Shown here one piece after another: positions 1 through 64,000 of a DNA stretch of 64,000 nucleotides. This DNA comes from Neoalteromonas arenosi (GTDB taxonomy: Bacteria; Pseudomonadota; Gammaproteobacteria; Enterobacterales; Alteromonadaceae), in contig NZ_JAUCBP010000002.1 in the NCBI RefSeq assembly GCF_030362855.1, forward strand, positions 310,001-374,000. Direction: 5' to 3'. The position numbers and the translations under genes are program-made. Position 1 is the stretch's first letter. Every line of letters begins with the position of its first letter. Under the pieces are notes generated by a model that did not search any database, was not told where the DNA came from, and saw only the letters and a program-made list of their open reading frames with translations.

Positions 1-758
1 ACGTTAGGATCAACACCACCTACTGTGAAGTTAACTGCGAAGTCAATGAAGTCAGCGCCCGCAGCAATGATATTACCACCTGCAAAACCAGCTACCTCAA
101 AGATGTCCGCACAACCAGCACCGTTAACAGAGCCTGGAGTACCGCTAGGAGGACCGAATGGGCAGTTGCCGTCAGCATCTATACCATTGTTTGGCGTTTC
201 CCAGAAGTCAACTAAGAACTCAAGCTCAGGAGCAAGAACAGTAACACCAGCTGGCGCAACCGCTTGCAGCTGTAAACCATCTACGATTGTAACTTTATCA
301 AGGAAAATACCTGTGATTGGGAAGTTATCGTGACGTAGCGCCGTACCTTGGTTGAAGAACAATGTGTAATCGTCGTCCAAATCAGCAGTAAATGCGTTAC
401 CTTGAGCAGCGCCACCGTTGATGTCAACTAATAAACCATCTTCGTCCCAGCTCTGAGTTGTTGCAGCAGAAACCGGAGAGTTAATTTTCAAACAGCTTTG
501 GCCACCAAGAGTTACTGCGTCGCCCCAGCAAAGTGAATCTGGAAGCTCGCCAGTACTCAAAATTGAAGTACCGCCATTTGCGCTTTGACCAGAGAGAGTA
601 GGAACGTTTACCGCACCTGGAGGAGTTGCAGTTTGTTCAAATGACTTGAAACCTGCTTCGTTAATGAATGACCACTCTTGAATGATCATTGGGTCAGCAA
701 AAGACGCTGAGCTTACGCTCAAAGCTGCTGCTGCTGCTAATAATTTAAATTTGTTCAT
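1..758 (-). CDS. THxN-like PEP-CTERM family protein (3' end cut by window)
   Basis: The reading frame opens at an ATG at 758, six bases after an AAGGA Shine-Dalgarno, and runs off the window edge after about 252 codons, so the C-terminus is missing. The N-terminus (MNKFKLLAAAAALSV, then SSASFADP) is a classic Sec signal peptide cleaved after SFA. The mature part is rich in Gly, Asn and Asp, has few Lys, and has four Cys within the visible region. Around residue 143 it carries the segment RHDNFPI followed by a beta-like stretch, resembling the THxN-x-PI signature of THxN-family PEP-CTERM proteins with R replacing T. The family is thought to be exported and sorted by an exosortase through a C-terminal PEP motif, which is not visible here. 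Two genes of the same system lie directly upstream on the same strand. Role unknown; probably surface or matrix protein. Confidence 0.7.
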   Translation of the reverse strand, partial: MNKFKLLAAAAALSVSSASFADPMIIQEWSFINEAGFKSFEQTATPPGAVNVPTLSGQSANGGTSILSTGELPDSLCWGDAVTLGGQSCLKINSPVSAATTQSWDEDGLLVDINGGAAQGNAFTADLDDDYTLFFNQGTALRHDNFPITGIFLDKVTIVDGLQLQAVAPAGVTVLAPELEFLVDFWETPNNGIDADGNCPFGPPSGTPGSVNGAGCADIFEVAGFAGGNIIAAGADFIDFAVNFTVGGVDPN

Positions 759-911
759 GATAATTCCTTGTTCAAACACGTCAATAATGTACGGTTGCTG
801 TAAATAATGCATGGCCTGTGCCAATTTTGTAAAGTGTTGAAATGGTTAGGTAAAATGAAAATGTTTTTGCGGGCCGAGTGTTTGATGTAAAAATTCCTGA
901 CACTCAAAGTG

Positions 912-1769
912 CTAACTTTCTGAAACGACCTTTTTCGCGATTTTGAACATCAGGCGAGGTAACATCCCAGCATTACCAAACGGCCGCCACGTTTTTTTGA
1001 GTTTATTGCGGTAGGCATCAAAATGGAGCCCATAGGGCGCAGCGAGCACTTCTCCGCGGCCTAGTAGTATTTTCAATGCATAAGTACCAGCGATACCTGC
1101 GCATAAATTGACAGCCATCACAGTCGATGGGCCTTTTTTCTGTCTAAAGCTAACGCGTGTTTGGTCGACCAGGTAGGGGCGCTGTAACATTGCTGGAGAG
1201 AGCCCAATCAGGAATTGTATCAGTTGGTCTTCTTCACTTTCTTTGGCATCAAAGCGAAAATAATCCTCGAATGACATTTGTCCAGGGAGAAAGCAAAGTA
1301 AGGCTGAGCCCATTCCTAAAGGCGCTGCAGTCACTACAGGGATACCTCGTTCGTAGCATTTTTGAAAAACCAATTTGCGCGCATTTAGGGCAAAAAAATC
1401 TAAACTGTCTACATATAGATCAACATTTTTTAGGAATTCGTCGACGTTACTCGCATCAATACCACCGTCAAAAGTTTTTACATCAGCTTCTGGGTTAATA
1501 TCAATCACCATCTTAGCCATGGTCTCCATCTTGCCTTGACCAACAGTTGAAAGCGTAGCGCCGAATTGACGGTTGAAATTGTGAACCTCATATTCGTCAA
1601 AGTCGGAAATATTAAACTGACCAATGCCCAGCCGTGCGAGTGTCAACATGTGTAAGCTGCCCACCCCTCCTGCACCGGCAATTGCAACTCGCTTTCTACG
1701 CAATTGCGCTTGTTCGGCTTCTGTAACCCAACCGATATTGCGTGAAAAAGCGTCGTTGTAATTGAACAT
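912..1769 (-). CDS. E1-like ThiF/MoeB/HesA-family adenylyltransferase
   Basis: A 285-residue protein with a Rossmann ATP-binding motif GAGGVGS at residues 32-38, the DFD acidic pair at 56-58, NFNRQ at 64-68 (the Arg contacts ATP in MoeB and ThiF) and the Asp of VDSLD near 124. These are the hallmarks of the E1-like superfamily that adenylates C-terminal carboxylates. The paired CxxC zinc motifs of MoeB and ThiF are absent, and there is no rhodanese or ubiquitin-like partner gene nearby, so it is unlikely to serve molybdopterin or thiamine synthesis. It starts 13 bases after the stop of the acyltransferase gene and is probably cotranscribed with it. No clear Shine-Dalgarno precedes the ATG, suggesting translational coupling. 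A role in activating the product of the acyltransferase is inference. Confidence 0.85.
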   Translation of the reverse strand: MFNYNDAFSRNIGWVTEAEQAQLRRKRVAIAGAGGVGSLHMLTLARLGIGQFNISDFDEYEVHNFNRQFGATLSTVGQGKMETMAKMVIDINPEADVKTFDGGIDASNVDEFLKNVDLYVDSLDFFALNARKLVFQKCYERGIPVVTAAPLGMGSALLCFLPGQMSFEDYFRFDAKESEEDQLIQFLIGLSPAMLQRPYLVDQTRVSFRQKKGPSTVMAVNLCAGIAGTYALKILLGRGEVLAAPYGLHFDAYRNKLKKTWRPFGNAGMLPRLMFKIAKKVVSES

Positions 1770-1782
1770 GTATGAGGTATAC

Positions 1783-2637
1783 CTATTGAGAAAACAGGTG
1801 CTTTTGTTCAGCGATGGAGTGTTGGATGTCTTTTAGCATTGTTTTAAATGCTGGTGTGAGATTCTTCATCAACAACGATGGGTTGATGTAATACGGTGCC
1901 CGTTGGCCGTGGTACTCAACAGTCGGTCCAAGTTTGTGGAACTTGATCCCGAGAAAGCTCATACTTCGCGCCAATCGTGGCTCCATCATTACGTAAGTAT
2001 GAGGTATACCTTTAGCAATCACTATCGACGCCGCAGACATATAAAGACCAATCGCAATGAAAGGAAAACAGCGAAGTTCTTCTTCTGAATAAGTCTGGGG
2101 GTTAATAACACCGGTTGCAGCACCTTCAAACTGATCAATCTTGCGGCGTCTAAAACGCGCAGGCACTGCTAAACGGGATATTTCACATATTTCGTGCCGA
2201 GCAAAATTAGCCGGTGATAATTCTTCATCCGTGATTGAATGTAAGCAATACTTTTCGATGGGCAACTGCTTTGAATCGTCGTCAGGATGCACAATTCTCA
2301 CTGTTCCCGCGAAGTTGCCGGTTTGCAAATGCTGAATCATTGCATGGATCGAAAAATCATCGAAGTCATCAGACTCTTGCTCATCATCGCGGATTGGCTC
2401 AAAGTTTAACTCCTCGCAATAGACTTGGTGGCGAATATTAAATACTTTGGTTTTAGAATCCGGAGAGTCTGCTACCACAGGGCGCAAATAATCGGAAAAG
2501 TGTTTAGAGATTTGTTTGGCTTCTTTGAGTTTTGAGTAACCCGTCATGAGCTTTTTAACTCGACCAACTACAGCGTCAATGGGATTAGCCATTGCTACGG
2601 GGTAATTGGGGAGAGCTGTTGGATCGACTGGATTCAC
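1783..2637 (-). CDS. PEP-CTERM/exosortase system-associated acyltransferase (N-acyl amino acid synthase-like)
   Basis: A 284-residue GNAT-fold protein resembling the PEP-CTERM/exosortase-associated acyltransferase family (TIGR03694), which is related to FeeM-type N-acyl amino acid synthases and LuxI-type acyltransferases. Visible signatures are RHQVYCEELNFE at residues 69-80, GTVRIV at 111-116 and the basic EISRLAVPARFRRR block at 152-165. The GTG start is supported by GAGGT six bases upstream; an internal ATG at codon 16 is the alternative. No signal peptide or membrane segment is seen, so it probably acts in the cytoplasm using acyl-ACP. It is the first gene of a two-gene unit with the E1-like protein, and a THxN-like protein gene follows. 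The family is largely confined to genomes with exosortase; no exosortase gene lies in this window. Confidence 0.82.
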   Translation of the reverse strand: MNPVDPTALPNYPVAMANPIDAVVGRVKKLMTGYSKLKEAKQISKHFSDYLRPVVADSPDSKTKVFNIRHQVYCEELNFEPIRDDEQESDDFDDFSIHAMIQHLQTGNFAGTVRIVHPDDDSKQLPIEKYCLHSITDEELSPANFARHEICEISRLAVPARFRRRKIDQFEGAATGVINPQTYSEEELRCFPFIAIGLYMSAASIVIAKGIPHTYVMMEPRLARSMSFLGIKFHKLGPTVEYHGQRAPYYINPSLLMKNLTPAFKTMLKDIQHSIAEQKHLFSQ

Positions 2638-2817
2638 TATTTAACCTCAAGCTTAAAGCGACAATTCCGTTTGAATAAGTTTAATATAGCACAGTGCTCA
2701 ACGACCGTTGCAATGAACGTGATGTAATCTGTTAACTGCTGCGCTTACAGAAACTTAACTAGAATTTAAGTCATTCACGTTGCAACTATAGATGAAAAAT
2801 TCCAAGAGGAAACTGTT

Positions 2818-3600
2818 TTGTGTAAATTTACGCGCATTTCAAGTTACATATGTGCTTGTGTCTTAACACTATTTATTACTTTTAATTGTTGGGCTAGCGA
2901 ACTTGTTGATGTTATTGCCAAGGCAAAACCATCGATTGTCGGCGTTGGGGTATATGCACCTTTGGCAACGGTCAGTCATCAGCTTGAAGGTACCGGTTTT
3001 GTAGTAGGAGACGGGCATTACGTCGTTACCAATGAGCATGTGATAAATTCTGAATTGGAAGAAGGAATTAAATCGCAACGCGTGATATTTGTACCGAATG
3101 GCCGTTTAATGCGCACCATTTCTATTGAAGCAATTTATACCGATGCAGACGCTGATATCGCTATTGTTAAAATTGCCGAACAGTTGCCCGCGTTGACCCT
3201 ACAAGCAAAAGACAAAATTTCGCCTGATGGCAGTAACATATTGATTACGGGCTTCCCGATAGGTGCAGTTCTCGGCCTGTTTCCTGCCACTCATCAAGGT
3301 ATCGTTGCTGCGTTAACGCCAAATGTCAGACCGGCACAGCACAGCAGTCAAATTACCCAACAGTATCTGGACCGATTACAACAGCCTATGTTGATTTACC
3401 AACTCGACATTACGGCGTATCCGGGGAATAGTGGCAGTCCGGTTTATCTCAGCACAACGGGAGAGGTAATAGCAGTGATCAATAAAGTATTTGTTAAGCA
3501 AACGAAGGAATCTGCCATATCTGATCCAAGCGGAATAACCTATGCTATCCCGATTAGTTTTGTCCACGCACTGGCAGAAAAGCACAATATTCAACTTTAA
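2818..3600 (+). CDS. Periplasmic trypsin-like serine protease (S1C/HtrA-like, no PDZ)
   Basis: A 260-residue secreted protease. The start is TTG, preceded by AGAGGA. Residues 1-27 form a signal peptide ending at CWASE. The catalytic triad is visible as TNEHV (His74), DADIAIV (Asp113) and YPGNSGSPVY (Ser205). The single protease domain fills the protein and no PDZ domain follows, so this is shorter than DegP or DegS. The long insertion around residues 160-190 is Gln/Leu-rich. It stands alone between the divergent acyltransferase unit and the sugar genes, with an A/T-rich 180-base gap upstream. A role in envelope protein quality control is likely from family membership; the substrate is unknown. 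Confidence 0.82.
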   Translation: MCKFTRISSYICACVLTLFITFNCWASELVDVIAKAKPSIVGVGVYAPLATVSHQLEGTGFVVGDGHYVVTNEHVINSELEEGIKSQRVIFVPNGRLMRTISIEAIYTDADADIAIVKIAEQLPALTLQAKDKISPDGSNILITGFPIGAVLGLFPATHQGIVAALTPNVRPAQHSSQITQQYLDRLQQPMLIYQLDITAYPGNSGSPVYLSTTGEVIAVINKVFVKQTKESAISDPSGITYAIPISFVHALAEKHNIQL

Positions 3601-3706
3601 CCGTTATTTACCGCAATATTCCCGCTTTTAACCGTTTGTTAATTGGCTAAAGTATGCCAACATAACGCCCAGGTAAATTAAGTGGTGAAGGTATTACGCG
3701 TAGTTT

Positions 3707-4975
3707 ATGAACAATAATAAGATAGGAATTATTGGCCTTGGTTATGTGGGGTTGCCGTTAGCGGTTTCGTTTGGGCGACACTTCGATACCATTGGTCTTG
3801 ATATTAATCAGCATCGCGTAGCCCAATTGCGCGAGGGTCACGACAGCACATTAGAAGTTGATTCAGACGAACTAAAAGCGTCAAGTCATTTGACCTTTAC
3901 CAGTTCTGCCGAAGATTTAAAGACCTGTAATTACATCATTGTGACTGTGCCAACACCGATTGATCAGAACAAACAGCCAGACATGACGCCACTGCGCAAA
4001 GCCAGTGAAATGATTGGTAAGGTCATCCAAGCCGGTACTACTGTCATTTATGAGTCGACAGTGTATCCGGGGGCCACCGAAGAAGTGTGTATCCCGATAA
4101 TCGAAGCTGAATCAGGTTTGGTATTCAATCGGGATTTTTACGCCGGGTATAGCCCGGAGCGCATCAATCCAGGTGATAAAAAGCATCGTTTAGAAACGAT
4201 TGTAAAAGTGACTTCGGGTAGCACGCCAGATGTTGCCGAGCAAGTTGACGCGTTATATCGCGCTATCATTACCGCGGGTACGCACAAAGCGTCCTCAATC
4301 AAAGTCGCTGAAGCCGCAAAGGTTATCGAAAACACGCAACGCGATTTGAATATTGCCTTGATCAATGAGTTGGCAATGATTTTCGATCGCGTGGGCATCG
4401 ATACTGAAGAAGTGTTAGAGGCCGCCGGTAGCAAGTGGAACTTTTTGCCATTTCGCCCAGGCTTAGTGGGCGGTCACTGTATTGGTGTTGACCCCTATTA
4501 TTTAACCCATAAAGCCGAAGAGTTGGGGCATCATCCCGATGTGATTCTTGCGGGGCGTAGGATCAATGACCGTATGGGCGAATATGTCGTATCGCGTTTG
4601 GTCAAGACCATGTTGAATAAGCAAATAATGGTAAACGGGGCGAATATTTTATTGTTGGGGATTACCTTTAAAGAAAATTGTCCGGATATTCGCAACACCA
4701 AAGTCGTTGATATAGCGCACGAGTTAGAAAGTTATCACGTAAACCTCGATATTTATGACCCATGGGCTGAATCTTCAGAGGTAGAAGAAGAGTACGGTTT
4801 ACGCTTGGTCGATAAGCCCCAAGCTGGTAAGTATGACGCGATTATCGCAGCTGTGGCGCACAATGAATTTAAACAATGGACGAAAGAAGAGTTGCGTGGT
4901 CTGGGTAAGGCGCAAGCAGTCATCTTTGATTTAAAATATATGTTTGATAAACAAGCGGTCGATATTCGCTTGTAG
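3707..4975 (+). CDS. UDP-sugar 6-dehydrogenase (TviB/WbpA-type nucleotide sugar dehydrogenase)
   Basis: A 422-residue NAD-dependent enzyme that oxidises C6 of a UDP-sugar to the uronic acid. It shows the Rossmann motif GLGYVG at 10-15, the VPTPID loop near 81 and the catalytic Cys258 in [12 protein letters not shown]. That last form, rather than the GxGGxCxPKD of UDP-glucose dehydrogenases, is typical of TviB/WbpA/WbpO enzymes acting on UDP-GlcNAc or UDP-GalNAc, so the substrate is probably an N-acetylhexosamine. It is followed after nine bases by an epimerase, as in Vi antigen and O-antigen loci. The gene pair probably supplies precursors for an exopolysaccharide or O-antigen whose glycosyltransferases are not in the window. 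Confidence 0.88.
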
Positions 4976-4984
4976 AGGTTTGAT

Positions 4985-6001
4985 ATGAAAGTTTTAGTAA
5001 CCGGGGCAGCTGGTTTTATTGGTTCGCATGTTTCACTGTACTTACTGGAGCGTGGTGACGAGGTCGTTGGGCTAGATAATATTAATGACTATTATGATGT
5101 GTCATTGAAAGAAGCGCGTTTAGAACGGATTAAGGCGCACCCCAATAGTGACAAATTCACCTTTGTTAAAATGGCTGTAGAAGATCGTGACAACATGCCT
5201 GCGCTATTTGCCGAGCAAAAATTCGATAAGGTCGTGCATTTAGCCGCACAAGCTGGCGTTCGCTACTCATTGGAAAATCCACATGCGTACATCGATGCCA
5301 ACATTGTTGGCTTCATGAATATTCTAGAAGGGTGTCGACATAATCAGATTCAACATTTGGTATACGCATCATCGAGTTCGGTGTACGGTGCCAATGAAAG
5401 TATGCCGTTTTCAGTGCACGACAATGTTGACCACCCAGTGTCTTTGTACGCTGCGAGTAAGAAAGCGAATGAATTAATGGCGCATACTTACAGTCACTTG
5501 TATGGTTTGCCTACAACCGGACTGCGCTTCTTTACGGTTTATGGCCCATGGGGACGTCCGGATATGGCGCTTTTCTTATTTACTAAGGCCATTCTAGAAG
5601 GCAAGCCTATTGATGTGTTTAATTATGGTAACCACCGCCGTGACTTTACCTATATTGACGATATTGTTGAAGGCATCATCCGTACCCTCGATCACAACGC
5701 TCCGGCCAATGAAAGCTGGGATGGTAAGCAACCCGATCCGGGTACCAGTAAAGCACCGTGGCGCGTATATAACATTGGTGCGCAGACGCCAGTGCATTTG
5801 ATGGAGTATATCGAAACCCTTGAATCCGCATTGGGCAAAAAGGCAGAGAAAAACTTGTTACCGCTGCAATTAGGCGATGTACCTGATACATACGCTGATG
5901 TTGAAGCATTGGTAAGCGATGTTGATTATCGACCAAAGACCACTATCAAAGAAGGGATCGGTAACTTCGTTGCGTGGTATCGTGAGTTCTATAACGTCTA
6001 A
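4985..6001 (+). CDS. UDP-glucuronate 4-epimerase-like NAD-dependent epimerase
   Basis: A 338-residue extended short-chain dehydrogenase/reductase. It begins with the nucleotide-binding motif TGAAGFIG (6-13) and has the YxxxK catalytic pair at Tyr155/Lys159 (YAASK), plus the [13 protein letters not shown] segment typical of CapI/LpsL UDP-glucuronate epimerases. The [18 protein letters not shown] stretch near residues 32-49 is also characteristic of that group. With the TviB/WbpA-like gene nine bases upstream, the real substrate may instead be a UDP-N-acetyl-uronic acid or UDP-GlcNAc, as for WbpP/TviC, so specificity is open. Its last codons overlap the likely start of the next gene. Confidence 0.85.
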
Positions 6002-6968
6002 ATTGCGTATCCTAGTTACGGGCGGAGCTGGCTTCATTGGCTCGGCTCTGATCCGTAACCTCGTCCAGAATCCAGAATATCATATACTTAACATAGACAA
6101 CCTAACTTACGCTGCAAACCCTGAGGCATTAGCGGCTGTAAGACACTCTGATAATTACCAGTTTCGACAGCTCGACATTTGTCACAAATCAGCCCTCAAG
6201 CTTGTGATTAATGAATATAATCCCGATGTAGTATTTCATTTAGCCGCTGAATCTCATGTAGATAACAGTATCGCTGACGCGGATATTTTTGTGCAGTCAA
6301 ATATTGTGGGCACCGCGGCTTTGTTAGATGTATGCCGTCAAACATGGCGGGACAGAAAGCATTCAGGTACCTTTATTTTTGTAGGAACTGACGAGGTTTA
6401 TGGGGCAAATACGGGAGATTCCCCATACAATGAGACCCAAGCGCTAGCACCAAGCTCGCCTTATTCTGCGTCTAAAGCAGCGGCGACATTGCTAGTGCAG
6501 AGTTGGCAAAAAACTTATCATTTTCCCGCCATTATTAGTCATTGCACAAACAATTACGGTCCGTATCAACATCCCGAGAAGCTATTGCCAAAGGCATTGT
6601 ATATGGCTTCTAGGGGCCAGAGCGTTCCGCTGTATGGCGAGGGTGATCAGCAGCGCGATTGGCTATATGTCGATGACCATGTTGAGGCACTAATTCTGCT
6701 AATGCAGAAAGGGGTAATTGGTGAAACTTATCATATCGGTACGGAGGTGTTGACTACCAACTCTGCATTACTCCGGACACTCGATAAGGTGTTACGGCGA
6801 GACACTTCTGACCGACAAAGAATAGAAGTCCAACATGTCCAAGATCGTCCTGGCCATGATCAATGTTATTGGATAAACACCGATAAAATAAGGCAATTAG
6901 GCTGGTGCCCCAAAATAAACTTAGAAGAGGGTTTAGAGCGACTCGTTAAGCATTACATCACGGTATAA
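5982..6968 (+). CDS. dTDP-glucose 4,6-dehydratase-like protein (RmlB family)
   Basis: An SDR protein of about 328 residues matching Rml[13 protein letters not shown] at its start, [12 protein letters not shown] in the middle, the TDEVYG motif, the YSASKAAA catalytic Tyr/Lys segment and [12 protein letters not shown]. The dehydratase converts dTDP-glucose to the 4-keto-6-deoxy sugar, a rhamnose precursor. The longest frame opens at 5919 and would overlap the epimerase by over 80 bases; the GTG at 5982 or the TTG at 6003 (giving MRILVTGG) are more realistic, and I use 5982. No rmlA, rmlC or rmlD follows, so it may act on another nucleotide sugar or depend on genes elsewhere. It is convergent with the patatin gene, one base apart. 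Confidence 0.8.
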
Positions 6969-6969
6969 A

Positions 6970-7806
6970 TTATTGTTGTTGGCTAACTTTACCTAGCTTC
7001 ATTGGTAGGAAGTCTTTTACTGTTCGATATCCTGCTTCGTATAACTGCTGCTTTTTGTCGACAGATATGTCGAAGTCTACCGCTGATGCGTCGCCGGTAT
7101 TAATGACCAAAGTATTCTGCCAATAATTGGCATGTACATACTCGCGCGACAGCGCCGTCATAAAGGTCTTTATCAGCAGGCTCACGTATTGGGGTAAATA
7201 TAACGTGCGCTTCTCATCGAGGGGCTTTTCGCGCAGCTCACTTTTTAAGCGGAAGCAGACACTTGGCGTACCATCACCACGCCAGTCCTCAAACAGCGCA
7301 TCCTCAGAAAGAATGGCTCCATCAACCATTACGTGCTGCTTGTATATCTGAAAACTAAATATCAACGGGATCGACATTGAATAGCGAATAGCTTTGGAGA
7401 CTTTAAAATCAGGTGTGTGTTTGCGGTTAAAAACGACCGGCCCGCCGCCATTAATGTCAGTAGCTAGTATACTTAAATCGAGTGGCATATCTTTAAAGCA
7501 ACGACCGTCTAATTGCTCGTCCATCCACCGTTCAAATCGCTCTCCTGAGGCCAGCCCACCTTTGCAAAATAAACGGATTAGACTGAATTCCCTGAACTGT
7601 TTGAAATTGGTATTAAGCGCCAGCGAAAATATGTCATCTAATGATCGTTGCGCCGCATACAGAGCCGCCACAATTGAGCCGCCAGAGACACCCACAATGG
7701 TATCGAACTGAATATTCAGATCTTGCAGCGCCCTGAGTATACCTATATGGGCAGGCAGTCGCGTTCCACCGCCAGAGAAAATGGGGACTATTTGCTCTTT
7801 TGCCAT
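6970..7806 (-). CDS. Patatin-like phospholipase family protein
   Basis: A 278-residue lipid acyl hydrolase. The oxyanion-hole motif SGGGTR (11-16), the nucleophile elbow GVSGGS with Ser41 and the catalytic Asp162 in VDGAI make a complete Ser-Asp dyad. There is no signal peptide, so it is cytoplasmic or an effector-type lipase rather than a conventional secreted enzyme. The length matches short bacterial patatins such as the RssA/YlbK group. It lies downstream of glcB on the same strand, separated by an 88-base gap, next to other lipid genes. Substrate (phospholipid or neutral lipid) cannot be told from sequence. Confidence 0.88.
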   Translation of the reverse strand: MAKEQIVPIFSGGGTRLPAHIGILRALQDLNIQFDTIVGVSGGSIVAALYAAQRSLDDIFSLALNTNFKQFREFSLIRLFCKGGLASGERFERWMDEQLDGRCFKDMPLDLSILATDINGGGPVVFNRKHTPDFKVSKAIRYSMSIPLIFSFQIYKQHVMVDGAILSEDALFEDWRGDGTPSVCFRLKSELREKPLDEKRTLYLPQYVSLLIKTFMTALSREYVHANYWQNTLVINTGDASAVDFDISVDKKQQLYEAGYRTVKDFLPMKLGKVSQQQ

Positions 7807-7894
7807 TGCTTACTCTACTGATTGCAATAAGCAAAGCGTAGTTTGCATCCACGTATTACGCCAGCCATGACTAGCGTAATGCGCGGTAAAAGCA

Positions 7895-10078
7895 CTAGTT
7901 GCGCAATTGCGCCTTCATCTCAATGCGCTTAGCGTGCAACAGAGGCTCGGTGTAGCCGTTAGGTTGTTCACAGCCAGCAAATATCAGCTCGCTTGCAGCT
8001 TGGAATCCAATTGCATCTTCAGGGTTTGGAGTCATAGGGATGTAGTCAGGATCATTGGCATTTTGCTCATCTACCAAAACGGCCATTTTTAGTAATGAAG
8101 CCTGAACTTGGTCTTTAGTGATAACGCCGTGTAGTAACCAGTTAGCCAAATGCTGACTTGAGATACGCAGCGTTGCGCGGTCTTCCATTAAGCCAACGTT
8201 ATTGATATCTGGAACTTTAGAGCAACCGATCCCTTGATGCACCCAGCGCACTACATAGCCTAAGATACCTTGGACATTATTGTCGATTTCGCGTTCGATA
8301 TCGTCAGCTGATAAAGCATTGTTATCGTCTGCCAAAGGTATGGTCAGAATATCATCCAGACCATCGAACTGCTCGCCGCTAAACTGCTGCTGGACGGCAA
8401 AAACATCGACCATGTGATAGTGCAAAGCGTGTAGAGTCGCAGCGGTAGGTGAGGGCACCCACGCAGTATTTGCTCCCGCTTTAGGGTGGCCAATCTTAGC
8501 GGACATCATATTCGCCATTTCATCTGGGATAGGCCACATACCTTTACCAATTTGTGCTTTACCACTTAAACCGCAGTCAAGACCAGCCATAACGTTGGCA
8601 TGTTCGTATGCTTTAATCCAAGGCAAGTTTTTAAGCTCTGCTTTGGCCGCGAAAGCGCCAGCGTGCATTGACGTGTGGATTTCGTCGCCAGTACGGTCAA
8701 GAAAGCCGGTATTGATGAAAACTACACGTTCGTGTGCAGCTTTGATACAAGCTTTAAGGTTAACTGAGGTACGGCGCTCTTCATCCATTATGCCCATTTT
8801 AAGGGTGTTCGGCGCTAAGCCAAGAATACCCTCTACGGCTGCAAATAGGTCGTTGGTGAAGCTGACCTCTTCAGGGCCATGCATCTTCGGTTTAACTATA
8901 TAGATATTGCCTTGTTGCGAATTTTTTAACGTGTTGTTACCCAGCACATCGTGTTTTCCGATAAGGCTAGTGATCACACCATCCATGATCCCTTCAAAAA
9001 CGGGCTCATTGCGAAACAGGATGGCATCGTTTTGCATTAAATGCCCTACGTTGCGCACGAACATCAAACTGCGTCCTGAGAGCGTGCAATCGCTACCATC
9101 AATACCAGTATAATTGCGATCTTGTGCCATGGTTCGCGTAAATGTTTTGTCGCCTTTAGCCACAGCAACACTTAAATTACCTTGCATTAGACCTAACCAA
9201 TTAGCGTAAACGAGCGTTTTGTCTTCGGCATCGACAGCGGCAACAGAATCTTCACAATCCATGATCGTGGTTAATGCCGACTCTAACAGAATGTCTTTAA
9301 GGTTAGCGGGATCATCAGCGGCGACAGGGTGTGATGCATCAATTTGAATTTCTGCATGCAACCCATTGTGGCGCAGTAGTATTTCGTTCGGCTCATTAGG
9401 TGCGCCATTAAAGGCGACTAATTGTGCTGGATCAGCTAATGCCACTGCAGAACCTTCACCTAACTCAACAGCAAGCTGGCTGTTGATTATTGAATATCGC
9501 GTAGCATCCACATGAGAGCCTGATGTTAGCGGTGCAATAGTATCCAACCACAAGCGCGCCTGACGAATTACTTCTTGGCCACGTGCGCGATTATAACCGC
9601 CAGTTTTTTCCCGTCCGTCGGTTTCGGAGATGATATCTGTGCCGTAGAGCGCGTCATAAAAACTGCCCCACCGTGCGTTTACAGCGTTTAGTGCGTAACG
9701 TGCGTTGTTGATTGGTACTACGAGTTGCGGCCCAGCGACTTGGGCAATTTCGGCATCTACATTGGTTGTGTTAATAGTGAAATCATTAGGCTGTTCAACT
9801 AAATATCCAATATCCTGTAAAAATGCCTTATAGGACGTAGCATCAAGGTCAGGATTTTCTTTATGGAAGTTATCGAGCTTTACTTGGAGCTTGTCTCGAT
9901 GAGCCAATAACGCGTGGTTGCGCGGCGTAAACTCGGCCAGTATTTGCTCAAAGCCTTGCCAAAAATCATCACTTGTAACACCTGAGTTCGGCAGTGCTTG
10001 TTGTTCGATAAACTCATAGAGGCAAGTGGCAATCTGCAAGTCGCCGCGTGCGATACGATTGGAATTTGTAGTAGACAT
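7895..10078 (-). CDS. glcB: Malate synthase G
   Basis: A 727-residue protein, the normal length of monomeric malate synthase G (about 723 in E. coli). It condenses glyoxylate with acetyl-CoA to malate in the glyoxylate shunt. Diagnostic stretches include TTIMDCEDSVAAVDAEDK, GRSLMFVRNVGHLM, the KPKMHGPEE segment and GIMDEERRTSVNLKA near the catalytic centre, and the late HQGIGCSKVPD block carrying a conserved Cys. It is the long G isoform rather than AceB (A isoform), and it is not in an operon with isocitrate lyase, which lies 3.5 kb away on the same strand. The 111-base upstream gap contains a large inverted repeat and a perfect 14-base palindrome, candidate control sites. Confidence 0.97.
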   Translation of the reverse strand: MSTTNSNRIARGDLQIATCLYEFIEQQALPNSGVTSDDFWQGFEQILAEFTPRNHALLAHRDKLQVKLDNFHKENPDLDATSYKAFLQDIGYLVEQPNDFTINTTNVDAEIAQVAGPQLVVPINNARYALNAVNARWGSFYDALYGTDIISETDGREKTGGYNRARGQEVIRQARLWLDTIAPLTSGSHVDATRYSIINSQLAVELGEGSAVALADPAQLVAFNGAPNEPNEILLRHNGLHAEIQIDASHPVAADDPANLKDILLESALTTIMDCEDSVAAVDAEDKTLVYANWLGLMQGNLSVAVAKGDKTFTRTMAQDRNYTGIDGSDCTLSGRSLMFVRNVGHLMQNDAILFRNEPVFEGIMDGVITSLIGKHDVLGNNTLKNSQQGNIYIVKPKMHGPEEVSFTNDLFAAVEGILGLAPNTLKMGIMDEERRTSVNLKACIKAAHERVVFINTGFLDRTGDEIHTSMHAGAFAAKAELKNLPWIKAYEHANVMAGLDCGLSGKAQIGKGMWPIPDEMANMMSAKIGHPKAGANTAWVPSPTAATLHALHYHMVDVFAVQQQFSGEQFDGLDDILTIPLADDNNALSADDIEREIDNNVQGILGYVVRWVHQGIGCSKVPDINNVGLMEDRATLRISSQHLANWLLHGVITKDQVQASLLKMAVLVDEQNANDPDYIPMTPNPEDAIGFQAASELIFAGCEQPNGYTEPLLHAKRIEMKAQLRN

Positions 10079-10093
10079 ATATACGCCTCAATA

Positions 10094-10155
10094 AAAGCAT
10101 AATTTATTTAGTCGTAGTAAACCATGCCTTGCGACTAAAGTTTAATTTATGCTTT
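10094..10155. repeat. Bipartite inverted repeat upstream of glcB
   Basis: Left arm AAAGCATAA (10094-10102) and TTTAGTCG (10107-10114) are mirrored by CGACTAAA (10132-10139) and TTATGCTTT (10147-10155). The two half-arms pair perfectly and are separated by A/T-rich spacers of 4 and 7 bases, with a 17-base centre. It sits 16 bases upstream of the glcB ATG, where it could form a 5'-leader stem or serve as paired operator sites. No T-run follows it in the glcB direction, so it does not look like a terminator for the upstream LysR gene. Confidence 0.55.
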
Positions 10156-10160
10156 CCATT

Positions 10161-10184
10161 GTAGTTATAACTACTGTGAATGTT
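10161..10184. promoter_or_regulatory. Palindrome and shared glyoxylate-gene element upstream of glcB
   Basis: GTAGTTATAACTAC (10161-10174) is a perfect 14-base palindrome. It overlaps TATAA-N5-GTGAATGTT (10166-10184), which recurs upstream of aceA at 15324-15342 with 16 of 19 positions identical and the same orientation and similar distance to the start. The form suggests an operator or a promoter core for glyoxylate-shunt genes. HexR and RccR (RpiR family) control such genes in other Gammaproteobacteria; assignment to either, or to the adjacent LysR protein, is inference. Confidence 0.4.
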
Positions 10185-10189
10185 TGTGA

Positions 10190-11131
10190 CTACTGTGCGA
10201 TTTCGGCGCCAACATCGGCAATGAGTCGACGTAGCCAAATATGACCTGCGTCGTGATGCAACAAAGCACTCCAAGCCATTTTTAACGCGATGGGGGGAAT
10301 GTCAAACGGCGGCTCGACAATGGTAATGGCGGGGTCGTCAGCAAAAATTTTCGCAGCCCGGCTCGGTAGCGTTGCAATTAGGTTTTGCGTTTTGGCCATT
10401 TGCAGGGCGGCGTGATAATGCCGCGTGAAAACTCTTATGTCTCGCTGTTTACCCAGTTTTGTGAGCTCTGCATCAACCCAGCCGAGTTTCTGTACCTCAT
10501 TGGGATCGATACCAACCCCCACACCAAAACCGGTTTTACTTACCCAAATATGTTGACCACTCAAGTAAGCGTTTAAGTCGAATTGATTTTTTTGTGGGTT
10601 TTTACTGCTAATCACGCACGCGAATGAGTCATACCAAATAACCTTTTGATGGAATGACAGAGGTAGTTCCTCGAATCGATTGATTGCCATATCGACTTTG
10701 CCTTGTTCAACGTCATAAAAGGTGACGTCACTGGGCGTAATCAAATCTAGCGTGATATTTGGAGCTAGTTCTGATAAGCGCCCAACCAATTCGAGTAGCA
10801 GTGTCGATTCTGCATAATCAGATGTCATGATGCGAAAGGTGCGATCACTGGTAAGTGGGTCGAACTCGGTCTCGGGTTGAATGGATGTTTCCAAGCGCGT
10901 TAGTACGTCGCGAATAATTGGCTGTAACTCGGTTGCTCGTTGAGTTGGTGTCATGCCATCGCTGGTGCGCACCAGTAGTGGATCTTTGAATAAATCTCTT
11001 AATCTCTTGAGACCATTGCTCATAGCTGGCTGAGTTATACTTAATTGGTTTGCCGCCTTAGTAACGCTCCCTTCACGCAGTAACACGTCGAGATAGACCA
11101 ATAAATTCAAGTCAACTTTAGCAATATTCAT
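10190..11131 (-). CDS. LysR family transcriptional regulator
   Basis: A 313-residue LTTR starting MNIAKVDLNLLVYLDVLL. The winged helix-turn-helix covers about residues 7-65 (GSVTKAANQLSITQPAMSNG is the recognition region), followed by a substrate-binding domain of the PBP2 NodD-like type. The longest frame begins at a TTG at 11170, but the ATG at 11131 fits the family N-terminus, so I use it. It lies directly upstream of glcB in the same direction and 177 bases from the divergent wax ester synthase gene, making both plausible targets. The inducer is unknown. No DNA-binding or Cys oddities are seen. Confidence 0.9.
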   Translation of the reverse strand: MNIAKVDLNLLVYLDVLLREGSVTKAANQLSITQPAMSNGLKRLRDLFKDPLLVRTSDGMTPTQRATELQPIIRDVLTRLETSIQPETEFDPLTSDRTFRIMTSDYAESTLLLELVGRLSELAPNITLDLITPSDVTFYDVEQGKVDMAINRFEELPLSFHQKVIWYDSFACVISSKNPQKNQFDLNAYLSGQHIWVSKTGFGVGVGIDPNEVQKLGWVDAELTKLGKQRDIRVFTRHYHAALQMAKTQNLIATLPSRAAKIFADDPAITIVEPPFDIPPIALKMAWSALLHHDAGHIWLRRLIADVGAEIAQ

Positions 11132-11308
11132 TTTCTTAATAACACTGTTTATTTGTATTCGTGGGATCAATTATATCCAGAAATCAATTGAATGATAGAT
11201 AGGCGTTTAGTCGTAACCCAAAAAAGCTCATGATCTAAATCAATTCAGACTTAACTTGCGCAAACTCTCTGTCGGAATTAACATTATTTTCACAATTAGA
11301 GGTTAATT

Positions 11309-12772
11309 ATGGAAGCATTAAGCGGTCTCGATGCAACATTTCTGTATCTTGAGTCAGATACGGTACCTATGCATATTGGTGGTGTTGCAATCTTATCGGG
11401 GACTTTGAGTTTCGAAGACTTTAAACAGTTTTTGCTTGAGCGCGTGCACACTGTACCCCGATTACGGCAAAAATTAGTCAGCGTGATTGAAAATGTCGAT
11501 CGACCTTATTGGGTAGATGATCCTGATTTTGATATCAACAATCATATAAGCACTCAACATTTGCCCTCACCTGGCGGCTGGGCAGAACTCCGTCTGTTGG
11601 CGGGTGACGTTTTTTCCGGCCAAATAGAGCGCTCTAAACCTCTGTGGGAGTTTGTGTTTGTTTCAGGGGTGGACAATATTGCTCAGGTACCAAAGGGGTC
11701 TGTAGCACTTATTTCCAAAATCCACCACGCAGGGTTTGATGGCAAGTCAGGGGCCGACTTAATGAGTATGTTGTTTGACCTCTCTCCAAAACCAAGTCCC
11801 GTTCCCGCGGCATCAGATACTGGACGGTATGATGTGCCAGGGGCTTTGGGATTAATTGGTCGCTCGGCAGTAGAATTGGTGAAACGGCCGGCTAAATTAC
11901 CGGGGCTGATTTGGGATGCTGGTAAAGCGGCGCTAAAAGCGAGCTATTTGACGCGGATTGAAGGTTTACGTGCGCCTACGCTGCCTTTTAGCGCACCCAA
12001 ATCTATACTCAATCAACCTGTCGACCGTCAGCGGCAGTGGGATTCTGCGGTGCTTGAGCTGCACCGGGTTAAAGCGTTACGCAAAGGTGTCAAAGGATCG
12101 TCGTTAAATGACGCCGTATTGGCAATTTGTGCAGGGGCACTGCGTCGTTATTTGCAAGAAAAAGGTGAGTTGCCTGATGAGCCTCTGGTGGCGATGGTGC
12201 CAGTTAGTACTCGCACGGATGATGAAAAAAATGCAATGGGTAATCAGGTGTCTGCGATGTACGTACAACTGGCGACAGACATCGATGATCCAATCGCTAG
12301 GTTTAAGCAGATTGTCGCTAACACGCAAGCGGAGAAGCAGTACCAAAATGCCTTGGACGCGCGCAGTTTGATGGGGTTTGCTGAACTCATACCGTTTGGA
12401 TTAGCTGGCGTTGCATCGCGTTTTTACGCTAAATATGCATTGGCGAAACGGCATAAACCATTTTTTAACCTGGTGATCACTAATGTGCCAGGTCCTCCGG
12501 TGCCCGTATACTTATCCGGTCATCAGTTGTTGGTCAATATGGGCACTGCTCCCGTGTACGACGGTATGGGTCTGATAGTGCCAGTATTTAGCTATGCCAA
12601 TACTATTTCAATCAGCCCAACCAGTACCGCGAACATCATGCCGGACATCAACCTGTTTGCACGTTATCTGCGTGAATCGGCGCTGGAGTTAGAGCAAGCG
12701 GTTGAACAAAAAGTCAGTGCCTATGCAGCACTCAATGCCCTAATCAGTGACAAGGAGCAGCATTTTGAGTAA
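11309..12772 (+). CDS. Wax ester synthase / acyl-CoA:diacylglycerol acyltransferase (WS/DGAT)
   Basis: A 487-residue bifunctional acyltransferase that makes wax esters from fatty alcohols or triacylglycerol from diacylglycerol, using acyl-CoA. The condensation-domain active site HHAGFDG (139-145, His139/His140/Asp144) matches HHxxxDG. The N-terminal SGLDATFLYLES and the C-terminal NVPGPPVPVYLSG motifs are both family signatures. The length is normal for the family. The next gene, a lipase-like hydrolase, overlaps it by eight bases, so the two are one translationally coupled unit. The protein makes neutral storage lipid at the inner membrane, as known for Acinetobacter and Marinobacter homologues. 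No promoter is obvious in the 177-base gap shared with the divergent LysR gene. Confidence 0.93.
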   Translation: MEALSGLDATFLYLESDTVPMHIGGVAILSGTLSFEDFKQFLLERVHTVPRLRQKLVSVIENVDRPYWVDDPDFDINNHISTQHLPSPGGWAELRLLAGDVFSGQIERSKPLWEFVFVSGVDNIAQVPKGSVALISKIHHAGFDGKSGADLMSMLFDLSPKPSPVPAASDTGRYDVPGALGLIGRSAVELVKRPAKLPGLIWDAGKAALKASYLTRIEGLRAPTLPFSAPKSILNQPVDRQRQWDSAVLELHRVKALRKGVKGSSLNDAVLAICAGALRRYLQEKGELPDEPLVAMVPVSTRTDDEKNAMGNQVSAMYVQLATDIDDPIARFKQIVANTQAEKQYQNALDARSLMGFAELIPFGLAGVASRFYAKYALAKRHKPFFNLVITNVPGPPVPVYLSGHQLLVNMGTAPVYDGMGLIVPVFSYANTISISPTSTANIMPDINLFARYLRESALELEQAVEQKVSAYAALNALISDKEQHFE

Positions 12773-13559
12773 AGCGTTAGACGTGAATCGCCCATCGCGA
12801 CTGAATATGTTGCGTGAGGGGCGAGCCCTGATGGAATTCGGCGCTGCTGGGTTGATGATGCCACTTTTAATGCGGGCACCAAAAGGCGATGGTCATCCTG
12901 TCATGGTATTACCAGGTTTTCTTGCCAGTGATCGCAGTACCGGTTTACTGCGAACGTTTCTCAAAATGAAGGGGTATCAAGCCGTTGGTTGGGGACTTGG
13001 GCGCAATATGGGGACGCATATCGTCGGTGGGAAAAACTTACTCAGCGATCAGCTGCTCAATCAAGTCATCGAACTGCATGTTCGTCACGATTGCAAAGTG
13101 AGTTTAGTGGGCTGGAGTTTAGGCGGAATCTTGGCTCGCGAAATTGCACGCGTCATTCCCGACTGCGTGCGTCAAGTGGTTTCGTTGGGTAGTCCATTTA
13201 ATGGACCGAAAGGTGCCGCTCCCGTCGCGGCACGTATTTTTCAGCTCATTAATGGCGATATGACTGAGCGCGAAGCCGGAGCTATGGAACGAATGCTGAA
13301 ACCGCCGCCAGTGCCAAGCTCGGCGATTTATTCACGAACTGATGGTATTGCGCACTGGCAAGCGTGTCGGGACGACTGGGTGCACGAGTCAGCATTTGCT
13401 GAAAATATAGAGGTAAGAGGCAGTCATATGGGCCTTGGACACAACCCTCAAGTGATGTGGATTATAGCTAATCGCTTGGCCCAGCCAGCTAACCAATGGC
13501 AACCCTTTCGGCAGAAGTTGCTGCATAAAATGCTCTATCCGAACCCTGAGCGCGCATAA
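12765..13559 (+). CDS. Alpha/beta hydrolase, lipase-like
   Basis: A 264-residue hydrolase with an N-terminal VMVLPGFLASD strand/oxyanion region (47-57), the nucleophile elbow GWSLGG with Ser118, and a late HMGLGHNP segment whose His is the probable catalytic base; the acid may be the Asp of YSRTDGIAHW. No signal peptide is present. The start TTG at 12765 follows AAGGAG with a seven-base gap, far better than the upstream GTG at 12747; it overlaps the WS/DGAT stop. Pairing with WS/DGAT suggests turnover or remodelling of stored wax ester or triacylglycerol, which is inference from position. A bidirectional-looking hairpin terminator follows. Confidence 0.82.
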   Translation: MSKALDVNRPSRLNMLREGRALMEFGAAGLMMPLLMRAPKGDGHPVMVLPGFLASDRSTGLLRTFLKMKGYQAVGWGLGRNMGTHIVGGKNLLSDQLLNQVIELHVRHDCKVSLVGWSLGGILAREIARVIPDCVRQVVSLGSPFNGPKGAAPVAARIFQLINGDMTEREAGAMERMLKPPPVPSSAIYSRTDGIAHWQACRDDWVHESAFAENIEVRGSHMGLGHNPQVMWIIANRLAQPANQWQPFRQKLLHKMLYPNPERA

Positions 13560-13582
13560 AAAAGCCCGCATAAAGCGGGCTT
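13557..13582 (-). terminator. Intrinsic terminator of aceA (possibly bidirectional)
   Basis: The perfect 8-bp stem AAGCCCGC/GCGGGCTT with a five-base loop lies between convergent genes. Read on the minus strand it is followed by a run of seven T, fitting termination of aceA. On the plus strand only two T follow, so termination of the lipase gene is possible but weaker. Confidence 0.85.
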
Positions 13583-13629
13583 GGAAATGTGTCGAACTAA
13601 CGGTTTAAGCGAGTCGACATCGAAGAGGA

Positions 13630-15225
13630 CTAGACATCGAATTGGTTCATGGTGTTGTCTTCACCAGCCGCTTTAAGGGCTTGGTCACCAGAGAAGTACT
13701 CTTTGTGCGTATCACCTAGGTCTGAACCCGCCATTGCTTGGTGTTTAACACACGCTAAACCTTGACGCAGCTCTTGACGCTGAACACCTTTCACGTAGGC
13801 CAACATACCTTGCTCACCGAAGTAACCTTTGGCTAAGTTATCTGTTGACAACGCTGCAGTGTGATAAGTTGGAAGCGTTATTAAGTGATGGAAAATACCC
13901 GCTTCACGTGCAGCATCTGCTTGGAACGACTGGATGCGAGCATCAGCTTCTGCGGCTAGTTCAGAATCATCGTACTCGACGCTCATCAATGCTGCACGGT
14001 CGTAACCGGAAACATCTTTACCTGCCTCAGACCAAGCATCAAAGACTTGTTGACGGAAGTTTAGCGTCCAGTTAAATGATGGTGAGTTGTTGTAGACCAG
14101 CTTGGCATTTGGCACAACTTCGCGGATAGCATTAACCATCTCGGCAATCTGACCAACGTGTGGCTTTTCTGTTTCAATCCACAATAAATCAGCACCGTGT
14201 TGTAGCGAGGTTACGCAGTCAAGCACTACGCGGTCAAAACCGGTGTTGTCTTTAAATTTAAACAAACCATTGGGTAGACGAGTTGGCTTAACTAGCTCAC
14301 CGTTTTGCTTAATGACTAATTCGCCATCGTTGAGGTCAGCAACGCTGTTAACTGGCGTAGTATCTAAAAACGCATTGTACTGCGCAGCAAGATCATCAGG
14401 GCTGTTAGATACAGGGATTTTTTGAGTTAGACCGGCACCTAAGCTATCTGTACGTGCGACTATAACGCCGTCATCTACACCCAGCTCTAAGAATGCGTAA
14501 CGCACTGCATTGATTTTCGCAAGGAAGTCTTCATGTGGAACCGTCACTTTACCGTCTTGGTGACCACATTGCTTCGCATCAGATACTTGGTTTTCGATTT
14601 GGATACAGCAAGCACCTGCTTCAATCATTTTCTTAGCAAGTAAGTAAGTAGCTTCTTCGTTACCAAATCCTGCATCGATATCAGCAACAATTGGCACAAC
14701 GTGAGTTTCGTAGTTATCGATTTGTGCTTGAATAGCTGCAGTATCCTCGCCTTTAGCTTTAGCTGCATCCAATTGTTTGAACAAGTCACCCAACTCACGT
14801 GCGTCAGCTTGGCGAAGGAAAGTATAAAGCTCTTCAATCAACGCCGGAACACTGGTCTTTTCGTGCATAGATTGGTCAGGTAGTGGACCGAATTCAGAAC
14901 GCAATGCCGCAACCATCCAACCAGAAAGGTATAAATAGCGTTTATTAGTTGTGCCTTGGTGCTTTTTAATCGCCAGCATTTTTTGCTGCCCGATAAAGCC
15001 GTGCCAGCAACCCAATGATTGGGTGTATTGGCTGCTATCAGCATCGTAATCAGCCATGTCTTTGCGCATGATTGCAGCAGTGTACTTGGCGATATCTAGA
15101 CCTGTTTTAAAACGGTTTTGCAGCTTCATACGTGCTGCATATTCTGGATTTATGCCATTCCAAGTGCCTTTTTGAGCATTTTTCAACTCGGCGATTGAAT
15201 CTAGGTCTTGTTGATACTGAGACAT
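13630..15225 (-). CDS. aceA: Isocitrate lyase (531-residue type)
   Basis: A 531-residue isocitrate lyase, cleaving isocitrate to succinate and glyoxylate. The catalytic signature reads KQCGH (218-222) rather than the KKCGH of E. coli; the Cys and His are kept and the Q variant is seen in the longer Pseudomonas-type enzymes. Other family stretches are LGCWHGFIGQQ near 71-81 and VYNNSPSFNW late. The length (E. coli about 434) fits the long isoform with an insertion in the middle. The ATG follows AGAGGAATTATT, a strong ribosome site. With glcB it completes the glyoxylate bypass. It is monocistronic, with its own terminator and a 196-base upstream gap carrying the element shared with glcB. Confidence 0.97.
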   Translation of the reverse strand: MSQYQQDLDSIAELKNAQKGTWNGINPEYAARMKLQNRFKTGLDIAKYTAAIMRKDMADYDADSSQYTQSLGCWHGFIGQQKMLAIKKHQGTTNKRYLYLSGWMVAALRSEFGPLPDQSMHEKTSVPALIEELYTFLRQADARELGDLFKQLDAAKAKGEDTAAIQAQIDNYETHVVPIVADIDAGFGNEEATYLLAKKMIEAGACCIQIENQVSDAKQCGHQDGKVTVPHEDFLAKINAVRYAFLELGVDDGVIVARTDSLGAGLTQKIPVSNSPDDLAAQYNAFLDTTPVNSVADLNDGELVIKQNGELVKPTRLPNGLFKFKDNTGFDRVVLDCVTSLQHGADLLWIETEKPHVGQIAEMVNAIREVVPNAKLVYNNSPSFNWTLNFRQQVFDAWSEAGKDVSGYDRAALMSVEYDDSELAAEADARIQSFQADAAREAGIFHHLITLPTYHTAALSTDNLAKGYFGEQGMLAYVKGVQRQELRQGLACVKHQAMAGSDLGDTHKEYFSGDQALKAAGEDNTMNQFDV

Positions 15226-15323
15226 AATAATTCCTCTTAAAAAATATATAGGGAAGTTGTGAGGTGTGATGACATCCTAAAGCGAAACTCATAATAACTG
15301 AATAATATATTTTTCATATTCGC

Positions 15324-15342
15324 TATAATTATGGTGAATGTT
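15324..15342. promoter_or_regulatory. Element shared with glcB, upstream of aceA
   Basis: TATAATTATGGTGAATGTT matches the glcB upstream element at 10166-10184 in 16 of 19 positions. It is 99 bases from the aceA start, against 88 for glcB, in the same orientation. Read towards aceA it is AACATTCAC followed by an A/T-rich TTATA block, so it may include a promoter -10 region. A common regulator or promoter for the two shunt genes is the simplest reading. Confidence 0.4.
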
Positions 15343-15421
15343 GATTTTGCTCGCGTGTTGAATTGTCAGATGCAAATAGTCGGTCTATGCTTTTAGAGCT
15401 TGTGCTGAATTAGAGGGATCA

Positions 15422-16378
15422 ATGTCTGGAATTCTGGCCTCAGTTGACCAACGTACTCAGTTAGTTGGTGAAAATCGTCTTGAACTATTGATGTTCAAGC
15501 TAGGGACTCGGCACGTGTTCGCGATCAATGTCTTCAAAGTCAAAGAGGTGATTACAGTACCCAAGCTCAATCAAATGCCCGGCTCACATCAGCACTTAAA
15601 AGGTGTGACTAATTATCGGGGAGCGTCAATTCCCATTATTGATTTGCGTCAGTCAATAAAAATGCCCGCGCTACACGGTGACGCGCAAACAAAACAATAT
15701 CTCAATGTAATTATCACAGAATACAATCGCAGTGTTCAGGGCTTTTTGATTGGCGAAGTTCTTAATATTGTTAATACCTCTTGGAGTGATATCCAACCAC
15801 CGCCGAATACTATTGGAAAAGCAAATTACTTAACGGCTATTACTCAAATTGATATTGATGGTAAGCGTGAGTTAGTTGAAATCATCGATGTAGAGAAGGT
15901 ACTCGCAGAAATTATTGAATACGACATTCAAATTACCGAAGAAATTCTCGACCACGATGTAATTAATCATTTGCAAGGGCAAAAAGTGCTTATTGTTGAC
16001 GACTCCGGTACCGCACGTAAGCAAATCCGCGACACCCTAGAGCAACTGGGCATTGAAATCATTGAAGCGAATGATGGCTTGAAGGCATTGCGATTACTCC
16101 AAAGTTGGGCGGACGAGGGCAAACGGGTCACTGACGAAATCTTAATGATGTTTACGGATGCCGAAATGCCTGAAATGGACGGCTATCGATTAACTGCTGA
16201 AGTTAGAGCCGACCAGCGTATGAGTGATTTATTTATTGCTTTAAACACTTCATTGAGTGGCAGTTTTAATGAAGCCATGGTCGAGAAAGTCGGCTGTAAC
16301 CGGTTTATCTCAAAGTTTCAACCGGATTTATTAGTAGACGTAGTACAACAGCGCATGCGCGAAGTTCTCGACATTTAA
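15422..16378 (+). CDS. cheV: Chemotaxis protein CheV (CheW–receiver fusion)
   Basis: A 318-residue two-domain protein. Residues about 17-165 are a CheW-like SH3 domain (AINVFKVKEVI, then GVTNYRGASIPIIDL), which docks to CheA and receptors. Residues about 187-310 are a response-regulator receiver with the acidic pair Asp193/Asp194, phosphoacceptor Asp246 in FTDAEMPEMDGY, and Lys in FISKF. This is exactly the CheV architecture, and the length is typical. It is a single gene away from any other chemotaxis genes in the window, as is common for orphan CheV copies. ATG at 15422 follows GAGGGATC. It probably tunes CheA coupling and adaptation. Confidence 0.93.
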   Translation: MSGILASVDQRTQLVGENRLELLMFKLGTRHVFAINVFKVKEVITVPKLNQMPGSHQHLKGVTNYRGASIPIIDLRQSIKMPALHGDAQTKQYLNVIITEYNRSVQGFLIGEVLNIVNTSWSDIQPPPNTIGKANYLTAITQIDIDGKRELVEIIDVEKVLAEIIEYDIQITEEILDHDVINHLQGQKVLIVDDSGTARKQIRDTLEQLGIEIIEANDGLKALRLLQSWADEGKRVTDEILMMFTDAEMPEMDGYRLTAEVRADQRMSDLFIALNTSLSGSFNEAMVEKVGCNRFISKFQPDLLVDVVQQRMREVLDI

Positions 16379-16426
16379 CACTTCACTTACTCGACGGCTG
16401 CATTACAATAGTCCTGTTAAGTATAT

Positions 16427-17881
16427 ATGGACCTTTTAATGCGTATTTTTAAAGCTGTCGCCGTCGTAGGAATTACTGCAACTTTATTCGCCTGTCAGGC
16501 AACCCAGTCGCAACAGAATATATCAAATCAGCAAACGGATAAGCCCAAGAATGTCATTATGGTAGTCGCGGATGGCATGGGGCCAGCGTATATCACAGCG
16601 TATCGAAATTATCGCGACAATCCCAATACTGAAACGGTCGAGCCCGTTGTATTTGATGACATTTTAGTTGGAACGGCGACTACCTATCCAGCCAGTGTAT
16701 CGGGCTATGTTACTGATTCGGCCGCTAGCGCAACTGCATTAGCGGCGGGTATTAAGACTTATAATGGTGCCATTGGTGTTGATGTAAACAAGCAGCCGGT
16801 AAGAACAGTATTGCATCAAGCACGGCTGAATGGCATGAAAACGGGGATTGCAGTTACTTCACAAATCGTCCATGCAACCCCAGCTGCCTATGTTGCGGCC
16901 AATGAAAGCCGTGAAAATTATAATCAACTCGCCGACAGCTATTATGATGACCGAATAAACGAAGACTTTATTTTGGACGTAATGCTAGGTGGTGGACAGC
17001 GCTTTTTTGAACGCAGCGATCGCAATATCACAGGTGAGTTTATCGATGCGGGTTATCAATATGTCGACACCTATAACCAATTAGCTACGCTTACTGAGCC
17101 AACTCGAGTATTGGGCTTGTTTGCGCCAGTAGCGGTGCCTTGGGCATTAGATGATAGTCGAGCAAATCGTCTTGAGTACATGACTCGGCATGCGATAAAA
17201 CACTTGGAAAACGCCAACGGATTCTTCTTACTGGTTGAAGCGAGCTTGGTCGATTGGGCTGGGCATGCAAACGACATTTCTTCTGCGATGGCAGAAATGC
17301 ATGATCTTGCCCTGACAATTCAGTTGTTGCGAGACTATGTGCGCGATAATCCAGACACCTTGGTCGTGTTGACGGCCGACCACAGTACCGGCGGATTGTC
17401 TATTGCGGCCGATGGAGAATACCGTTGGAGCCCAGAGTTTTTGCACTCGATGCAACTTTCTGTACCAACGATGGTTGAAGCGCTCCCGGCGACCGATGAC
17501 TGGGTGGGGTTGGTAGAACAAGGATTTGGTTTTAAATTATCCGAAGCAGAGCAAGATTTAGTACTTAGCATTGACACTTCGTCGTCCAGCTGGGAACAAC
17601 AAGGCATTCTCAACGATATTATTGATGCGCGCACCAATACCGGATGGACTACGTCTGGTCATACGGGTGAAGATGTGGGCGTATTTTCATTTGGGCAAGG
17701 TGCAGAGCGCTTCAGCGGTGCCCAGGACAATACCGCAATCGCCACAAAGTTATTTGACCTATTAGGCACGCAAGTGCGCGGTGAGCAAAACCAAAAACAC
17801 GGGGCTTCTTCCGTGAAGCAAGAAGAAGTATCGGATGAAGGCGCCAATACTTGTTCATTTAAAGACAGCTGGCGCTGCTAG
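16427..17881 (+). CDS. phoA: Alkaline phosphatase, lipoprotein
   Basis: A 484-residue PhoA-superfamily phosphomonoesterase. The first metal ligand region is VADGMGP (47-53), the catalytic Ser98 sits in TDSAASATA, and TADHSTGG and TSGHTGEDV supply later metal ligands. The N-terminus carries a lipobox, LFAC, with Cys23 as lipidation site, so it is probably membrane-anchored in the periplasm rather than soluble as in E. coli. An in-frame ATG at 16439 would give a tighter signal peptide; no good Shine-Dalgarno distinguishes them. It liberates phosphate from organic phosphates. No pho box was recognised upstream. It is convergent with attH, overlapping it by four bases. Confidence 0.92.
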   Translation: MDLLMRIFKAVAVVGITATLFACQATQSQQNISNQQTDKPKNVIMVVADGMGPAYITAYRNYRDNPNTETVEPVVFDDILVGTATTYPASVSGYVTDSAASATALAAGIKTYNGAIGVDVNKQPVRTVLHQARLNGMKTGIAVTSQIVHATPAAYVAANESRENYNQLADSYYDDRINEDFILDVMLGGGQRFFERSDRNITGEFIDAGYQYVDTYNQLATLTEPTRVLGLFAPVAVPWALDDSRANRLEYMTRHAIKHLENANGFFLLVEASLVDWAGHANDISSAMAEMHDLALTIQLLRDYVRDNPDTLVVLTADHSTGGLSIAADGEYRWSPEFLHSMQLSVPTMVEALPATDDWVGLVEQGFGFKLSEAEQDLVLSIDTSSSSWEQQGILNDIIDARTNTGWTTSGHTGEDVGVFSFGQGAERFSGAQDNTAIATKLFDLLGTQVRGEQNQKHGASSVKQEEVSDEGANTCSFKDSWRC

Positions 17882-18975
17882 TAACCAGTAAGCTCCATAA
17901 ACCCAACGCCGCTGTGGCTGCCTGTGATGGTCACAGCGCCCTCGTAGTAGGGGAAGCGCCCTTGATTCCACTGGTCAGGTTTGCGTGGCGTTAACTCAAT
18001 GTCTACGCCGTGATGAGGTATCCTTAGGCGCCAACGTGATGGATACTTGCGCTGCTCCATTCTGGCGTATTCTTGTGGCGTAAGGTTTAGCGCAGTAGGC
18101 GGCAAAGTGCGCGCCGTACCATCAGGGCTAATGAGGGTTCCGGTAATATGATCGGCTTGATCATTTAAACGCATCCGAAAGGCCATCAGTTTTTCACCGT
18201 TATCCAAGTGCAGTGAAAACCAATCCCAGCCTTGGGTTTGCTCATTGAGCACTTGAGAGGTCCACTCATGGTCAAACCAACCCTGTCCAACTAATACCTC
18301 ATTGCCTTGAGTAGTCTGTAACTCACCAGCAACATGAATAAATGGTTGGCTGTAGTACATTGATGCGTGGCTACCATTGGCTGATTTACGGCTATACCCC
18401 TGTTCGCCGTGCAAAACTATCGGGCCTGTAGCAGTCAATTCCAGCGTCAATTCAATATCATCAAGGGGAATATTCAGACGCGCGGGTAATAACTCTGCAG
18501 TAGTTGAGCGCCAGCTCCAATTATCCAGCTGAATGACAAGTGGCTCACTTAAAACACCCGCATGCCTATTGCCACCAGTCGCAAACCGCTCATCAAAGTA
18601 ATGGGTTTGTGGTGTGTGAATTGACGCGTGTGCCATAAATAACTGACCATCTGACCACGCACTTTGGGTTAGTCCGCCGCGGTTAAATCGGAAAAGAGTA
18701 AATTGCACTGAGTAATGCTGTTCTGGATTGCTTTGTGACTTGAGGTTACTGGTGAAATACCACCATTCGACAGCAAAATCAGGGTGGGGTTGGTGGTCGC
18801 GGGGAAAACCAATGGCGTATTCAGGTGATACCTGCGCAAGCGAATTTGACGATTGCACTAAGCCACCGTAGAGTACAGAGGGAGCTTTATTTTGTGGTTG
18901 AGAAAAGTATTGTCCACCGAGGACTATCGCAAATAGTCCTATAGTTATGATGACGAACCCGGTTACTCGCGGCAT
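17878..18975 (-). CDS. AttH-like secreted lipocalin/CrtC-fold protein
   Basis: A 365-residue protein with one N-terminal membrane or signal segment (VIITIGLFAIVLGG) and the EWWYF motif near residue 69, followed by beta-rich sequence with GWDWFSLHLDNG. This matches the AttH / hydroxyneurosporene hydratase CrtC-like lipocalin family. In AttEFGH systems this protein works with an ABC transporter of the FtsX/LolCE class and is thought to handle a lipophilic ligand at the membrane. The gene overlaps the permease by 13 bases, so the three genes are one operon. Carotenoid hydratase activity is unlikely here because no carotenoid genes are present. The function of this system is not firmly known. Confidence 0.8.
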   Translation of the reverse strand: MPRVTGFVIITIGLFAIVLGGQYFSQPQNKAPSVLYGGLVQSSNSLAQVSPEYAIGFPRDHQPHPDFAVEWWYFTSNLKSQSNPEQHYSVQFTLFRFNRGGLTQSAWSDGQLFMAHASIHTPQTHYFDERFATGGNRHAGVLSEPLVIQLDNWSWRSTTAELLPARLNIPLDDIELTLELTATGPIVLHGEQGYSRKSANGSHASMYYSQPFIHVAGELQTTQGNEVLVGQGWFDHEWTSQVLNEQTQGWDWFSLHLDNGEKLMAFRMRLNDQADHITGTLISPDGTARTLPPTALNLTPQEYARMEQRKYPSRWRLRIPHHGVDIELTPRKPDQWNQGRFPYYEGAVTITGSHSGVGFMELTGY

Positions 18976-21425
18976 TGGATTTGCTCCTTCAACGAACCGG
19001 ATTGGCTCAGCAAAATCGACGCACTGGTGAATAAGCTTATGATCACAAGGCTAGTCACCATGGCAAAAAGGATAGCTAGCCAGTCAACTGTCAATGGAAA
19101 CATCCACTGGAACGCGACTACGTTGACTTTTTTTACCAGCACGTAAGCGAGCGCAAGTCCAAATGGCAACGCACACAACGCGGTTATTAACGCGATTATC
19201 AAATATTGTCCGATTAAACTGGCAATAAGTTGCATGCGAGTCACGCCAATACTGCGCAAAACGCCACTGATGTTTTGCGTCTGGTTTGTGATCAATAAAA
19301 TTGACGTGATCAGAGAGAATACCGCTACCAGCAAGGTTACTAGGTTCAATGCATCTGTGATCACAAACGTTTGATCAAATGCAGCAAGGCTGACTTCTAA
19401 TAGCCTCGCTCGCGAGTAAAGGCGCTCATGGGATAATCCCAACTCATCCAAATACTGTTTAAGCGCGATATTATCTTGTGTATGAATCGCCATCACTCTT
19501 ACCGCCTGTGACATTGCTTGCTCATATGTCCAAGTGGTTTGTAGCAGTAAATTGAGCGGTAACAATACTTGGGTATCTGGATTGCCGAAATCATAGTGAA
19601 TACCCACTACCGTCAAATCCATCGTCTTGTCTGCAACAGCAATAGATAAAGTGTCGCCTACATCAAGTCCGTGGCGATAGGCCAATTGTTGATTGATAAA
19701 TAGGCCTCGATGGGCGCGAAACTGATTTAAGCCATCGGGCAGAAGCTTCTCAACTTTAAGCCCGTTTAAGTATTCGGTAGTCGCCGGATAACTGTAGGTT
19801 TGTGCGGCAAAACCTCCATTCTCATGCTGCCAATACAGATTCATTTGATAGCGCTCTTGAGTTCTGATCCCCTCATTGTCGAGTCGCTCCTTTACCGTTA
19901 GGAGGGCACCAGTATCACCGTAGTAATAGTGTTCGGCGATCAATCGATGTTGAAGCCAGTCCTCAGTTGCGCTGCGAAAACTGTCGACCATTGTTGTCAT
20001 GCCGATATGGGTGGCCAATGCAATAAAAAACGCAGCGCAAGCCAGCCTACTATGGACTGCAATGACATTGGCATGGGAAAAGGTCCAATGGATCAACGGA
20101 CCAGTGCGGTGACTTACATTCACCAATAGACGAATAATGGTGGGGTACAGCCAATATAGACAGGCTACACCGCTTAATAACAACATGGCTACAGTGGCAA
20201 ATACCATGCTAAGTTGCCCAGCGAATAAAATACCAATGAGTGCTATGCCCGCTAGTAACAGGCTAAAAAATAGCGCTTTGGAAACAGCAAGGCTTGATTC
20301 CGTTGAAGGGGTAATATGGCTCAATTGACTCGCTAGACGCTTGATAGGCACCGACGCGCTGATGAGCGTGGCAAGTATGCATATCGCAATGATGGGAACA
20401 TAAATAGGAAAGTGGAGCAGTTCACCTAATGATACCGGAACACCAAATAAGTTGTTTAACGTAGTGGCAATGGATGGGGCTAGAAGGAACGCCGTGAGTT
20501 GACCGAGAAAAATTCCAATCACGGCCCCAATCAATGCATATAACGCTAGTTCAACTTGTAACAAACGGACGATAACCGTCCGCGGAATACCCATCTGTCG
20601 AAATATTTTTAGCATGCGTGATCTACCCGCCATAAATAAGTTGAGCGCGTTTATCACAATAAAAAAGCAAACTAAAAACATCACCAAAGACATTGCTAAT
20701 AGGCTCATATGAAAACTGCGGGTAATGGCGATAGGGCTATCCTCTGCAGTATATGGCGTATATTGAAGTTGTCGGTCAGCCAGAAAAGCTACGATGTCTC
20801 GCTTGTATTCGGTTGCAAAAACGACATAGTTGGGTTGCAGCGCAATGTTCAATTGTGCGAACGCGTGCAAATCTAACAGTACTGTTGCATGTGAGTCTTG
20901 TGTTGAAGCCAATGAAACCCAAGGCAAACTGACAGTCTGATCATTGATTGTAAGCGCTATCGCAGTATCAGCAGAAAGACGCGCCGCAATATCTTGGGAA
21001 ACGGCGATGACACTGACTAGGCCTAACGGGTCAGGCACCGCATCGCTAACGAGTGACGCTAGCGCTGCAGCATCAACCGCATAAACGGTGACTTCAAGTG
21101 CGTCACCGTTGACAGTGAGTTGCGTATTTTCACGTTGAAACGCTACGACTTCGCGAAAGCCTGCAGCTCTAATTTGGCTATAAAAGGCACGATGTTGCGC
21201 AACAGTCATCGGTTCAACGCTATTAATCGTACCTGCGACTTTAAGGTCTGCGTGCAGGGGGATTAAAGATGATTGCCGCTGGTAATCTTGAAGTGCAGCA
21301 TTATTGAGAATCAAAACTGCTGATAAGCCGGCTGCCGCTGCCGTTACCGCTAAAATTAGCCATAACACTGGCCATGGATGTTGTTTTGCGTGCCCAGCGC
21401 TGGCTTTCAGAATGACGCTGTACAT
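18963..21425 (-). CDS. ABC transporter permease, FtsX-like (AttFG-type)
   Basis: An 820-residue permease with an N-terminal membrane segment (PWPVLWLILAVTAAAAGL), a large periplasmic domain to about residue 235, then groups of membrane segments at about 237-430 and a second periplasmic domain (about 470-690) followed by three more membrane segments. Two FtsX-type halves are thus fused in one chain, the layout of MacB/LolC-like exporters of the AttF/AttG group. No own ATPase domain is present; it is supplied by the next gene upstream, which ends one base before this ATG. Such permeases act as mechanotransmitters or lipoprotein/lipid extractors rather than channels. Confidence 0.85.
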   Translation of the reverse strand: MYSVILKASAGHAKQHPWPVLWLILAVTAAAAGLSAVLILNNAALQDYQRQSSLIPLHADLKVAGTINSVEPMTVAQHRAFYSQIRAAGFREVVAFQRENTQLTVNGDALEVTVYAVDAAALASLVSDAVPDPLGLVSVIAVSQDIAARLSADTAIALTINDQTVSLPWVSLASTQDSHATVLLDLHAFAQLNIALQPNYVVFATEYKRDIVAFLADRQLQYTPYTAEDSPIAITRSFHMSLLAMSLVMFLVCFFIVINALNLFMAGRSRMLKIFRQMGIPRTVIVRLLQVELALYALIGAVIGIFLGQLTAFLLAPSIATTLNNLFGVPVSLGELLHFPIYVPIIAICILATLISASVPIKRLASQLSHITPSTESSLAVSKALFFSLLLAGIALIGILFAGQLSMVFATVAMLLLSGVACLYWLYPTIIRLLVNVSHRTGPLIHWTFSHANVIAVHSRLACAAFFIALATHIGMTTMVDSFRSATEDWLQHRLIAEHYYYGDTGALLTVKERLDNEGIRTQERYQMNLYWQHENGGFAAQTYSYPATTEYLNGLKVEKLLPDGLNQFRAHRGLFINQQLAYRHGLDVGDTLSIAVADKTMDLTVVGIHYDFGNPDTQVLLPLNLLLQTTWTYEQAMSQAVRVMAIHTQDNIALKQYLDELGLSHERLYSRARLLEVSLAAFDQTFVITDALNLVTLLVAVFSLITSILLITNQTQNISGVLRSIGVTRMQLIASLIGQYLIIALITALCALPFGLALAYVLVKKVNVVAFQWMFPLTVDWLAILFAMVTSLVIISLFTSASILLSQSGSLKEQIQCRE

Positions 21426-21426
21426 T

Positions 21427-22125
21427 TCAGCTCTTCTGTAATGATGGCGTGATCTTTGTCAGCTGCCCTGATGTCATGTGGTAGGCGTCATCGGCTAAGG
21501 CCGCAACGTCATTACTGTGAGTGACAAGCAAAAGAGTGGTATTAAGAGCGCGGCAAGTAGAAAATAATAGCTCACTGACTGCACTGCTGGTATGTTCATC
21601 CAGGTTACCTGTGGGTTCATCAGCAAATACAACACGGGGTTTGTGCGCCAGCGCTCGAGCGATAGCTACGCGCTGCTGCTCGCCGCCGGATAACTTTGTA
21701 ACGCGTTGGTTGCGCATATCTGCAATGCCTAATTGTTGCATTAGGTTGTTGATATGATGCGGGTCTAAATTACCCGCTAAACGTGCTGTAAAAGCAATAT
21801 TGTCTTCTACATTAAGGCTTTCAAGTAAGTGAAACTGTTGAAATACAATACCAATAGTATGACGCCGAAAATAGTCCAGTCGCGTTTCGTCATAGTTATG
21901 GATGGCATGCTTAGCAACTATCAGGGTACCGGCGCAGGGGTGATCTAACCCTGAAAGGAGGTGCAGAAGGGTGGTTTTACCGCAACCACTAGCTCCTTGA
22001 ACTGAGGCACTTTGGCCTTGCTCAATCAATAACTCCAAGTTGTCGATTATCGCTATACCGTTTTTTTGAGCATTCTGGCGATGTGAACTAGCAATATTCT
22101 TGACCAGGTTTCTGACCTCAATCAA
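21427..22125 (-). CDS. ABC transporter ATP-binding protein (AttE/LolD-like)
   Basis: A 232-residue ATPase with Walker A GASGCGKT (44-51), Q-loop QQFHLLESL, signature LSGGEQQRV, Walker B VVFADEPTG and the switch His in LVTHS. It belongs to the MacB/LolD/FtsE class that pairs with FtsX-like permeases. It is the first gene of the attE–permease–attH operon. The 22126-22176 gap upstream is short and separates it from a gene in the same direction, so transcription may begin upstream of the VC0807-like gene. All catalytic motifs are intact. Confidence 0.92.
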   Translation of the reverse strand: MIEVRNLVKNIASSHRQNAQKNGIAIIDNLELLIEQGQSASVQGASGCGKTTLLHLLSGLDHPCAGTLIVAKHAIHNYDETRLDYFRRHTIGIVFQQFHLLESLNVEDNIAFTARLAGNLDPHHINNLMQQLGIADMRNQRVTKLSGGEQQRVAIARALAHKPRVVFADEPTGNLDEHTSSAVSELLFSTCRALNTTLLLVTHSNDVAALADDAYHMTSGQLTKITPSLQKS

Positions 22126-22176
22126 TGCGCATATCCTCGCGTTTTTCAGTTGGATACGTGCACCACCGCAAAAAGA

Positions 22177-22893
22177 TTATTGGTTGAGAAACTCCTCAAT
22201 GTCTTCACCGGTAATCTTTTTGATTTGAGCAAACAAATACCATAAAGCTGTAATAAGTAAGATCATACTGGGGATAACAATTACAGGGTAACTCAATGCC
22301 GTCATGCGCCCCAGTTCTTCAGTGTATTCGGTGGTGCCTGGAGGGCTAACCAAAATCACTCTAGCTAGCACATAATTAAGTACTGCAGACAGAAAGAATG
22401 AACTTGCGACGATATACGAGCTATTCGCTACTTTGCGATTGAACTCTTCGGTTCGGCCCTTTTCGTCTAAAACCTGAGTAAGGTGTGGCCAATTGATGAT
22501 TTGCTCGTTTAAGACCAAAATTTTCACCAGTGGCTTATTGGTGTACTGAGTAACTATGACCGCGATGCCGATAAATGCCGGAATGGCAGCCTCTTTAATT
22601 GCGATATATTCAGCCGGAAGTTCTAGCAAGCTAATACCGCCCGTTAGCAGTACGCTAATGATACCCAGAACCGAAAACGGATTGACCTTGCCAGACGATT
22701 TCAGGTCCCACAAGCCATAGCCGATGGGAAAGCTCAGTGCCGCGACGATACTCCATGCTGGCCCGAGGTACTGATCGGAACTGGCATAAGTCATGATGAC
22801 AACGGGAATGATAATGTTGAAAATCAGATTGCCAAAAAAACCACTGTTCTGTGGCGGCTTCTCGCTAGTCGGCTTAACTGTTTCTTGACTCAT
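22177..22893 (-). CDS. VC0807-family multi-spanning membrane protein, function unknown
   Basis: A 238-residue protein with about six hydrophobic spans (around residues 20-40, 45-60, 72-90, 100-115, 158-178 and 203-223) and charged cytoplasmic-looking ends (EKPPQ at the start, KKITGEDIEEFLNQ at the end). The YGLWDLKSSGKVNPF and FNRKVANSSYIV segments resemble the VC0807-like group, remotely related to septation protein A-type membrane proteins. I recognise the family resemblance but no function. It lies between a rhomboid gene and the ABC operon on the same strand. Confidence 0.6.
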   Translation of the reverse strand: MSQETVKPTSEKPPQNSGFFGNLIFNIIIPVVIMTYASSDQYLGPAWSIVAALSFPIGYGLWDLKSSGKVNPFSVLGIISVLLTGGISLLELPAEYIAIKEAAIPAFIGIAVIVTQYTNKPLVKILVLNEQIINWPHLTQVLDEKGRTEEFNRKVANSSYIVASSFFLSAVLNYVLARVILVSPPGTTEYTEELGRMTALSYPVIVIPSMILLITALWYLFAQIKKITGEDIEEFLNQ

Positions 22894-22941
22894 ACTACAA
22901 TTGGGTATCGGTGGCTCGGTCTGCCAGTATAGCGCTTGATA

Positions 22942-23499
22942 TTACTTTGCCCAATACCACGCGGCAATTATTCCGCTTATAAAACCAAATAGATGTGACT
23001 CCCAACTAACAAAACCACCGGTTGGCAAAATCCCCAGTAATAATGAGCCATACAGAATGGCAACCACGATGGAAATAAACATCATGCGCTTGCGTTTGCT
23101 CCGCCAGCCAGCTAACAACAGGAAGCCAAAGTATCCATAGACAACGCCACTAGCACCAAGGTGCATTGCGGTGCGGCCAAATAACCACACACACAAACCC
23201 GTGAAAGTAATAATCCACAGTGAAATTCCGAGCATGCGTCGCTGGTTTTGGGTTGTCATAAGCAACAGCATAACCACTAATGTGGTTAAGTTGGCGAGTA
23301 AATGCGCCCAATTACCATGAATGAAGGGGCTGGTGAAAATCATTGGTAAAGAGTTAACGCTGCGCGGTAGCAGGCCAAAGCCGGACAGCATGCGTCCAGT
23401 GAACATATTGATAATCTCGATGATGATCAAAACAAAACAGATAACCAAGATAAAGCGCAAATGAGTTTTTACCGCCATGTTGTTCTCGTACTCAAACAT
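22942..23499 (-). CDS. Rhomboid family intramembrane serine protease
   Basis: About 185 residues, six-span core. The catalytic Ser is in HLGASGVVYG and the catalytic His in WESHLFGF, with the HGNWAHLLANL motif of the second span conserved, so an active Ser-His dyad is expected. It cleaves single-span membrane proteins inside the bilayer. It is small, without extra domains. ATG at 23499 is used; a TTG one codon earlier and an ATG at 23478 are alternatives, and none has a strong ribosome site. A rhombosortase role for GlyGly-CTERM substrates cannot be claimed, because no such substrate gene is nearby. Confidence 0.88.
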   Translation of the reverse strand: MFEYENNMAVKTHLRFILVICFVLIIIEIINMFTGRMLSGFGLLPRSVNSLPMIFTSPFIHGNWAHLLANLTTLVVMLLLMTTQNQRRMLGISLWIITFTGLCVWLFGRTAMHLGASGVVYGYFGFLLLAGWRSKRKRMMFISIVVAILYGSLLLGILPTGGFVSWESHLFGFISGIIAAWYWAK

Positions 23500-23642
23500 C
23501 AAATGCTATCTTAGCCTAATTCAATCGGCGTCGGTTGATTAGTGATAAATCCTTACAAAAATTATCAGTATAGGTTTGTGACTTGCACCACTGACTTGTG
23601 TACTCTTAGCCATTGAATTGTATCGGGCATGAGTAGGAAGTA

Positions 23643-24215
23643 GTGATGAAAAAGCGCCATTTGGGTTTTGCGATCAACCTATTGGCTTTGGCCTTATTTT
23701 TTCCAGGGATTTTATTACCCATGATCGCTTTAGATATGGAAATGGCGGCAAATTTGAGTGGCTCAGCATTCGTAACCGAACTGTTAAATAAAGAACTGTC
23801 GATTATTGCCACAGTAAAAGACTTGTGGGTAGATGAGCGCTTTCTAGTAGCAATTTTAATATTTGCCTTTTCTGTATGTATACCAATGGCTAAAACGTCG
23901 CTTGTAAGTATTGCTTACCTGCAAAAAAATAAACGTAGAGAGCAACGATTGTTGCGTTTTGTGACAGGGATTGGCAAGTGGTCAATGGCGGACGTTTTCG
24001 TCGTGGCAGTTTTCTTAGCTATTTTATCTACCAACCATGCCAACACTTCACAAGTACAAGAGTTTAATGTTTTTGGCTTGTCATTTGCGGTTGAGGTGAG
24101 TACTCAGACTCTATCTGCGGTTGGCCATGGTTTTTATTACTTCACAGCTTATTGTTTATTATCGCTGGCCGGCACTCAGCTGTATCTGCACGGTGTTGAA
24201 AGCACTAAACAATAA
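23643..24215 (+). CDS. PqiA-family (paraquat-inducible protein A) membrane protein
   Basis: A 190-residue protein with four predicted membrane spans and the [17 protein letters not shown] motif that marks PqiA domains, together with the conserved PMAKT in the second span. E. coli PqiA has two such domains and zinc-finger-like Cys pairs; here there is one domain and no Cys motifs, so this is a single-domain version. PqiA-type proteins work with MCE proteins in envelope lipid transport; no pqiB or pqiC is adjacent. It is convergent with the ATP-grasp gene, overlapping by 11 bases. Confidence 0.85.
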
Positions 24216-25395
24216 TATGCGGAATATAGCGCGATAAGTCTTGAGTGATAGGAGAGCGATCTTCACGCACCGAAATACCGGCAGGCACATCATCAACCAG
24301 CCAAGAACCAATTAAGGTGTGATTATCTGCATAACGGGGCAGGGCGTGGAAGGCTTGAACGATCATCCCTTCTTCGCCGTAGGGACCATCTGTTTCCAAC
24401 ACCGTATTATCACCTTCAGTGATTTTAATATTCGCGCCTTCGCGACTGTAAATCGGTTTGTGCACCCAGCGCTGCGTTTTGGCAAGGTTCACGTTGCCTG
24501 CATTCACATCGCTTGCGAAGTATGCAGGTAATAAATTAGGGTGATTGGGAAACATATCCCACAATAGCGGCATTAGCGCTTTATTCGACAATACCGTTTT
24601 CCACAGGGGCTCCAACCATTGGGTAGGGCATTGTAAAATGGCGTCAGCAAATGCTTCGCGCTGCATAAACTCCCACGGGTAAAGTTTAAAACAGGCGTCG
24701 ATTCGTCGATCATCGAGATCAGTAAAAACCTGCATATCGTCAGCATCTATTCCAAGGCCAATATCTTCAATAAACACGAAGCGGTTGGCAATGCCGGCTT
24801 CTGCGGCGCAATCTTGCAAATACTGTACGGTACCGCGGTCTTCAACCGTATCTTTACAGCAACTGAAGTGCAGTTGCTCCATGTTTTTTTGACGGGCGAT
24901 GAAGGCAAGGCGATTAACTAACTTTTCTTGCAGCGAATTAAATTGATCGGACTGCCGGGGCAATTTGCCAGTATTAACGTTATCTTCCAGCCACAACCAT
25001 TGCCAAAATCCCGATTCATACAGCGAGGTTGGTGTATCGGCGTTGTTCTCCAGTAGCTTGGCTGGCCCTTTACCGTCGTAGACCAAGTCTAAACGCGAGT
25101 ACAGCGACGGATCGCGGCGCTGCCAGGAATCAGCAATAACAGACCAAAAGGCCTCGGGGATTTGAAATTTTTGTAATAGCGCTTCACTGTTTACTACCCG
25201 CTCGACCACCGCAAGACACATCTGATGCAACTCTGCAGTGGGATCTTCTAAGTCGTTTTCAATTTGCGCTAGTGTAAACTGATAGTAGGCACTCTCATCC
25301 CAATAGGGCTCGCCATACATAGTATGAAAATGAAAGCCAAATTCGGTTGCTCGTTGTCGCCAATTTTGTCGTTCTGCGATGGGGATCCGCAGCAA
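24205..25395 (-). CDS. Glutathionylspermidine synthase-like ATP-grasp ligase (YgiC/YjfC type)
   Basis: A 396-residue ATP-grasp amidoligase matching the C-terminal synthetase domain of Gsp (E. coli YgiC/YjfC): [22 protein letters not shown] near the N-terminus, [20 protein letters not shown] and [13 protein letters not shown] around the ATP site. The amidase domain of full Gsp is lacking. The start is taken as TTG at 25395, preceded by GGGGAGG with five bases spacing and directly after the stop of the DUF1190 gene; the longer frame from 25470 would overlap that gene. It ligates amines or peptides to a carboxylate using ATP; the true substrate in this operon is unknown. It is the last gene of a seven-gene unit. 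Confidence 0.88.
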
Positions 25396-25396
25396 G

Positions 25397-26014
25397 TTAG
25401 CCTCCCCATCCTGATTTACGTGACGAGCTTCCCCAGCTAGATTTCGCCCTGACGCTACTGCCGAATCCACCGCGCTTAATAGTGCGGGTTACTGCGGGCT
25501 TCTTGTCATAGGTGGAAGAGCGTACGCGGTAATTGCGCTTTCTAATATCACCGTCAAATACAGTGCCATCAGCCATTGCCCAGCGCATTCTAAAGGGTGA
25601 ATACGGCGAGTAAGAGGTGTACAGCGGTTGGTAGTAATAACGATTCGGTGATAGCAGGTTACTGACCATATAACCGGCCATAAAGGGCATAAAAAACGAA
25701 CCTCTATCGGTATCAACTTCGCGGCACTGATGGGTGCCAAACTCGTATTCGCAGTCCGATTCGGTGGCAAACTTAGGCCCAGTGCGTGTCGCTTCAGCCA
25801 AGGCTTCTTCGTAGGCTGTTCTGCACGTCGCTGCAGCCTCGGCTGGATTGTCTTCAATGCACTCGTCTAAGGTAGTGTAAATAACACTCTCTTGGCGGTC
25901 GCCACCACAAGCCGATAAAAATACGCTAGCGACACCGAGTGCAAGCGGTTTAATCGCGAAGCTCTTGCGCATGCGCGCCAGACGGATTGACGCAGAGCGT
26001 TTACGAATAGTCAT
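25397..26014 (-). CDS. DUF1190 family lipoprotein (YgiB-like)
   Basis: A 205-residue protein of the YgiB/DUF1190 family, the usual neighbour of the YgiC ATP-grasp ligase. After a basic N-terminus it has a lipobox-like LSACGG near residue 36, suggesting an exported lipoprotein. Several Cys (DECIEDN, ATCRTAY, SDCEYEF, HQCRE) are in the mature part, and the C-terminus is rich in Ser, Gly, Arg and Lys ([12 protein letters not shown]), a low-complexity tail. ATG at 26014 follows GGAGGGACAG. Function unknown. It could be the substrate of the adjacent ligase or its anchor, which is inference. Confidence 0.85.
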
Positions 26015-26027
26015 AACTGTCCCTCCG

Positions 26028-26444
26028 TTAATAGGTCATACAAGCGGCGTTGATTGTGCCTACTGCGATAGAGACTGCGGCTAACATAATGCCGGCAGAA
26101 ACCTCATTGTTGTTAATACGCTCGGCAATCTTAGGCATAAAAGTGAAACGCAAAATCGCAAATGCCAGCGCCTGTGCAATGATTGCAACTACACCCCAAA
26201 CAACAAAATCGACCAGCGAGAGAGAGTTGGCAGCCGCTCCTCCCAATGCAATGGCAAAACCGATAATTGCTCCGCCAAAACCAACTGCGGCGGCAATACT
26301 CTGTTGCTCTTTAACCAGCTTCCATTCGTCGTGCGGTGTTACCAGCGCGTAGACCAGTTTAAAAACAAAGATAAAGGCGATACTGATGGCGAAATACAAG
26401 GCAAAATTGCCCAGTCCGGCGATTGAATCTAGTAATGCATCCAT
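26028..26444 (-). CDS. DUF350 family membrane protein (YjfL-like)
   Basis: A 138-residue protein with four hydrophobic spans (about 13-33, 47-70, 75-95 and 115-135) in the Gly/Ala-rich style of DUF350, whose members usually come as tandem two-helix repeats. The E. coli counterpart YjfL sits in the same kind of cluster. The protein is probably an inner-membrane component of the operon's machinery. It is separated by 13 bases from the DUF1190 gene and by 36 from the DUF2491 gene. No catalytic residues are recognised. Confidence 0.87.
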   Translation of the reverse strand: MDALLDSIAGLGNFALYFAISIAFIFVFKLVYALVTPHDEWKLVKEQQSIAAAVGFGGAIIGFAIALGGAAANSLSLVDFVVWGVVAIIAQALAFAILRFTFMPKIAERINNNEVSAGIMLAAVSIAVGTINAACMTY

Positions 26445-26480
26445 GAGGTGTCCTCTACGTTATAAATTGTGTTAGTTTTG

Positions 26481-27131
26481 CTAGCCGTTAATTCGGATAT
26501 CAGTGGGCTGAATATCAAACCCAGTGCTAATCACGACACAGCGATCTTTGTTGTATCCAACTATTTTTTCTTCCGCTGCAACCAGCAAGTACTCGGCGCT
26601 ATCGGCGTCTATTTCGCGTTCATACAACATCATAAACTGGTCGGTACGACTGGTGTCACCGTCTTCCTCAAAGGTTTGCTCGGTGACTGCAATGGGCGGA
26701 GATTCCTCTCCCACAGCATTCCAAACGCGGCTGAAAGTCTCACCACCTAGCGCATAGGTAGGCACAGAAACGCCTTCGCTTAATACGGTTTGCCACTGAC
26801 TATCATTGCCTACGGTTTGCGTATCGTAAAAATACCAAAGCTTAACATCAGTTATGTGATTTTCAGTGTCACCACCGTCTAAAATTACTTGTAAAAAAGC
26901 ATCATCGTCGGTGTAAAAGCGCAACATCTTGCCGCCGCTATCCAGTGGCGCCTCGCCAACGGCTTGGATTAAGTGTTTGGTCGCCGGTTGCTCAATCATT
27001 AATTGCGGCACCAGTAAACGCATTTTTAATTCGTCCAATTCAAATGAGCCGCCAAGATACAAGCCCATTATTTCCGGTGCTTTGGGCCCTTGCGGTTGTT
27101 CTTTCGCAAACCATTTTTTAAACACAATCAA
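26481..27131 (-). CDS. DUF2491 family protein (YjfK-like)
   Basis: A 216-residue soluble, acidic protein without signal peptide, matching YjfK/DUF2491, which occurs in the same gene order in E. coli. It starts inside the last codons of the potassium channel gene (four-base overlap), indicating translational coupling. The first part has a basic stretch (KKWFAKEQPQG), the remainder is beta-rich with many Asp and Glu. No enzymatic motif is recognised, and I give no function. Confidence 0.82.
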   Translation of the reverse strand: MIVFKKWFAKEQPQGPKAPEIMGLYLGGSFELDELKMRLLVPQLMIEQPATKHLIQAVGEAPLDSGGKMLRFYTDDDAFLQVILDGGDTENHITDVKLWYFYDTQTVGNDSQWQTVLSEGVSVPTYALGGETFSRVWNAVGEESPPIAVTEQTFEEDGDTSRTDQFMMLYEREIDADSAEYLLVAAEEKIVGYNKDRCVVISTGFDIQPTDIRING

Positions 27132-28204
27132 ACTCCCTCAGCGCTAACAAGTCGTGACCAATCGATATCGTTGATCCGTTGTTTAGCGATGTAAAACAGC
27201 TTGTCACCTGCTTTTATGTGTTCATCCAGTGATGGATTAACCCGCATTTTGCGATAATCTCCTTGCGGGGCGTAGCCAATAAAAATGGCGTCATATTGTT
27301 GTTTAATCGCAACAAAAATTGCGCTTAGTGGCGTTTCATCAGCTTGTTCAGGCACCCGCAACGAATACTGTGCTTGGCCTTCTTGCACATCGAGTAGATC
27401 GTGATGTAACACACTTGAACCTGGGTCGAATGCTGATTTTGCCAGCATTTCTACAGCCACACTGGGTGTGCACTCTACGTTAGGACAATGCTGCTCTAAT
27501 AATTTGGATAGGTTTTCGTCTTGAAAATAGGCCACCAAATGCGCATCGGCGTTGCGCTGTGCGCAATACAATGCGGTGGTCATGGTGACGTCATCCATGG
27601 GGTTATCGATAATAATCGTGCTGGCCTGAGCAACGCCTGCACGATCCATTTCATCATTGTTGAAGGAGTTGACTTTTACGAACTCAATCTCGCCAGGCAG
27701 CGGGTTTGTAACATCGGCCTTTACGCACAGCACAATATCTGGCGTGTGGGCAATATCTGCACGCTCTCGTAAAAGTAGTTTCAACAGTTGCAACGTGCGT
27801 GCTTCGTTCCAACCAATAACTAATACGTGATTGTCTACTGTTAGCTTTTTCAAACCTAAGACTCCTTTTTGCCACTGCGCAGAAACCCAGCTAGCTATCC
27901 GACCGACAACAAGGGCGAAGATACTCAGCCCGAGAGGAATGATGTAAAACGCAACTATCATCCGGCCAGCTGGGGTAGTGGGAGATATGTCACCGTAGCC
28001 TACCGTTGAACCAGTCACCGCAAGCCAATAGATGAAATCGTAAACACCGAGTAATGCGTGCTCACCGGCAAAATACAGCAGTACCCAACTACTAAGCCCA
28101 TAAAACAAAAGCGCAACGAGTATGGTGTACCAGCGCGCTTCTGCAAAGTACTGCAGCATGACTTTACGGACTTTTAACCATATGCTCATGCTTGATGAAC
28201 TCAT
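27128..28204 (-). CDS. Potassium channel with RCK/TrkA-N domain
   Basis: A 358-residue two-span ion channel. Two membrane helices (about 26-46 and 81-108) flank a pore loop with selectivity filter TVGYGD (67-72). A cytosolic TrkA-N/RCK domain follows from about residue 120 (VLVIGWNEARTLQLLKLL), and a smaller C-terminal domain contains GDKLFYIAKQ. The dinucleotide-binding GxGxxG is degenerate (GWNEAR), so ligand gating may not involve NAD(H). Embedded between the PspA-like and YjfK-like genes, it suggests that ion flux is part of the membrane-stress role of this operon. Confidence 0.9.
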   Translation of the reverse strand: MSSSSMSIWLKVRKVMLQYFAEARWYTILVALLFYGLSSWVLLYFAGEHALLGVYDFIYWLAVTGSTVGYGDISPTTPAGRMIVAFYIIPLGLSIFALVVGRIASWVSAQWQKGVLGLKKLTVDNHVLVIGWNEARTLQLLKLLLRERADIAHTPDIVLCVKADVTNPLPGEIEFVKVNSFNNDEMDRAGVAQASTIIIDNPMDDVTMTTALYCAQRNADAHLVAYFQDENLSKLLEQHCPNVECTPSVAVEMLAKSAFDPGSSVLHHDLLDVQEGQAQYSLRVPEQADETPLSAIFVAIKQQYDAIFIGYAPQGDYRKMRVNPSLDEHIKAGDKLFYIAKQRINDIDWSRLVSAEGV

Positions 28205-28209
28205 TGAGC

Positions 28210-28890
28210 TTATTTACCTAAAATACGGCTTAGCTCATCATCAGCAGACGTCTTACCGCCTTGAATACCGGCTTCAGCTAGACGTTTTTCTAAATCATCT
28301 GAAGATTCACTAGTGGCAAGTTCCTCAGCTGCTTCTAATTCTGCATTGCGCATGTTTTGGCGTTCTTGAATGCGCTGAAGCGATTCCGTTGCCGTCTTCA
28401 TTTTGCTGTTCGCGCCCATGTGGCGAGACGATACTGCAACTTGCGCTTTTTGCACTGACTCAGTTGCCTTAACCATATCAACCTGTTGTTCAAGGCGACG
28501 CAGATTAGCTTTGGCTTGAGAAATATTACCTGCCAACTGTACTTCAGACTTTTTAAACTGGTCTAAATAGGATTGCTCTGATTCCAGCTCAGCTTTCAGG
28601 TCAGAGACCTTTTGTGCACAATCTAACGCTAGCTGGCGATCGGTTTCAATGGCTTTGCGTGCATGCTCTTCGTATTGCGCAATACTGGCATTAATGCTGT
28701 CGACCTTTTGTTGGGCTAATTTACATTTAGCGAGGATTTGAGTGCGAGCGTGATCAGATTTACGCAACTCTTCTTTAGCCTCGCGAATTTCTTGCTCGAG
28801 GATTCGAATAGCTTGGCTGTCAACCACTGACTGTGCAGCTTCCGTTGCACCACCTTTAACCGCAGTTACTAATTTACGCCATACTGACAT
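28210..28890 (-). CDS. PspA/IM30 family protein (YjfJ-like)
   Basis: A 226-residue, almost fully alpha-helical coiled-coil protein of the PspA/IM30/Vipp1 family (ESCRT-III-like), with the usual heptad-rich Glu/Lys/Gln composition (EQEIREAKEEL; LEQQVDMVKATESVQKAQ). Family members bind anionic or stressed membranes and form rods or rings. The N-terminal amphipathic start MSVWRKLVTAVKGG fits helix 0. The C-terminus ends in ISDELSRILGK-like acidic/basic sequence, and no PspBC or PspF partners are present, so it works in the yjf-type rather than the psp setting. ATG follows GGAGAATTACT. Confidence 0.92.
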   Translation of the reverse strand: MSVWRKLVTAVKGGATEAAQSVVDSQAIRILEQEIREAKEELRKSDHARTQILAKCKLAQQKVDSINASIAQYEEHARKAIETDRQLALDCAQKVSDLKAELESEQSYLDQFKKSEVQLAGNISQAKANLRRLEQQVDMVKATESVQKAQVAVSSRHMGANSKMKTATESLQRIQERQNMRNAELEAAEELATSESSDDLEKRLAEAGIQGGKTSADDELSRILGK

Positions 28891-28917
28891 AGTAATTCTC
28901 CTTACAGACTATGAAGA

Positions 28918-29313
28918 TTATTTCAAATGAGATTGGTAAGCATCGATAAACGATTCCACATTTCGGAATAACGTATCTAGCTCTATCAGAACGCTCTCAC
29001 TTTTCGATTGTGCACTCAGCGCACCGAATGCAGTGTAGTAGTCTTCACCTCCGACACTGGAAATGCCGACAGTCGTTAATGGGAATACCATGTGGGTCCG
29101 TAAAATTTCGTCGTTTAAAGCAACGCTGTCTTTTACTTCAGATACTGCAAACAAAAGGCTTTCGACTAATATTTGTTCACCGCTGATCGCGAGCCATGCA
29201 TCGATGCCATCTTCGTTAGCGATTAATAAACAATCGGCTTCTTCCGTGATGACGTATTGCTCCTGTTCACTAAGCAGTTTCGACAGTTCTTGCAAGTTCC
29301 AGCTCATTGACAT
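28918..29313 (-). CDS. DUF2170 family protein (YjfI-like)
   Basis: A 131-residue acidic soluble protein matching YjfI/DUF2170, the first gene of the yjf-like operon. It is rich in Leu, Glu and Ser (LSKLLSEQEQYVITEEADCL) and lacks membrane segments or catalytic motifs. ATG at 29313 follows AGGAGAATGTC. Promoter signals for the operon should lie in the A/T-rich 190-base gap shared with the divergent DUF6471 gene. No function is known. Confidence 0.83.
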   Translation of the reverse strand: MSMSWNLQELSKLLSEQEQYVITEEADCLLIANEDGIDAWLAISGEQILVESLLFAVSEVKDSVALNDEILRTHMVFPLTTVGISSVGGEDYYTAFGALSAQSKSESVLIELDTLFRNVESFIDAYQSHLK

Positions 29314-29452
29314 TCTCCTGTTGCGTTATTTAACTGTGTTTCACTGTAACGCTGTTTTGATTAGAAAACTACGCAACCAATAAATATTTTTGATTGCCAG
29401 AAAAGACTAGCAATCAAACTCAGAATTTGTCAAACTAAATTTTATCTAAAAG

Positions 29453-29483
29453 TGTAAAATAATGTTTTTTTGTAAAATATAAT
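29453..29483 (+). promoter_or_regulatory. A/T-rich promoter region with TGTAAAAT direct repeat
   Basis: TGTAAAAT occurs at 29453-29460 and again at 29471-29478, 18 bases apart, running into a consensus TATAAT (29478-29483) 20 bases before the DUF6471 start. No good -35 box stands out, so the repeat may be an activator or repressor site. The gap also serves the divergent operon. Confidence 0.4.
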
Positions 29484-29502
29484 TCACATACGTGAGGTTT
29501 TT

Positions 29503-29769
29503 ATGGGTGGTAATTCGACGTTGCAATGGCGTACAGTAGTCCAGCGACTGATCAAAACCGAGATGTCACGCCGCGATGTGCGCTATCAGGAGTTGAGTGA
29601 GCGACTAGCAGCCGTTGGTACACAACAAAGTGCCGACAATCTGCGCAATAAAGTTAATAAGGGCATATTAGGTGCTGACTTACTGTTGCAGATTTTGTCG
29701 GTACTGCAAGTGAAAAACGTAAACATGCAAGAACTTGAGGATATTTTTACCGATATTCAAGGACGATGA
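29503..29769 (+). CDS. DUF6471 family small protein, possibly DNA-binding
   Basis: An 88-residue basic, helical protein. WRTVVQRLIKTEMSRRDVRYQELSERLAAVG resembles a helix-turn-helix of the Cro/XRE style (quoted in parts: YQELSERLAAVG, then NLRNKVNKG), matching DUF6471. The start ATG follows GAGG. It is divergent from the seven-gene yjf-like operon and is the only candidate regulator beside it. A regulatory role is inference; the domain has no established function. Confidence 0.78.
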   Translation: MGGNSTLQWRTVVQRLIKTEMSRRDVRYQELSERLAAVGTQQSADNLRNKVNKGILGADLLLQILSVLQVKNVNMQELEDIFTDIQGR

Positions 29770-29997
29770 GTTTTCTATGGGATAAAAAAATGCCCAGCAA
29801 TATGCCAGGCAAGGATGGATCTTAGAAAGGAGAACAACACTGTTTGCAATGTTGATTATAATTTAACCGATTGCTTCGGGTTTATCGAGCATATCTCAGT
29901 ATCAAAAACGCATTGCCAGTATTGCGCTTCATACGTAAAATCCCGCTCCATTTAAGCAACCCTTTTATGCACGATAACGTGTAGCGAGCATACTGTT

Positions 29998-31032
29998 ATG
30001 AAATTGGCCGATTTTCACTTTGAACTCCCTGAGCGCTTGATCGCTAAGTATCCTACCGAGCAGCGTACTGCTAGCCGCTTGTTGTGCCTCAATGGCAACA
30101 GTGGTGAAGTCGCCCACCGCCAATTTACCGACATCTTAAACTTGCTTAAGCCCGATGACCTTTTGGTATTCAACAACACCAAGGTTATTCCCGCGCGCTT
30201 GTTGGGTAAAAAATCAACCGGTGGCCAAGTGGAAGTCTTGATTGAACGGATCACCGAATCGCAGCGCGCATTAGCCCACGTAAAAGCCAGCAAAGCGCCC
30301 AAGCCCGGCACTATGATCCGCTTGGAAGACGCAATCGACGTCGAAGTCATCGGTCGTCAAGGGGCGTTGTTTGAATTACAATTTCACGGCGGTGAATCAG
30401 TATTGGAATCGTTGGAAAATTATGGCCACATGCCATTACCACCCTACATTGACCGCCCTGATGAAGACTCAGACAAATCCCGCTATCAAACAGTTTACGG
30501 CGAAAAGCCAGGGGCAGTTGCTGCACCTACTGCAGGATTACACTTTGACGAACCTTTGCTAGACGCGATTAGAGCAAAAGGGGTTAACATTGCATTTGTA
30601 ACCTTGCACGTTGGTGCAGGAACCTTTCAGCCGGTCCGCGTTGACAATATTGAAGAGCATCAAATGCACGCAGAGTATGCCGAGATACCACAAAATGTGG
30701 TTGATGCTGTGGAACGCGCAAAACAAGCGGGAGGGCGTGTGATTGCGGTTGGAACGACTTCAGTTCGTTCCCTTGAAACTGCCGCTGCGAGCGGTGAAAT
30801 TCAGCCGTTTTTCGACGATACATCAATCTTTATATATCCCGGTTACCGTTTTAACGTAGTTGATGCCATGGTCACCAACTTCCATTTACCCGAATCAACC
30901 CTAATGATGTTGATTTCAGCCTTTGCCGGAAGGGACCACGTTATGGCTGCATACGAACAAGCAATTGCCGAAGAATATCGCTTTTTCAGTTACGGCGACG
31001 CAATGTTTATTGAAAAAGCCGATAACACATGA
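29998..31032 (+). CDS. queA: tRNA preQ1(34) S-adenosylmethionine ribosyltransferase-isomerase
   Basis: A 344-residue QueA of normal length. It transfers and rearranges the ribosyl group of S-adenosylmethionine onto 7-aminomethyl-7-deazaguanine in tRNA, giving epoxyqueuosine. Signatures are [16 protein letters not shown] at the start, [16 protein letters not shown], the [12 protein letters not shown] motif and [11 protein letters not shown]. It is followed after 65 bases by tgt, the preceding enzyme in the pathway, then by yajC-secD-secF, the order found throughout Gammaproteobacteria. The 228-base gap upstream holds no other recognised gene. Confidence 0.98.
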
Positions 31033-31044
31033 AGTTCTTAACAT

Positions 31045-32216
<1,172 letters not shown>

Positions 32217-32232
32217 ATAACTGGGGAAGTTT

Positions 32233-32568
32233 ATGAGCTTTTTTATATCTAACGCACACGCACAGGCAGCCGGCGCTCAGCAAGGCGGTGGTTTTGAGAT
32301 GATCATCATGCTGGTGGTTTTCGGTTTAATCTTTTATTTCTTGCTTTATCGTCCACAGGCAAAGCGCGTTAAAGAGCATAAGAATCTAGTTGCGTCACTG
32401 AGTAAAGGTGATGAAGTACTCACTCAAGGTGGCTTAGTAGGAAAAATTACTAAGGTGAGTGAAGACAAAGACTTTATCGAAGTTTCACTGAATGAAACTA
32501 ACAATATTGTTGTGCAAAAAGCGGCGGTTACCGCGGTTTTACCGAAAGGTACAATGAAAGCTATCTAA
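32233..32568 (+). CDS. yajC: Preprotein translocase subunit YajC
   Basis: A 111-residue small membrane protein: one span at about residues 19-40 (MIIMLVVFGLIFYFLLYRPQ) preceded by an Ala/Gly-rich periplasmic start, then a basic cytosolic domain with the conserved RPQAKRVKEH and GDEVLTQGGLVGKI. YajC associates with SecDF and with AcrB. It sits 16 bases after tgt and 45 before secD, the standard order. Confidence 0.97.
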   Translation: MSFFISNAHAQAAGAQQGGGFEMIIMLVVFGLIFYFLLYRPQAKRVKEHKNLVASLSKGDEVLTQGGLVGKITKVSEDKDFIEVSLNETNNIVVQKAAVTAVLPKGTMKAI

Positions 32569-32613
32569 TCGATTGATGGGCGGTTATGCCGCTCATCACC
32601 AAGGAATGACGTT

Positions 32614-34458
32614 GTGTTAAATCAAAATCCTGTTTGGAAGACCTTACTGGTATTAATCGTAGTATTCGGTTGTGCTTTGTATGCGTTGCCCAATATTTAC
32701 GGTGAGGATTTCGCCGTACAAATATCCGCTGACCGCGATGCGCAAGTGAATCAACAAACTGTTGAGCAAGTCAGTCAAAGCTTGGCGCAAGCCGATATTG
32801 ATGTGAAACGCATAGAATCGGCAAATGATCGCATTTTGGTTCGTGTGTTTGACAATGACGCGCAATTAGCAGCGCGAGATGCGTTGCAAACGGCGCTCGG
32901 TGATAATTACATCGTAGCGATGAACTTAGCCCCTGATACACCAGAATGGTTAGCGTCTATAGGTGGCGCACCAATGAAGTTGGGGCTTGATTTGCGTGGT
33001 GGTGTGCACTTTTTGATGGAAGTGGACATGAATTCTGTGCTTGAAAAAGCCATTGAGGACGCACAAGGCGATTTTCGTACTGCATTGCGCGAGGAAGGTT
33101 TGCGTTACCGCACTGTCCGGGCAAGTGAAAACACCATTGAAATTGTTTTCCGTGACCAAGAGACGCTGGATTCTGCAGAGTTCTTCTTGAAAAACCGCAA
33201 CCGGGATTTCACCTTTGAAGAGCGCAGTGATTTGCGCCTTGTAGCCATTTTTAGTGAGCTGCGTTTAGCTGAAATCAAAGACTATGCGGTCAACCAAAAC
33301 ATCACGATTATTCGTAACCGGGTTAACCAGTTAGGGGTTGCTGAGCCTTTGGTTCAGAAGCAAGGCGCAGATAGGATTGTTGTGCAATTGCCCGGTATTC
33401 AAGACACTGCTAAGGCCAAAGAAATTCTTAACGCTACTGCGACATTGGAATTCCGCATGGTTGACCAGCGCAACGATATTCGCGACGCAATAAACGGGCG
33501 AGTTCCGCCGAGTTCTGAATTAATTGAAGATCGACAGGGAATCCCGCAATTACTCGAAAAGCGTATCATGTTGTCGGGCAGTCATATCATTGATGCTAAT
33601 AGCGGTGTAGATGAATATGGTGTACCTCAAGTGAACATCTCACTCGACAGTGAGGGTGGGAGCATGATGTCGCGCGGCACCAAAGGCAATATCGGCAAGC
33701 CAATGGCGACAGTTTTTATCGAGTTTAAGCCCACGGATAAAGTTAATTCTGAAGGTAAAACCATTTTTGTTGAAGAGCGCGAAGTCATCAACGTGGCGAC
33801 GATACAAGCGCAACTGGGCAGTTCGTTCCGTATCACAGGCTTAGATTCCCCTGCTGAAGCACGTGACTTAGCGCTTTTATTGCGCGCCGGTGCTCTAATT
33901 GCGCCAATACAAATTGTTGAAGAGCGTACCGTGGGACCAAGTCTCGGTAAAGAAAACATCGAATTGGGTATGACGGCAATCAAATGGGGCATGGCCCTCG
34001 TTCTGTTGTTCATGCTGATTTACTACAAGGCGTTTGGTGTGGTTGCGAACATCGCTTTGGTCGCCAACATCATAATGATCGTTGGGGTTATGTCGATGAT
34101 TCCAGGCGCTACGCTTACGCTGCCGGGAATGGCAGGTATCGTTTTGACGGTCGGTATGGCAGTTGATGCGAACGTGCTTATTTTTGAACGGATCCGTGAA
34201 GAAATTCGCGATGGTCGCAGCCCACAACAAGCGATTCACCACGGATTTGACAGCGCATTCTCAACCATCTTGGATGCCAATATCACGACCTTTATAGCGG
34301 GATTGATTTTGTTTGCCGTAGGTACTGGACCGATCAAAGGTTTCTCAGTGACGTTGATGATTGGTATTGCAACATCGATGTTCACTGCGATTGTGGTAAC
34401 TCGTACGTTAGTCAACCTCATTTGGGGTGGGCGTCGCGTTGAAAAGCTGGCAATTTAA
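32614..34458 (+). CDS. secD: Protein translocase subunit SecD
   Basis: A 614-residue SecD. One N-terminal span is followed by the large P1 periplasmic domain (to about residue 440) and then five spans; [16 protein letters not shown] is the diagnostic start of P1 and the FERIREE region with DANVLIF in the membrane domain belongs to the RND-like core carrying a proton-path Asp. The start is GTG, eight bases after AAGGA. SecD uses the proton motive force to pull preproteins through SecYEG on the periplasmic side. secF follows 11 bases later. Confidence 0.98.
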
Positions 34459-34469
34459 GGAGATAAATT

Positions 34470-35411
34470 ATGCAGTTACTTAAATTATCCAGCACTGTGC
34501 AGTTCATGAAACTGCGCGTTCCTGCGATGGTACTTTCAACAATCTTGGTCATTGGTTCAATTGTAGCCTTGAGTGTTAACAAGCTCAATTGGGGGTTGGA
34601 TTTTACCGGCGGTACTTTGATTGAAGTGGGTTATGCTGAAGCGGCTGACTTGAGTCAAATTCGCACATTGCTCAATGCCGCTGATTTCGGCGACGCCATT
34701 GTGCAAAACTTTGGCAGTAGCCAAGATGTGTTGATTCGCGTTGCACCTCGTGAAGGTATCAATGCCGAGACTATCGGCGATCAAATCTTAGTGGCGTTGC
34801 GCGCCAGCGGCACTGACGTTGATATGCGTCGCATCGAGTTTGTTGGGCCAAACGTTGGTGAAGAGTTGACCGAACAGGGCGGTTTGGCAATGTTAGTCGC
34901 TCTGATCTGTATCTTGATTTATGTCGCAATGCGTTTTGAATGGCGTTTCGCACTGGGTTCAGTAGGCGCTTTGGCCCACGACGTTATCATCACTCTAGGT
35001 TTGTTTGCTGTGCTACAGCTAGAGTTTGATTTGACTATACTCGCAGCGGTCCTCGCGGTAATAGGTTATTCACTCAACGATACCATCGTTGTCTCGGACC
35101 GCATTCGCGAAAATTTCCGTAAAGTGCGCAAAGGCACGCCAGAGGAAATTATCAATATTTCACTTACGCAAACACTCAACCGTACCATTATCACCTCATT
35201 AACAACGGTATTGGTATTGTTAGCGCTGTTTTTCAAAGGCGGTGCGTTAATTCACGGATTTGCTACAGCATTGCTGTTTGGTGTGATTATCGGTACTTAC
35301 TCGTCAATTTATGTCGCCAGTTCTGTCGCTTTGGCATTGGGTATCAGCAAAGAAGACTTGATGCCGCCGCAGGTCGAAAAAGAAGGTGAAGAGTTTGATG
35401 CGATGCCCTAA
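34470..35411 (+). CDS. secF: Protein translocase subunit SecF
   Basis: A 313-residue SecF with six spans. LNWGLDFTGGTLIEVGY after the first span is the SecF signature, and VIGYSLNDTIVVSDRIREN is the conserved membrane motif. It forms a complex with SecD and YajC. ATG follows AAGGAGATAAATT. A strong terminator follows 22 bases after the stop and ends the queA–secF cluster. Confidence 0.98.
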   Translation: MQLLKLSSTVQFMKLRVPAMVLSTILVIGSIVALSVNKLNWGLDFTGGTLIEVGYAEAADLSQIRTLLNAADFGDAIVQNFGSSQDVLIRVAPREGINAETIGDQILVALRASGTDVDMRRIEFVGPNVGEELTEQGGLAMLVALICILIYVAMRFEWRFALGSVGALAHDVIITLGLFAVLQLEFDLTILAAVLAVIGYSLNDTIVVSDRIRENFRKVRKGTPEEIINISLTQTLNRTIITSLTTVLVLLALFFKGGALIHGFATALLFGVIIGTYSSIYVASSVALALGISKEDLMPPQVEKEGEEFDAMP

Positions 35412-35433
35412 TCGCATCGTTGGAGCATAAAAG

Positions 35434-35458
35434 AATCCCCGCTTGTGCGGGGATTTTT
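35434..35458 (+). terminator. Intrinsic terminator after secF
   Basis: AATCCCCGC pairs perfectly with GCGGGGATT around a four-base TTGT loop and runs into TTTTT. It ends the queA–secF transcript. The A-rich side could also act for the convergent suhB gene. Confidence 0.93.
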
Positions 35459-35475
35459 GTTTGCGAAAGACAGTT

Positions 35476-36249
35476 TTATTTTAAGTGCTTTACTAACTGC
35501 TGAACGACACGTGGGCTTCCAGCAACCATTTCGCCAGCGTAGAGCGGGTCGTTGTTACCGGCAAAATCAGTGACTAAGCCACCAGCCTCACGCACGAGTA
35601 ACTCACCGGCGGCAATATCCCATGGTTGTACACCGCGCTCCCAATAACCGTCAAGTCGCCCTGCGGCAACATAAGCCATGTCTAGGGCAGCAGAGCCTGA
35701 GCGACGAATGTCACCCGCTTTACTAAAGATTTGCGTAAATTGTCGCGTGTATTGTTCTAGCTGTTCTGGCTGCTTGAATGGGAAAGCTGTGCCCAAGATA
35801 GTTTGATCAAGATCTTTAGCTTTCGACGCGCGAATACGGTAGCCATTTAGCTGTGCACCTGCACCTTTGCTGGCGGTAAATAATTCGCCTCGAATTGGGT
35901 CAAAGACCACTGCTTGGTCTAGACGACCTTTGTGCAACAGCGCAATAGAGACACTGAAGTGAGGAATACCTTTGATAAAGTTAGTCGTGCCGTCTAGCGG
36001 GTCGATAATCCAAGTGAAAGTTTCATCGTCGCCCTGTTTACCGCTTTCTTCGCCATAGAACGCGTGATCTGGATAAGATTGTTTGATCTTACTGATGATG
36101 GCTTGCTCAGCTTCCTTATCGATTTTCGTGACAAAATCGTTCTTACCTTTTGCTTGTGTATCTAAGTCGTCGCGGTTTTCAAAACCCCGCGCAATAATGT
36201 TACCGGCCACGCGTGCTGCGCGCACCGCAATATTTAGCATTGGATGCAT
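35476..36249 (-). CDS. suhB: Inositol-1-monophosphatase / Nus factor SuhB
   Basis: A 257-residue Mg2+-dependent phosphatase. The metal site GEESG (with E near 69), IDPLDGTTNF and WDIAAGELLVREAGG are all present. In E. coli SuhB also joins the rRNA antitermination complex. The start is the ATG at 36249 (MHPMLNIAVRAAR, identical in style to known SuhB); the frame is open to another ATG at 36261, which adds four residues. The gene is divergent from trmJ, the order conserved in Gammaproteobacteria. Confidence 0.97.
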   Translation of the reverse strand: MHPMLNIAVRAARVAGNIIARGFENRDDLDTQAKGKNDFVTKIDKEAEQAIISKIKQSYPDHAFYGEESGKQGDDETFTWIIDPLDGTTNFIKGIPHFSVSIALLHKGRLDQAVVFDPIRGELFTASKGAGAQLNGYRIRASKAKDLDQTILGTAFPFKQPEQLEQYTRQFTQIFSKAGDIRRSGSAALDMAYVAAGRLDGYWERGVQPWDIAAGELLVREAGGLVTDFAGNNDPLYAGEMVAGSPRVVQQLVKHLK

Positions 36250-36481
36250 ATTATTCACCATCAGTTGTCAAAGAACGAGAAAGGCCCGCAACCGTCGGTT
36301 TCTGGGCAAAAAACGCGCGCATCCTAACAGAACGACGCTTTTTTGCAATGGCTTTATATTCTCTGGTTTCAGCTTAGTTCAATTCGAACTGCTTTGCCGT
36401 GCCTAATATGCTAAAATCTCGCGCGATTTTTTGACGGCTCATTTGATTGGATTTGTGCTGCGTTTAACGGTAGAGACTGCA

Positions 36482-37243
36482 ATGCTAGAGAACATCCGGA
36501 TAGTTTTAGTTAACACTTCTCATACAGGAAATATTGGTTCCACGGCCCGAGCGATGAAAACCATGGGGCTTAGTCAATTAGTCTTAGTGGATCCAGTATC
36601 ACCGCCCGACGGCAAATCCAGCGCACTTGCAGCAGGAGCCGGTGATGTACTTGCCAATGCTAAGACAGTTGCCACGCTAGAAGAGGCTGTAGCTGATTGT
36701 GGTTTGGTAGTGGGTACTTCGGCGCGTTCACGCACGCATTCTTGGCCGATGTTAGGGCCACGTGATTGCGGCGTGAAGTTGGTGCAAGAAGTGGCGAAGT
36801 ATCCAGTCGCACTCGTGTTTGGACGCGAGAACAACGGGCTTTCTAACGAAGAGTTGCAGCAATGTCATTTTCACATGTGCATTCCCGCAAACCCAGAATA
36901 CAGTTCGTTAAACTTGGCCGCTGCAGTGCAAACACTGTGCTACGAAATCCGCATGGCGCACTTAAGTCAAAATGAGTACCCCGAGGTAGAGCAAGAATAT
37001 CCGCTCAATGAAAACCTTGAAAAGTTTTACCAGCACCTTGAGCAAAGTCTGACAAAAACCGGTTTTATTGTAAAAAATCATCCGGGCATGGTCATGACTA
37101 AACTGCGACGTTTGTTTAATCGCGCTCGACCTGAATCGGCAGAACTGAATATTTTGCGCGGGATTTTATCATCCATTGATAAGTCCGTGCCTGATGCTAA
37201 TGCTACTTCAGCGTCTCAGTCAGACGACCGCAAAGAGGGTTAG
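36482..37243 (+). CDS. trmJ: tRNA (cytidine/uridine-2'-O-)-methyltransferase TrmJ
   Basis: A 253-residue SPOUT methyltransferase for position 32 of tRNAs. [20 protein letters not shown] near the start, the [12 protein letters not shown] loop and the [13 protein letters not shown] motif form the knotted SAM-binding site. The frame is open back to 36431, but [11 protein letters not shown] at 36482 is the family N-terminus. It stands just before cysE with a two-base gap, so the two are cotranscribed, as in many Gammaproteobacteria. Confidence 0.96.
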
Positions 37244-37245
37244 TT

Positions 37246-38076
37246 ATGTTTGCTCGAATAAAGGAAGACATAGCCAGTGTTTTTCATCGCGATCCTGCTG
37301 CGCGGACAACTTTTGAAGTATTAAGCAACTATCCGGGGTTACACGCCATTTGGTTTCATCGCTTAAGTCATAAGCTCTGGCGTCGCAATTGGAAGTGGCT
37401 TGCGCGATCAGTCAGCACCTTTTCACGTTGGCTTACCGGTATAGAGATTCATCCAGGCGCGAAATTGGGACGCCGATTTTTTATCGATCATGGTATGGGC
37501 GTTGTGATTGGCGAAACTGCTGAAATCGGCGATGACGTGACCATTTATCACGGTGTTACGCTAGGTGGTACTACTTGGAAAGCGGGCAAGCGACATCCTA
37601 CACTGAAAGACAATGTGGTGATTGGAGCGGGCGCTAAAGTGCTCGGCCCAATTGTGCTGCACGAGGGCGCAAAAGTGGGTTCTAACTCGGTGGTTGTTAA
37701 AGATGTTCCGGCCGGCGCTACGGCGGTTGGTATTCCCGGACGGATTATCCAAGCACCACAAGCAAATGCTGAATCGCAAGCCGCGAATCAACAACGCCGC
37801 AGCCAAATAGCACAGAAATTTGGCTTTGACGCATATGCCGTCTCTGCGGATAACCCCGATCCAGTCGCGAACGCAATGGGGGTCATGTTGGAACACGTTC
37901 ACATCATGGACAAGAAAGTTGAAGAAATGTGCACGGCTATTCAAGCAATGGGGGGCAATGTATGTACTAAGTCATTGCACAGTTTAACGGTCGAGGACTT
38001 TGCTGATACGGGCTTGAAGCCGAAAGTAAAGGACAGTAAAGACTCACCAGACGATGCCTTTGACCCCAAAATATAA
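37246..38076 (+). CDS. cysE: Serine O-acetyltransferase
   Basis: A 276-residue acetyltransferase catalysing the first step of cysteine synthesis from serine. The left-handed beta-helix hexapeptide repeats are in [41 protein letters not shown] and the following turns. The C-terminal extension with MDKKVEEMC is long compared with the E. coli enzyme's tail but resembles other iscR-linked CysE. Its position before the isc operon fits supply of cysteine to IscS. Confidence 0.96.
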
Positions 38077-38107
38077 GTCTCTATACCTGACTAAAACACT
38101 CGGATAA

Positions 38108-38139
38108 ATACTTGACTGTTTTAGTAGGTTATGTAACAA
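38108..38139 (+). promoter_or_regulatory. IscR type 1 operator overlapping the isc promoter
   Basis: The 25 bases 38108-38132 (ATACTTGACT, GTTTT, AGTAGGTTAT) agree with the known E. coli type 1 IscR site in 23 positions. TTGACT at 38112-38117 serves as -35, and TAACAA at 38134-38139 as -10 with a 16-base spacer, so IscR bound here would cover the promoter. This implies feedback repression of the isc operon by holo-IscR, as in E. coli. Confidence 0.8.
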
Positions 38140-38169
38140 TTCGCGGCAATTGAACGATGGGAAAGTCGC

Positions 38170-38658
38170 ATGAAATTGACATCAAAAGGTCGCTATGCGG
38201 TCACTGCAATGCTTGATGTAGCGTTACATTCAGCGAAGGGCCCGGTGCCATTAGCAGATATCTCTGAACGCCAGGAGATTTCATTGTCGTATTTAGAGCA
38301 GCTGTTTGCTCGACTGCGCAAAGGGCAGTTAGTTGACAGTGTTCGAGGACCGGGTGGCGGCTATTTGCTGGGGCGCGACGCGAATGAAATAGCAATTGGT
38401 GAAGTTATTCGCGCTGTTGACGAAACAGTCGATGCCACCCGTTGTCAGGGGCAGTCGGACTGTCAAGGTGGCGAGCAGTGTCTAACCCATAGCTTGTGGC
38501 ACGACCTCAGCGAACGCATCAGTTTATTTCTCGACGGCATTAGTCTCGGTGAACTAATGGCAAAACGCGAAGTAAAACGTATCGCGGACCGCCAAGACAA
38601 ATGCAAGAGCAAAGCATCTACATTAATTAACGAAATTGAAGTCAGCTTACAGCTGTAA
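38170..38658 (+). CDS. iscR: Fe-S cluster assembly transcriptional regulator IscR
   Basis: A 162-residue Rrf2-family regulator. N-terminal [20 protein letters not shown] begins the winged helix, and the [2Fe-2S] ligand Cys are spaced C-x5-C-x5-C ([13 protein letters not shown], residues about 92-104), followed by the His of LTHSLW as the fourth ligand. It senses Fe-S status and represses the isc operon when loaded. It is the first gene of the operon and has a type 1 operator at its promoter. Confidence 0.97.
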
Positions 38659-38672
38659 CTGGAGCAAATTAC

Positions 38673-39896
38673 ATGAGTCAGGTACAACTACCGATTTATT
38701 TAGACTATTCATCAACTACACCGGTAGATCCTAGAGTGGCCAAGAAGATGGCAGATTGCCTTACCAACGAAGGTAACTTCGGTAATCCAGCTTCTCGTTC
38801 GCACCGTTTCGGATGGGTTGCCGAGGAAGCCGTTGATGAGGCGCGTAATCACATTGCCGACTTGGTCAACGCAGACCCGCGTGAGATCGTTTTTACCAGT
38901 GGTGCAACTGAATCAAATAACCTTGCAATTAAAGGCGCAGCACATTTTTACTCCAAGCGTGGTAAGCACATTATTACCCTGAAAACTGAGCATAAAGCTG
39001 TGCTTGATACGTGTCGTCAACTTGAGCGTGAAGGCTTTGAGGTGACCTATTTAGAGCCTGAATCAAACGGTATCGTCGATTTGGACAAATTGCAGGCGGC
39101 AATGCGCGACGACACAGTGCTCGTTTCGATAATGCATGTTAATAACGAAATCGGTGTTATTCAGGATATCGCTGCAATTGGTGAAATCTGTCGTGCTCGC
39201 AAAATTTTATTTCATGTTGATGCTGCGCAAAGTACAGGTAAGGTGCCTATCGATTTGCAGACATTAAAAGTCGACTTAATGTCGTTCTCTGCCCACAAAA
39301 CCTATGGTCCGAAAGGTATCGGTGCTTTGTACGTGCGTCGTAAACCGCGGGTGCGTATTGAAGCTCAAATTCACGGTGGTGGTCACGAACGCGGCATGCG
39401 CTCTGGGACACTTGCAACCCATCAAATCGTCGGCATGGGTGAAGCGTTTAGACTTGCAAAAGAAGAGATGGCAACGGAAAACGAACGTTTATTAATGCTG
39501 CGCAACCGCTTATGGGACGGCATAAAAGACATTGAAGCGGTTACTATCAATGGCGATCTGGAACAGCGCGTAGCCGCTAACCTCAATGTGAGCTTCGCTT
39601 ACGTTGAAGGAGAATCATTAATCATGGCATTGAAAGATATGGCCGTTTCATCAGGTTCTGCTTGCACATCAGCGAGTCTTGAGCCTTCTTATGTTTTACG
39701 CGCATTGGGATTAACTGACGAATTAGCGCACAGCTCAATCCGATTCAGTTTGGGACGATTCACTACTGAAGCTGAAATCGATTATGTCATCGATGTTATA
39801 CGCAATGCGATAGATAAGTTGCGTGAAATGTCACCGCTGTGGGATATGTATAAAGAAGGTATCGACCTTGAAAGCGTTGAGTGGGTGCACCACTAA
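38673..39896 (+). CDS. iscS: Cysteine desulfurase IscS
   Basis: A 407-residue PLP enzyme that takes sulfur from cysteine and passes it to IscU and other acceptors. MHVNNEIG, the PLP Lys in [12 protein letters not shown] and the persulfide loop [14 protein letters not shown] with its active Cys are present. Length and order (iscR-iscS-iscU-iscA) are normal. Confidence 0.98.
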
Positions 39897-39943
39897 TACG
39901 CAAGAGTTTGGTACAGCAGAGCAATTTTTAAGAGGCAAAAGTT

Positions 39944-40327
39944 ATGGCGTATAGCGATAAAGTAATCGACCATTATGAAAACCCACGTAACGTGGGCGCG
40001 TTTGACAAGAATGACCCAAGTGTAGCGACCGGAATGGTTGGTGCTCCAGCGTGTGGTGATGTAATGAAGCTGCAACTAAAAGTTGGCGAAAACGGGATTA
40101 TTGAAGATGCCAAATTTAAGACCTACGGTTGTGGTTCTGCGATTGCATCTAGCAGTTTGGTAACCGAATGGGTGAAAGGTAAATCAATTGACGAAGCAAC
40201 GTCGATTAAAAATACCGATATTGCTGAAGAGTTAGCACTTCCACCAGTGAAAATTCACTGTTCTATTTTGGCTGAAGATGCAATCAAAGCTGCGGTCGAA
40301 GACTATAAAAGTAAACATAAATCATAA
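39944..40327 (+). CDS. iscU: Fe-S cluster scaffold IscU
   Basis: A 127-residue scaffold on which new [2Fe-2S] clusters form. Three ligand Cys are visible in [20 protein letters not shown] and [11 protein letters not shown]; the LPPVKIHC segment is the HscA recognition site. The Asp in CGD is the residue that tunes cluster stability. The length is normal for IscU of this group. Confidence 0.98.
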
Positions 40328-40332
40328 GTGTA

Positions 40333-40677
40333 ATGAGCGAAGTTCAAGAGTATTCTGGTGTTACCGTAACCGACGCCGCGGCGTTGCGAGCCAAAACATT
40401 TTTACAAAATCGCGGTAGTGGAATTGGCTTGCGCCTTGGCGTTAAGACGACCGGCTGTTCGGGGTTGGCGTATGTGCTTGAGTTCGTAGACGAGCTCAAT
40501 GCCGACGATGAAGTGTTTGAAAGCAACGGTGTGAAAATTATCATCGATGGTAAGAGCTTAGTTTATCTTGATGGCACTGAATTGGATTTTGCCAAAGAAG
40601 GTTTAAACGAAGGATTTCAGTTTAACAACCCCAACGCCAATGGTGAATGTGGTTGTGGTGAAAGCTTTAACGTTTAA
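40333..40677 (+). CDS. iscA: A-type Fe-S carrier IscA
   Basis: A 114-residue A-type carrier that takes iron or assembled clusters to apoproteins. The three ligand Cys lie in TTGCSGLAY and GECGCGESF. The N-terminus ([17 protein letters not shown]) is a few residues longer than E. coli IscA, with ATG at 40333 six bases after the iscU stop. Domain and operon position support the name; SufA and ErpA are related. Confidence 0.95.
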
Positions 40678-40685
40678 CCAGACTT

Positions 40686-41210
40686 ATGACCAACTATTTC
40701 GAATTATTTGGGCTGCCAGTTACCTACGAATTGGATTTGGCAGCTTTATCGCAAACCTACCAAGAATTACAGCGCCTGACTCATCCGGATCGATTTGCTG
40801 ATCAAGGACAACAGCAGCAGCGTATAGCTCTGCAGAAAAACTCTCTCGTCAGCGATGGGTACAGCGTTCTAAAATCACCTGCACGGCGGGCAGAACACCT
40901 GCTGAGTTTGCGTGGCATTGAATTAGCTGGCGAAACCCAAACCATGCAAGATATGGACTTTTTGATGCAGCAGATGGAATGGCGTGAGATGCTCGCTGAT
41001 GTCACTGCCGATAGCGGGGAAGAGGTCATCGAAGAGTTACACGAGATCATTGAGGCACAACACAAGCAACTTTATCAAGCGCTCCAGCGCGAATTGGAGC
41101 AGCAGTCTGCGCAGAGTGACCAAGCCGCGGCAGATTTACTCCGCAAGATTAAGTTTATCGACAAGTTGCATGCAGAAGTGATGGAAAAAGAAGAGCAATT
41201 CTTTTCTTAA
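40686..41210 (+). CDS. hscB: J-domain co-chaperone HscB
   Basis: A 174-residue co-chaperone for HscA. The J domain covers the first 70 residues, with the HPD motif at 33-35 (LTHPDRF), and the C-terminal three-helix domain (QQMEWREML) binds IscU. It stimulates HscA ATPase and delivers IscU. Located eight bases after iscA. Confidence 0.96.
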
Positions 41211-41236
41211 CGACAAAACGAGATAGAAACGACTAT

Positions 41237-43096
41237 ATGGCATTACTCCAGATTGCGGAACCCGGTCAAAGCGCTGCGCCCCATCAGCGTAAGTTAGCGA
41301 TAGGAATTGACCTTGGCACGACACATTCATTAGTTGCTACTGTTCGCAGTGGGCAAGCAGAAACACTTGCAGATGAGCAAGAACGTCACTTGTTACCCTC
41401 TGCTGTGCAGTACAGTCAGGACAATACCATTGTTGGCTATAAGGCCTATGAAAACGCAGCACATGATCCGAAAAACACGATCATTTCAGTCAAGCGCTTT
41501 ATCGGTCGGAGCGTTGAAGATGTGTTGCACACCTGGCCAAATTTACCTTATGAATTTGCTTCTGAGTGCGCACAGAATGTGCAAATAAAAACGCAACAAG
41601 GGATCAAAAATCCCATTCATGTGTCAGCTGACATCTTAGCGTCATTACGCGGTCGAGCAGAAAAAACCCTTGGCGATGAAGTCACCAAGGCAGTAATTAC
41701 TGTCCCTGCTTATTTTGATGATGCCCAACGTCAGGGGACAAAGGATGCTGCAGCAGTTGCGGGTCTTGATGTTATGCGCTTGCTCAATGAACCGACAGCA
41801 GCGGCGTTGGCGTACGGTCTAGATAGCGGTCAAGAAGGCATTGTTGCGGTTTATGATTTGGGTGGCGGAACCTTTGATATATCTGTATTGCGTCTGAGTC
41901 GCGGTGTATTTGAAGTACTCAGTACTGGCGGCGATTCGGCACTAGGCGGTGATGATTTTGACCATGCATTGGCAGATGCTGTTGCGACGCAATTAGGCTT
42001 AAGCGAAAGTGACAAAAAACGTCACTATCGAGCGTTGGTATCCGCTGCAAAGCGAGCGAAGGAAGCTCTGAGTGAACATGATACTGCAGTGCTTGAAATA
42101 GACAGTGACGAGTTCGCGGCGGTCGAAATCAGCCGCGAGCAGCTACAAGCATTGATTCAGCCTTTGATTCAAAAAACTATTCGCGCTTGTCGACGCGCGT
42201 TAAAAGACGCGGATGTCAGTAAAGACGAGGTTGTAGAGGTTGTCTTAGTCGGTGGTTCGACACGCGTCCCTGCAGTGCGAGAAGCTGTGGAGACGTTTTT
42301 TGCTAAACCGCCGCTGACATCGATTGACCCGGATAAAGTCGTGGCAATTGGTGCCGCTTTGCAAGCGGATATTCTAGTCGGTAACAAACCCGATACGGAC
42401 ATGCTGCTGCTCGACGTACTACCACTATCTTTGGGTATTGAGACCATGGGTGGCTTAGCCGAGAAAATTATTGCGCGCAACACGACCATACCTGTTGCGA
42501 AGGCACAAGAATTTACTACCTTTAAAGACGGCCAAACGGCGATGATGATTCACGTGGTTCAAGGCGAGCGTGAACTGGTTGATGACTGTCGTTCACTGGC
42601 ACGCTTTACCCTGACAGGGATCCCTCCGATGGCAGCCGGTGCGGCACATATTCGGGTAACGTTTCAAGTTGACGCCGATGGCTTGTTAAGCGTTACTGCG
42701 ATGGAGAAGTCTTCTGGAGTAAGTGCAGATATCCAAGTGAAACCATCCTATGGCCTAGAAGAGCGTGAAATCGCAGGCATGTTGAAAGACTCCATGTCGA
42801 ATGCCAAACAAGACATGCAGGCGCGTATGCTCAAGGAGCAGCAAGTGGAAGCTGCTCGGGTACTTGAGGCGTTGAATGCTGCCTTGTCTGTGGATGCAGA
42901 CTTATTAAGTGCCGAAGAGTTAGCTAATCTTCAACAGCAAATGCAAGTACTTGAAAACGTCGCAGCAAATGCCGATATAGATGCGATTAAGGTGGCTATC
43001 GAAAACGTCGACAAAGCCAGTCAAACTTTTGCCGAGCGCCGTATGGATAAGTCGATTAATATTGCCTTGGCAGGCCAATCCGTTGAACAAATTTAA
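41237..43096 (+). CDS. hscA: Fe-S protein chaperone HscA (Hsp70 family)
   Basis: A 619-residue Hsp70 dedicated to IscU. The N-terminal ATPase has [27 protein letters not shown] and [12 protein letters not shown]; the substrate domain contains [15 protein letters not shown]. The length matches HscA rather than the longer DnaK and the acidic DnaK tail is absent. It helps transfer clusters from IscU to target proteins. Confidence 0.97.
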
Positions 43097-43110
43097 TTAA
43101 GGTTAGAATA

Positions 43111-43449
43111 ATGCCTCAAGTGATTTTTTTGCCACACCCTGAACTTTGCCCAGATGGCGCAGTGCTAGAAGGCGATACTGGAACCTCAGTGCTGGACGTT
43201 GCACTTTCAAACGGAATTGGTATTGAGCATGCGTGTGAAAAATCCTGTGCCTGTACCACCTGTCACGTGATTGTTCGCGAGGGTTTTGACTCGCTGGATG
43301 AGAGCGATGAACTAGAAGATGACCTACTTGACAAAGCGTGGGGATTAGAGCCTGAATCAAGATTGGGATGTCAGGCTATAATCAAGGACGAAGACTTGGT
43401 AGTAGAGATACCCAAATACACAATCAACCACGCTAGCGAAGATCATTAA
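43111..43449 (+). CDS. fdx: [2Fe-2S] ferredoxin, isc type
   Basis: A 112-residue adrenodoxin-like ferredoxin. The cluster ligands are in CEKSCACTTCHV and RLGCQA (four Cys), with the DESDELEDDLLDKAWGLEPES acidic region that binds partners. It provides electrons for cluster assembly. It starts with 14 bases after hscA. The small gene iscX, usually next, is absent here. Confidence 0.96.
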   Translation: MPQVIFLPHPELCPDGAVLEGDTGTSVLDVALSNGIGIEHACEKSCACTTCHVIVREGFDSLDESDELEDDLLDKAWGLEPESRLGCQAIIKDEDLVVEIPKYTINHASEDH

Positions 43450-43468
43450 TCGCGCTAAGGAGACTGCG

Positions 43469-44026
43469 ATGTATAAGCTGTTAACCTCATTCTTATTGGT
43501 ATCACTTCTTAGTGGCTGTGCATCGATGGGGCAAGGTAGCGTTGCTGAAAAGCGTACGGCTATTTTGGATATGCGCAATACAACACTGCAGAAATTGTAT
43601 GCAGAAAAGCCTGATACTCGAGCTCAAATTAATAGTGCTGAAGGCTACGCAGTCTTTTCAAATGCCAATGTGAATCTTATTTTTATGGCGGCAGGCACCG
43701 GCTATGGCGTGGTAGAAAATCGCGCAACGGGTAAGCGTACTTTTATGAACATGGCTGAAGGCGGTGTTGGTTTCGGGTTAGGTGTTAAGGACTATCGCAT
43801 TATCATGGTGTTCCATACCCAAGAAGCCATTAATCAGTTTGTCGAGTCGGGCTGGACTTTTGGTGGTAACGCTGATGCAGCCGCAAAGGCTGGCGAAAAA
43901 GGCGGTTCAGTGGAAGCTGAAGCCTACTATGGCGATGTGAGTGTTTATACCCTGACCGAAAGCGGTCTGGCGCTGCAAGCGACGGTGAAAGGCACCAAGT
44001 TCTGGCAAGATGACCAACTGAATTAA
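43469..44026 (+). CDS. YSC84-related lipoprotein
   Basis: A 185-residue lipoprotein with lipobox LLSGC (Cys17) and a mature domain of the YSC84/SH3YL1 lipid-binding type: GYAVFSNANVNLIFMAAGTGYGVV and FGLGVKDYRIIMVFHTQEA show the alternating Gly-rich beta pattern. ATG follows AAGGAGACTGCG, 19 bases after fdx. It sits where iscX is in E. coli and may be cotranscribed with the isc genes. The domain binds phosphoinositides in eukaryotes; no bacterial function is established. Confidence 0.82.
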   Translation: MYKLLTSFLLVSLLSGCASMGQGSVAEKRTAILDMRNTTLQKLYAEKPDTRAQINSAEGYAVFSNANVNLIFMAAGTGYGVVENRATGKRTFMNMAEGGVGFGLGVKDYRIIMVFHTQEAINQFVESGWTFGGNADAAAKAGEKGGSVEAEAYYGDVSVYTLTESGLALQATVKGTKFWQDDQLN

Positions 44027-44110
44027 TCTGAGTTCAGCACTAGGTTTTTGCCCCAGAATTGCATATAATCCGCGCCGAAATTTTTATTAACCAGTTTACG
44101 GAGATAGAGC

Positions 44111-44542
44111 ATGGCTCTCGAGCGTACTTTTTCAATCATTAAGCCTGATGCAGTTGCTAAAAATGTTATCGGTGCTATTTACAACCGTTTCGAAACAGCA
44201 GGTTTGCGTATTGTTGCCTCTAAAATGGTACACATGAGCAAAGAGCAAGCGGAAGGTTTTTACGCTGAGCACAAAGAGCGTCCTTTCTTCACTGCATTGG
44301 TAAACTTCATGACTTCTGGCCCAGTTATGGTGCAAGTACTTGAAGGCGAAAACGCTGTTGTTCGCAACCGTGAAATCATGGGCGCAACTAATCCTGCAGA
44401 AGCGACTGCTGGTACTTTACGTGCTGACTACGCTGAGTCAATTGACGAAAATGCCGTTCACGGCTCTGATGCACCAGAGTCAGCCGCTCGCGAAATTGCT
44501 TACTTCTTCTCAGAAGAAGAGATTTGCCCACGCACTCGCTAA
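44111..44542 (+). CDS. ndk: Nucleoside diphosphate kinase
   Basis: A 143-residue NDK with all key features: [14 protein letters not shown] at the start, [11 protein letters not shown], the [10 protein letters not shown] loop and the phospho-His in [12 protein letters not shown]. It equalises nucleoside triphosphate pools with ATP. The promoter side has a TATAAT-like box near 44065; an intrinsic terminator follows the gene. Confidence 0.98.
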
Positions 44543-44560
44543 GCGCGTAACGGAATCGAT

Positions 44561-44585
44561 AAAGGGAGCTTATCGCTCCCTTTTT
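44561..44585 (+). terminator. Intrinsic terminator after ndk
   Basis: AAAGGGAGC pairs with GCTCCCTTT around a five-base loop and continues into TTTTT. It isolates ndk from rlmN. Confidence 0.92.
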
Positions 44586-44608
44586 GCGTATTCTAGGAGA
44601 CGATTAAT

Positions 44609-45787
44609 ATGTCAAATAGCCAATCACCACAACAGCAAACCGCCGGCGTAAACACGGTTGAGAGTGACGTGAAGAAAGTCAATTTACTCAACTTTAATCG
44701 GCAGGGGTTACGTGACTTTTTTGCCTCAATCGGTGAAAAGCCATTTCGCGCTGACCAATTGATGAAGTGGATTTATCAACATGGTGAAGATGATTTTGAC
44801 AATATGACCAATCTCAACAAGTCTCTGCGTGCCAAGTTAAAGGCGCAGTGCGAAATTACAGCACCTGAGATTGCATACCAGCAGAATGCCACCGATGGGA
44901 CGATCAAGTTCGCGTTAAAACTAGCCGGTGGTCAAGAAGTCGAGACCGTTTGGATCCCTGAAACTGACCGTGCCACGTTGTGTGTTTCTTCGCAAGTGGG
45001 CTGTGCACTGGAATGCACATTTTGTTCGACGGCTCAACAGGGGTTTAATCGCAACTTGTCAGTCGCTGAGATCATTGGCCAAGTATGGCGGGTGGCGACT
45101 ACATTGGGTCTATCAAACGACTCAAGCCAACGACCGGTCACTAACGTCGTGATGATGGGCATGGGGGAGCCATTGCTCAACTTGAAAAACGTTGTGCCAG
45201 CGATGGATATCATGCTCGATGATTTTGGCTTCGGCTTGTCTAAACGGCGCGTGACATTGAGTACTTCAGGTGTTGTCCCAGCACTTGATATGTTGGCCGA
45301 TCAAATCGACGTTGCCTTAGCAATTTCACTGCATGCCCCGAATGACGAATTGCGTGATGAAATTGTACCGATTAATAAAAAGTACAATATCGAAACCTTC
45401 CTTGCAGGTGTGCGTCGTTACTTAGATAAAAGTAAAGCAAATCAGGGCAGAGTCACCGTTGAGTACGTTATGCTCAATCAAATCAATGACAGTACTGATC
45501 AGGCACATGAATTGGCTAAGGTATTGAAAGATACACCGAGTAAAATCAATTTGATCCCTTTTAATCCTTATCCAGGATCACCTTATACTTGTTCGAGCAA
45601 CTCGCGTATCGACCGTTTTGCGAAAGTTCTCATGAGTTACGGCTTTACTGTTATGGTGAGAAAAACGCGCGGTGATGACATCGATGCGGCGTGTGGTCAA
45701 TTGGTGGGTGACGTCGTTGATCGCACCAAGCGGTTGATGAAGAAACAAGCAAAAGGTCAACCAATTTCGGTTAAAATGGCCCAGTAG
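44609..45787 (+). CDS. rlmN: Dual-specificity RNA methyltransferase RlmN
   Basis: A 392-residue radical SAM enzyme methylating C2 of A2503 in 23S rRNA and A37 in some tRNAs. The Fe-S binding CxxxCxxC is CALECTFC, and the C-terminal methyl-carrier Cys lies in [22 protein letters not shown] is the typical SAM motif. The unusual N-terminal extension of about 24 polar residues ([19 protein letters not shown]) lacks structure. ATG follows AGGAGACGATTAAT. Confidence 0.97.
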
Positions 45788-45873
45788 ACAAGAAAACACG
45801 TATAAACCATTGTTATTAGTGGGTAGTCTGATAAATTTGCCTACAATACCTTTGTGATATTACGAGCCAGTAC

Positions 45874-47079
45874 ATGTTTTTACGCAGCGCTATCATTGTT
45901 TCGATGATTCTATTATCTGGTTGCGTGAGCGAGCCTTTACCCGAAGGGTTCGAGCGCAGTAACGATTTTGATCAAGTGGAAGCCGCCAAAACGCGCATTT
46001 CGCTGGGCTTAACCTACCTTAAAAATGGCAATTACACGCAAGCCAAAATCAATTTAGACAAAGCGTTAGAGTTTGCACCTAGATTGGCAGATGCACATTA
46101 CAGTATGGCTTATTATTACCAGCTAGTAGACGAAGTTGTGCGCGCCGAAGAGTCTTATAAAAACGCGCTCAAATTAGATTCGCGCAACCCTGATATTGCC
46201 AACAGTTATGGCGCGTTCCTGTGTCAGCAAAGTCGCTACGAAGAGGCGAAAGAGTTTTTTATGCGCGCGGTTAATAGCCAGAGCTATGCCAATTCGGCTG
46301 AAACCTATGAGAATATGGCGTTGTGCAGCCTGAGTCAGAATCGCTCACTTGATGCAATAAACTATTTGAACACCGCATTAAATCATCAACCCACACGCGC
46401 AAAGAGTCTGTTTTTGTTGGCCGAGTTGCAAGCTCAAGCGGGTCAGTACAACGAAGCTAAACAAACCCTGGCTCGATACCAGCGAGTCGCACGGGTCAGT
46501 GCCGATACCTTGTGGTTATCAGTACAAATCGAACGCGGCTTGGGCGAGTATGAAATGGCTGAAGGCTATGGGGAAATGCTTATGCGAATGTACCCAGGTC
46601 ATCGTTTGACCAAGCGTTATATTACTTCAATTGAAGAGCAAGCCGAGCAAACTGTGCGTGTTACTCGTAAGCCTGCGCCGATAGAGGATACTCCCCTCCC
46701 TGCACAAGACGCTGAAGAAGTTGTCGAGCCCGAGCCTGTCGTTACGCCACCAGAGACTACACAAGTTGAACCTGAGCCTGAGCCAGAGGTCGAAACGAGA
46801 GTTACGCCAAACGATGATGTTACTGAGACTCCAGAGGTTGTAATTCCAGTCACTCCAGAGGTTTCTTCAGCTACGGGTACGCCGGTAATGGACGGCGATA
46901 GAGTGATTAAGCATCAGGTGGCGAAACGTGAAAACCTGTATCGTATTTCGTTACGGTATAATGTTAAAATTCAAAGCCTGATCGAGTGGAATAATTTGCC
47001 CGAAAGCGGTGCAATAGATTATGGCATGCTACTTTGGGTAGTTGACCCGGCGACAATCGAGAGCGAACAAGAGCAATAA
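45874..47079 (+). CDS. pilW: PilF/PilW-like TPR lipoprotein with C-terminal LysM
   Basis: A 401-residue lipoprotein (lipobox ILLSGC, Cys17). Residues about 40-240 hold five or six tetratricopeptide repeats (AAKTRISLGLTYLKNGNYTQA; DAHYSMAYYYQLVDEV) as in PilF/PilW, the pilotin that places the PilQ secretin in the outer membrane. Unlike the about 250-residue enzyme-free Pseudomonas PilF, it continues through a Pro/Glu/Val-rich linker (about 265-345) to a LysM domain at about 350-398 (HQVAKRENLYRISLRYN, NNLPESG). The LysM would bind peptidoglycan. The place before rodZ-ispG-hisS is the classical pilF site. Confidence 0.88.
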   Translation: MFLRSAIIVSMILLSGCVSEPLPEGFERSNDFDQVEAAKTRISLGLTYLKNGNYTQAKINLDKALEFAPRLADAHYSMAYYYQLVDEVVRAEESYKNALKLDSRNPDIANSYGAFLCQQSRYEEAKEFFMRAVNSQSYANSAETYENMALCSLSQNRSLDAINYLNTALNHQPTRAKSLFLLAELQAQAGQYNEAKQTLARYQRVARVSADTLWLSVQIERGLGEYEMAEGYGEMLMRMYPGHRLTKRYITSIEEQAEQTVRVTRKPAPIEDTPLPAQDAEEVVEPEPVVTPPETTQVEPEPEPEVETRVTPNDDVTETPEVVIPVTPEVSSATGTPVMDGDRVIKHQVAKRENLYRISLRYNVKIQSLIEWNNLPESGAIDYGMLLWVVDPATIESEQEQ

Positions 47080-47085
47080 TACGCA

Positions 47086-48024
47086 ATGACGGAATCACAA
47101 GTAGAAGCCGAAGTAACGGAAAACGCGACACCGACAGTTGGAGCGCAACTCAAAGCTGGACGCGAAGCCATAGGGCTTTCCCAACAAGCGTTGGCCGATA
47201 AGCTATTTCTTAAACTCACTATCATTCAACAGTTAGAAGACGATAACGTTGATAGCGCTACGTCTTCAACTTTTGTTAAAGGTTACATTCGCTTGTATGC
47301 CAAGAATGTTGACTTGGAACCAGAACCTTTGGTCGATTTGTTTAACGCCAGTATAGGGGTGCAAAAGGCGCCACAAAAGTTACAAAGCTTTTCACGCCGA
47401 ACCACCCATGAGGCGCGTGATAACCGTTGGATGATGGTCACCTATTTCATTTTGGCTGTAGTGATCGCTTTATTTGTTTTGTGGTGGTATCAGCAACCAC
47501 AAACAACGGTGTCAGAAGTCACAGCGACTTTGCCTGACGTAGAAAACATACAAACAGAGCGCACTGAACTGCCAAATTTACAAAGTGATGATGCTTATTC
47601 AGCCAATGCAGTGGGTGTTCCGCTTGACGAAGCTACCGACTCCGTCACTGAACAACCTGAGTTATCAGAACCGGGTGACATTGACGCAGACGTTTCGTCT
47701 GAACTCGGGGGGGAAGATACACAAGCGCTTGTTGATAATGACGCGCCGGCGATAGAAAATTTGAATCAAACAGAAACGCCAGCAACTGTCGACCTTGTGT
47801 TTAATTTCAGTGGCGACTGTTGGGTCAATATAACCGATGCTACAGGTGAAGCAATTGCCTATGGGACTAAAGTCGCGGGACGGATTATGCCCATCACGGG
47901 CTTACCACCATTTGAGGTCACACTCGGGGCTCCGCAAAATGTGGCGATAACATTCGCTGGCGAACCGGTTGATCTAAGCGATATTCCTGAAGGGCGAAGC
48001 GCCCGATTCACATTACCCAGGTAG
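47086..48024 (+). CDS. rodZ: Cell-shape protein RodZ
   Basis: A 312-residue RodZ. An HTH of the XRE/HTH_25 type occupies about residues 20-85 ([20 protein letters not shown]), followed by a membrane span at about 120-138 ([19 protein letters not shown]), an acidic, low-complexity periplasmic linker and a DUF4115 beta domain at the C-terminus ([14 protein letters not shown]). It couples MreB to the elongasome. The start is six bases after pilW. Standard position before ispG. Confidence 0.95.
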
Positions 48025-48031
48025 GATTTTC

Positions 48032-49162
48032 ATGTTTGCAGAATCACCTATAACGCGTCGTAAATCGACGCGCATTTATGTCGGCAATGTACCCATTGGT
48101 GATGGTGCCCCAATTGCCGTTCAGTCGATGACCAACACCCCGACGACAGATGTTGAGGCGACCGTTGCTCAGATAAAGCGTATTGAAGCCGTCGGCGGCG
48201 AAATTGTCCGCGTTTCGGTGCCAACGATGGATGCGGCTGAAGCGTTCAAGCAAATAAAGCAACAGGTCAATGTGCCATTGGTAGCTGACATACATTTTGA
48301 TTACCGTATTGCGCTTAAGGTCGCTGAATACGGTGTCGACTGTTTGCGAATTAATCCCGGTAATATAGGCAACATGGACCGTGTTCGAGCTGTAGTTGAC
48401 TGTGCTGCGGACAAGAATATACCGATTCGGATCGGTGTGAACGGTGGCTCTTTGGAGCGTGATTTACAGGAAAAATATGGTGAGCCTACACCTGAAGCAT
48501 TGGTTGAGTCAGCCATGCGGCATGTGGATATTTTAGATAAGCTGAACTTCAATCAATTCAAAGTCAGTGTCAAAGCCTCCGATGTTTTTTTAGCCGTTGG
48601 CGCTTATCGTTTGTTAGCGCAACAAATCGATAACCCGTTGCACTTGGGTATTACCGAAGCTGGTGGATTCCGCTCTGGCGCAGTGAAGAGTGCTGTAGGT
48701 CTAGGAATGCTTCTCGCGGAAGGTATTGGCGATACGATTCGAATCTCATTAGCGGCTGATCCGGTTGAAGAGATTAAAGTTGGGTTTGATATTTTAAAAT
48801 CACTACGCATCCGTTCGCGAGGAATTAATTTTATTGCTTGTCCCAGTTGTTCAAGGCAAGAGTTTGATGTAATTGGGACGGTTAATGCTTTAGAGCAACG
48901 CTTAGAAGACGTATTAACACCAATGGATGTGTCGATTATCGGTTGTGTAGTAAATGGGCCCGGCGAGGCTGAAGTATCTGATCTCGGTTTGACCGGGGCG
49001 CGAAATATGAGCGGCTTTTATCTAGATGGAAAACGTCAAAAAGAACGGCTTAAAAATGACGAATTGGTCGATCAGCTGGAACAACGAATCCGTGCTAAAG
49101 CGGCGATGTTAGATGAAAAAAATCAGATTCCCGTAAAAGCCGTAGAAAGTGACGTCAAATAA
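48032..49162 (+). CDS. ispG: 4-hydroxy-3-methylbut-2-enyl diphosphate synthase
   Basis: A 376-residue [4Fe-4S] enzyme of the non-mevalonate isoprenoid route, converting MEcPP to HMBPP. The cluster Cys are in [11 protein letters not shown] and [26 protein letters not shown] marks the TIM barrel. It lacks the extra central domain of plant enzymes. The terminator 40 bases downstream separates it from hisS. Confidence 0.98.
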
Positions 49163-49202
49163 CGCGAATAATCGCGATAAGTCAATTGTTGTTTGTTCTC
49201 AT

Positions 49203-49226
49203 AGCCCCTATAATACGGGGCTTTTT
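49203..49226 (+). terminator. Intrinsic terminator after ispG
   Basis: AGCCCC pairs with GGGGCT around an eight-base loop and is followed by TTTTA. It lies in the 91-base gap between ispG and hisS and ends 27 bases before the hisS GTG. It may work as an attenuator for the downstream genes. Confidence 0.8.
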
Positions 49227-49253
49227 ATTAACTAATCGAATTCGAGTTACGCT

Positions 49254-50531
49254 GTGTCAAAACAACTCCAAGCCATCCGAGGAATGAATGATGGACTGCC
49301 GGAACAAACTGCATTGTGGCAGTGGGTAGAAAGTCGTATCCGGAAAGTAGTCGCAAGTTTTGGATATCAAGAAATTCGCACGCCGATCGTTGAAAGTACG
49401 GATCTATTTAAACGCTCAATTGGTGAAGCGACGGATATTGTCGAAAAGGAAATGTACACCTTCGACGACTATGGTGACAGTTTAACCCTACGCCCAGAAG
49501 GAACTGCTAGTTGTGTGCGGGCCGGGAATCAGCACGGTTTACTGTACAACCAACAGCAACGACTCTGGTATATGGGGCCAATGTTCCGTCACGAGCGTCC
49601 GCAAAAAGGCCGGTATCGCCAGTTCCACCAATTTGGTGTCGAGACCTTCGGTTTGTCCGGCCCAGATATTGATATTGAAGTTATCATGCTAAGTGCTCGT
49701 TTGTGGCGTGAGTTCGGTATTAGCAACGCGGTCACATTACAATTAAACTCTTTGGGCTCGCCAGCTGCCCGAGCTGACTATCGAGAAGCACTAGTAGCGT
49801 ATTTGAGCGCTCATGAAGAACAACTCGATGAGGATAGTAAACGCCGCTTAAAAACAAATCCGCTGCGTGTACTAGACAGCAAGAATCCACAAGTACAAGC
49901 TCTTGTGAAGGATGCACCAGTATTGCTCGATTACCTGGATGAGGAGTCCAAGCAACATTTTTCAGAACTTTGTGAACGATTATCGCAATTGGGTATCGAA
50001 TTTGAAGTCAATCCGCGTTTGGTGCGAGGCTTAGATTATTACAATCGCACGGTTTTTGAGTGGGTGACTGACAAATTAGGTGCACAAGGTACTGTGCTCG
50101 CTGGTGGACGCTACGACGGTTTAGTCGAACAATTGGGCGGCAAACCGACACCCGCAGTGGGCTTTGCAATGGGGCTTGAGCGTCTAATACTGATGATCGA
50201 GACTTTGCAGACCGCGCAGGTTTCTAATGCAGCCGCAGATGTCTATGTGATGCCCATGGGGGCTGAGCAGTTTGTATATGCAATGCAAGTGGCGGAGCAA
50301 ATGCGTGCAGCACTACCTGCCGTTAATGTGCAGTTGCATTGCGGTGGCGGGAACATGAAAAAGCAATTTAAGCGCGCTGACAAAATCGGCGCACGTATTG
50401 GCATAGTGATTGGTGACAGTGAAGCGGAAGCTCGCTGTGTAGCGGTTAAACCGTTACGCAATCAAGGTGAACAACAAACAATTTCGTTGGCTGATATGCC
50501 AGCATTAGTACAACAGTTATTGACGGCATAG
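49254..50531 (+). CDS. hisS: Histidyl-tRNA synthetase
   Basis: A 425-residue class II synthetase. Motif 2 is [21 protein letters not shown], the His-specific motifs are [15 protein letters not shown] and [14 protein letters not shown], and motif 3 reads GFAMGLERL; the anticodon-binding domain occupies the last 100 residues. The start codon is GTG. It is followed by yfgM and bamB as in E. coli. Confidence 0.98.
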
Positions 50532-50598
50532 CCGTCGCTGAACAGTAATTAACTCAAGAGGTAGTAAGAACTACCCACATTGTAAGAGGTAACTAACA

Positions 50599-51216
50599 GT
50601 GGAACAGTTTGCAACAGAAGAACAACAAGTTGAAGCGATTAAGCGATTTTGGAAAGAAAATGGTATCGCGATTGTTGTCGGTGCGGTCATTGGCTTGGGG
50701 GGGCTATGGGGCTGGCAGTATTATTCTGATAGTCAGTTGGCGGCTAAAGAAGCTGCGTCTCAAGGCTATCAAGACGTCGTTGAAAACTTGCAAGCAGATG
50801 ATGGTATTGCAAAAGCTGAAGCATTTCTGGCCGAGTACGAAAGCACAGGCTATGCCGCAATGACAGCGTTGGTGCTGGCTGCTCAAGAGGTTGAAAATAA
50901 TAATCTAGAGGCAGCACAACGCCACTTACAAACAGCTGTGGCAAGCCAAGACGGTGCTTTGAAAAATGTTGCTTTGTTGCGTTTAGCGCGAGTTCAATTG
51001 GCGCTTAATAACGCTCAAGCCGCACTGGATAGCGTAGCTAAAGTTGAAGGTGATGCATTCACTGCACAAGTAGAAGAGATCAAAGGTGACGCATTCGTTG
51101 TGCTCGCAGACTTTACTAAAGCAAGATTGGCTTACAGCGCGGCTGTCGAAGCTGATAGCGCCAATCGCCTGGTTAAGATGAAATTAGATAACCTTGCAAT
51201 TACAGCGGGTAGCTAA
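50599..51216 (+). CDS. yfgM: YfgM-like ancillary SecYEG translocon subunit
   Basis: A 205-residue membrane-anchored TPR protein. Residues 1-20 are cytoplasmic (EQFATEEQQVEAIKRFWKEN), one span follows at about 21-40 (GIAIVVGAVIGLGGLWGW), and the rest is a periplasmic, Ala-rich TPR-like fold with helical repeats. YfgM joins PpiD at the SecYEG exit and aids chaperone handover. GTG start after AAGAGGTAACTAACA. It stands between hisS and bamB, the standard order. Confidence 0.94.
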   Translation: MEQFATEEQQVEAIKRFWKENGIAIVVGAVIGLGGLWGWQYYSDSQLAAKEAASQGYQDVVENLQADDGIAKAEAFLAEYESTGYAAMTALVLAAQEVENNNLEAAQRHLQTAVASQDGALKNVALLRLARVQLALNNAQAALDSVAKVEGDAFTAQVEEIKGDAFVVLADFTKARLAYSAAVEADSANRLVKMKLDNLAITAGS

Positions 51217-51225
51217 GGATTGTCT

Positions 51226-52458
51226 GTGAAGAATTTTAAATGTGTAATCGCTGCAGGTTTAGTATTTTCGCTAAGTGCCTGTAGCACTGTATCCGATTGG
51301 TTTGCAGACGAAGAAGAACTCGAAATTCGTCGCTTAGAACCTATAGCGGAACAGTTTAAGCCCGTCAAAGTATGGGATCGTGATATTGGTCATGGCGTTG
51401 AAAACTATTATTCGAGACTGCGTCCAGCGGCCGCTTATGACAATCTTTACGTTGCTAATCGTCAAGGCGACGTTGTTGCGCTAAATCAAGCAACAGGCAA
51501 GGTCACATGGGAACGCAACTTTGCGATTTTTCCAGAGCAAGGCTTTTTTGATGGCTTAACCTCACTGTGGTCGAGCGGCGTTTCAGCTAAGATTTCTGGA
51601 GGCTTAACCGTTGTTTTTGATACCGTTTTCTTTGGCACGGAAGATGGTTTTGTCTATGCATTAGATGCTCAGACAGGTGAGACTAAATGGCAGGCAGATG
51701 TGCGCGGTGAAGTGTTGGCTGCACCCGCGGTCGAAAGTGGCATTGTTGTTGTCAATACCGGGGCAGGAGCCTTGATTGGTTTAAACAGTATTGACGGTAC
51801 TGAGCTGTGGCGCGCGGATAGCGAAGTGCCACCACTTTCATTGCGAGGACTCTCCAGTCCGGTCACAGCCAGTGGAGGGGTCATTTTTGGAACTCCAACT
51901 GGCAAGCTGCAAGTGAATATTATTCAGTCTGGTATGTTGGCTTGGGAGCAAGTGGTCAGTGCGCCAAGCGGGGCAACCGAGCTTGAACGTATTGTTGATG
52001 TTGATGCACAACCTATCGTTTTGGGCGGTACGGTTTATACAATTAGTTATGGTGGTACGCTAGCAGCCGTCGAACTGCGCAGTGGTCGAGTTGTTTGGAA
52101 GCGTGAGTACGCCGCGTATCAGTCATTAGCCCTAAATGGCAATACGTTATACGTTGTTGATAACAACAGCCATGTGTATGCGATTGACCGTCGAAACGGC
52201 GTCGAACTATGGTCACAGGGGCGTTTAAAAGGGCGTGAACTGTCTGCGCCGGTCACTATGGGCAGTTATGTAGTTGCGGGTGACAAATATGGTTTTTTAC
52301 ACTGGTTTAATCAATCTGATGGTCAGTTGGTTGCGCGTTATGAACTGGGCGGTGATGATGAAGATGAATCGATTTTCGTTGCACCGGTTGTTGCCGGTAA
52401 TACTTTGTTTGCGACAACACGCGATGGTGTCGTTGCAGCATTACAGGTGTCGCAATAA
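51226..52458 (+). CDS. bamB: Outer membrane assembly lipoprotein BamB
   Basis: A 410-residue lipoprotein and BAM complex member forming an eight-bladed beta-propeller with PQQ-like repeats (DNLYVANRQGDVVALNQATGK; GFVYALDAQTGETKW; GFLHWFNQSDGQLV). The lipobox is SLSAC (Cys19). The start GTG at 51226 follows AAGGA with six bases spacing; the TTG at 51220 lies directly on the ribosome site and is less likely. It is coupled closely to yfgM (nine-base gap). Confidence 0.96.
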   Translation: MKNFKCVIAAGLVFSLSACSTVSDWFADEEELEIRRLEPIAEQFKPVKVWDRDIGHGVENYYSRLRPAAAYDNLYVANRQGDVVALNQATGKVTWERNFAIFPEQGFFDGLTSLWSSGVSAKISGGLTVVFDTVFFGTEDGFVYALDAQTGETKWQADVRGEVLAAPAVESGIVVVNTGAGALIGLNSIDGTELWRADSEVPPLSLRGLSSPVTASGGVIFGTPTGKLQVNIIQSGMLAWEQVVSAPSGATELERIVDVDAQPIVLGGTVYTISYGGTLAAVELRSGRVVWKREYAAYQSLALNGNTLYVVDNNSHVYAIDRRNGVELWSQGRLKGRELSAPVTMGSYVVAGDKYGFLHWFNQSDGQLVARYELGGDDEDESIFVAPVVAGNTLFATTRDGVVAALQVSQ

Positions 52459-52500
52459 GCGACACCTATTGTTCGTTTCTAGATTTTAGGTACCTGATTC

Positions 52501-53952
52501 ATGCTCCCCGTAATTGCCTTAGTTGGTCGTCCAAATGTCGGTAAATCTACATTATTTAATCGCTTGACCAAGACACGTGACGCATTGGTTGCCGATTTTC
52601 CCGGGCTAACCCGTGACCGAAAATACGGACAGGCAACGGTGGATAGCATGGCATTTATCGTTGTCGATACCGGGGGCATCTCTGGCGATGAAGAAGGTAT
52701 TGATGCCGCGATGGCTGAGCAATCACTATTAGCGATAGATGAGGCTGATGTTGTCTTCTTTTTAGTCGATGCGCGCGCAGGTATGACGCCCGCTGATCAG
52801 GGCATAGCCGAATACTTACGTCGCTCAGAGAAGAAGGTTTACGTTGTCGCTAACAAAGTAGACGGAATCGATGGTGATAGTGAAAGCGCAGACTTCTACG
52901 CGTTAGGTTTAGGTCAAGTGCACCAAATCGCAGCCGCCCACGGACGCGGTGTCAGTCAGTTGTTGAGTGAATCGCTGGGTGAGCTTACCGAGCAATTTCC
53001 AGATATGACCGTCTCAGAAGCAATTAAACCGGTTTCTGAAGAAGACGCTGATGCGCAATTAGAGCGTTTACAGGGCCTGCCGATAAAGTTGGCGATTGTT
53101 GGTAAACCCAATGTTGGCAAATCAACGCTGACTAACCGGATTTTGGGTGAAGAGCGCGTTGTGGTTTACGACCTGCCGGGTACAACTCGCGACAGCGTTT
53201 TTATTCCTATGCAGCGCGACGAACGCGAGTACATCCTTATCGATACTGCGGGTGTACGCAAACGTAAAAAAGTCACAGACGCAATTGAAAAATTCTCAAT
53301 CGTCAAAACCTTGCAAGCAATAGAAGAAGCAAATGTCGTTCTGATGATAATTGATGCGCGTGAAGGCATCAGCGATCAAGACCTAAGTCTTTTGGGTTTC
53401 GTATTGAATTCCGGCCGCTCATTGGTACTTGCAGTTAATAAATGGGATGGTCTAGATAAAGACGTGAAAGAGGATATTAAGCGCGAACTTGATCGGCGAT
53501 TAGGCTTTATTGATTTTGCCCGTTTGCACTTTATCTCTGCTCTACATGGAACTGGCGTGGGACATCTGTTTGAGTCGGTACAAGAAGCTTATGCGTCAGC
53601 GACGCAACGAATTAATACATCTATGCTGACACGGATTATGGAAATGGCTCAGGAAGACCACCAGCCACCATTGGTGCGAGGCAGACGAGTAAAAATGAAA
53701 TACGCTCACGCTGGCGGTTACAACCCACCCGTGATTGTGATCCATGGTAATCAGGTACAAGATTTGTCTGATTCATATAAGCGTTACCTAATGAACTATT
53801 TCCGCAAGGCGTTAAAAACCATGGGGACGCCGATAAAAATTGAATTCCGCGAAGGCGCTAACCCCTTTGAAGGCAAGAAAAATCAGCTGACGCTAGCGCA
53901 GCAGCGCAAGCGCAAGCGCAAACGCATGATGGCATTTCACAAAAAACAATAA
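52501..53952 (+). CDS. der: Ribosome biogenesis GTPase Der (EngA)
   Basis: A 483-residue protein with two tandem GTPase domains (GRPNVGKST near residue 8 and GKPNVGKST near residue 200) and a KH-like C-terminal domain. Each domain has its DTxG (VVDTGG; LIDTAG) and NKxD (ANKVDG; VNKWDG). It is essential for 50S subunit maturation. The C-terminus is strongly basic ([11 protein letters not shown]). ATG at 52501, 42 bases after bamB. Confidence 0.98.
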
Positions 53953-53954
53953 CC

Positions 53955-55019
53955 TTAGGATTGGGGTTGACGCAGCATTCTCATTAGCTGTGATTGTTCG
54001 GGGACTTCTATTGTAGGTAGTGCGCCTTTAACCATACTTTCGGCGACTCGGCCTGGAAAGTTTGCACTGAACTTGATGAATTTGTCTTTAGATTGAAACA
54101 AGTAAGTTGTAGTAAACATTGGCTCGCCATCGTCATCCATTGCTTCCACATCAAAGTACATACCGCGGAAATGACGTTGTTCGGTTTGCCAGTCAATTGC
54201 TTTAATCTGACCAATAGTGACCCCCTGGATATTGCGACTCGCCGTAATCAATTCGATATCGTCTATTTCTTTGCGTAATTCGTGGGTAATTTGAATTTGT
54301 GGGTCAGGATTGGACTCATCAGGTATAAACACCGGATAAACAAAAATATCTATCACATCGCCAGGATATTGGGGGTGAGAATAGCGTGCAACAGCACCTT
54401 GTAATGGATCGTGATACAGCTGCATATCATACAATTCAAAGGCACTAATGACTTGTGGTAGCTTTAAGTCTGCGTGATAGTCACTGGCTTGCAACTTATC
54501 GTACAAAAAGCCGGCGGTGAATATTTCGGCCTGTTTAGCGTCTTCGATAAATTGACTGACCAATCGCTCGGTATAATCAGCAATGCTCAGAGTCGTTACT
54601 TGTTGCTGATTGAATGTGTCAGCGTATTGATAAGAGCCAAGCACAATACCGCGCCAGGTCACGTCAAATTCAGTAATGATTTGGCTGTCAGTCACGCTTT
54701 CATCACCCGCTGAACTAACCAACGTATTGGCAATTAATAGCTCGTAATCATAACCGTCTTCGCTGGCGCCTGTTTTGAGAAAATAGTTAGGCAGTTCAAC
54801 TGCCGCATAAAGTGCCATTGGGTCGATGAAATCTTCGGCGCAGTGATATTGCTCAGCGATTTGACAGAGTGATTGCACCTCGTCACCAGGAAAAGAGGAA
54901 AACACACTAATTGGAGGCAGGGTAGTCTCTGCACTAGCCATGCCTGTTGTACCTAGCGCAAGCGCAGTACATGAGGCCATCAGCCAGCTTGGTATAAATT
55001 TAGAGTGTTCGTACGACAA
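53955..55019 (-). CDS. Secreted protein of unknown function between der and xseA
   Basis: About 354 residues, not recognised. With the TTG start at 55019, which follows GGGAG by seven bases, the protein begins MSYEHSKFIPSWLMASC and has a signal peptide ending near GMASAE; longer starts at an ATG at 55064 and a TTG at 55121 are also open. The mature protein is acidic and rich in Asp, Glu and aromatic residues, with two early Cys (SLCQIAEQYHCAED) that could form a disulfide. There is no membrane segment or enzyme motif. Convergent with der by two bases, six bases after xseA's stop. Probably periplasmic. Confidence 0.75.
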   Translation of the reverse strand: MSYEHSKFIPSWLMASCTALALGTTGMASAETTLPPISVFSSFPGDEVQSLCQIAEQYHCAEDFIDPMALYAAVELPNYFLKTGASEDGYDYELLIANTLVSSAGDESVTDSQIITEFDVTWRGIVLGSYQYADTFNQQQVTTLSIADYTERLVSQFIEDAKQAEIFTAGFLYDKLQASDYHADLKLPQVISAFELYDMQLYHDPLQGAVARYSHPQYPGDVIDIFVYPVFIPDESNPDPQIQITHELRKEIDDIELITASRNIQGVTIGQIKAIDWQTEQRHFRGMYFDVEAMDDDGEPMFTTTYLFQSKDKFIKFSANFPGRVAESMVKGALPTIEVPEQSQLMRMLRQPQS

Positions 55020-55126
55020 AAAACCGCTCCCTGAGCGAAATCCATGCTGGATAATGCCTGACATGAATCTGCCGCACAAGCGGAGATTTACAATAAAAGC
55101 AATAAATGCGACGAATATCAAAATCG

Positions 55127-56476
55127 CTATGATTTACCAATCTCAGTAACTTGACTGACTAATGCTCCGTCGTGCAATTGCGTGCGAATTTCGTCTCCGA
55201 TTTGGACTTGTTTGCTCGATACCACAACTTCGCAATTCGATTGGGTGATGCTATAACCACGACTCAATGTGGCTAATGGGCTAAGCGACTGTAATAGCCC
55301 AGCTTGTTCCGCAAGGCGTTGGCGGTGCTTTTGCAGTCTATGTACAACAACGCTTTGCAGGCGCATGTGTACTTGGCCAAGACGCTGTTGATGCTGATAA
55401 ATCTCCCGTTTCGGTGAAACCCGGATTAAACGCTGGGCTAGTTGGGAGAGATATTGCTGGGTCTGGTTGTTCTGACGCTTGACTGCATTAGCTAAGCGAG
55501 CGGCTATTTCATCAAGGCGCTGAGATTGAGTAATGAGTTTACTTTGTGGATGATTGCGTTGGACTCCGTTCGCAGCTGTTTTTAGACGATATGCGGCTTG
55601 TTCCAAATGACGTCGCATATGTTGACGTAGCGCGCGATGCAATGTGTCGATAGCCTGCAATTGGTGGCGTACGTCTCGGCTGACAACCTCTGCGGCAGCA
55701 CTTGGCGTAGGGGCGCGCAAGTCAGCGACATAGTCGGCAATGGTAATGTCAACTTCGTGACCCACAGCACTAATTATCGGCAAAGTAGATTCTGCAATCG
55801 CGTAAGCTAATTGTTCATGATTAAAGCACCACAAATCTTCAATCGAGCCGCCACCTCTACCGACGATTAAAACATCGACTTCGCTGCGCCGGTTAGCAAC
55901 TGTAATAGCATTGATAATATGCTGGTGAGCTTCAACGCCCTGTACTTGAGTGGGATAGACAATGACTTTAGTTGCAGGGCTGCGCCGACGAAGCACTGTC
56001 AGTATATCGTGCAACGCGGCACCCGTTGCAGATGTAACTACTCCAACAGTATTAACGATGTCAGGTATTTGACGCTTGCGTTCGGCGGCAAATAGTCCCA
56101 GTGAATTTAACTTTGCCTTGAGCGCTTCAAACGCAGCTTGGAGATCACCACTACCATCGAGTTCCATATAATCAGCAATTAACTGATAGTCCCCGCGAGG
56201 CTCGTAGAGAGAAAGGTTACCGCGAACTAATACTTTATCACCTTCCTTGGGGCGATATTTCAGGCGGGCATTCGCACCTCGAAACATAGCCGACTTTATT
56301 TGTGCCTTACTGTCTTTTAACGTGAAGTACCAATGACCACTTGCCGCTGCGGTAAAATTGGAAATTTCAGCCGATAACCAAACATTTCCCACTTCCGCTT
56401 CTAACAACGACTTAACGTAGCGATTTAGCTTAGTTACGGAGTAAATTTGGCGGGAGTTGCTAGGTGGTTTTAACAT
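55127..56476 (-). CDS. xseA: Exodeoxyribonuclease VII large subunit
   Basis: A 449-residue XseA. The N-terminal OB-fold (VGNVWLSAEISNFTAAASGHWYFTLKD) is followed by the catalytic domain with the GRGGGSIEDLW motif and the SAVGHEVDIT segment; the C-terminal half is a long coiled coil that binds XseB. It degrades single-stranded DNA. The gene is divergent from guaB, the usual arrangement, but xseB is not in the window. Confidence 0.97.
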   Translation of the reverse strand: MLKPPSNSRQIYSVTKLNRYVKSLLEAEVGNVWLSAEISNFTAAASGHWYFTLKDSKAQIKSAMFRGANARLKYRPKEGDKVLVRGNLSLYEPRGDYQLIADYMELDGSGDLQAAFEALKAKLNSLGLFAAERKRQIPDIVNTVGVVTSATGAALHDILTVLRRRSPATKVIVYPTQVQGVEAHQHIINAITVANRRSEVDVLIVGRGGGSIEDLWCFNHEQLAYAIAESTLPIISAVGHEVDITIADYVADLRAPTPSAAAEVVSRDVRHQLQAIDTLHRALRQHMRRHLEQAAYRLKTAANGVQRNHPQSKLITQSQRLDEIAARLANAVKRQNNQTQQYLSQLAQRLIRVSPKREIYQHQQRLGQVHMRLQSVVVHRLQKHRQRLAEQAGLLQSLSPLATLSRGYSITQSNCEVVVSSKQVQIGDEIRTQLHDGALVSQVTEIGKS

Positions 56477-56499
56477 AGTTTATTTTTTTATCAGCTTTA

Positions 56500-56529
56500 T
56501 TGCGAAAGGCAGTTTACCTGAATTATAAA
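56500..56529 (+). promoter_or_regulatory. Promoter of guaBA
   Basis: TTGCGA (56500-56505) and TATAAA (56524-56529) are separated by 18 bases and lie about 50-80 bases upstream of the guaB ATG, in the gap shared with the divergent xseA. They form a plausible sigma-70 promoter; other choices are possible. Confidence 0.5.
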
Positions 56530-56538
56530 AAACACTAC

Positions 56539-56553
56539 AATTGCGCCGCAATT
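56539..56553. promoter_or_regulatory. Perfect 15-base palindrome at the guaB leader
   Basis: AATTGCG-C-CGCAATT is a perfect inverted repeat immediately downstream of the putative -10 box and 27 bases before the guaB start. Its position suits a repressor operator. It does not match the PurR box I know from E. coli, so the binding protein is unknown. Confidence 0.4.
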
Positions 56554-56580
56554 AAAACCTTATCCCGTAGGTGGAATTGC

Positions 56581-58050
56581 ATGCTCCGAATCGCTAAAGA
56601 AGCTCTGACATTTGACGACGTTTTGCTCGTCCCTGGTCACTCTCAAGTATTGCCACACATGGCAAGTCTAAAAACGCGTTTAACACGTGGTGTTGAACTA
56701 AACATTCCGATGGTTTCTGCTGCCATGGATACGGTTTCTGAAGCGCGATTAGCTATTGCGCTTGCCCAGGAAGGTGGTATCGGCTTCATTCACAAAAATA
56801 TGACTCCGGAACAGCAGGCTAAACACGTTCGCCAAGTTAAGAAATACGAAAGTGGTGTGGTTTCTGATCCTGTGACGGTAAAACCGTCGGCCACTATTGG
56901 CGAAGTGAATGCGTTAAGTCAAAAATTGGGTTATTCAGGATTCCCTGTTATCGATACAGACAATAACTTAGTCGGTATTGTCACAGGTCGAGACTTGCGA
57001 TTTGAAAATAGATTTGACCAACCTATCAGTCAGGTAATGACGCCGAAAGAGCGTTTAGTTACGGTGAAAGAAGGCGCTCCTTCAGAAACAGTGTTGGAAT
57101 TGATGCACGAACATCGAATCGAGAAAATTTTGGTCGTCGATGATGCGTTTAAACTCAGCGGATTGATTACTGTTAAGGATTTCCAAAAAGCCGAAAGTAA
57201 GCCCAATGCGTGTAAAGATAAGCTTGGACGATTACGCGTTGGCGCGGCAGTGAGCGTCGGTCCGGGTACGGATGAACGGATTAAATTACTCGTTGAGGCG
57301 GATGTTGATGTGCTGTTAATCGATACCTCGCACGGCCACTCACAAGGCGTTATCGATCGTGTTCATGCAATTCGCCAAGCCTATCCTGATGTCCAGTTAA
57401 TTGCTGGTAACGTGGCAACAGGTGAAGGCGCTAAAGCTCTTGCTGATGCAGGTGTTGACGCTGTTAAAGTCGGTATAGGCCCAGGTTCCATCTGTACTAC
57501 CCGTATTGTCACCGGTTGTGGTGTACCGCAGATAACCGCAGTAAGTGATGCTGTCGAAGCTCTGGAAGGTACTGGAATTCCAGTAATTGCTGACGGCGGT
57601 ATCCGTTTCTCTGGTGATATTGCTAAAGCCATTGCTGCAGGCGCAAGTTGCGTGATGGTTGGCAGTATGTTGGCCGGCACAGAGGAAGCGCCAGGTGAAG
57701 TGGAGTTATATCAAGGCCGTTACTACAAATCCTATCGCGGTATGGGCTCGTTAGGCGCTATGAATCAAAGCCATGGTTCATCCGATCGTTACTTCCAAGA
57801 GAGTAACAATGCGGAGAAGTTAGTACCTGAAGGCATCGAAGGGCGGGTCGCTTATAAAGGTCCTATTGCGAATATCATTCACCAGCAAATGGGTGGGTTG
57901 CGCTCAGCAATGGGATTGACAGGGTGCCCGACCATTGATGACCTACGCACTAAGCCACAATTTGTCAAGGTAACCGCGGCTGGCATGGGAGAATCGCACG
58001 TTCACGATGTCAGCATTACTAAAGAAGCACCGAACTACCGCTTAGGATAA
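56581..58050 (+). CDS. guaB: Inosine-5'-monophosphate dehydrogenase
   Basis: A 489-residue IMPDH, oxidising IMP to XMP with NAD in guanine nucleotide synthesis. [21 protein letters not shown] opens the TIM barrel, two CBS domains interrupt it at about 92-200, and the catalytic Cys is in [13 protein letters not shown], followed by the [10 protein letters not shown] flap. The frame is open to 56500, but ATG at 56581, after AGGTGG, gives the normal N-terminus. Followed by guaA. Confidence 0.98.
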
Positions 58051-58070
58051 TTTCCTACACTTGTCTTATT

Positions 58071-58092
58071 GCGCCATGCGTTGTCGTGGCGC
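58071..58092 (+). other. Hairpin between guaB and guaA
   Basis: GCGCCA pairs with TGGCGC, with an inner CG/CG pair across a two-base bulge and a TTGT loop. No T-run follows, so it is not a classic terminator. It may stabilise the guaB message or reduce read-through into guaA. Confidence 0.4.
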
Positions 58093-58113
58093 TAGTTATT
58101 TAGGAACTAGAAA

Positions 58114-59691
58114 ATGACCGCCAATATTCATGACCAACGCATCCTTATTCTCGACTTTGGCTCGCAATACACGCAATTAATTGCGCGCCGTGTGCGCGAA
58201 ATCGGTGTTTATTGTGAGCTCTGGGCATGGGATGTCAGTGAAGAGCAAATCAAAACCTTTAATCCAGACGGTATTATTCTATCCGGTGGCCCCGAATCAG
58301 TAACCGAGGGCGGCTCACCACGTGCGCCGGAGTATGTGTTTAATGCTGGCAAGCCTGTACTGGGTATTTGTTACGGTATGCAAACCATGGCAGAGCAATT
58401 GGGTGGACGTGTACAAGGCTCAAATTTGCGTGAATTTGGTTATGCGCAAGTTGAGTTATTAGAAAGTACCCCTTTATTTGAACACATCGAAGATCATATC
58501 GGTGAAAACGGCAATGCGTTGATTGATGTTTGGATGAGCCATGGTGATAAAGTTGCCGAGATTCCCGCTGATTTTAAGACTATAGCCAAGACCGGAAGCT
58601 GTCCGCACGCTGCGATGGTTAATGAAGAGCGCCAATTCTACGGTGTTCAATTTCACCCTGAAGTCACACATACCAAACAAGGACAACGGATCCTGCAACA
58701 TTTCGTGATGCAGATATGCGGTTGTGAAAAACTGTGGACACCAGCGGCTATCATTGATGATGCCATTGAGCGCATCAAACAACAGGTCGGTGATGATAAG
58801 GTTATACTTGGTCTGTCGGGAGGCGTCGACTCCTCAGTGACCGCCATGCTATTGCACCGAGCGATTGGCGACAACCTTACCTGTGTGTTTGTAGACAATG
58901 GTCTGCTGCGTTTGAACGAAGGGCAGCAAGTTATGGATATGTTTGGTTCGCACTTCGGCCTCAATATAATCAAAGTGGACGCGGAAGAGCGTTTCTTAAG
59001 AGCGCTGGAAGGTGAATCTGACCCAGAGGCAAAGCGCAAAATTATTGGGGGCGAGTTTGTCAAAGTATTCGATGAGCAAGCCGGCAATATAGTTGATGCT
59101 AAATGGCTAGCGCAGGGGACCATTTACCCCGATGTGATCGAATCAGCAGGTTCTGCAACCGGCAAAGCCCACGTGATTAAGTCGCACCACAATGTTGGCG
59201 GCTTACCGAAAGATATGAAATTGGGATTAGTCGAGCCTTTACGCGAACTGTTTAAGGATGAGGTGCGTAAAATCGGTCTTGAACTCGGTTTACCTTACGA
59301 CATGCTGTATCGCCATCCATTCCCAGGACCAGGCTTAGGAGTCCGCGTCTTGGGTGAGATCAAGAAAGAATACTGTGATCTGCTGCGTCTGGCAGATGCC
59401 ATTTTCATCGAAGAGTTGCACCGCGCTGAGCTGTATCACAAAGTAAGTCAAGCATTTACCGTATTCTTGCCTGTGCGCTCTGTTGGTGTAATGGGTGACG
59501 CGCGCAAATACGATTGGGTTGTGTCCTTAAGAGCCGTTGAAACCATTGATTTTATGACAGCACATTGGGCACATTTACCTTATGATTTCCTAGGGCACGT
59601 ATCCAATCGTATCATTAATGAGATTGATGGAATTTCTCGTGTCGTTTACGATGTATCAGGAAAACCGCCGGCAACGATTGAGTGGGAGTAA
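58114..59691 (+). CDS. guaA: GMP synthase (glutamine-hydrolysing)
   Basis: A 525-residue enzyme converting XMP to GMP. The N-terminal class I glutaminase has its nucleophile Cys in GICYGMQTM (about residue 87) and the His-Glu pair in QFHPEVTH. The ATP pyrophosphatase P-loop is LSGGVDSSV near residue 233, and the C-terminal dimerisation domain ends KPPATIEWE, as in E. coli. The last 308 bases are repeated in a second copy at 60675-60982. guaA 3' ends are known integration sites for genomic islands. Confidence 0.98.
59384..59691 (+). repeat. guaA 3'-end direct repeat, copy 1 (intact gene)
   Basis: These 308 bases match 60675-60982 without gaps; I count 11 mismatches by eye, about 96% identity. 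This copy encodes the residues expected for GuaA ([16 protein letters not shown]). Confidence 0.95.
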
Positions 59692-59717
59692 ATGCTCTTT
59701 AACGTTTGTTCACGTTG

Positions 59718-59749
59718 AGGTTACTTCAGTTTATTGGAGTAACCTTATT
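59718..59749 (+). terminator. Likely intrinsic terminator after guaA
   Basis: AGGTTACT pairs with AGTAACCT, extended by T-G and C-G pairs to about ten pairs with an eight-base loop, then TATTT. It ends the guaBA transcript. Confidence 0.6.
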
Positions 59750-60014
59750 TGCGTTTCAAGGCGCCATTAACAATCTGTAAAAATTAGTATTCTCCATTCC
59801 AGGTAAACACGAAACAACAAAAGCACCTTTCTTTCGATTCCATTATTGGAGTGTTTTTCATTTATCGTCCTTTAGACATCATGCACTGTGTCAATATATT
59901 TTACATGGCTGAATTGTTGAACTGAAAATGTCATTATAAACAGCGTTTTAGATAATGGTGTGAAAAATGCATAACCACGATTATTGTAAAGTGTTTCCAA
60001 AAAAGGAAAGTAAT
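59750..60014. other. Gene-free A/T-rich stretch between guaA and the PEP-CTERM gene
   Basis: Together with the terminator this gap is 323 bases long. It contains no convincing open reading frame, tRNA or repeat. Only the 5'-region of the PEP-CTERM gene, with AAAGGAAAG just before its ATG, is recognised. Base composition is lower in GC than the flanking genes. Confidence 0.6.
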
Positions 60015-60659
60015 ATGCGATTACTAACTATTGTGTTTTTCATGTTTAGCCTTAATGCCAATGCGGCGTTAATTCTTGATCAATCATTTGATTCTTCAAA
60101 TATTCAAACGGGCGCCAACTTTTCTCAAGGCAGTTTTGGGTTATTTGACGATTTTGTGCTAGCGGATACGTATAGCATAGATAGCATCAGTTTTTGGGGC
60201 GGGTATTGGAGTTCAGGCGCGCAGCCTGCGACGCCAAACTTTCGGGTGCAAATCCGCTCATCGACTAGCGTCGCTGACATAGTGTATGACTCGCTGATTA
60301 ATCCAGTGGGCGTGTTTGATACGGGGTATAATCATAACGGTTCGAGTAACGGCGATATATTGAGATTTGACGTTGTTTTTAATGATTTAATTCTCGGCGC
60401 TGGTTCATATTTTATTACGTTCTCGAGTCAAAACAGCCCCAGCGGTACAAGTTTTTATTGGCAACGATTGAGAGGCTCTGGCGATCGAGCATCTGGTTCG
60501 CTCGGTGGCGAATTAAGCACATTTACTGCTTTAAATCTCGCGCTAGCGATTGAAGGATCGCAAGCACAGCAACCCCCGTCAGTGCCTGAGCCTGCTTCAA
60601 TAGTACTCTTAGGTTTAGGTTTAGCTGGGTTAGCCGCTCGCCGCAGAGTCAAAGCATAA
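60015..60659 (+). CDS. PEP-CTERM sorting domain-containing protein
   Basis: A 214-residue exported protein. The ATG at 60015, after AAGGAAAG, begins a signal peptide (MRLLTIVFFMFSLNANAA); the frame is open to 59967 but that start is less likely. The mature part is a Ser/Asn/Gly-rich beta protein (SIDSISFWGGYW; VQIRSSTS). The C-terminus is a textbook PEP-CTERM tag: VPEPAS, a hydrophobic helix and ARRRVKA. Exosortase would recognise and cleave it. It has no Cys in the mature part and no enzyme motif. The gene lies between two copies of the guaA 3' end. Confidence 0.92.
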   Translation: MRLLTIVFFMFSLNANAALILDQSFDSSNIQTGANFSQGSFGLFDDFVLADTYSIDSISFWGGYWSSGAQPATPNFRVQIRSSTSVADIVYDSLINPVGVFDTGYNHNGSSNGDILRFDVVFNDLILGAGSYFITFSSQNSPSGTSFYWQRLRGSGDRASGSLGGELSTFTALNLALAIEGSQAQQPPSVPEPASIVLLGLGLAGLAARRRVKA

Positions 60660-60674
60660 TTAATCCCTAAGTGG

Positions 60675-60982
60675 TGCGTCTTGGAGATGCCATTTTCATC
60701 GAAGAGTTGCACCGCGCTGAGCTGTATCACAAAGTAAGCCACGCATTTACCGTACTCTTGCCAGTGCGCTCTGTTGGTGTAATGGGTGACGCGCGCAAAT
60801 ACGATTGGGTTGTGTCCTTACGAGCCGTTGAAACCATTGATTTTATGACAGCACATTGGGCACATTTACCTTTTGATTTCCTAGGGCACGTATCCAATCG
60901 TATCATTAATGAGATTGATGGAATTTCTCGTGTCGTTTACGATGTATCAGGAAAACCGCCTGCAACGATTGAGTGGGAATAG
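60675..60982 (+). pseudogene. Partial guaA 3'-end copy (direct repeat copy 2)
   Basis: The last about 102 codons of guaA are repeated here in frame, ending in KPPATIEWE and TAG. Relative to copy 1 at 59384-59691 I count 11 substitutions and no gaps. The changes in the code give Q to H, F to L, Y to F and A to G, plus silent changes. A GTG at 60671 would open a 103-residue frame but the protein would be only the dimerisation domain, and no ribosome site is present. It is best read as a remnant of a duplication or insertion event, not as a functional gene. Confidence 0.9.
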
Positions 60983-61064
60983 CCTAGACTCAATTTTGAC
61001 AGTTTGCGGGGGATATTGGCTCCCCCAGGCGTTTACTGAAATCAAGCAAAGGGAATGGAGTGAT

Positions 61065-61871
61065 ATGAGTAACAAAAGAAGCTTTATCTTAGGCTTGGGG
61101 CACCAGAAATGTGGCACGAGTTGGCTGCACAAATACTTGTGTGAGTCCGATCTTTTCGCGCGGGGCTTTAAAAAGGAATATCACGTTTGGGATAGGTTAG
61201 ATACACCGCTGTTTAAAGATAAACGTGAGAAGCTGACATGGCGTACATTTTTTAAGTCTAATTTAATGCGTGCTTACAAGATGGAGCACTCTGAAGGTTA
61301 TTACTTCGACTATTTTGACCGGTTGATCGGCAACAATAAATTGATTGGCGCCGACATAACCCCCTCGTATAGTGGCCTTAGCGCGCGACGATTGGAATAT
61401 ATTAAACGCAACTTTGCTGAGCGCGATATTGATGTCAAGGTGGTGATTTTGACTCGTGAACCGTTGTCACGAATCAAGAGTGCCGTGCGGTTTAACCTGG
61501 ATCGCAAAGATTACACAGAGGGTATTAACGTTGGTGAGACTGACTTTGAAAAGGCATTATTACAATATTACAAGTCTGAACACTGTACGTTGCGCACTCA
61601 ATATCAAAATATTATCTTGGAAGCTGCAAAAGTCTTTAATCCAGAAGACATTTATGTAGGTTTCTATGAAAACATGTTTGACGAAGATGAGGTCAAACGC
61701 ATATCCCAATTCTTACAGGTTGAGCCCAAATATGAATTTGTAAAAGTGCGGGTGAACAAAACCAAAAATACTGTGATGGAGACGAAATCTGATACTTTGA
61801 TTAAAGAATTTTACGCCGATACGTATGCGTATTTTTATCAAAACTACCCTGTTACCAAAGAGCTCTGGTAA
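61065..61871 (+). CDS. Sulfotransferase family protein
   Basis: A 268-residue sulfotransferase. The PAPS 5'-phosphosulfate loop is GLGHQKCGTSWLHKYL (residues about 11-26) and the 3'-phosphate motif REPLSRIKSAVRFN lies near residue 132. The start ATG follows GGAG by four bases; the frame is open upstream into the guaA copy. The stop and the next start overlap (TAATG), so the two sulfotransferases are coupled. No signal peptide is seen. It would transfer sulfate to a sugar or other acceptor. The acceptor is unknown. Confidence 0.87.
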   Translation: MSNKRSFILGLGHQKCGTSWLHKYLCESDLFARGFKKEYHVWDRLDTPLFKDKREKLTWRTFFKSNLMRAYKMEHSEGYYFDYFDRLIGNNKLIGADITPSYSGLSARRLEYIKRNFAERDIDVKVVILTREPLSRIKSAVRFNLDRKDYTEGINVGETDFEKALLQYYKSEHCTLRTQYQNIILEAAKVFNPEDIYVGFYENMFDEDEVKRISQFLQVEPKYEFVKVRVNKTKNTVMETKSDTLIKEFYADTYAYFYQNYPVTKELW

Positions 61872-62653
61872 TGGTTAACAAGAGCTTTATATTCCTAGCC
61901 GGTCACCACCGCAGTGGAACGTCACTGTTACATGAAATCATACGCAACCACAAAGATATCAGTGGTATGGTTGACACGGGGGTACCGGAGGACGAAGGAC
62001 AGCACCTACAGAGCGTGTTTAAACCTGCATCTGAGTTTGGTGGCGCAGGTAAATATATTTTCGATGCAAACTCCTATATGAATGAGTCTCACGAGCTAGC
62101 CACGGAAGCTTCTGCGCAAAAAATACTTGAACAATGGGAGTCTTATCTTGACTCAGCCTGTTCGCATTATATCGAAAAAAGCCCTCCTAACTTAATTAGA
62201 ACACGGTTTTTACAGCGTTTATTTCCCAATAGTAAGTTTATTGTCATCTTAAGACACCCATTAGCAGTTGCGTTTGCGACGCAAAAATGGAGTAAGAGCT
62301 CGATAAAATCACTGATAGAACACACCCTTAGAGGGTACGAGTTATTTGCCGAAGATAGTAAATATTTACAACAATGTTATGTGTTGCAGTACGAGAGCTT
62401 TATCGCTAGACCACAAATTGAAGTAGATAAAATTTTCGAGTTCCTAGACATGGAGTCGATCGAAGTTACACATCATATTCGCCAAGGCATAAACGAAAAA
62501 TACTTTAATGCTTGGGAAAAGCATAAAAATAAATTGTGGAATAAGTTAATACCGCCAATCAATCAAAAACTCGAGCTACGCGCTAATAAGTTTGGTTATA
62601 GCTTACTTGACTACAGAAATGAGTTTGCGCGTTCACTATCGAGTCTCGCTTGA
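61871..62653 (+). CDS. Sulfotransferase family protein
   Basis: A 260-residue sulfotransferase starting MVNKSFIFLAGHHRSGTSLL, where the GHHRSGTSLLHEII segment is the PAPS loop. The 3'-phosphate region is VILRHPLAVAFATQKW. It overlaps the preceding gene by one base (TAATG). Two adjacent enzymes of the same type suggest sequential or alternative sulfation of one product. It is convergent with the next gene. Confidence 0.87.
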   Translation: MVNKSFIFLAGHHRSGTSLLHEIIRNHKDISGMVDTGVPEDEGQHLQSVFKPASEFGGAGKYIFDANSYMNESHELATEASAQKILEQWESYLDSACSHYIEKSPPNLIRTRFLQRLFPNSKFIVILRHPLAVAFATQKWSKSSIKSLIEHTLRGYELFAEDSKYLQQCYVLQYESFIARPQIEVDKIFEFLDMESIEVTHHIRQGINEKYFNAWEKHKNKLWNKLIPPINQKLELRANKFGYSLLDYRNEFARSLSSLA

Positions 62654-62668
62654 TCTGATTTTGGCTGA

Positions 62669-63580
62669 TTATTGCAACAAAAATATATTGGGGAAGGATT
62701 CATCGATTCGCTGAAGGTCTTCTTGGTATAACCGTTTTAGTAAGCTCGCTTCTTGTTCAGAGAACAAGGTGTATTTTTCAGCCTTATTATTTGCAGGAAA
62801 TGTTTGATAGACATCGTCGCACACTTGCCGCCAGTTCGCTGGTTTTTTATCGAACTTTGCAGCCATTTGCTCAATCTTTTCAATTGCCGAATAGCTTGGC
62901 GTCATTGTCGAGGTTGGCCTAGAAAGTGTGGGAACGGCAATATTTTCATCACCAATAAATGCTTTAATAATGTCACTGCTGCGCTTTGAATAATCCTCTT
63001 GCGTCCATATTTTAAAAGCGAAAGGCCGCGCGGTTATACCGTTTATCCGCTTTAGTAAATCATGCCAATTAGGCCTATAACCATGCTTAAATAGTTCGAG
63101 GAAATAGTCTTTTGCAGCGATTGCTCCCTTGGGGTTAAATCGCAACATTGTAATATATGCTCCGGTCATTACTTTGTCGAAAGAACGGATCGACGCGTAA
63201 ACCCTGACGTCCAGCTTTTGTGATGCTAAAACATCCAAAAAATGTAGCTTAGATTCTATCTGGGGATAGAGCCGTTCGCTCAATAATTGCAGTGGTGTGC
63301 CTGAGACGTTTTCTTCCGACAACAACAGGTGCTCGCAGTGTGAAGGAAGGTAAAAGTTAGTTTTTCGCAGATAGAGGTACTTGAGCTTGGCCGGAGCAAG
63401 ATCATAAAGCATTTTTTTCTTACCTTTAGGGGTAAGTGCGCTTAATTTCTGCCGAGTTTCGTCCAGAGGCTCATAATACATACCTTGGTTCACAAGGTCA
63501 TTTCGCATTGCAAGCAACGTATCCTGAAAGTGCGTGGTCGCGGTTTTGTGAAACCCAATATGAAATTTAAATACTTTCAA
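62669..63580 (-). CDS. Sulfotransferase-like protein (divergent)
   Basis: A 303-residue protein starting at TTG 63580, which follows AAAGGA by six bases. The N-terminal FHIGFHKTATTHFQDTL resembles the phosphosulfate loop of sulfotransferases with the KTATT form found in many bacterial homologues; the RSFDKVMTGAYITM region may be the 3'-phosphate site (R-S-F-D-K instead of R-x-P). It differs clearly from the two preceding genes, so sulfotransferase activity is likely but not certain. Convergent with them, 15 bases apart. Confidence 0.7.
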   Translation of the reverse strand: MKVFKFHIGFHKTATTHFQDTLLAMRNDLVNQGMYYEPLDETRQKLSALTPKGKKKMLYDLAPAKLKYLYLRKTNFYLPSHCEHLLLSEENVSGTPLQLLSERLYPQIESKLHFLDVLASQKLDVRVYASIRSFDKVMTGAYITMLRFNPKGAIAAKDYFLELFKHGYRPNWHDLLKRINGITARPFAFKIWTQEDYSKRSSDIIKAFIGDENIAVPTLSRPTSTMTPSYSAIEKIEQMAAKFDKKPANWRQVCDDVYQTFPANNKAEKYTLFSEQEASLLKRLYQEDLQRIDESFPNIFLLQ

Positions 63581-63706
63581 CCTAAATCCTTTACTTTGGA
63601 GAGACCAACGTCTCAATGTTTCTATGTATTAATACTTGTAGTTTGCTGTGCTAATTACGATACCACGGCATACGAGTCTGAGCTAAGCGTTCTTATCAGT
63701 CGCGAG

Positions 63707-64000
63707 TTAGATAAACGTTGCAATTTCATCAAGTGTTTTCTTTTGTTGCGCGTGTAGCGGTACAGTTGCATCTTCAGCGGGGTAACCCGCGATCACCAAC
63801 ATGTAAGGGCGTTCATCATCCGGTCGCTGACAAATCTTGGATAAAAAAGTCATCGGTTTTGGCGTATGGGTCAATGTCACTAGGCCAGAATGATGTAAAG
63901 CTGTGATAAGCATGCCGGTAGCGATGCCCACAGATTCGTGAACATAATAGTTTGTGTGTTTATCACCTGTGTTCAAGCCGCCTTTCTTTTGACTGAAAAT
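63707..64000 (-). CDS. Nitroreductase family protein (5' end cut by window)
   Basis: A frame open from the window edge (the start is outside) encodes the C-terminal about 97 residues of a nitroreductase: KHTNYYVHESVGIATGMLI, the HHSGLVTLTHTPKPM strand and ERPYMLVIAGYPAEDA are typical of the BluB/iodotyrosine deiodinase-like flavoenzymes. It binds FMN and uses NAD(P)H. The internal TTG at 63976 gives an artificial shorter start. Substrate unknown. Confidence 0.85.
   Translation of the reverse strand: MFSQKKGGLNTGDKHTNYYVHESVGIATGMLITALHHSGLVTLTHTPKPMTFLSKICQRPDDERPYMLVIAGYPAEDATVPLHAQQKKTLDEIATFI

Follow-up and report, generated by a model that had tools for sequence, protein, structure and literature searches.

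The locus analysed here lies near the right end of the window, a stretch of 64,000 nucleotides, and consists of an intact guaA gene, a short inserted segment and a second, 5'-truncated copy of the guaA 3' end (Table 1). The two copies of the 3' end are 96.5% identical over 310 bp, and a second method recovers 59381-59680 against 60672-60971 at 97%; across the 311 aligned columns there are 12 differences and no gaps. The sequence-only reading had described the last 308 bp of guaA as recurring, gap-free and at about 96% identity, after an insert of 983 bp. The repeat is real and its identity and lack of gaps are borne out, but its length is 310-311 bp, and copy 2 starts 980 bp after the copy 1 stop. 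A 308-bp query matches two places in the genome. Of the 472-kb contig, 454 kb were examined for direct repeats of at least 100 bp and at least 80% identity, at most 40 kb apart; there are two, the guaA pair and a tandem repeat offset by 73 bp. A chance repeat is ruled out by the two-place genome match, the rarity of such repeats on the contig and the gap-free alignment. Several mismatches fall within the first 14 bp of the repeat, so its true 5' edge may lie anywhere in 59381-59394. The repeat ends adjoin GAGTGGGA, which PMC9376610 and PMC7775301 describe, in the sections concerned with these elements, as the integration core of islands at guaA; the integrase of such an island is often of the P4 type. 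On both strands of the 40 kb from guaA onward, the exact motif occurs only at the two positions listed in Table 1.

Table 1. Features at the guaA locus, with positions counted from the first letter of the window
Feature	Position	Strand	Basis or remark
Intact guaA (GMP synthase, 525 aa)	58114-59691	+	ORF; sole full-length match in own genome
Repeat copy 1, functional guaA 3' end	59381-59691	+	Self-comparison, alignment
Left GAGTGGGA, integration core at guaA 3' end	59680-59687	+	Core as described in PMC9376610 and PMC7775301
Inserted segment, 980 bp, 41.2% GC	59692-60671		Contig 46.3% GC
PEP-CTERM surface-protein gene; possible earlier start 59967	60015-60659	+	PF07589 (34 bits), TIGR02595
Repeat copy 2, 5'-truncated guaA tail, drifting, probably a pseudogene	60672-60982	+	PF00958 match, alignment
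Right GAGTGGGA core, in copy 2	60971-60978	+	Motif search
Strain-specific block, ~41% GC, separate from insert	60983-63616		No match at site in three congeners
Sulfotransferase-like gene	61065-61871	+	ORF, Pfam
Sulfotransferase-like gene	61871-62653	+	ORF, Pfam
ORF, no product assigned	62669-63616	-	
Nitroreductase-like gene, 3' part	63707-64000	-	Same gene directly 3' of guaA in congener G003

The two copies have changed unequally. Over 99 codons, differences are found at 5 of 67.7 synonymous sites and at 4 of 229 nonsynonymous ones, and all four amino-acid changes away from the state of the relatives sit in copy 2. These are A427G, Q446H, F451L and Y490F relative to copy 1, matching the drift at Q, F, Y and A described earlier; two more, L423V and L424V, lie at the ragged edge of the repeat. 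The 26 alignable relatives (of 29 loci) carry A, Q, F and Y at the four positions. Copy 1 has derived synonymous states at 59448, 59530 and 59688 relative to three congeners. By this comparison of sequences, copy 2 is drifting, and is probably a pseudogene, and copy 1 is under constraint. The sequence-only reading had proposed dating by synonymous change. Copy 1 differs synonymously from congener G003 at 51 of the 99 codons, and set against this the 5 of 67.7 synonymous sites that separate the copies make the insertion far younger than the genus. At residue 426, which falls within the mismatch-rich first 14 bp of the repeat, both copies encode Leu and 25 of 26 relatives Arg. The few synonymous differences between the copies, together with the shared Leu426, make it probable that the donor belonged to this species or to one very close to it, and on the same two grounds a donor from another genus is disfavoured.

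The insert holds the PEP-CTERM protein gene as its sole assigned gene (PF07589), as the sequence-only reading had it. The gene has a GC content of 45.4%, close to the contig mean of 46.3%, and the low value for the insert comes from the stretch of 33% GC that precedes it; base composition therefore does not mark the gene itself as foreign. It looks foreign by its distribution, since it has no relative at E 1e-12 among the 394 other genomes of the family. One exosortase match (PF09721) is present elsewhere in the genome, so the PEP-CTERM protein could be sorted. The ORFs, Pfam matches and repeat comparison revealed no IS-like gene and no flanking inverted repeats around the insert, and an IS or transposon insertion was rejected on both counts. 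A tRNA or curated RNA family as the target was rejected as well, none being found at the locus.

Beyond copy 2 lies a separate block with sulfotransferase-like genes (2.6 kb, 41% GC), whose GC content is below that of every 2.7-kb interval of the contig. It is followed by the nitroreductase-like gene, which as a whole gives weak BluB/nitroreductase-family matches below the curated cut-offs; Pfam returned no match for the part inside the window. Empty and filled sites, which the earlier reading had suggested seeking in relatives, were both found. Congener G003 presents an empty site, with a 45-bp gap between guaA and the nitroreductase-like gene, and congeners G001 and G002 have other cargo behind guaA (NfeD/SPFH-like ORFs, assigned by eye, and a GH16 protein). 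The three congeners have one guaA copy each and lack the repeat. An old tandem duplication present in all relatives, named beforehand as the finding that would speak against an insertion, is thus not what the genus holds, and the flanks after the two stops are without similarity (23% over 60 bp). The proposal of an insertion at a guaA 3' hotspot gains from the filled and empty sites of the congeners and from a repeat that ends at the published core. As judged from these genomes, what lies behind guaA varies within the genus, and the window shows two separate additions.

The same architecture recurs elsewhere. Counting the present locus, eight cases show, in this order and on a single contig, an intact guaA, unrelated cargo and a 5'-truncated guaA tail. 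With the last 103 codons of guaA as the query, 391 of 395 genomes of the family matched, nine of them more than once (assessed by eye). A survey of 369 genomes of the class, assessed in the same way, gave matches in 319 and more than one in 12, the present genome included. The class survey yielded six cases (the present genome, G437, G526, G647, G664 and G716), the family survey added G016, and the eighth, Halomonas sp. McH1-25 (L127), was found among 80 of 584 loci. Second matches left out of the family survey were those of G142 and G179 (contig ends), G331 (a second guaB-guaA pair) and G353 (weak), and G139, G217 and G306 were set aside as tandem arrays. From the class survey, the matches of G601, G712, G781 and G618 (on another contig, mostly at contig ends) and of G469 and G743 (second longer copies) were dropped; outside these two surveys, a 63-bp match of G037 on another contig was likewise omitted. 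The cargo varies widely. L127 carries hsdM, hsdS, a SIR2-domain gene and hsdR, a type I restriction-modification (RM) system, and G664 carries AbiEi/AbiEii, a transposase with Mu-type and rve domains (DDE) and a PAS-GGDEF protein. A 2877-aa GH94 protein is found in G647, a metallo-beta-lactamase-fold protein in G437, an amidohydrolase in G716, several small enzymes in G526, and an AI-2E transporter, a Na/H exchanger and PRC and BON proteins in G016. Seven further cargo ORFs of these cases gave no Pfam match.

One edge of the repeat is constant and the other is not. In all eight cases the repeat ends between -2 and +4 bp from the guaA stop, and the tails start at eight different points, 82, 152, 198, 311, 338, 411, 550 and 807 bp before the stop. 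Exact GAGTGGGA is present in copy 1 of every case and in copy 2 of four (the present locus, G016, L127 and G647); copy 2 of G664, G437, G716 and G526 lacks it. In the near-identical pairs (the present locus, L127, G664 and G647), the 60 bp before the stop are 97-100% identical and the 60 bp after it 23-25%. The other pairs have 72% (G016), 78% (G716), 90% (G526) and 32% (G437, an ungapped comparison that is out of register) before the stop and 20-38% after it, and in these less similar pairs the boundary at the stop could reflect coding versus non-coding conservation. The 200 bp past the stop contain no local similarity in any of the eight cases.

The 3' end of clpX served as a control in the same class survey: 366 of 369 genomes matched, 17 of them at more than two places. 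In these 17 genomes no extra match was a neighbouring near-identical clpX tail; two adjoining clpX pieces in G736 were rejected as a copied tail and look like a split gene. A neighbouring truncated tail thus occurs in 6 of 319 genomes for guaA versus 0 of 366 for clpX (Fisher p = 0.01), or in 5 of 318 with the present case removed (Fisher p = 0.02), a comparison blurred by the paralogue hslU, which is probably the usual second clpX match, and in which individual checking covered the genomes with more than two matches. Other sequences have long repeats too: among 93 guaA-centred loci (1.54 Mb) 10 have non-guaA direct repeats and two have guaA repeats.

An integrase just beyond 64 kb, which the sequence-only reading had suggested, was not encountered: the contig contains no PF00589 match, a search that addresses integrases of the tyrosine type, and inspection by eye of the ORFs in the next ~22 kb past the window revealed none. 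The eight cargo segments gave no tblastn match to three query tyrosine integrases, and the cargo ORFs scanned with Pfam, a set that omits some small ORFs, contained no tyrosine-integrase domain. A P4-type integrase lies at most 3 kb downstream in 39 of 160 guaA-end loci, a sample skewed to viral contigs and a count that includes seven weak matches at 23-25% identity, and none of the eight cases is among the 39. In the guaA prophage of E. coli MB07152, the sole example followed to its far end, the repeat measures 17 bp and there is no guaA tail. For ICERspD18B a 20-bp repeat is given in the relevant parts of PMC7775301/PMC9376610, and the two values agree with the figure of about 20 bp quoted earlier for an ordinary att repeat.

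The constant edge at the core, combined with an arbitrary edge on the other side, suggests that the left end of the cargo was once joined to guaA by site-specific recombination. We lean towards the interpretation, which we hold to be somewhat probable, that DNA bringing its own guaA 3' piece together with the cargo was inserted at the guaA integration site. The left edge of the cargo would first have been made by a guaA-type integrase in a donor, and a molecule with the guaA part, the junction and the cargo would later have been closed or fused, at no fixed position. An illegitimate join of this kind, from aberrant excision or from fusion of a fragment end during DNA uptake, would account for a tail whose left edge varies. 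Tail and cargo would have entered together, in the order guaA tail (~0.3 kb), core GAGTGGGA, cargo, and would have recombined with the resident guaA either in the common tail, through RecA, or at the core, through a guaA-type integrase acting in trans. The outcome would be an intact guaA, the last stretch of which may be incoming, followed by the cargo and by the displaced tail still on its old flank. Near the 3' end of the tail in G016 (interval 700-800), three of four congeners resemble copy 2 more closely than copy 1 (copy 2/copy 1: 88/82, 88/81 and 85/81; 81/81 for the fourth), a pattern that fits copy 2 being the native tail; over the rest of the tail the closer copy alternates. Against the import of a tail count the absence of exact GAGTGGGA from copy 2 in four of the eight cases and the DDE transposase gene in the cargo of G664. 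The P4-type integrase normally lies directly behind guaA, and its absence from all eight cases calls for the added assumption that no such island ever had the cargo as its left part.

Among the alternatives, the cargo may have entered alone, and repair of a target that was broken or cut in a staggered way, with one of the breaks at the core, may have copied the tail from the resident guaA. The RM system with its SIR2-domain gene in L127 and the AbiE genes in G664 suit such a course, and at the present locus the close kinship of the copies and their common Leu426 fit copying in place. An imported tail accounts better for the divergence of 9-13% between the copies of G016 and G437 and for the 3' stretch of copy 1 in G016, and we know of no established mechanism for staggered breaks of 300-800 bp; we regard copying in place as unlikely, yet as a competitor to be taken seriously. 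The same order of parts would result if, in the manner of e14 or phage 21, an integrase crossover at the 5' edge of the repeat had replaced the guaA end and the integrase and most of the element had later been deleted. Viral contigs L186-L189 end in guaA tails of 93-117 bp preceded by non-guaA DNA, so deep crossovers inside guaA seem to occur. With 5' edges that differ in all eight cases, however, eight integrases with eight cores would be needed, and none of the eight cargo segments gave a tyrosine-integrase match, which leaves this course quite unlikely.

A further course would have the guaA tail duplicated in tandem first and unrelated DNA inserted between the copies afterwards. In its favour, guaA-tail arrays exist: in Thalassotalea (the genus of L066), three genomes have tandem arrays of 3-4 copies with periods of 227-253 bp. 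There, the repeat extends ~60 bp beyond the stop and includes the terminator, whereas the copies at the present locus share nothing after the stop, and the insertion would have to hit the copy 1 stop in every case; we judge this sequence of events highly improbable. Simple tandem duplication, which fits the Thalassotalea arrays, was rejected for the present locus on account of its dissimilar flanks after the stop. Near-identical repeats may also mislead assemblers, but the copies here differ at 12 sites and are separated by 1.3 kb within a contig of 472 kb. Seven other genomes share the architecture, in two cases on contigs of 3.0 and 3.7 Mb, and an assembly artefact is scarcely credible.

An extension of the imported-tail reading would make guaA-tail cassettes a distinct, integrase-less mobile class: circular molecules composed of cargo and a guaA 3' tail with the GAGTGGGA core at its end. 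They would insert into any related guaA by RecA via the tail or by a resident guaA-type integrase via the core, would never inactivate the essential gene, and would spread defence and surface-protein genes. We put this forward as a speculative and rather doubtful proposal. Islands at guaA are known as integrase-driven, with short repeats; at the loci described here another outcome recurs at that core, one with a long guaA tail, without a tyrosine integrase found, and with cargo that comprises a surface protein, type I RM with a SIR2-domain gene, AbiE, metabolic enzymes and transporters. If imported tails are the rule, the end of an essential gene would serve as a homology arm for swapping single genes between strains while the gene stays unharmed, a simple route for small islands that have no recombinase. 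Because the edge beside the core is sharp, the matter could be tested by a small recombination assay.

A search of the literature by title, whose coverage leaves out most subscription journals, returned nothing on integrase-less guaA-tail insertions, and we make no firm claim of absence. Among known systems, e14 and phage 21 in icd duplicate 0.1-0.2 kb of the gene end with the element in between, each using its own integrase at one fixed crossover point. The present loci resemble them in the duplicated host gene end with an element between the copies, and differ in their eight different 5' edges and in having no integrase match in the cargo. The guaA islands with a P4-type integrase, GIsul2 and ICERspD18B (PMC9376610, PMC7775301; Song et al. 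2012 as cited therein), share, as far as these accounts describe them, the insertion at the last guaA codons, GAGTGGGA on both sides and an intact guaA. The present locus departs from them in having no tyrosine integrase match next to guaA, a repeat of 311 bp versus 17-20 bp in the examples described, a single-gene cargo of 1 kb and a variable guaA tail at the right end. A text search on truncated or duplicated guaA brought up, besides papers whose titles do not concern bacterial guaA, cfr(D) in enterococci, which adjoins complete or truncated guaA (PMC10936028, PMC7766396), likewise a guaA piece beside cargo; those loci are IS-flanked, and the descriptions concerned report no duplicated tail at the resident guaA. 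Homology-facilitated illegitimate recombination, including transformation merodiploids (PMC3784515; de Vries and Wackernagel 2002 as cited in PMC2884548), resembles the present loci, as outlined in those sources, in combining one homologous with one illegitimate junction and in anchoring foreign DNA by the resident gene; it differs in concerning experimental systems and other genes, with no fixed integration core at one end in the cases outlined. Restriction-modification genes have been proposed to insert with long, variable target duplication (PMC3031569; Nobusato et al. 2000 as cited), and in that account, as here, cargo lies between long, variable direct repeats of host sequence with no recombinase gene seen. 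The present locus has the long direct repeat of the target flanking the insert and the empty site in relatives by which such events are known. It differs in that the repeat always ends beside an integration core and in that the cargo is a PEP-CTERM gene, with one of the eight cargoes (L127) an RM system; that the target is always guaA follows from the use of guaA in the search. The structure is thus a variant of guaA-site islands and of long-target-duplication insertions, both of them known kinds.

The DNA downstream of the second guaA tail in the window carries a low-GC block (see the table) that is missing from the same site in three congeners and is an addition of its own, separate from the PEP-CTERM insert. 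Within the PEP-CTERM gene, the stretch GGCAACGATTGAGAGG (window 60460-60475) matches 15 of 16 bases across the left core, the published integration core of guaA-site islands at the guaA 3' end. It is the sole such match besides both guaA ends in 454 kb searched on both strands, and is either the relic of a third site or a product of chance. In Halomonas sp. McH1-25 (L127), the cargo flanked by guaA and a guaA tail is a restriction-modification system of type I that includes a gene with a SIR2 domain.

Coordinates of features at guaA ends
Feature	Location	Method
Low-GC block: two sulfotransferase-like genes and one unassigned ORF	window 60983-63616	
Type I restriction-modification system, SIR2-domain gene between hsdS and hsdR	L127 2328-9882	
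Tandem array of guaA tail and terminator	L041 (G217) 2228-2813	TRF
Tandem array of guaA tail and terminator	L042 (G306) 1990-2963	TRF
Tandem array of guaA tail and terminator	L043 (G139) 6814-7729	TRF

Genome G331 (L044/L045) contains two guaB-guaA pairs, the second ~28 kb past the first; the guaA of the second pair is 68% identical to that of the window, and a P4-type integrase match lies 308 bp downstream of it. In the window's own genome (C7, L224 4315-5568 and 6154-6900), an integrase gene with 28% identity to the guaA-type integrase lies near another gene, the C-terminus of which, judged by eye, resembles that of a PEP-CTERM protein. In genome G007, which has a completeness rating of 100%, a search for the guaA end gave zero matches, and the amidotransferase part of guaA matched only weakly (26-29%).

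Viral contigs L187, L188 and L189, together with L186, have a guaA tail of 93-117 bp close to one end (~10001-10117). Non-guaA DNA precedes each tail, a layout that looks as if an integrase crossover were deeper inside guaA. The three Thalassotalea arrays, for which TRF gave 2.6-3.8 copies with a period of 227-253 bp, have inverted repeats such as CGGTCATAAAGTTTATGACCG, noted by eye, close to the unit edges in L042 and L043. These arrays are a phenomenon distinct from the eight cases, the window included, in which unrelated cargo separates guaA from a truncated tail.
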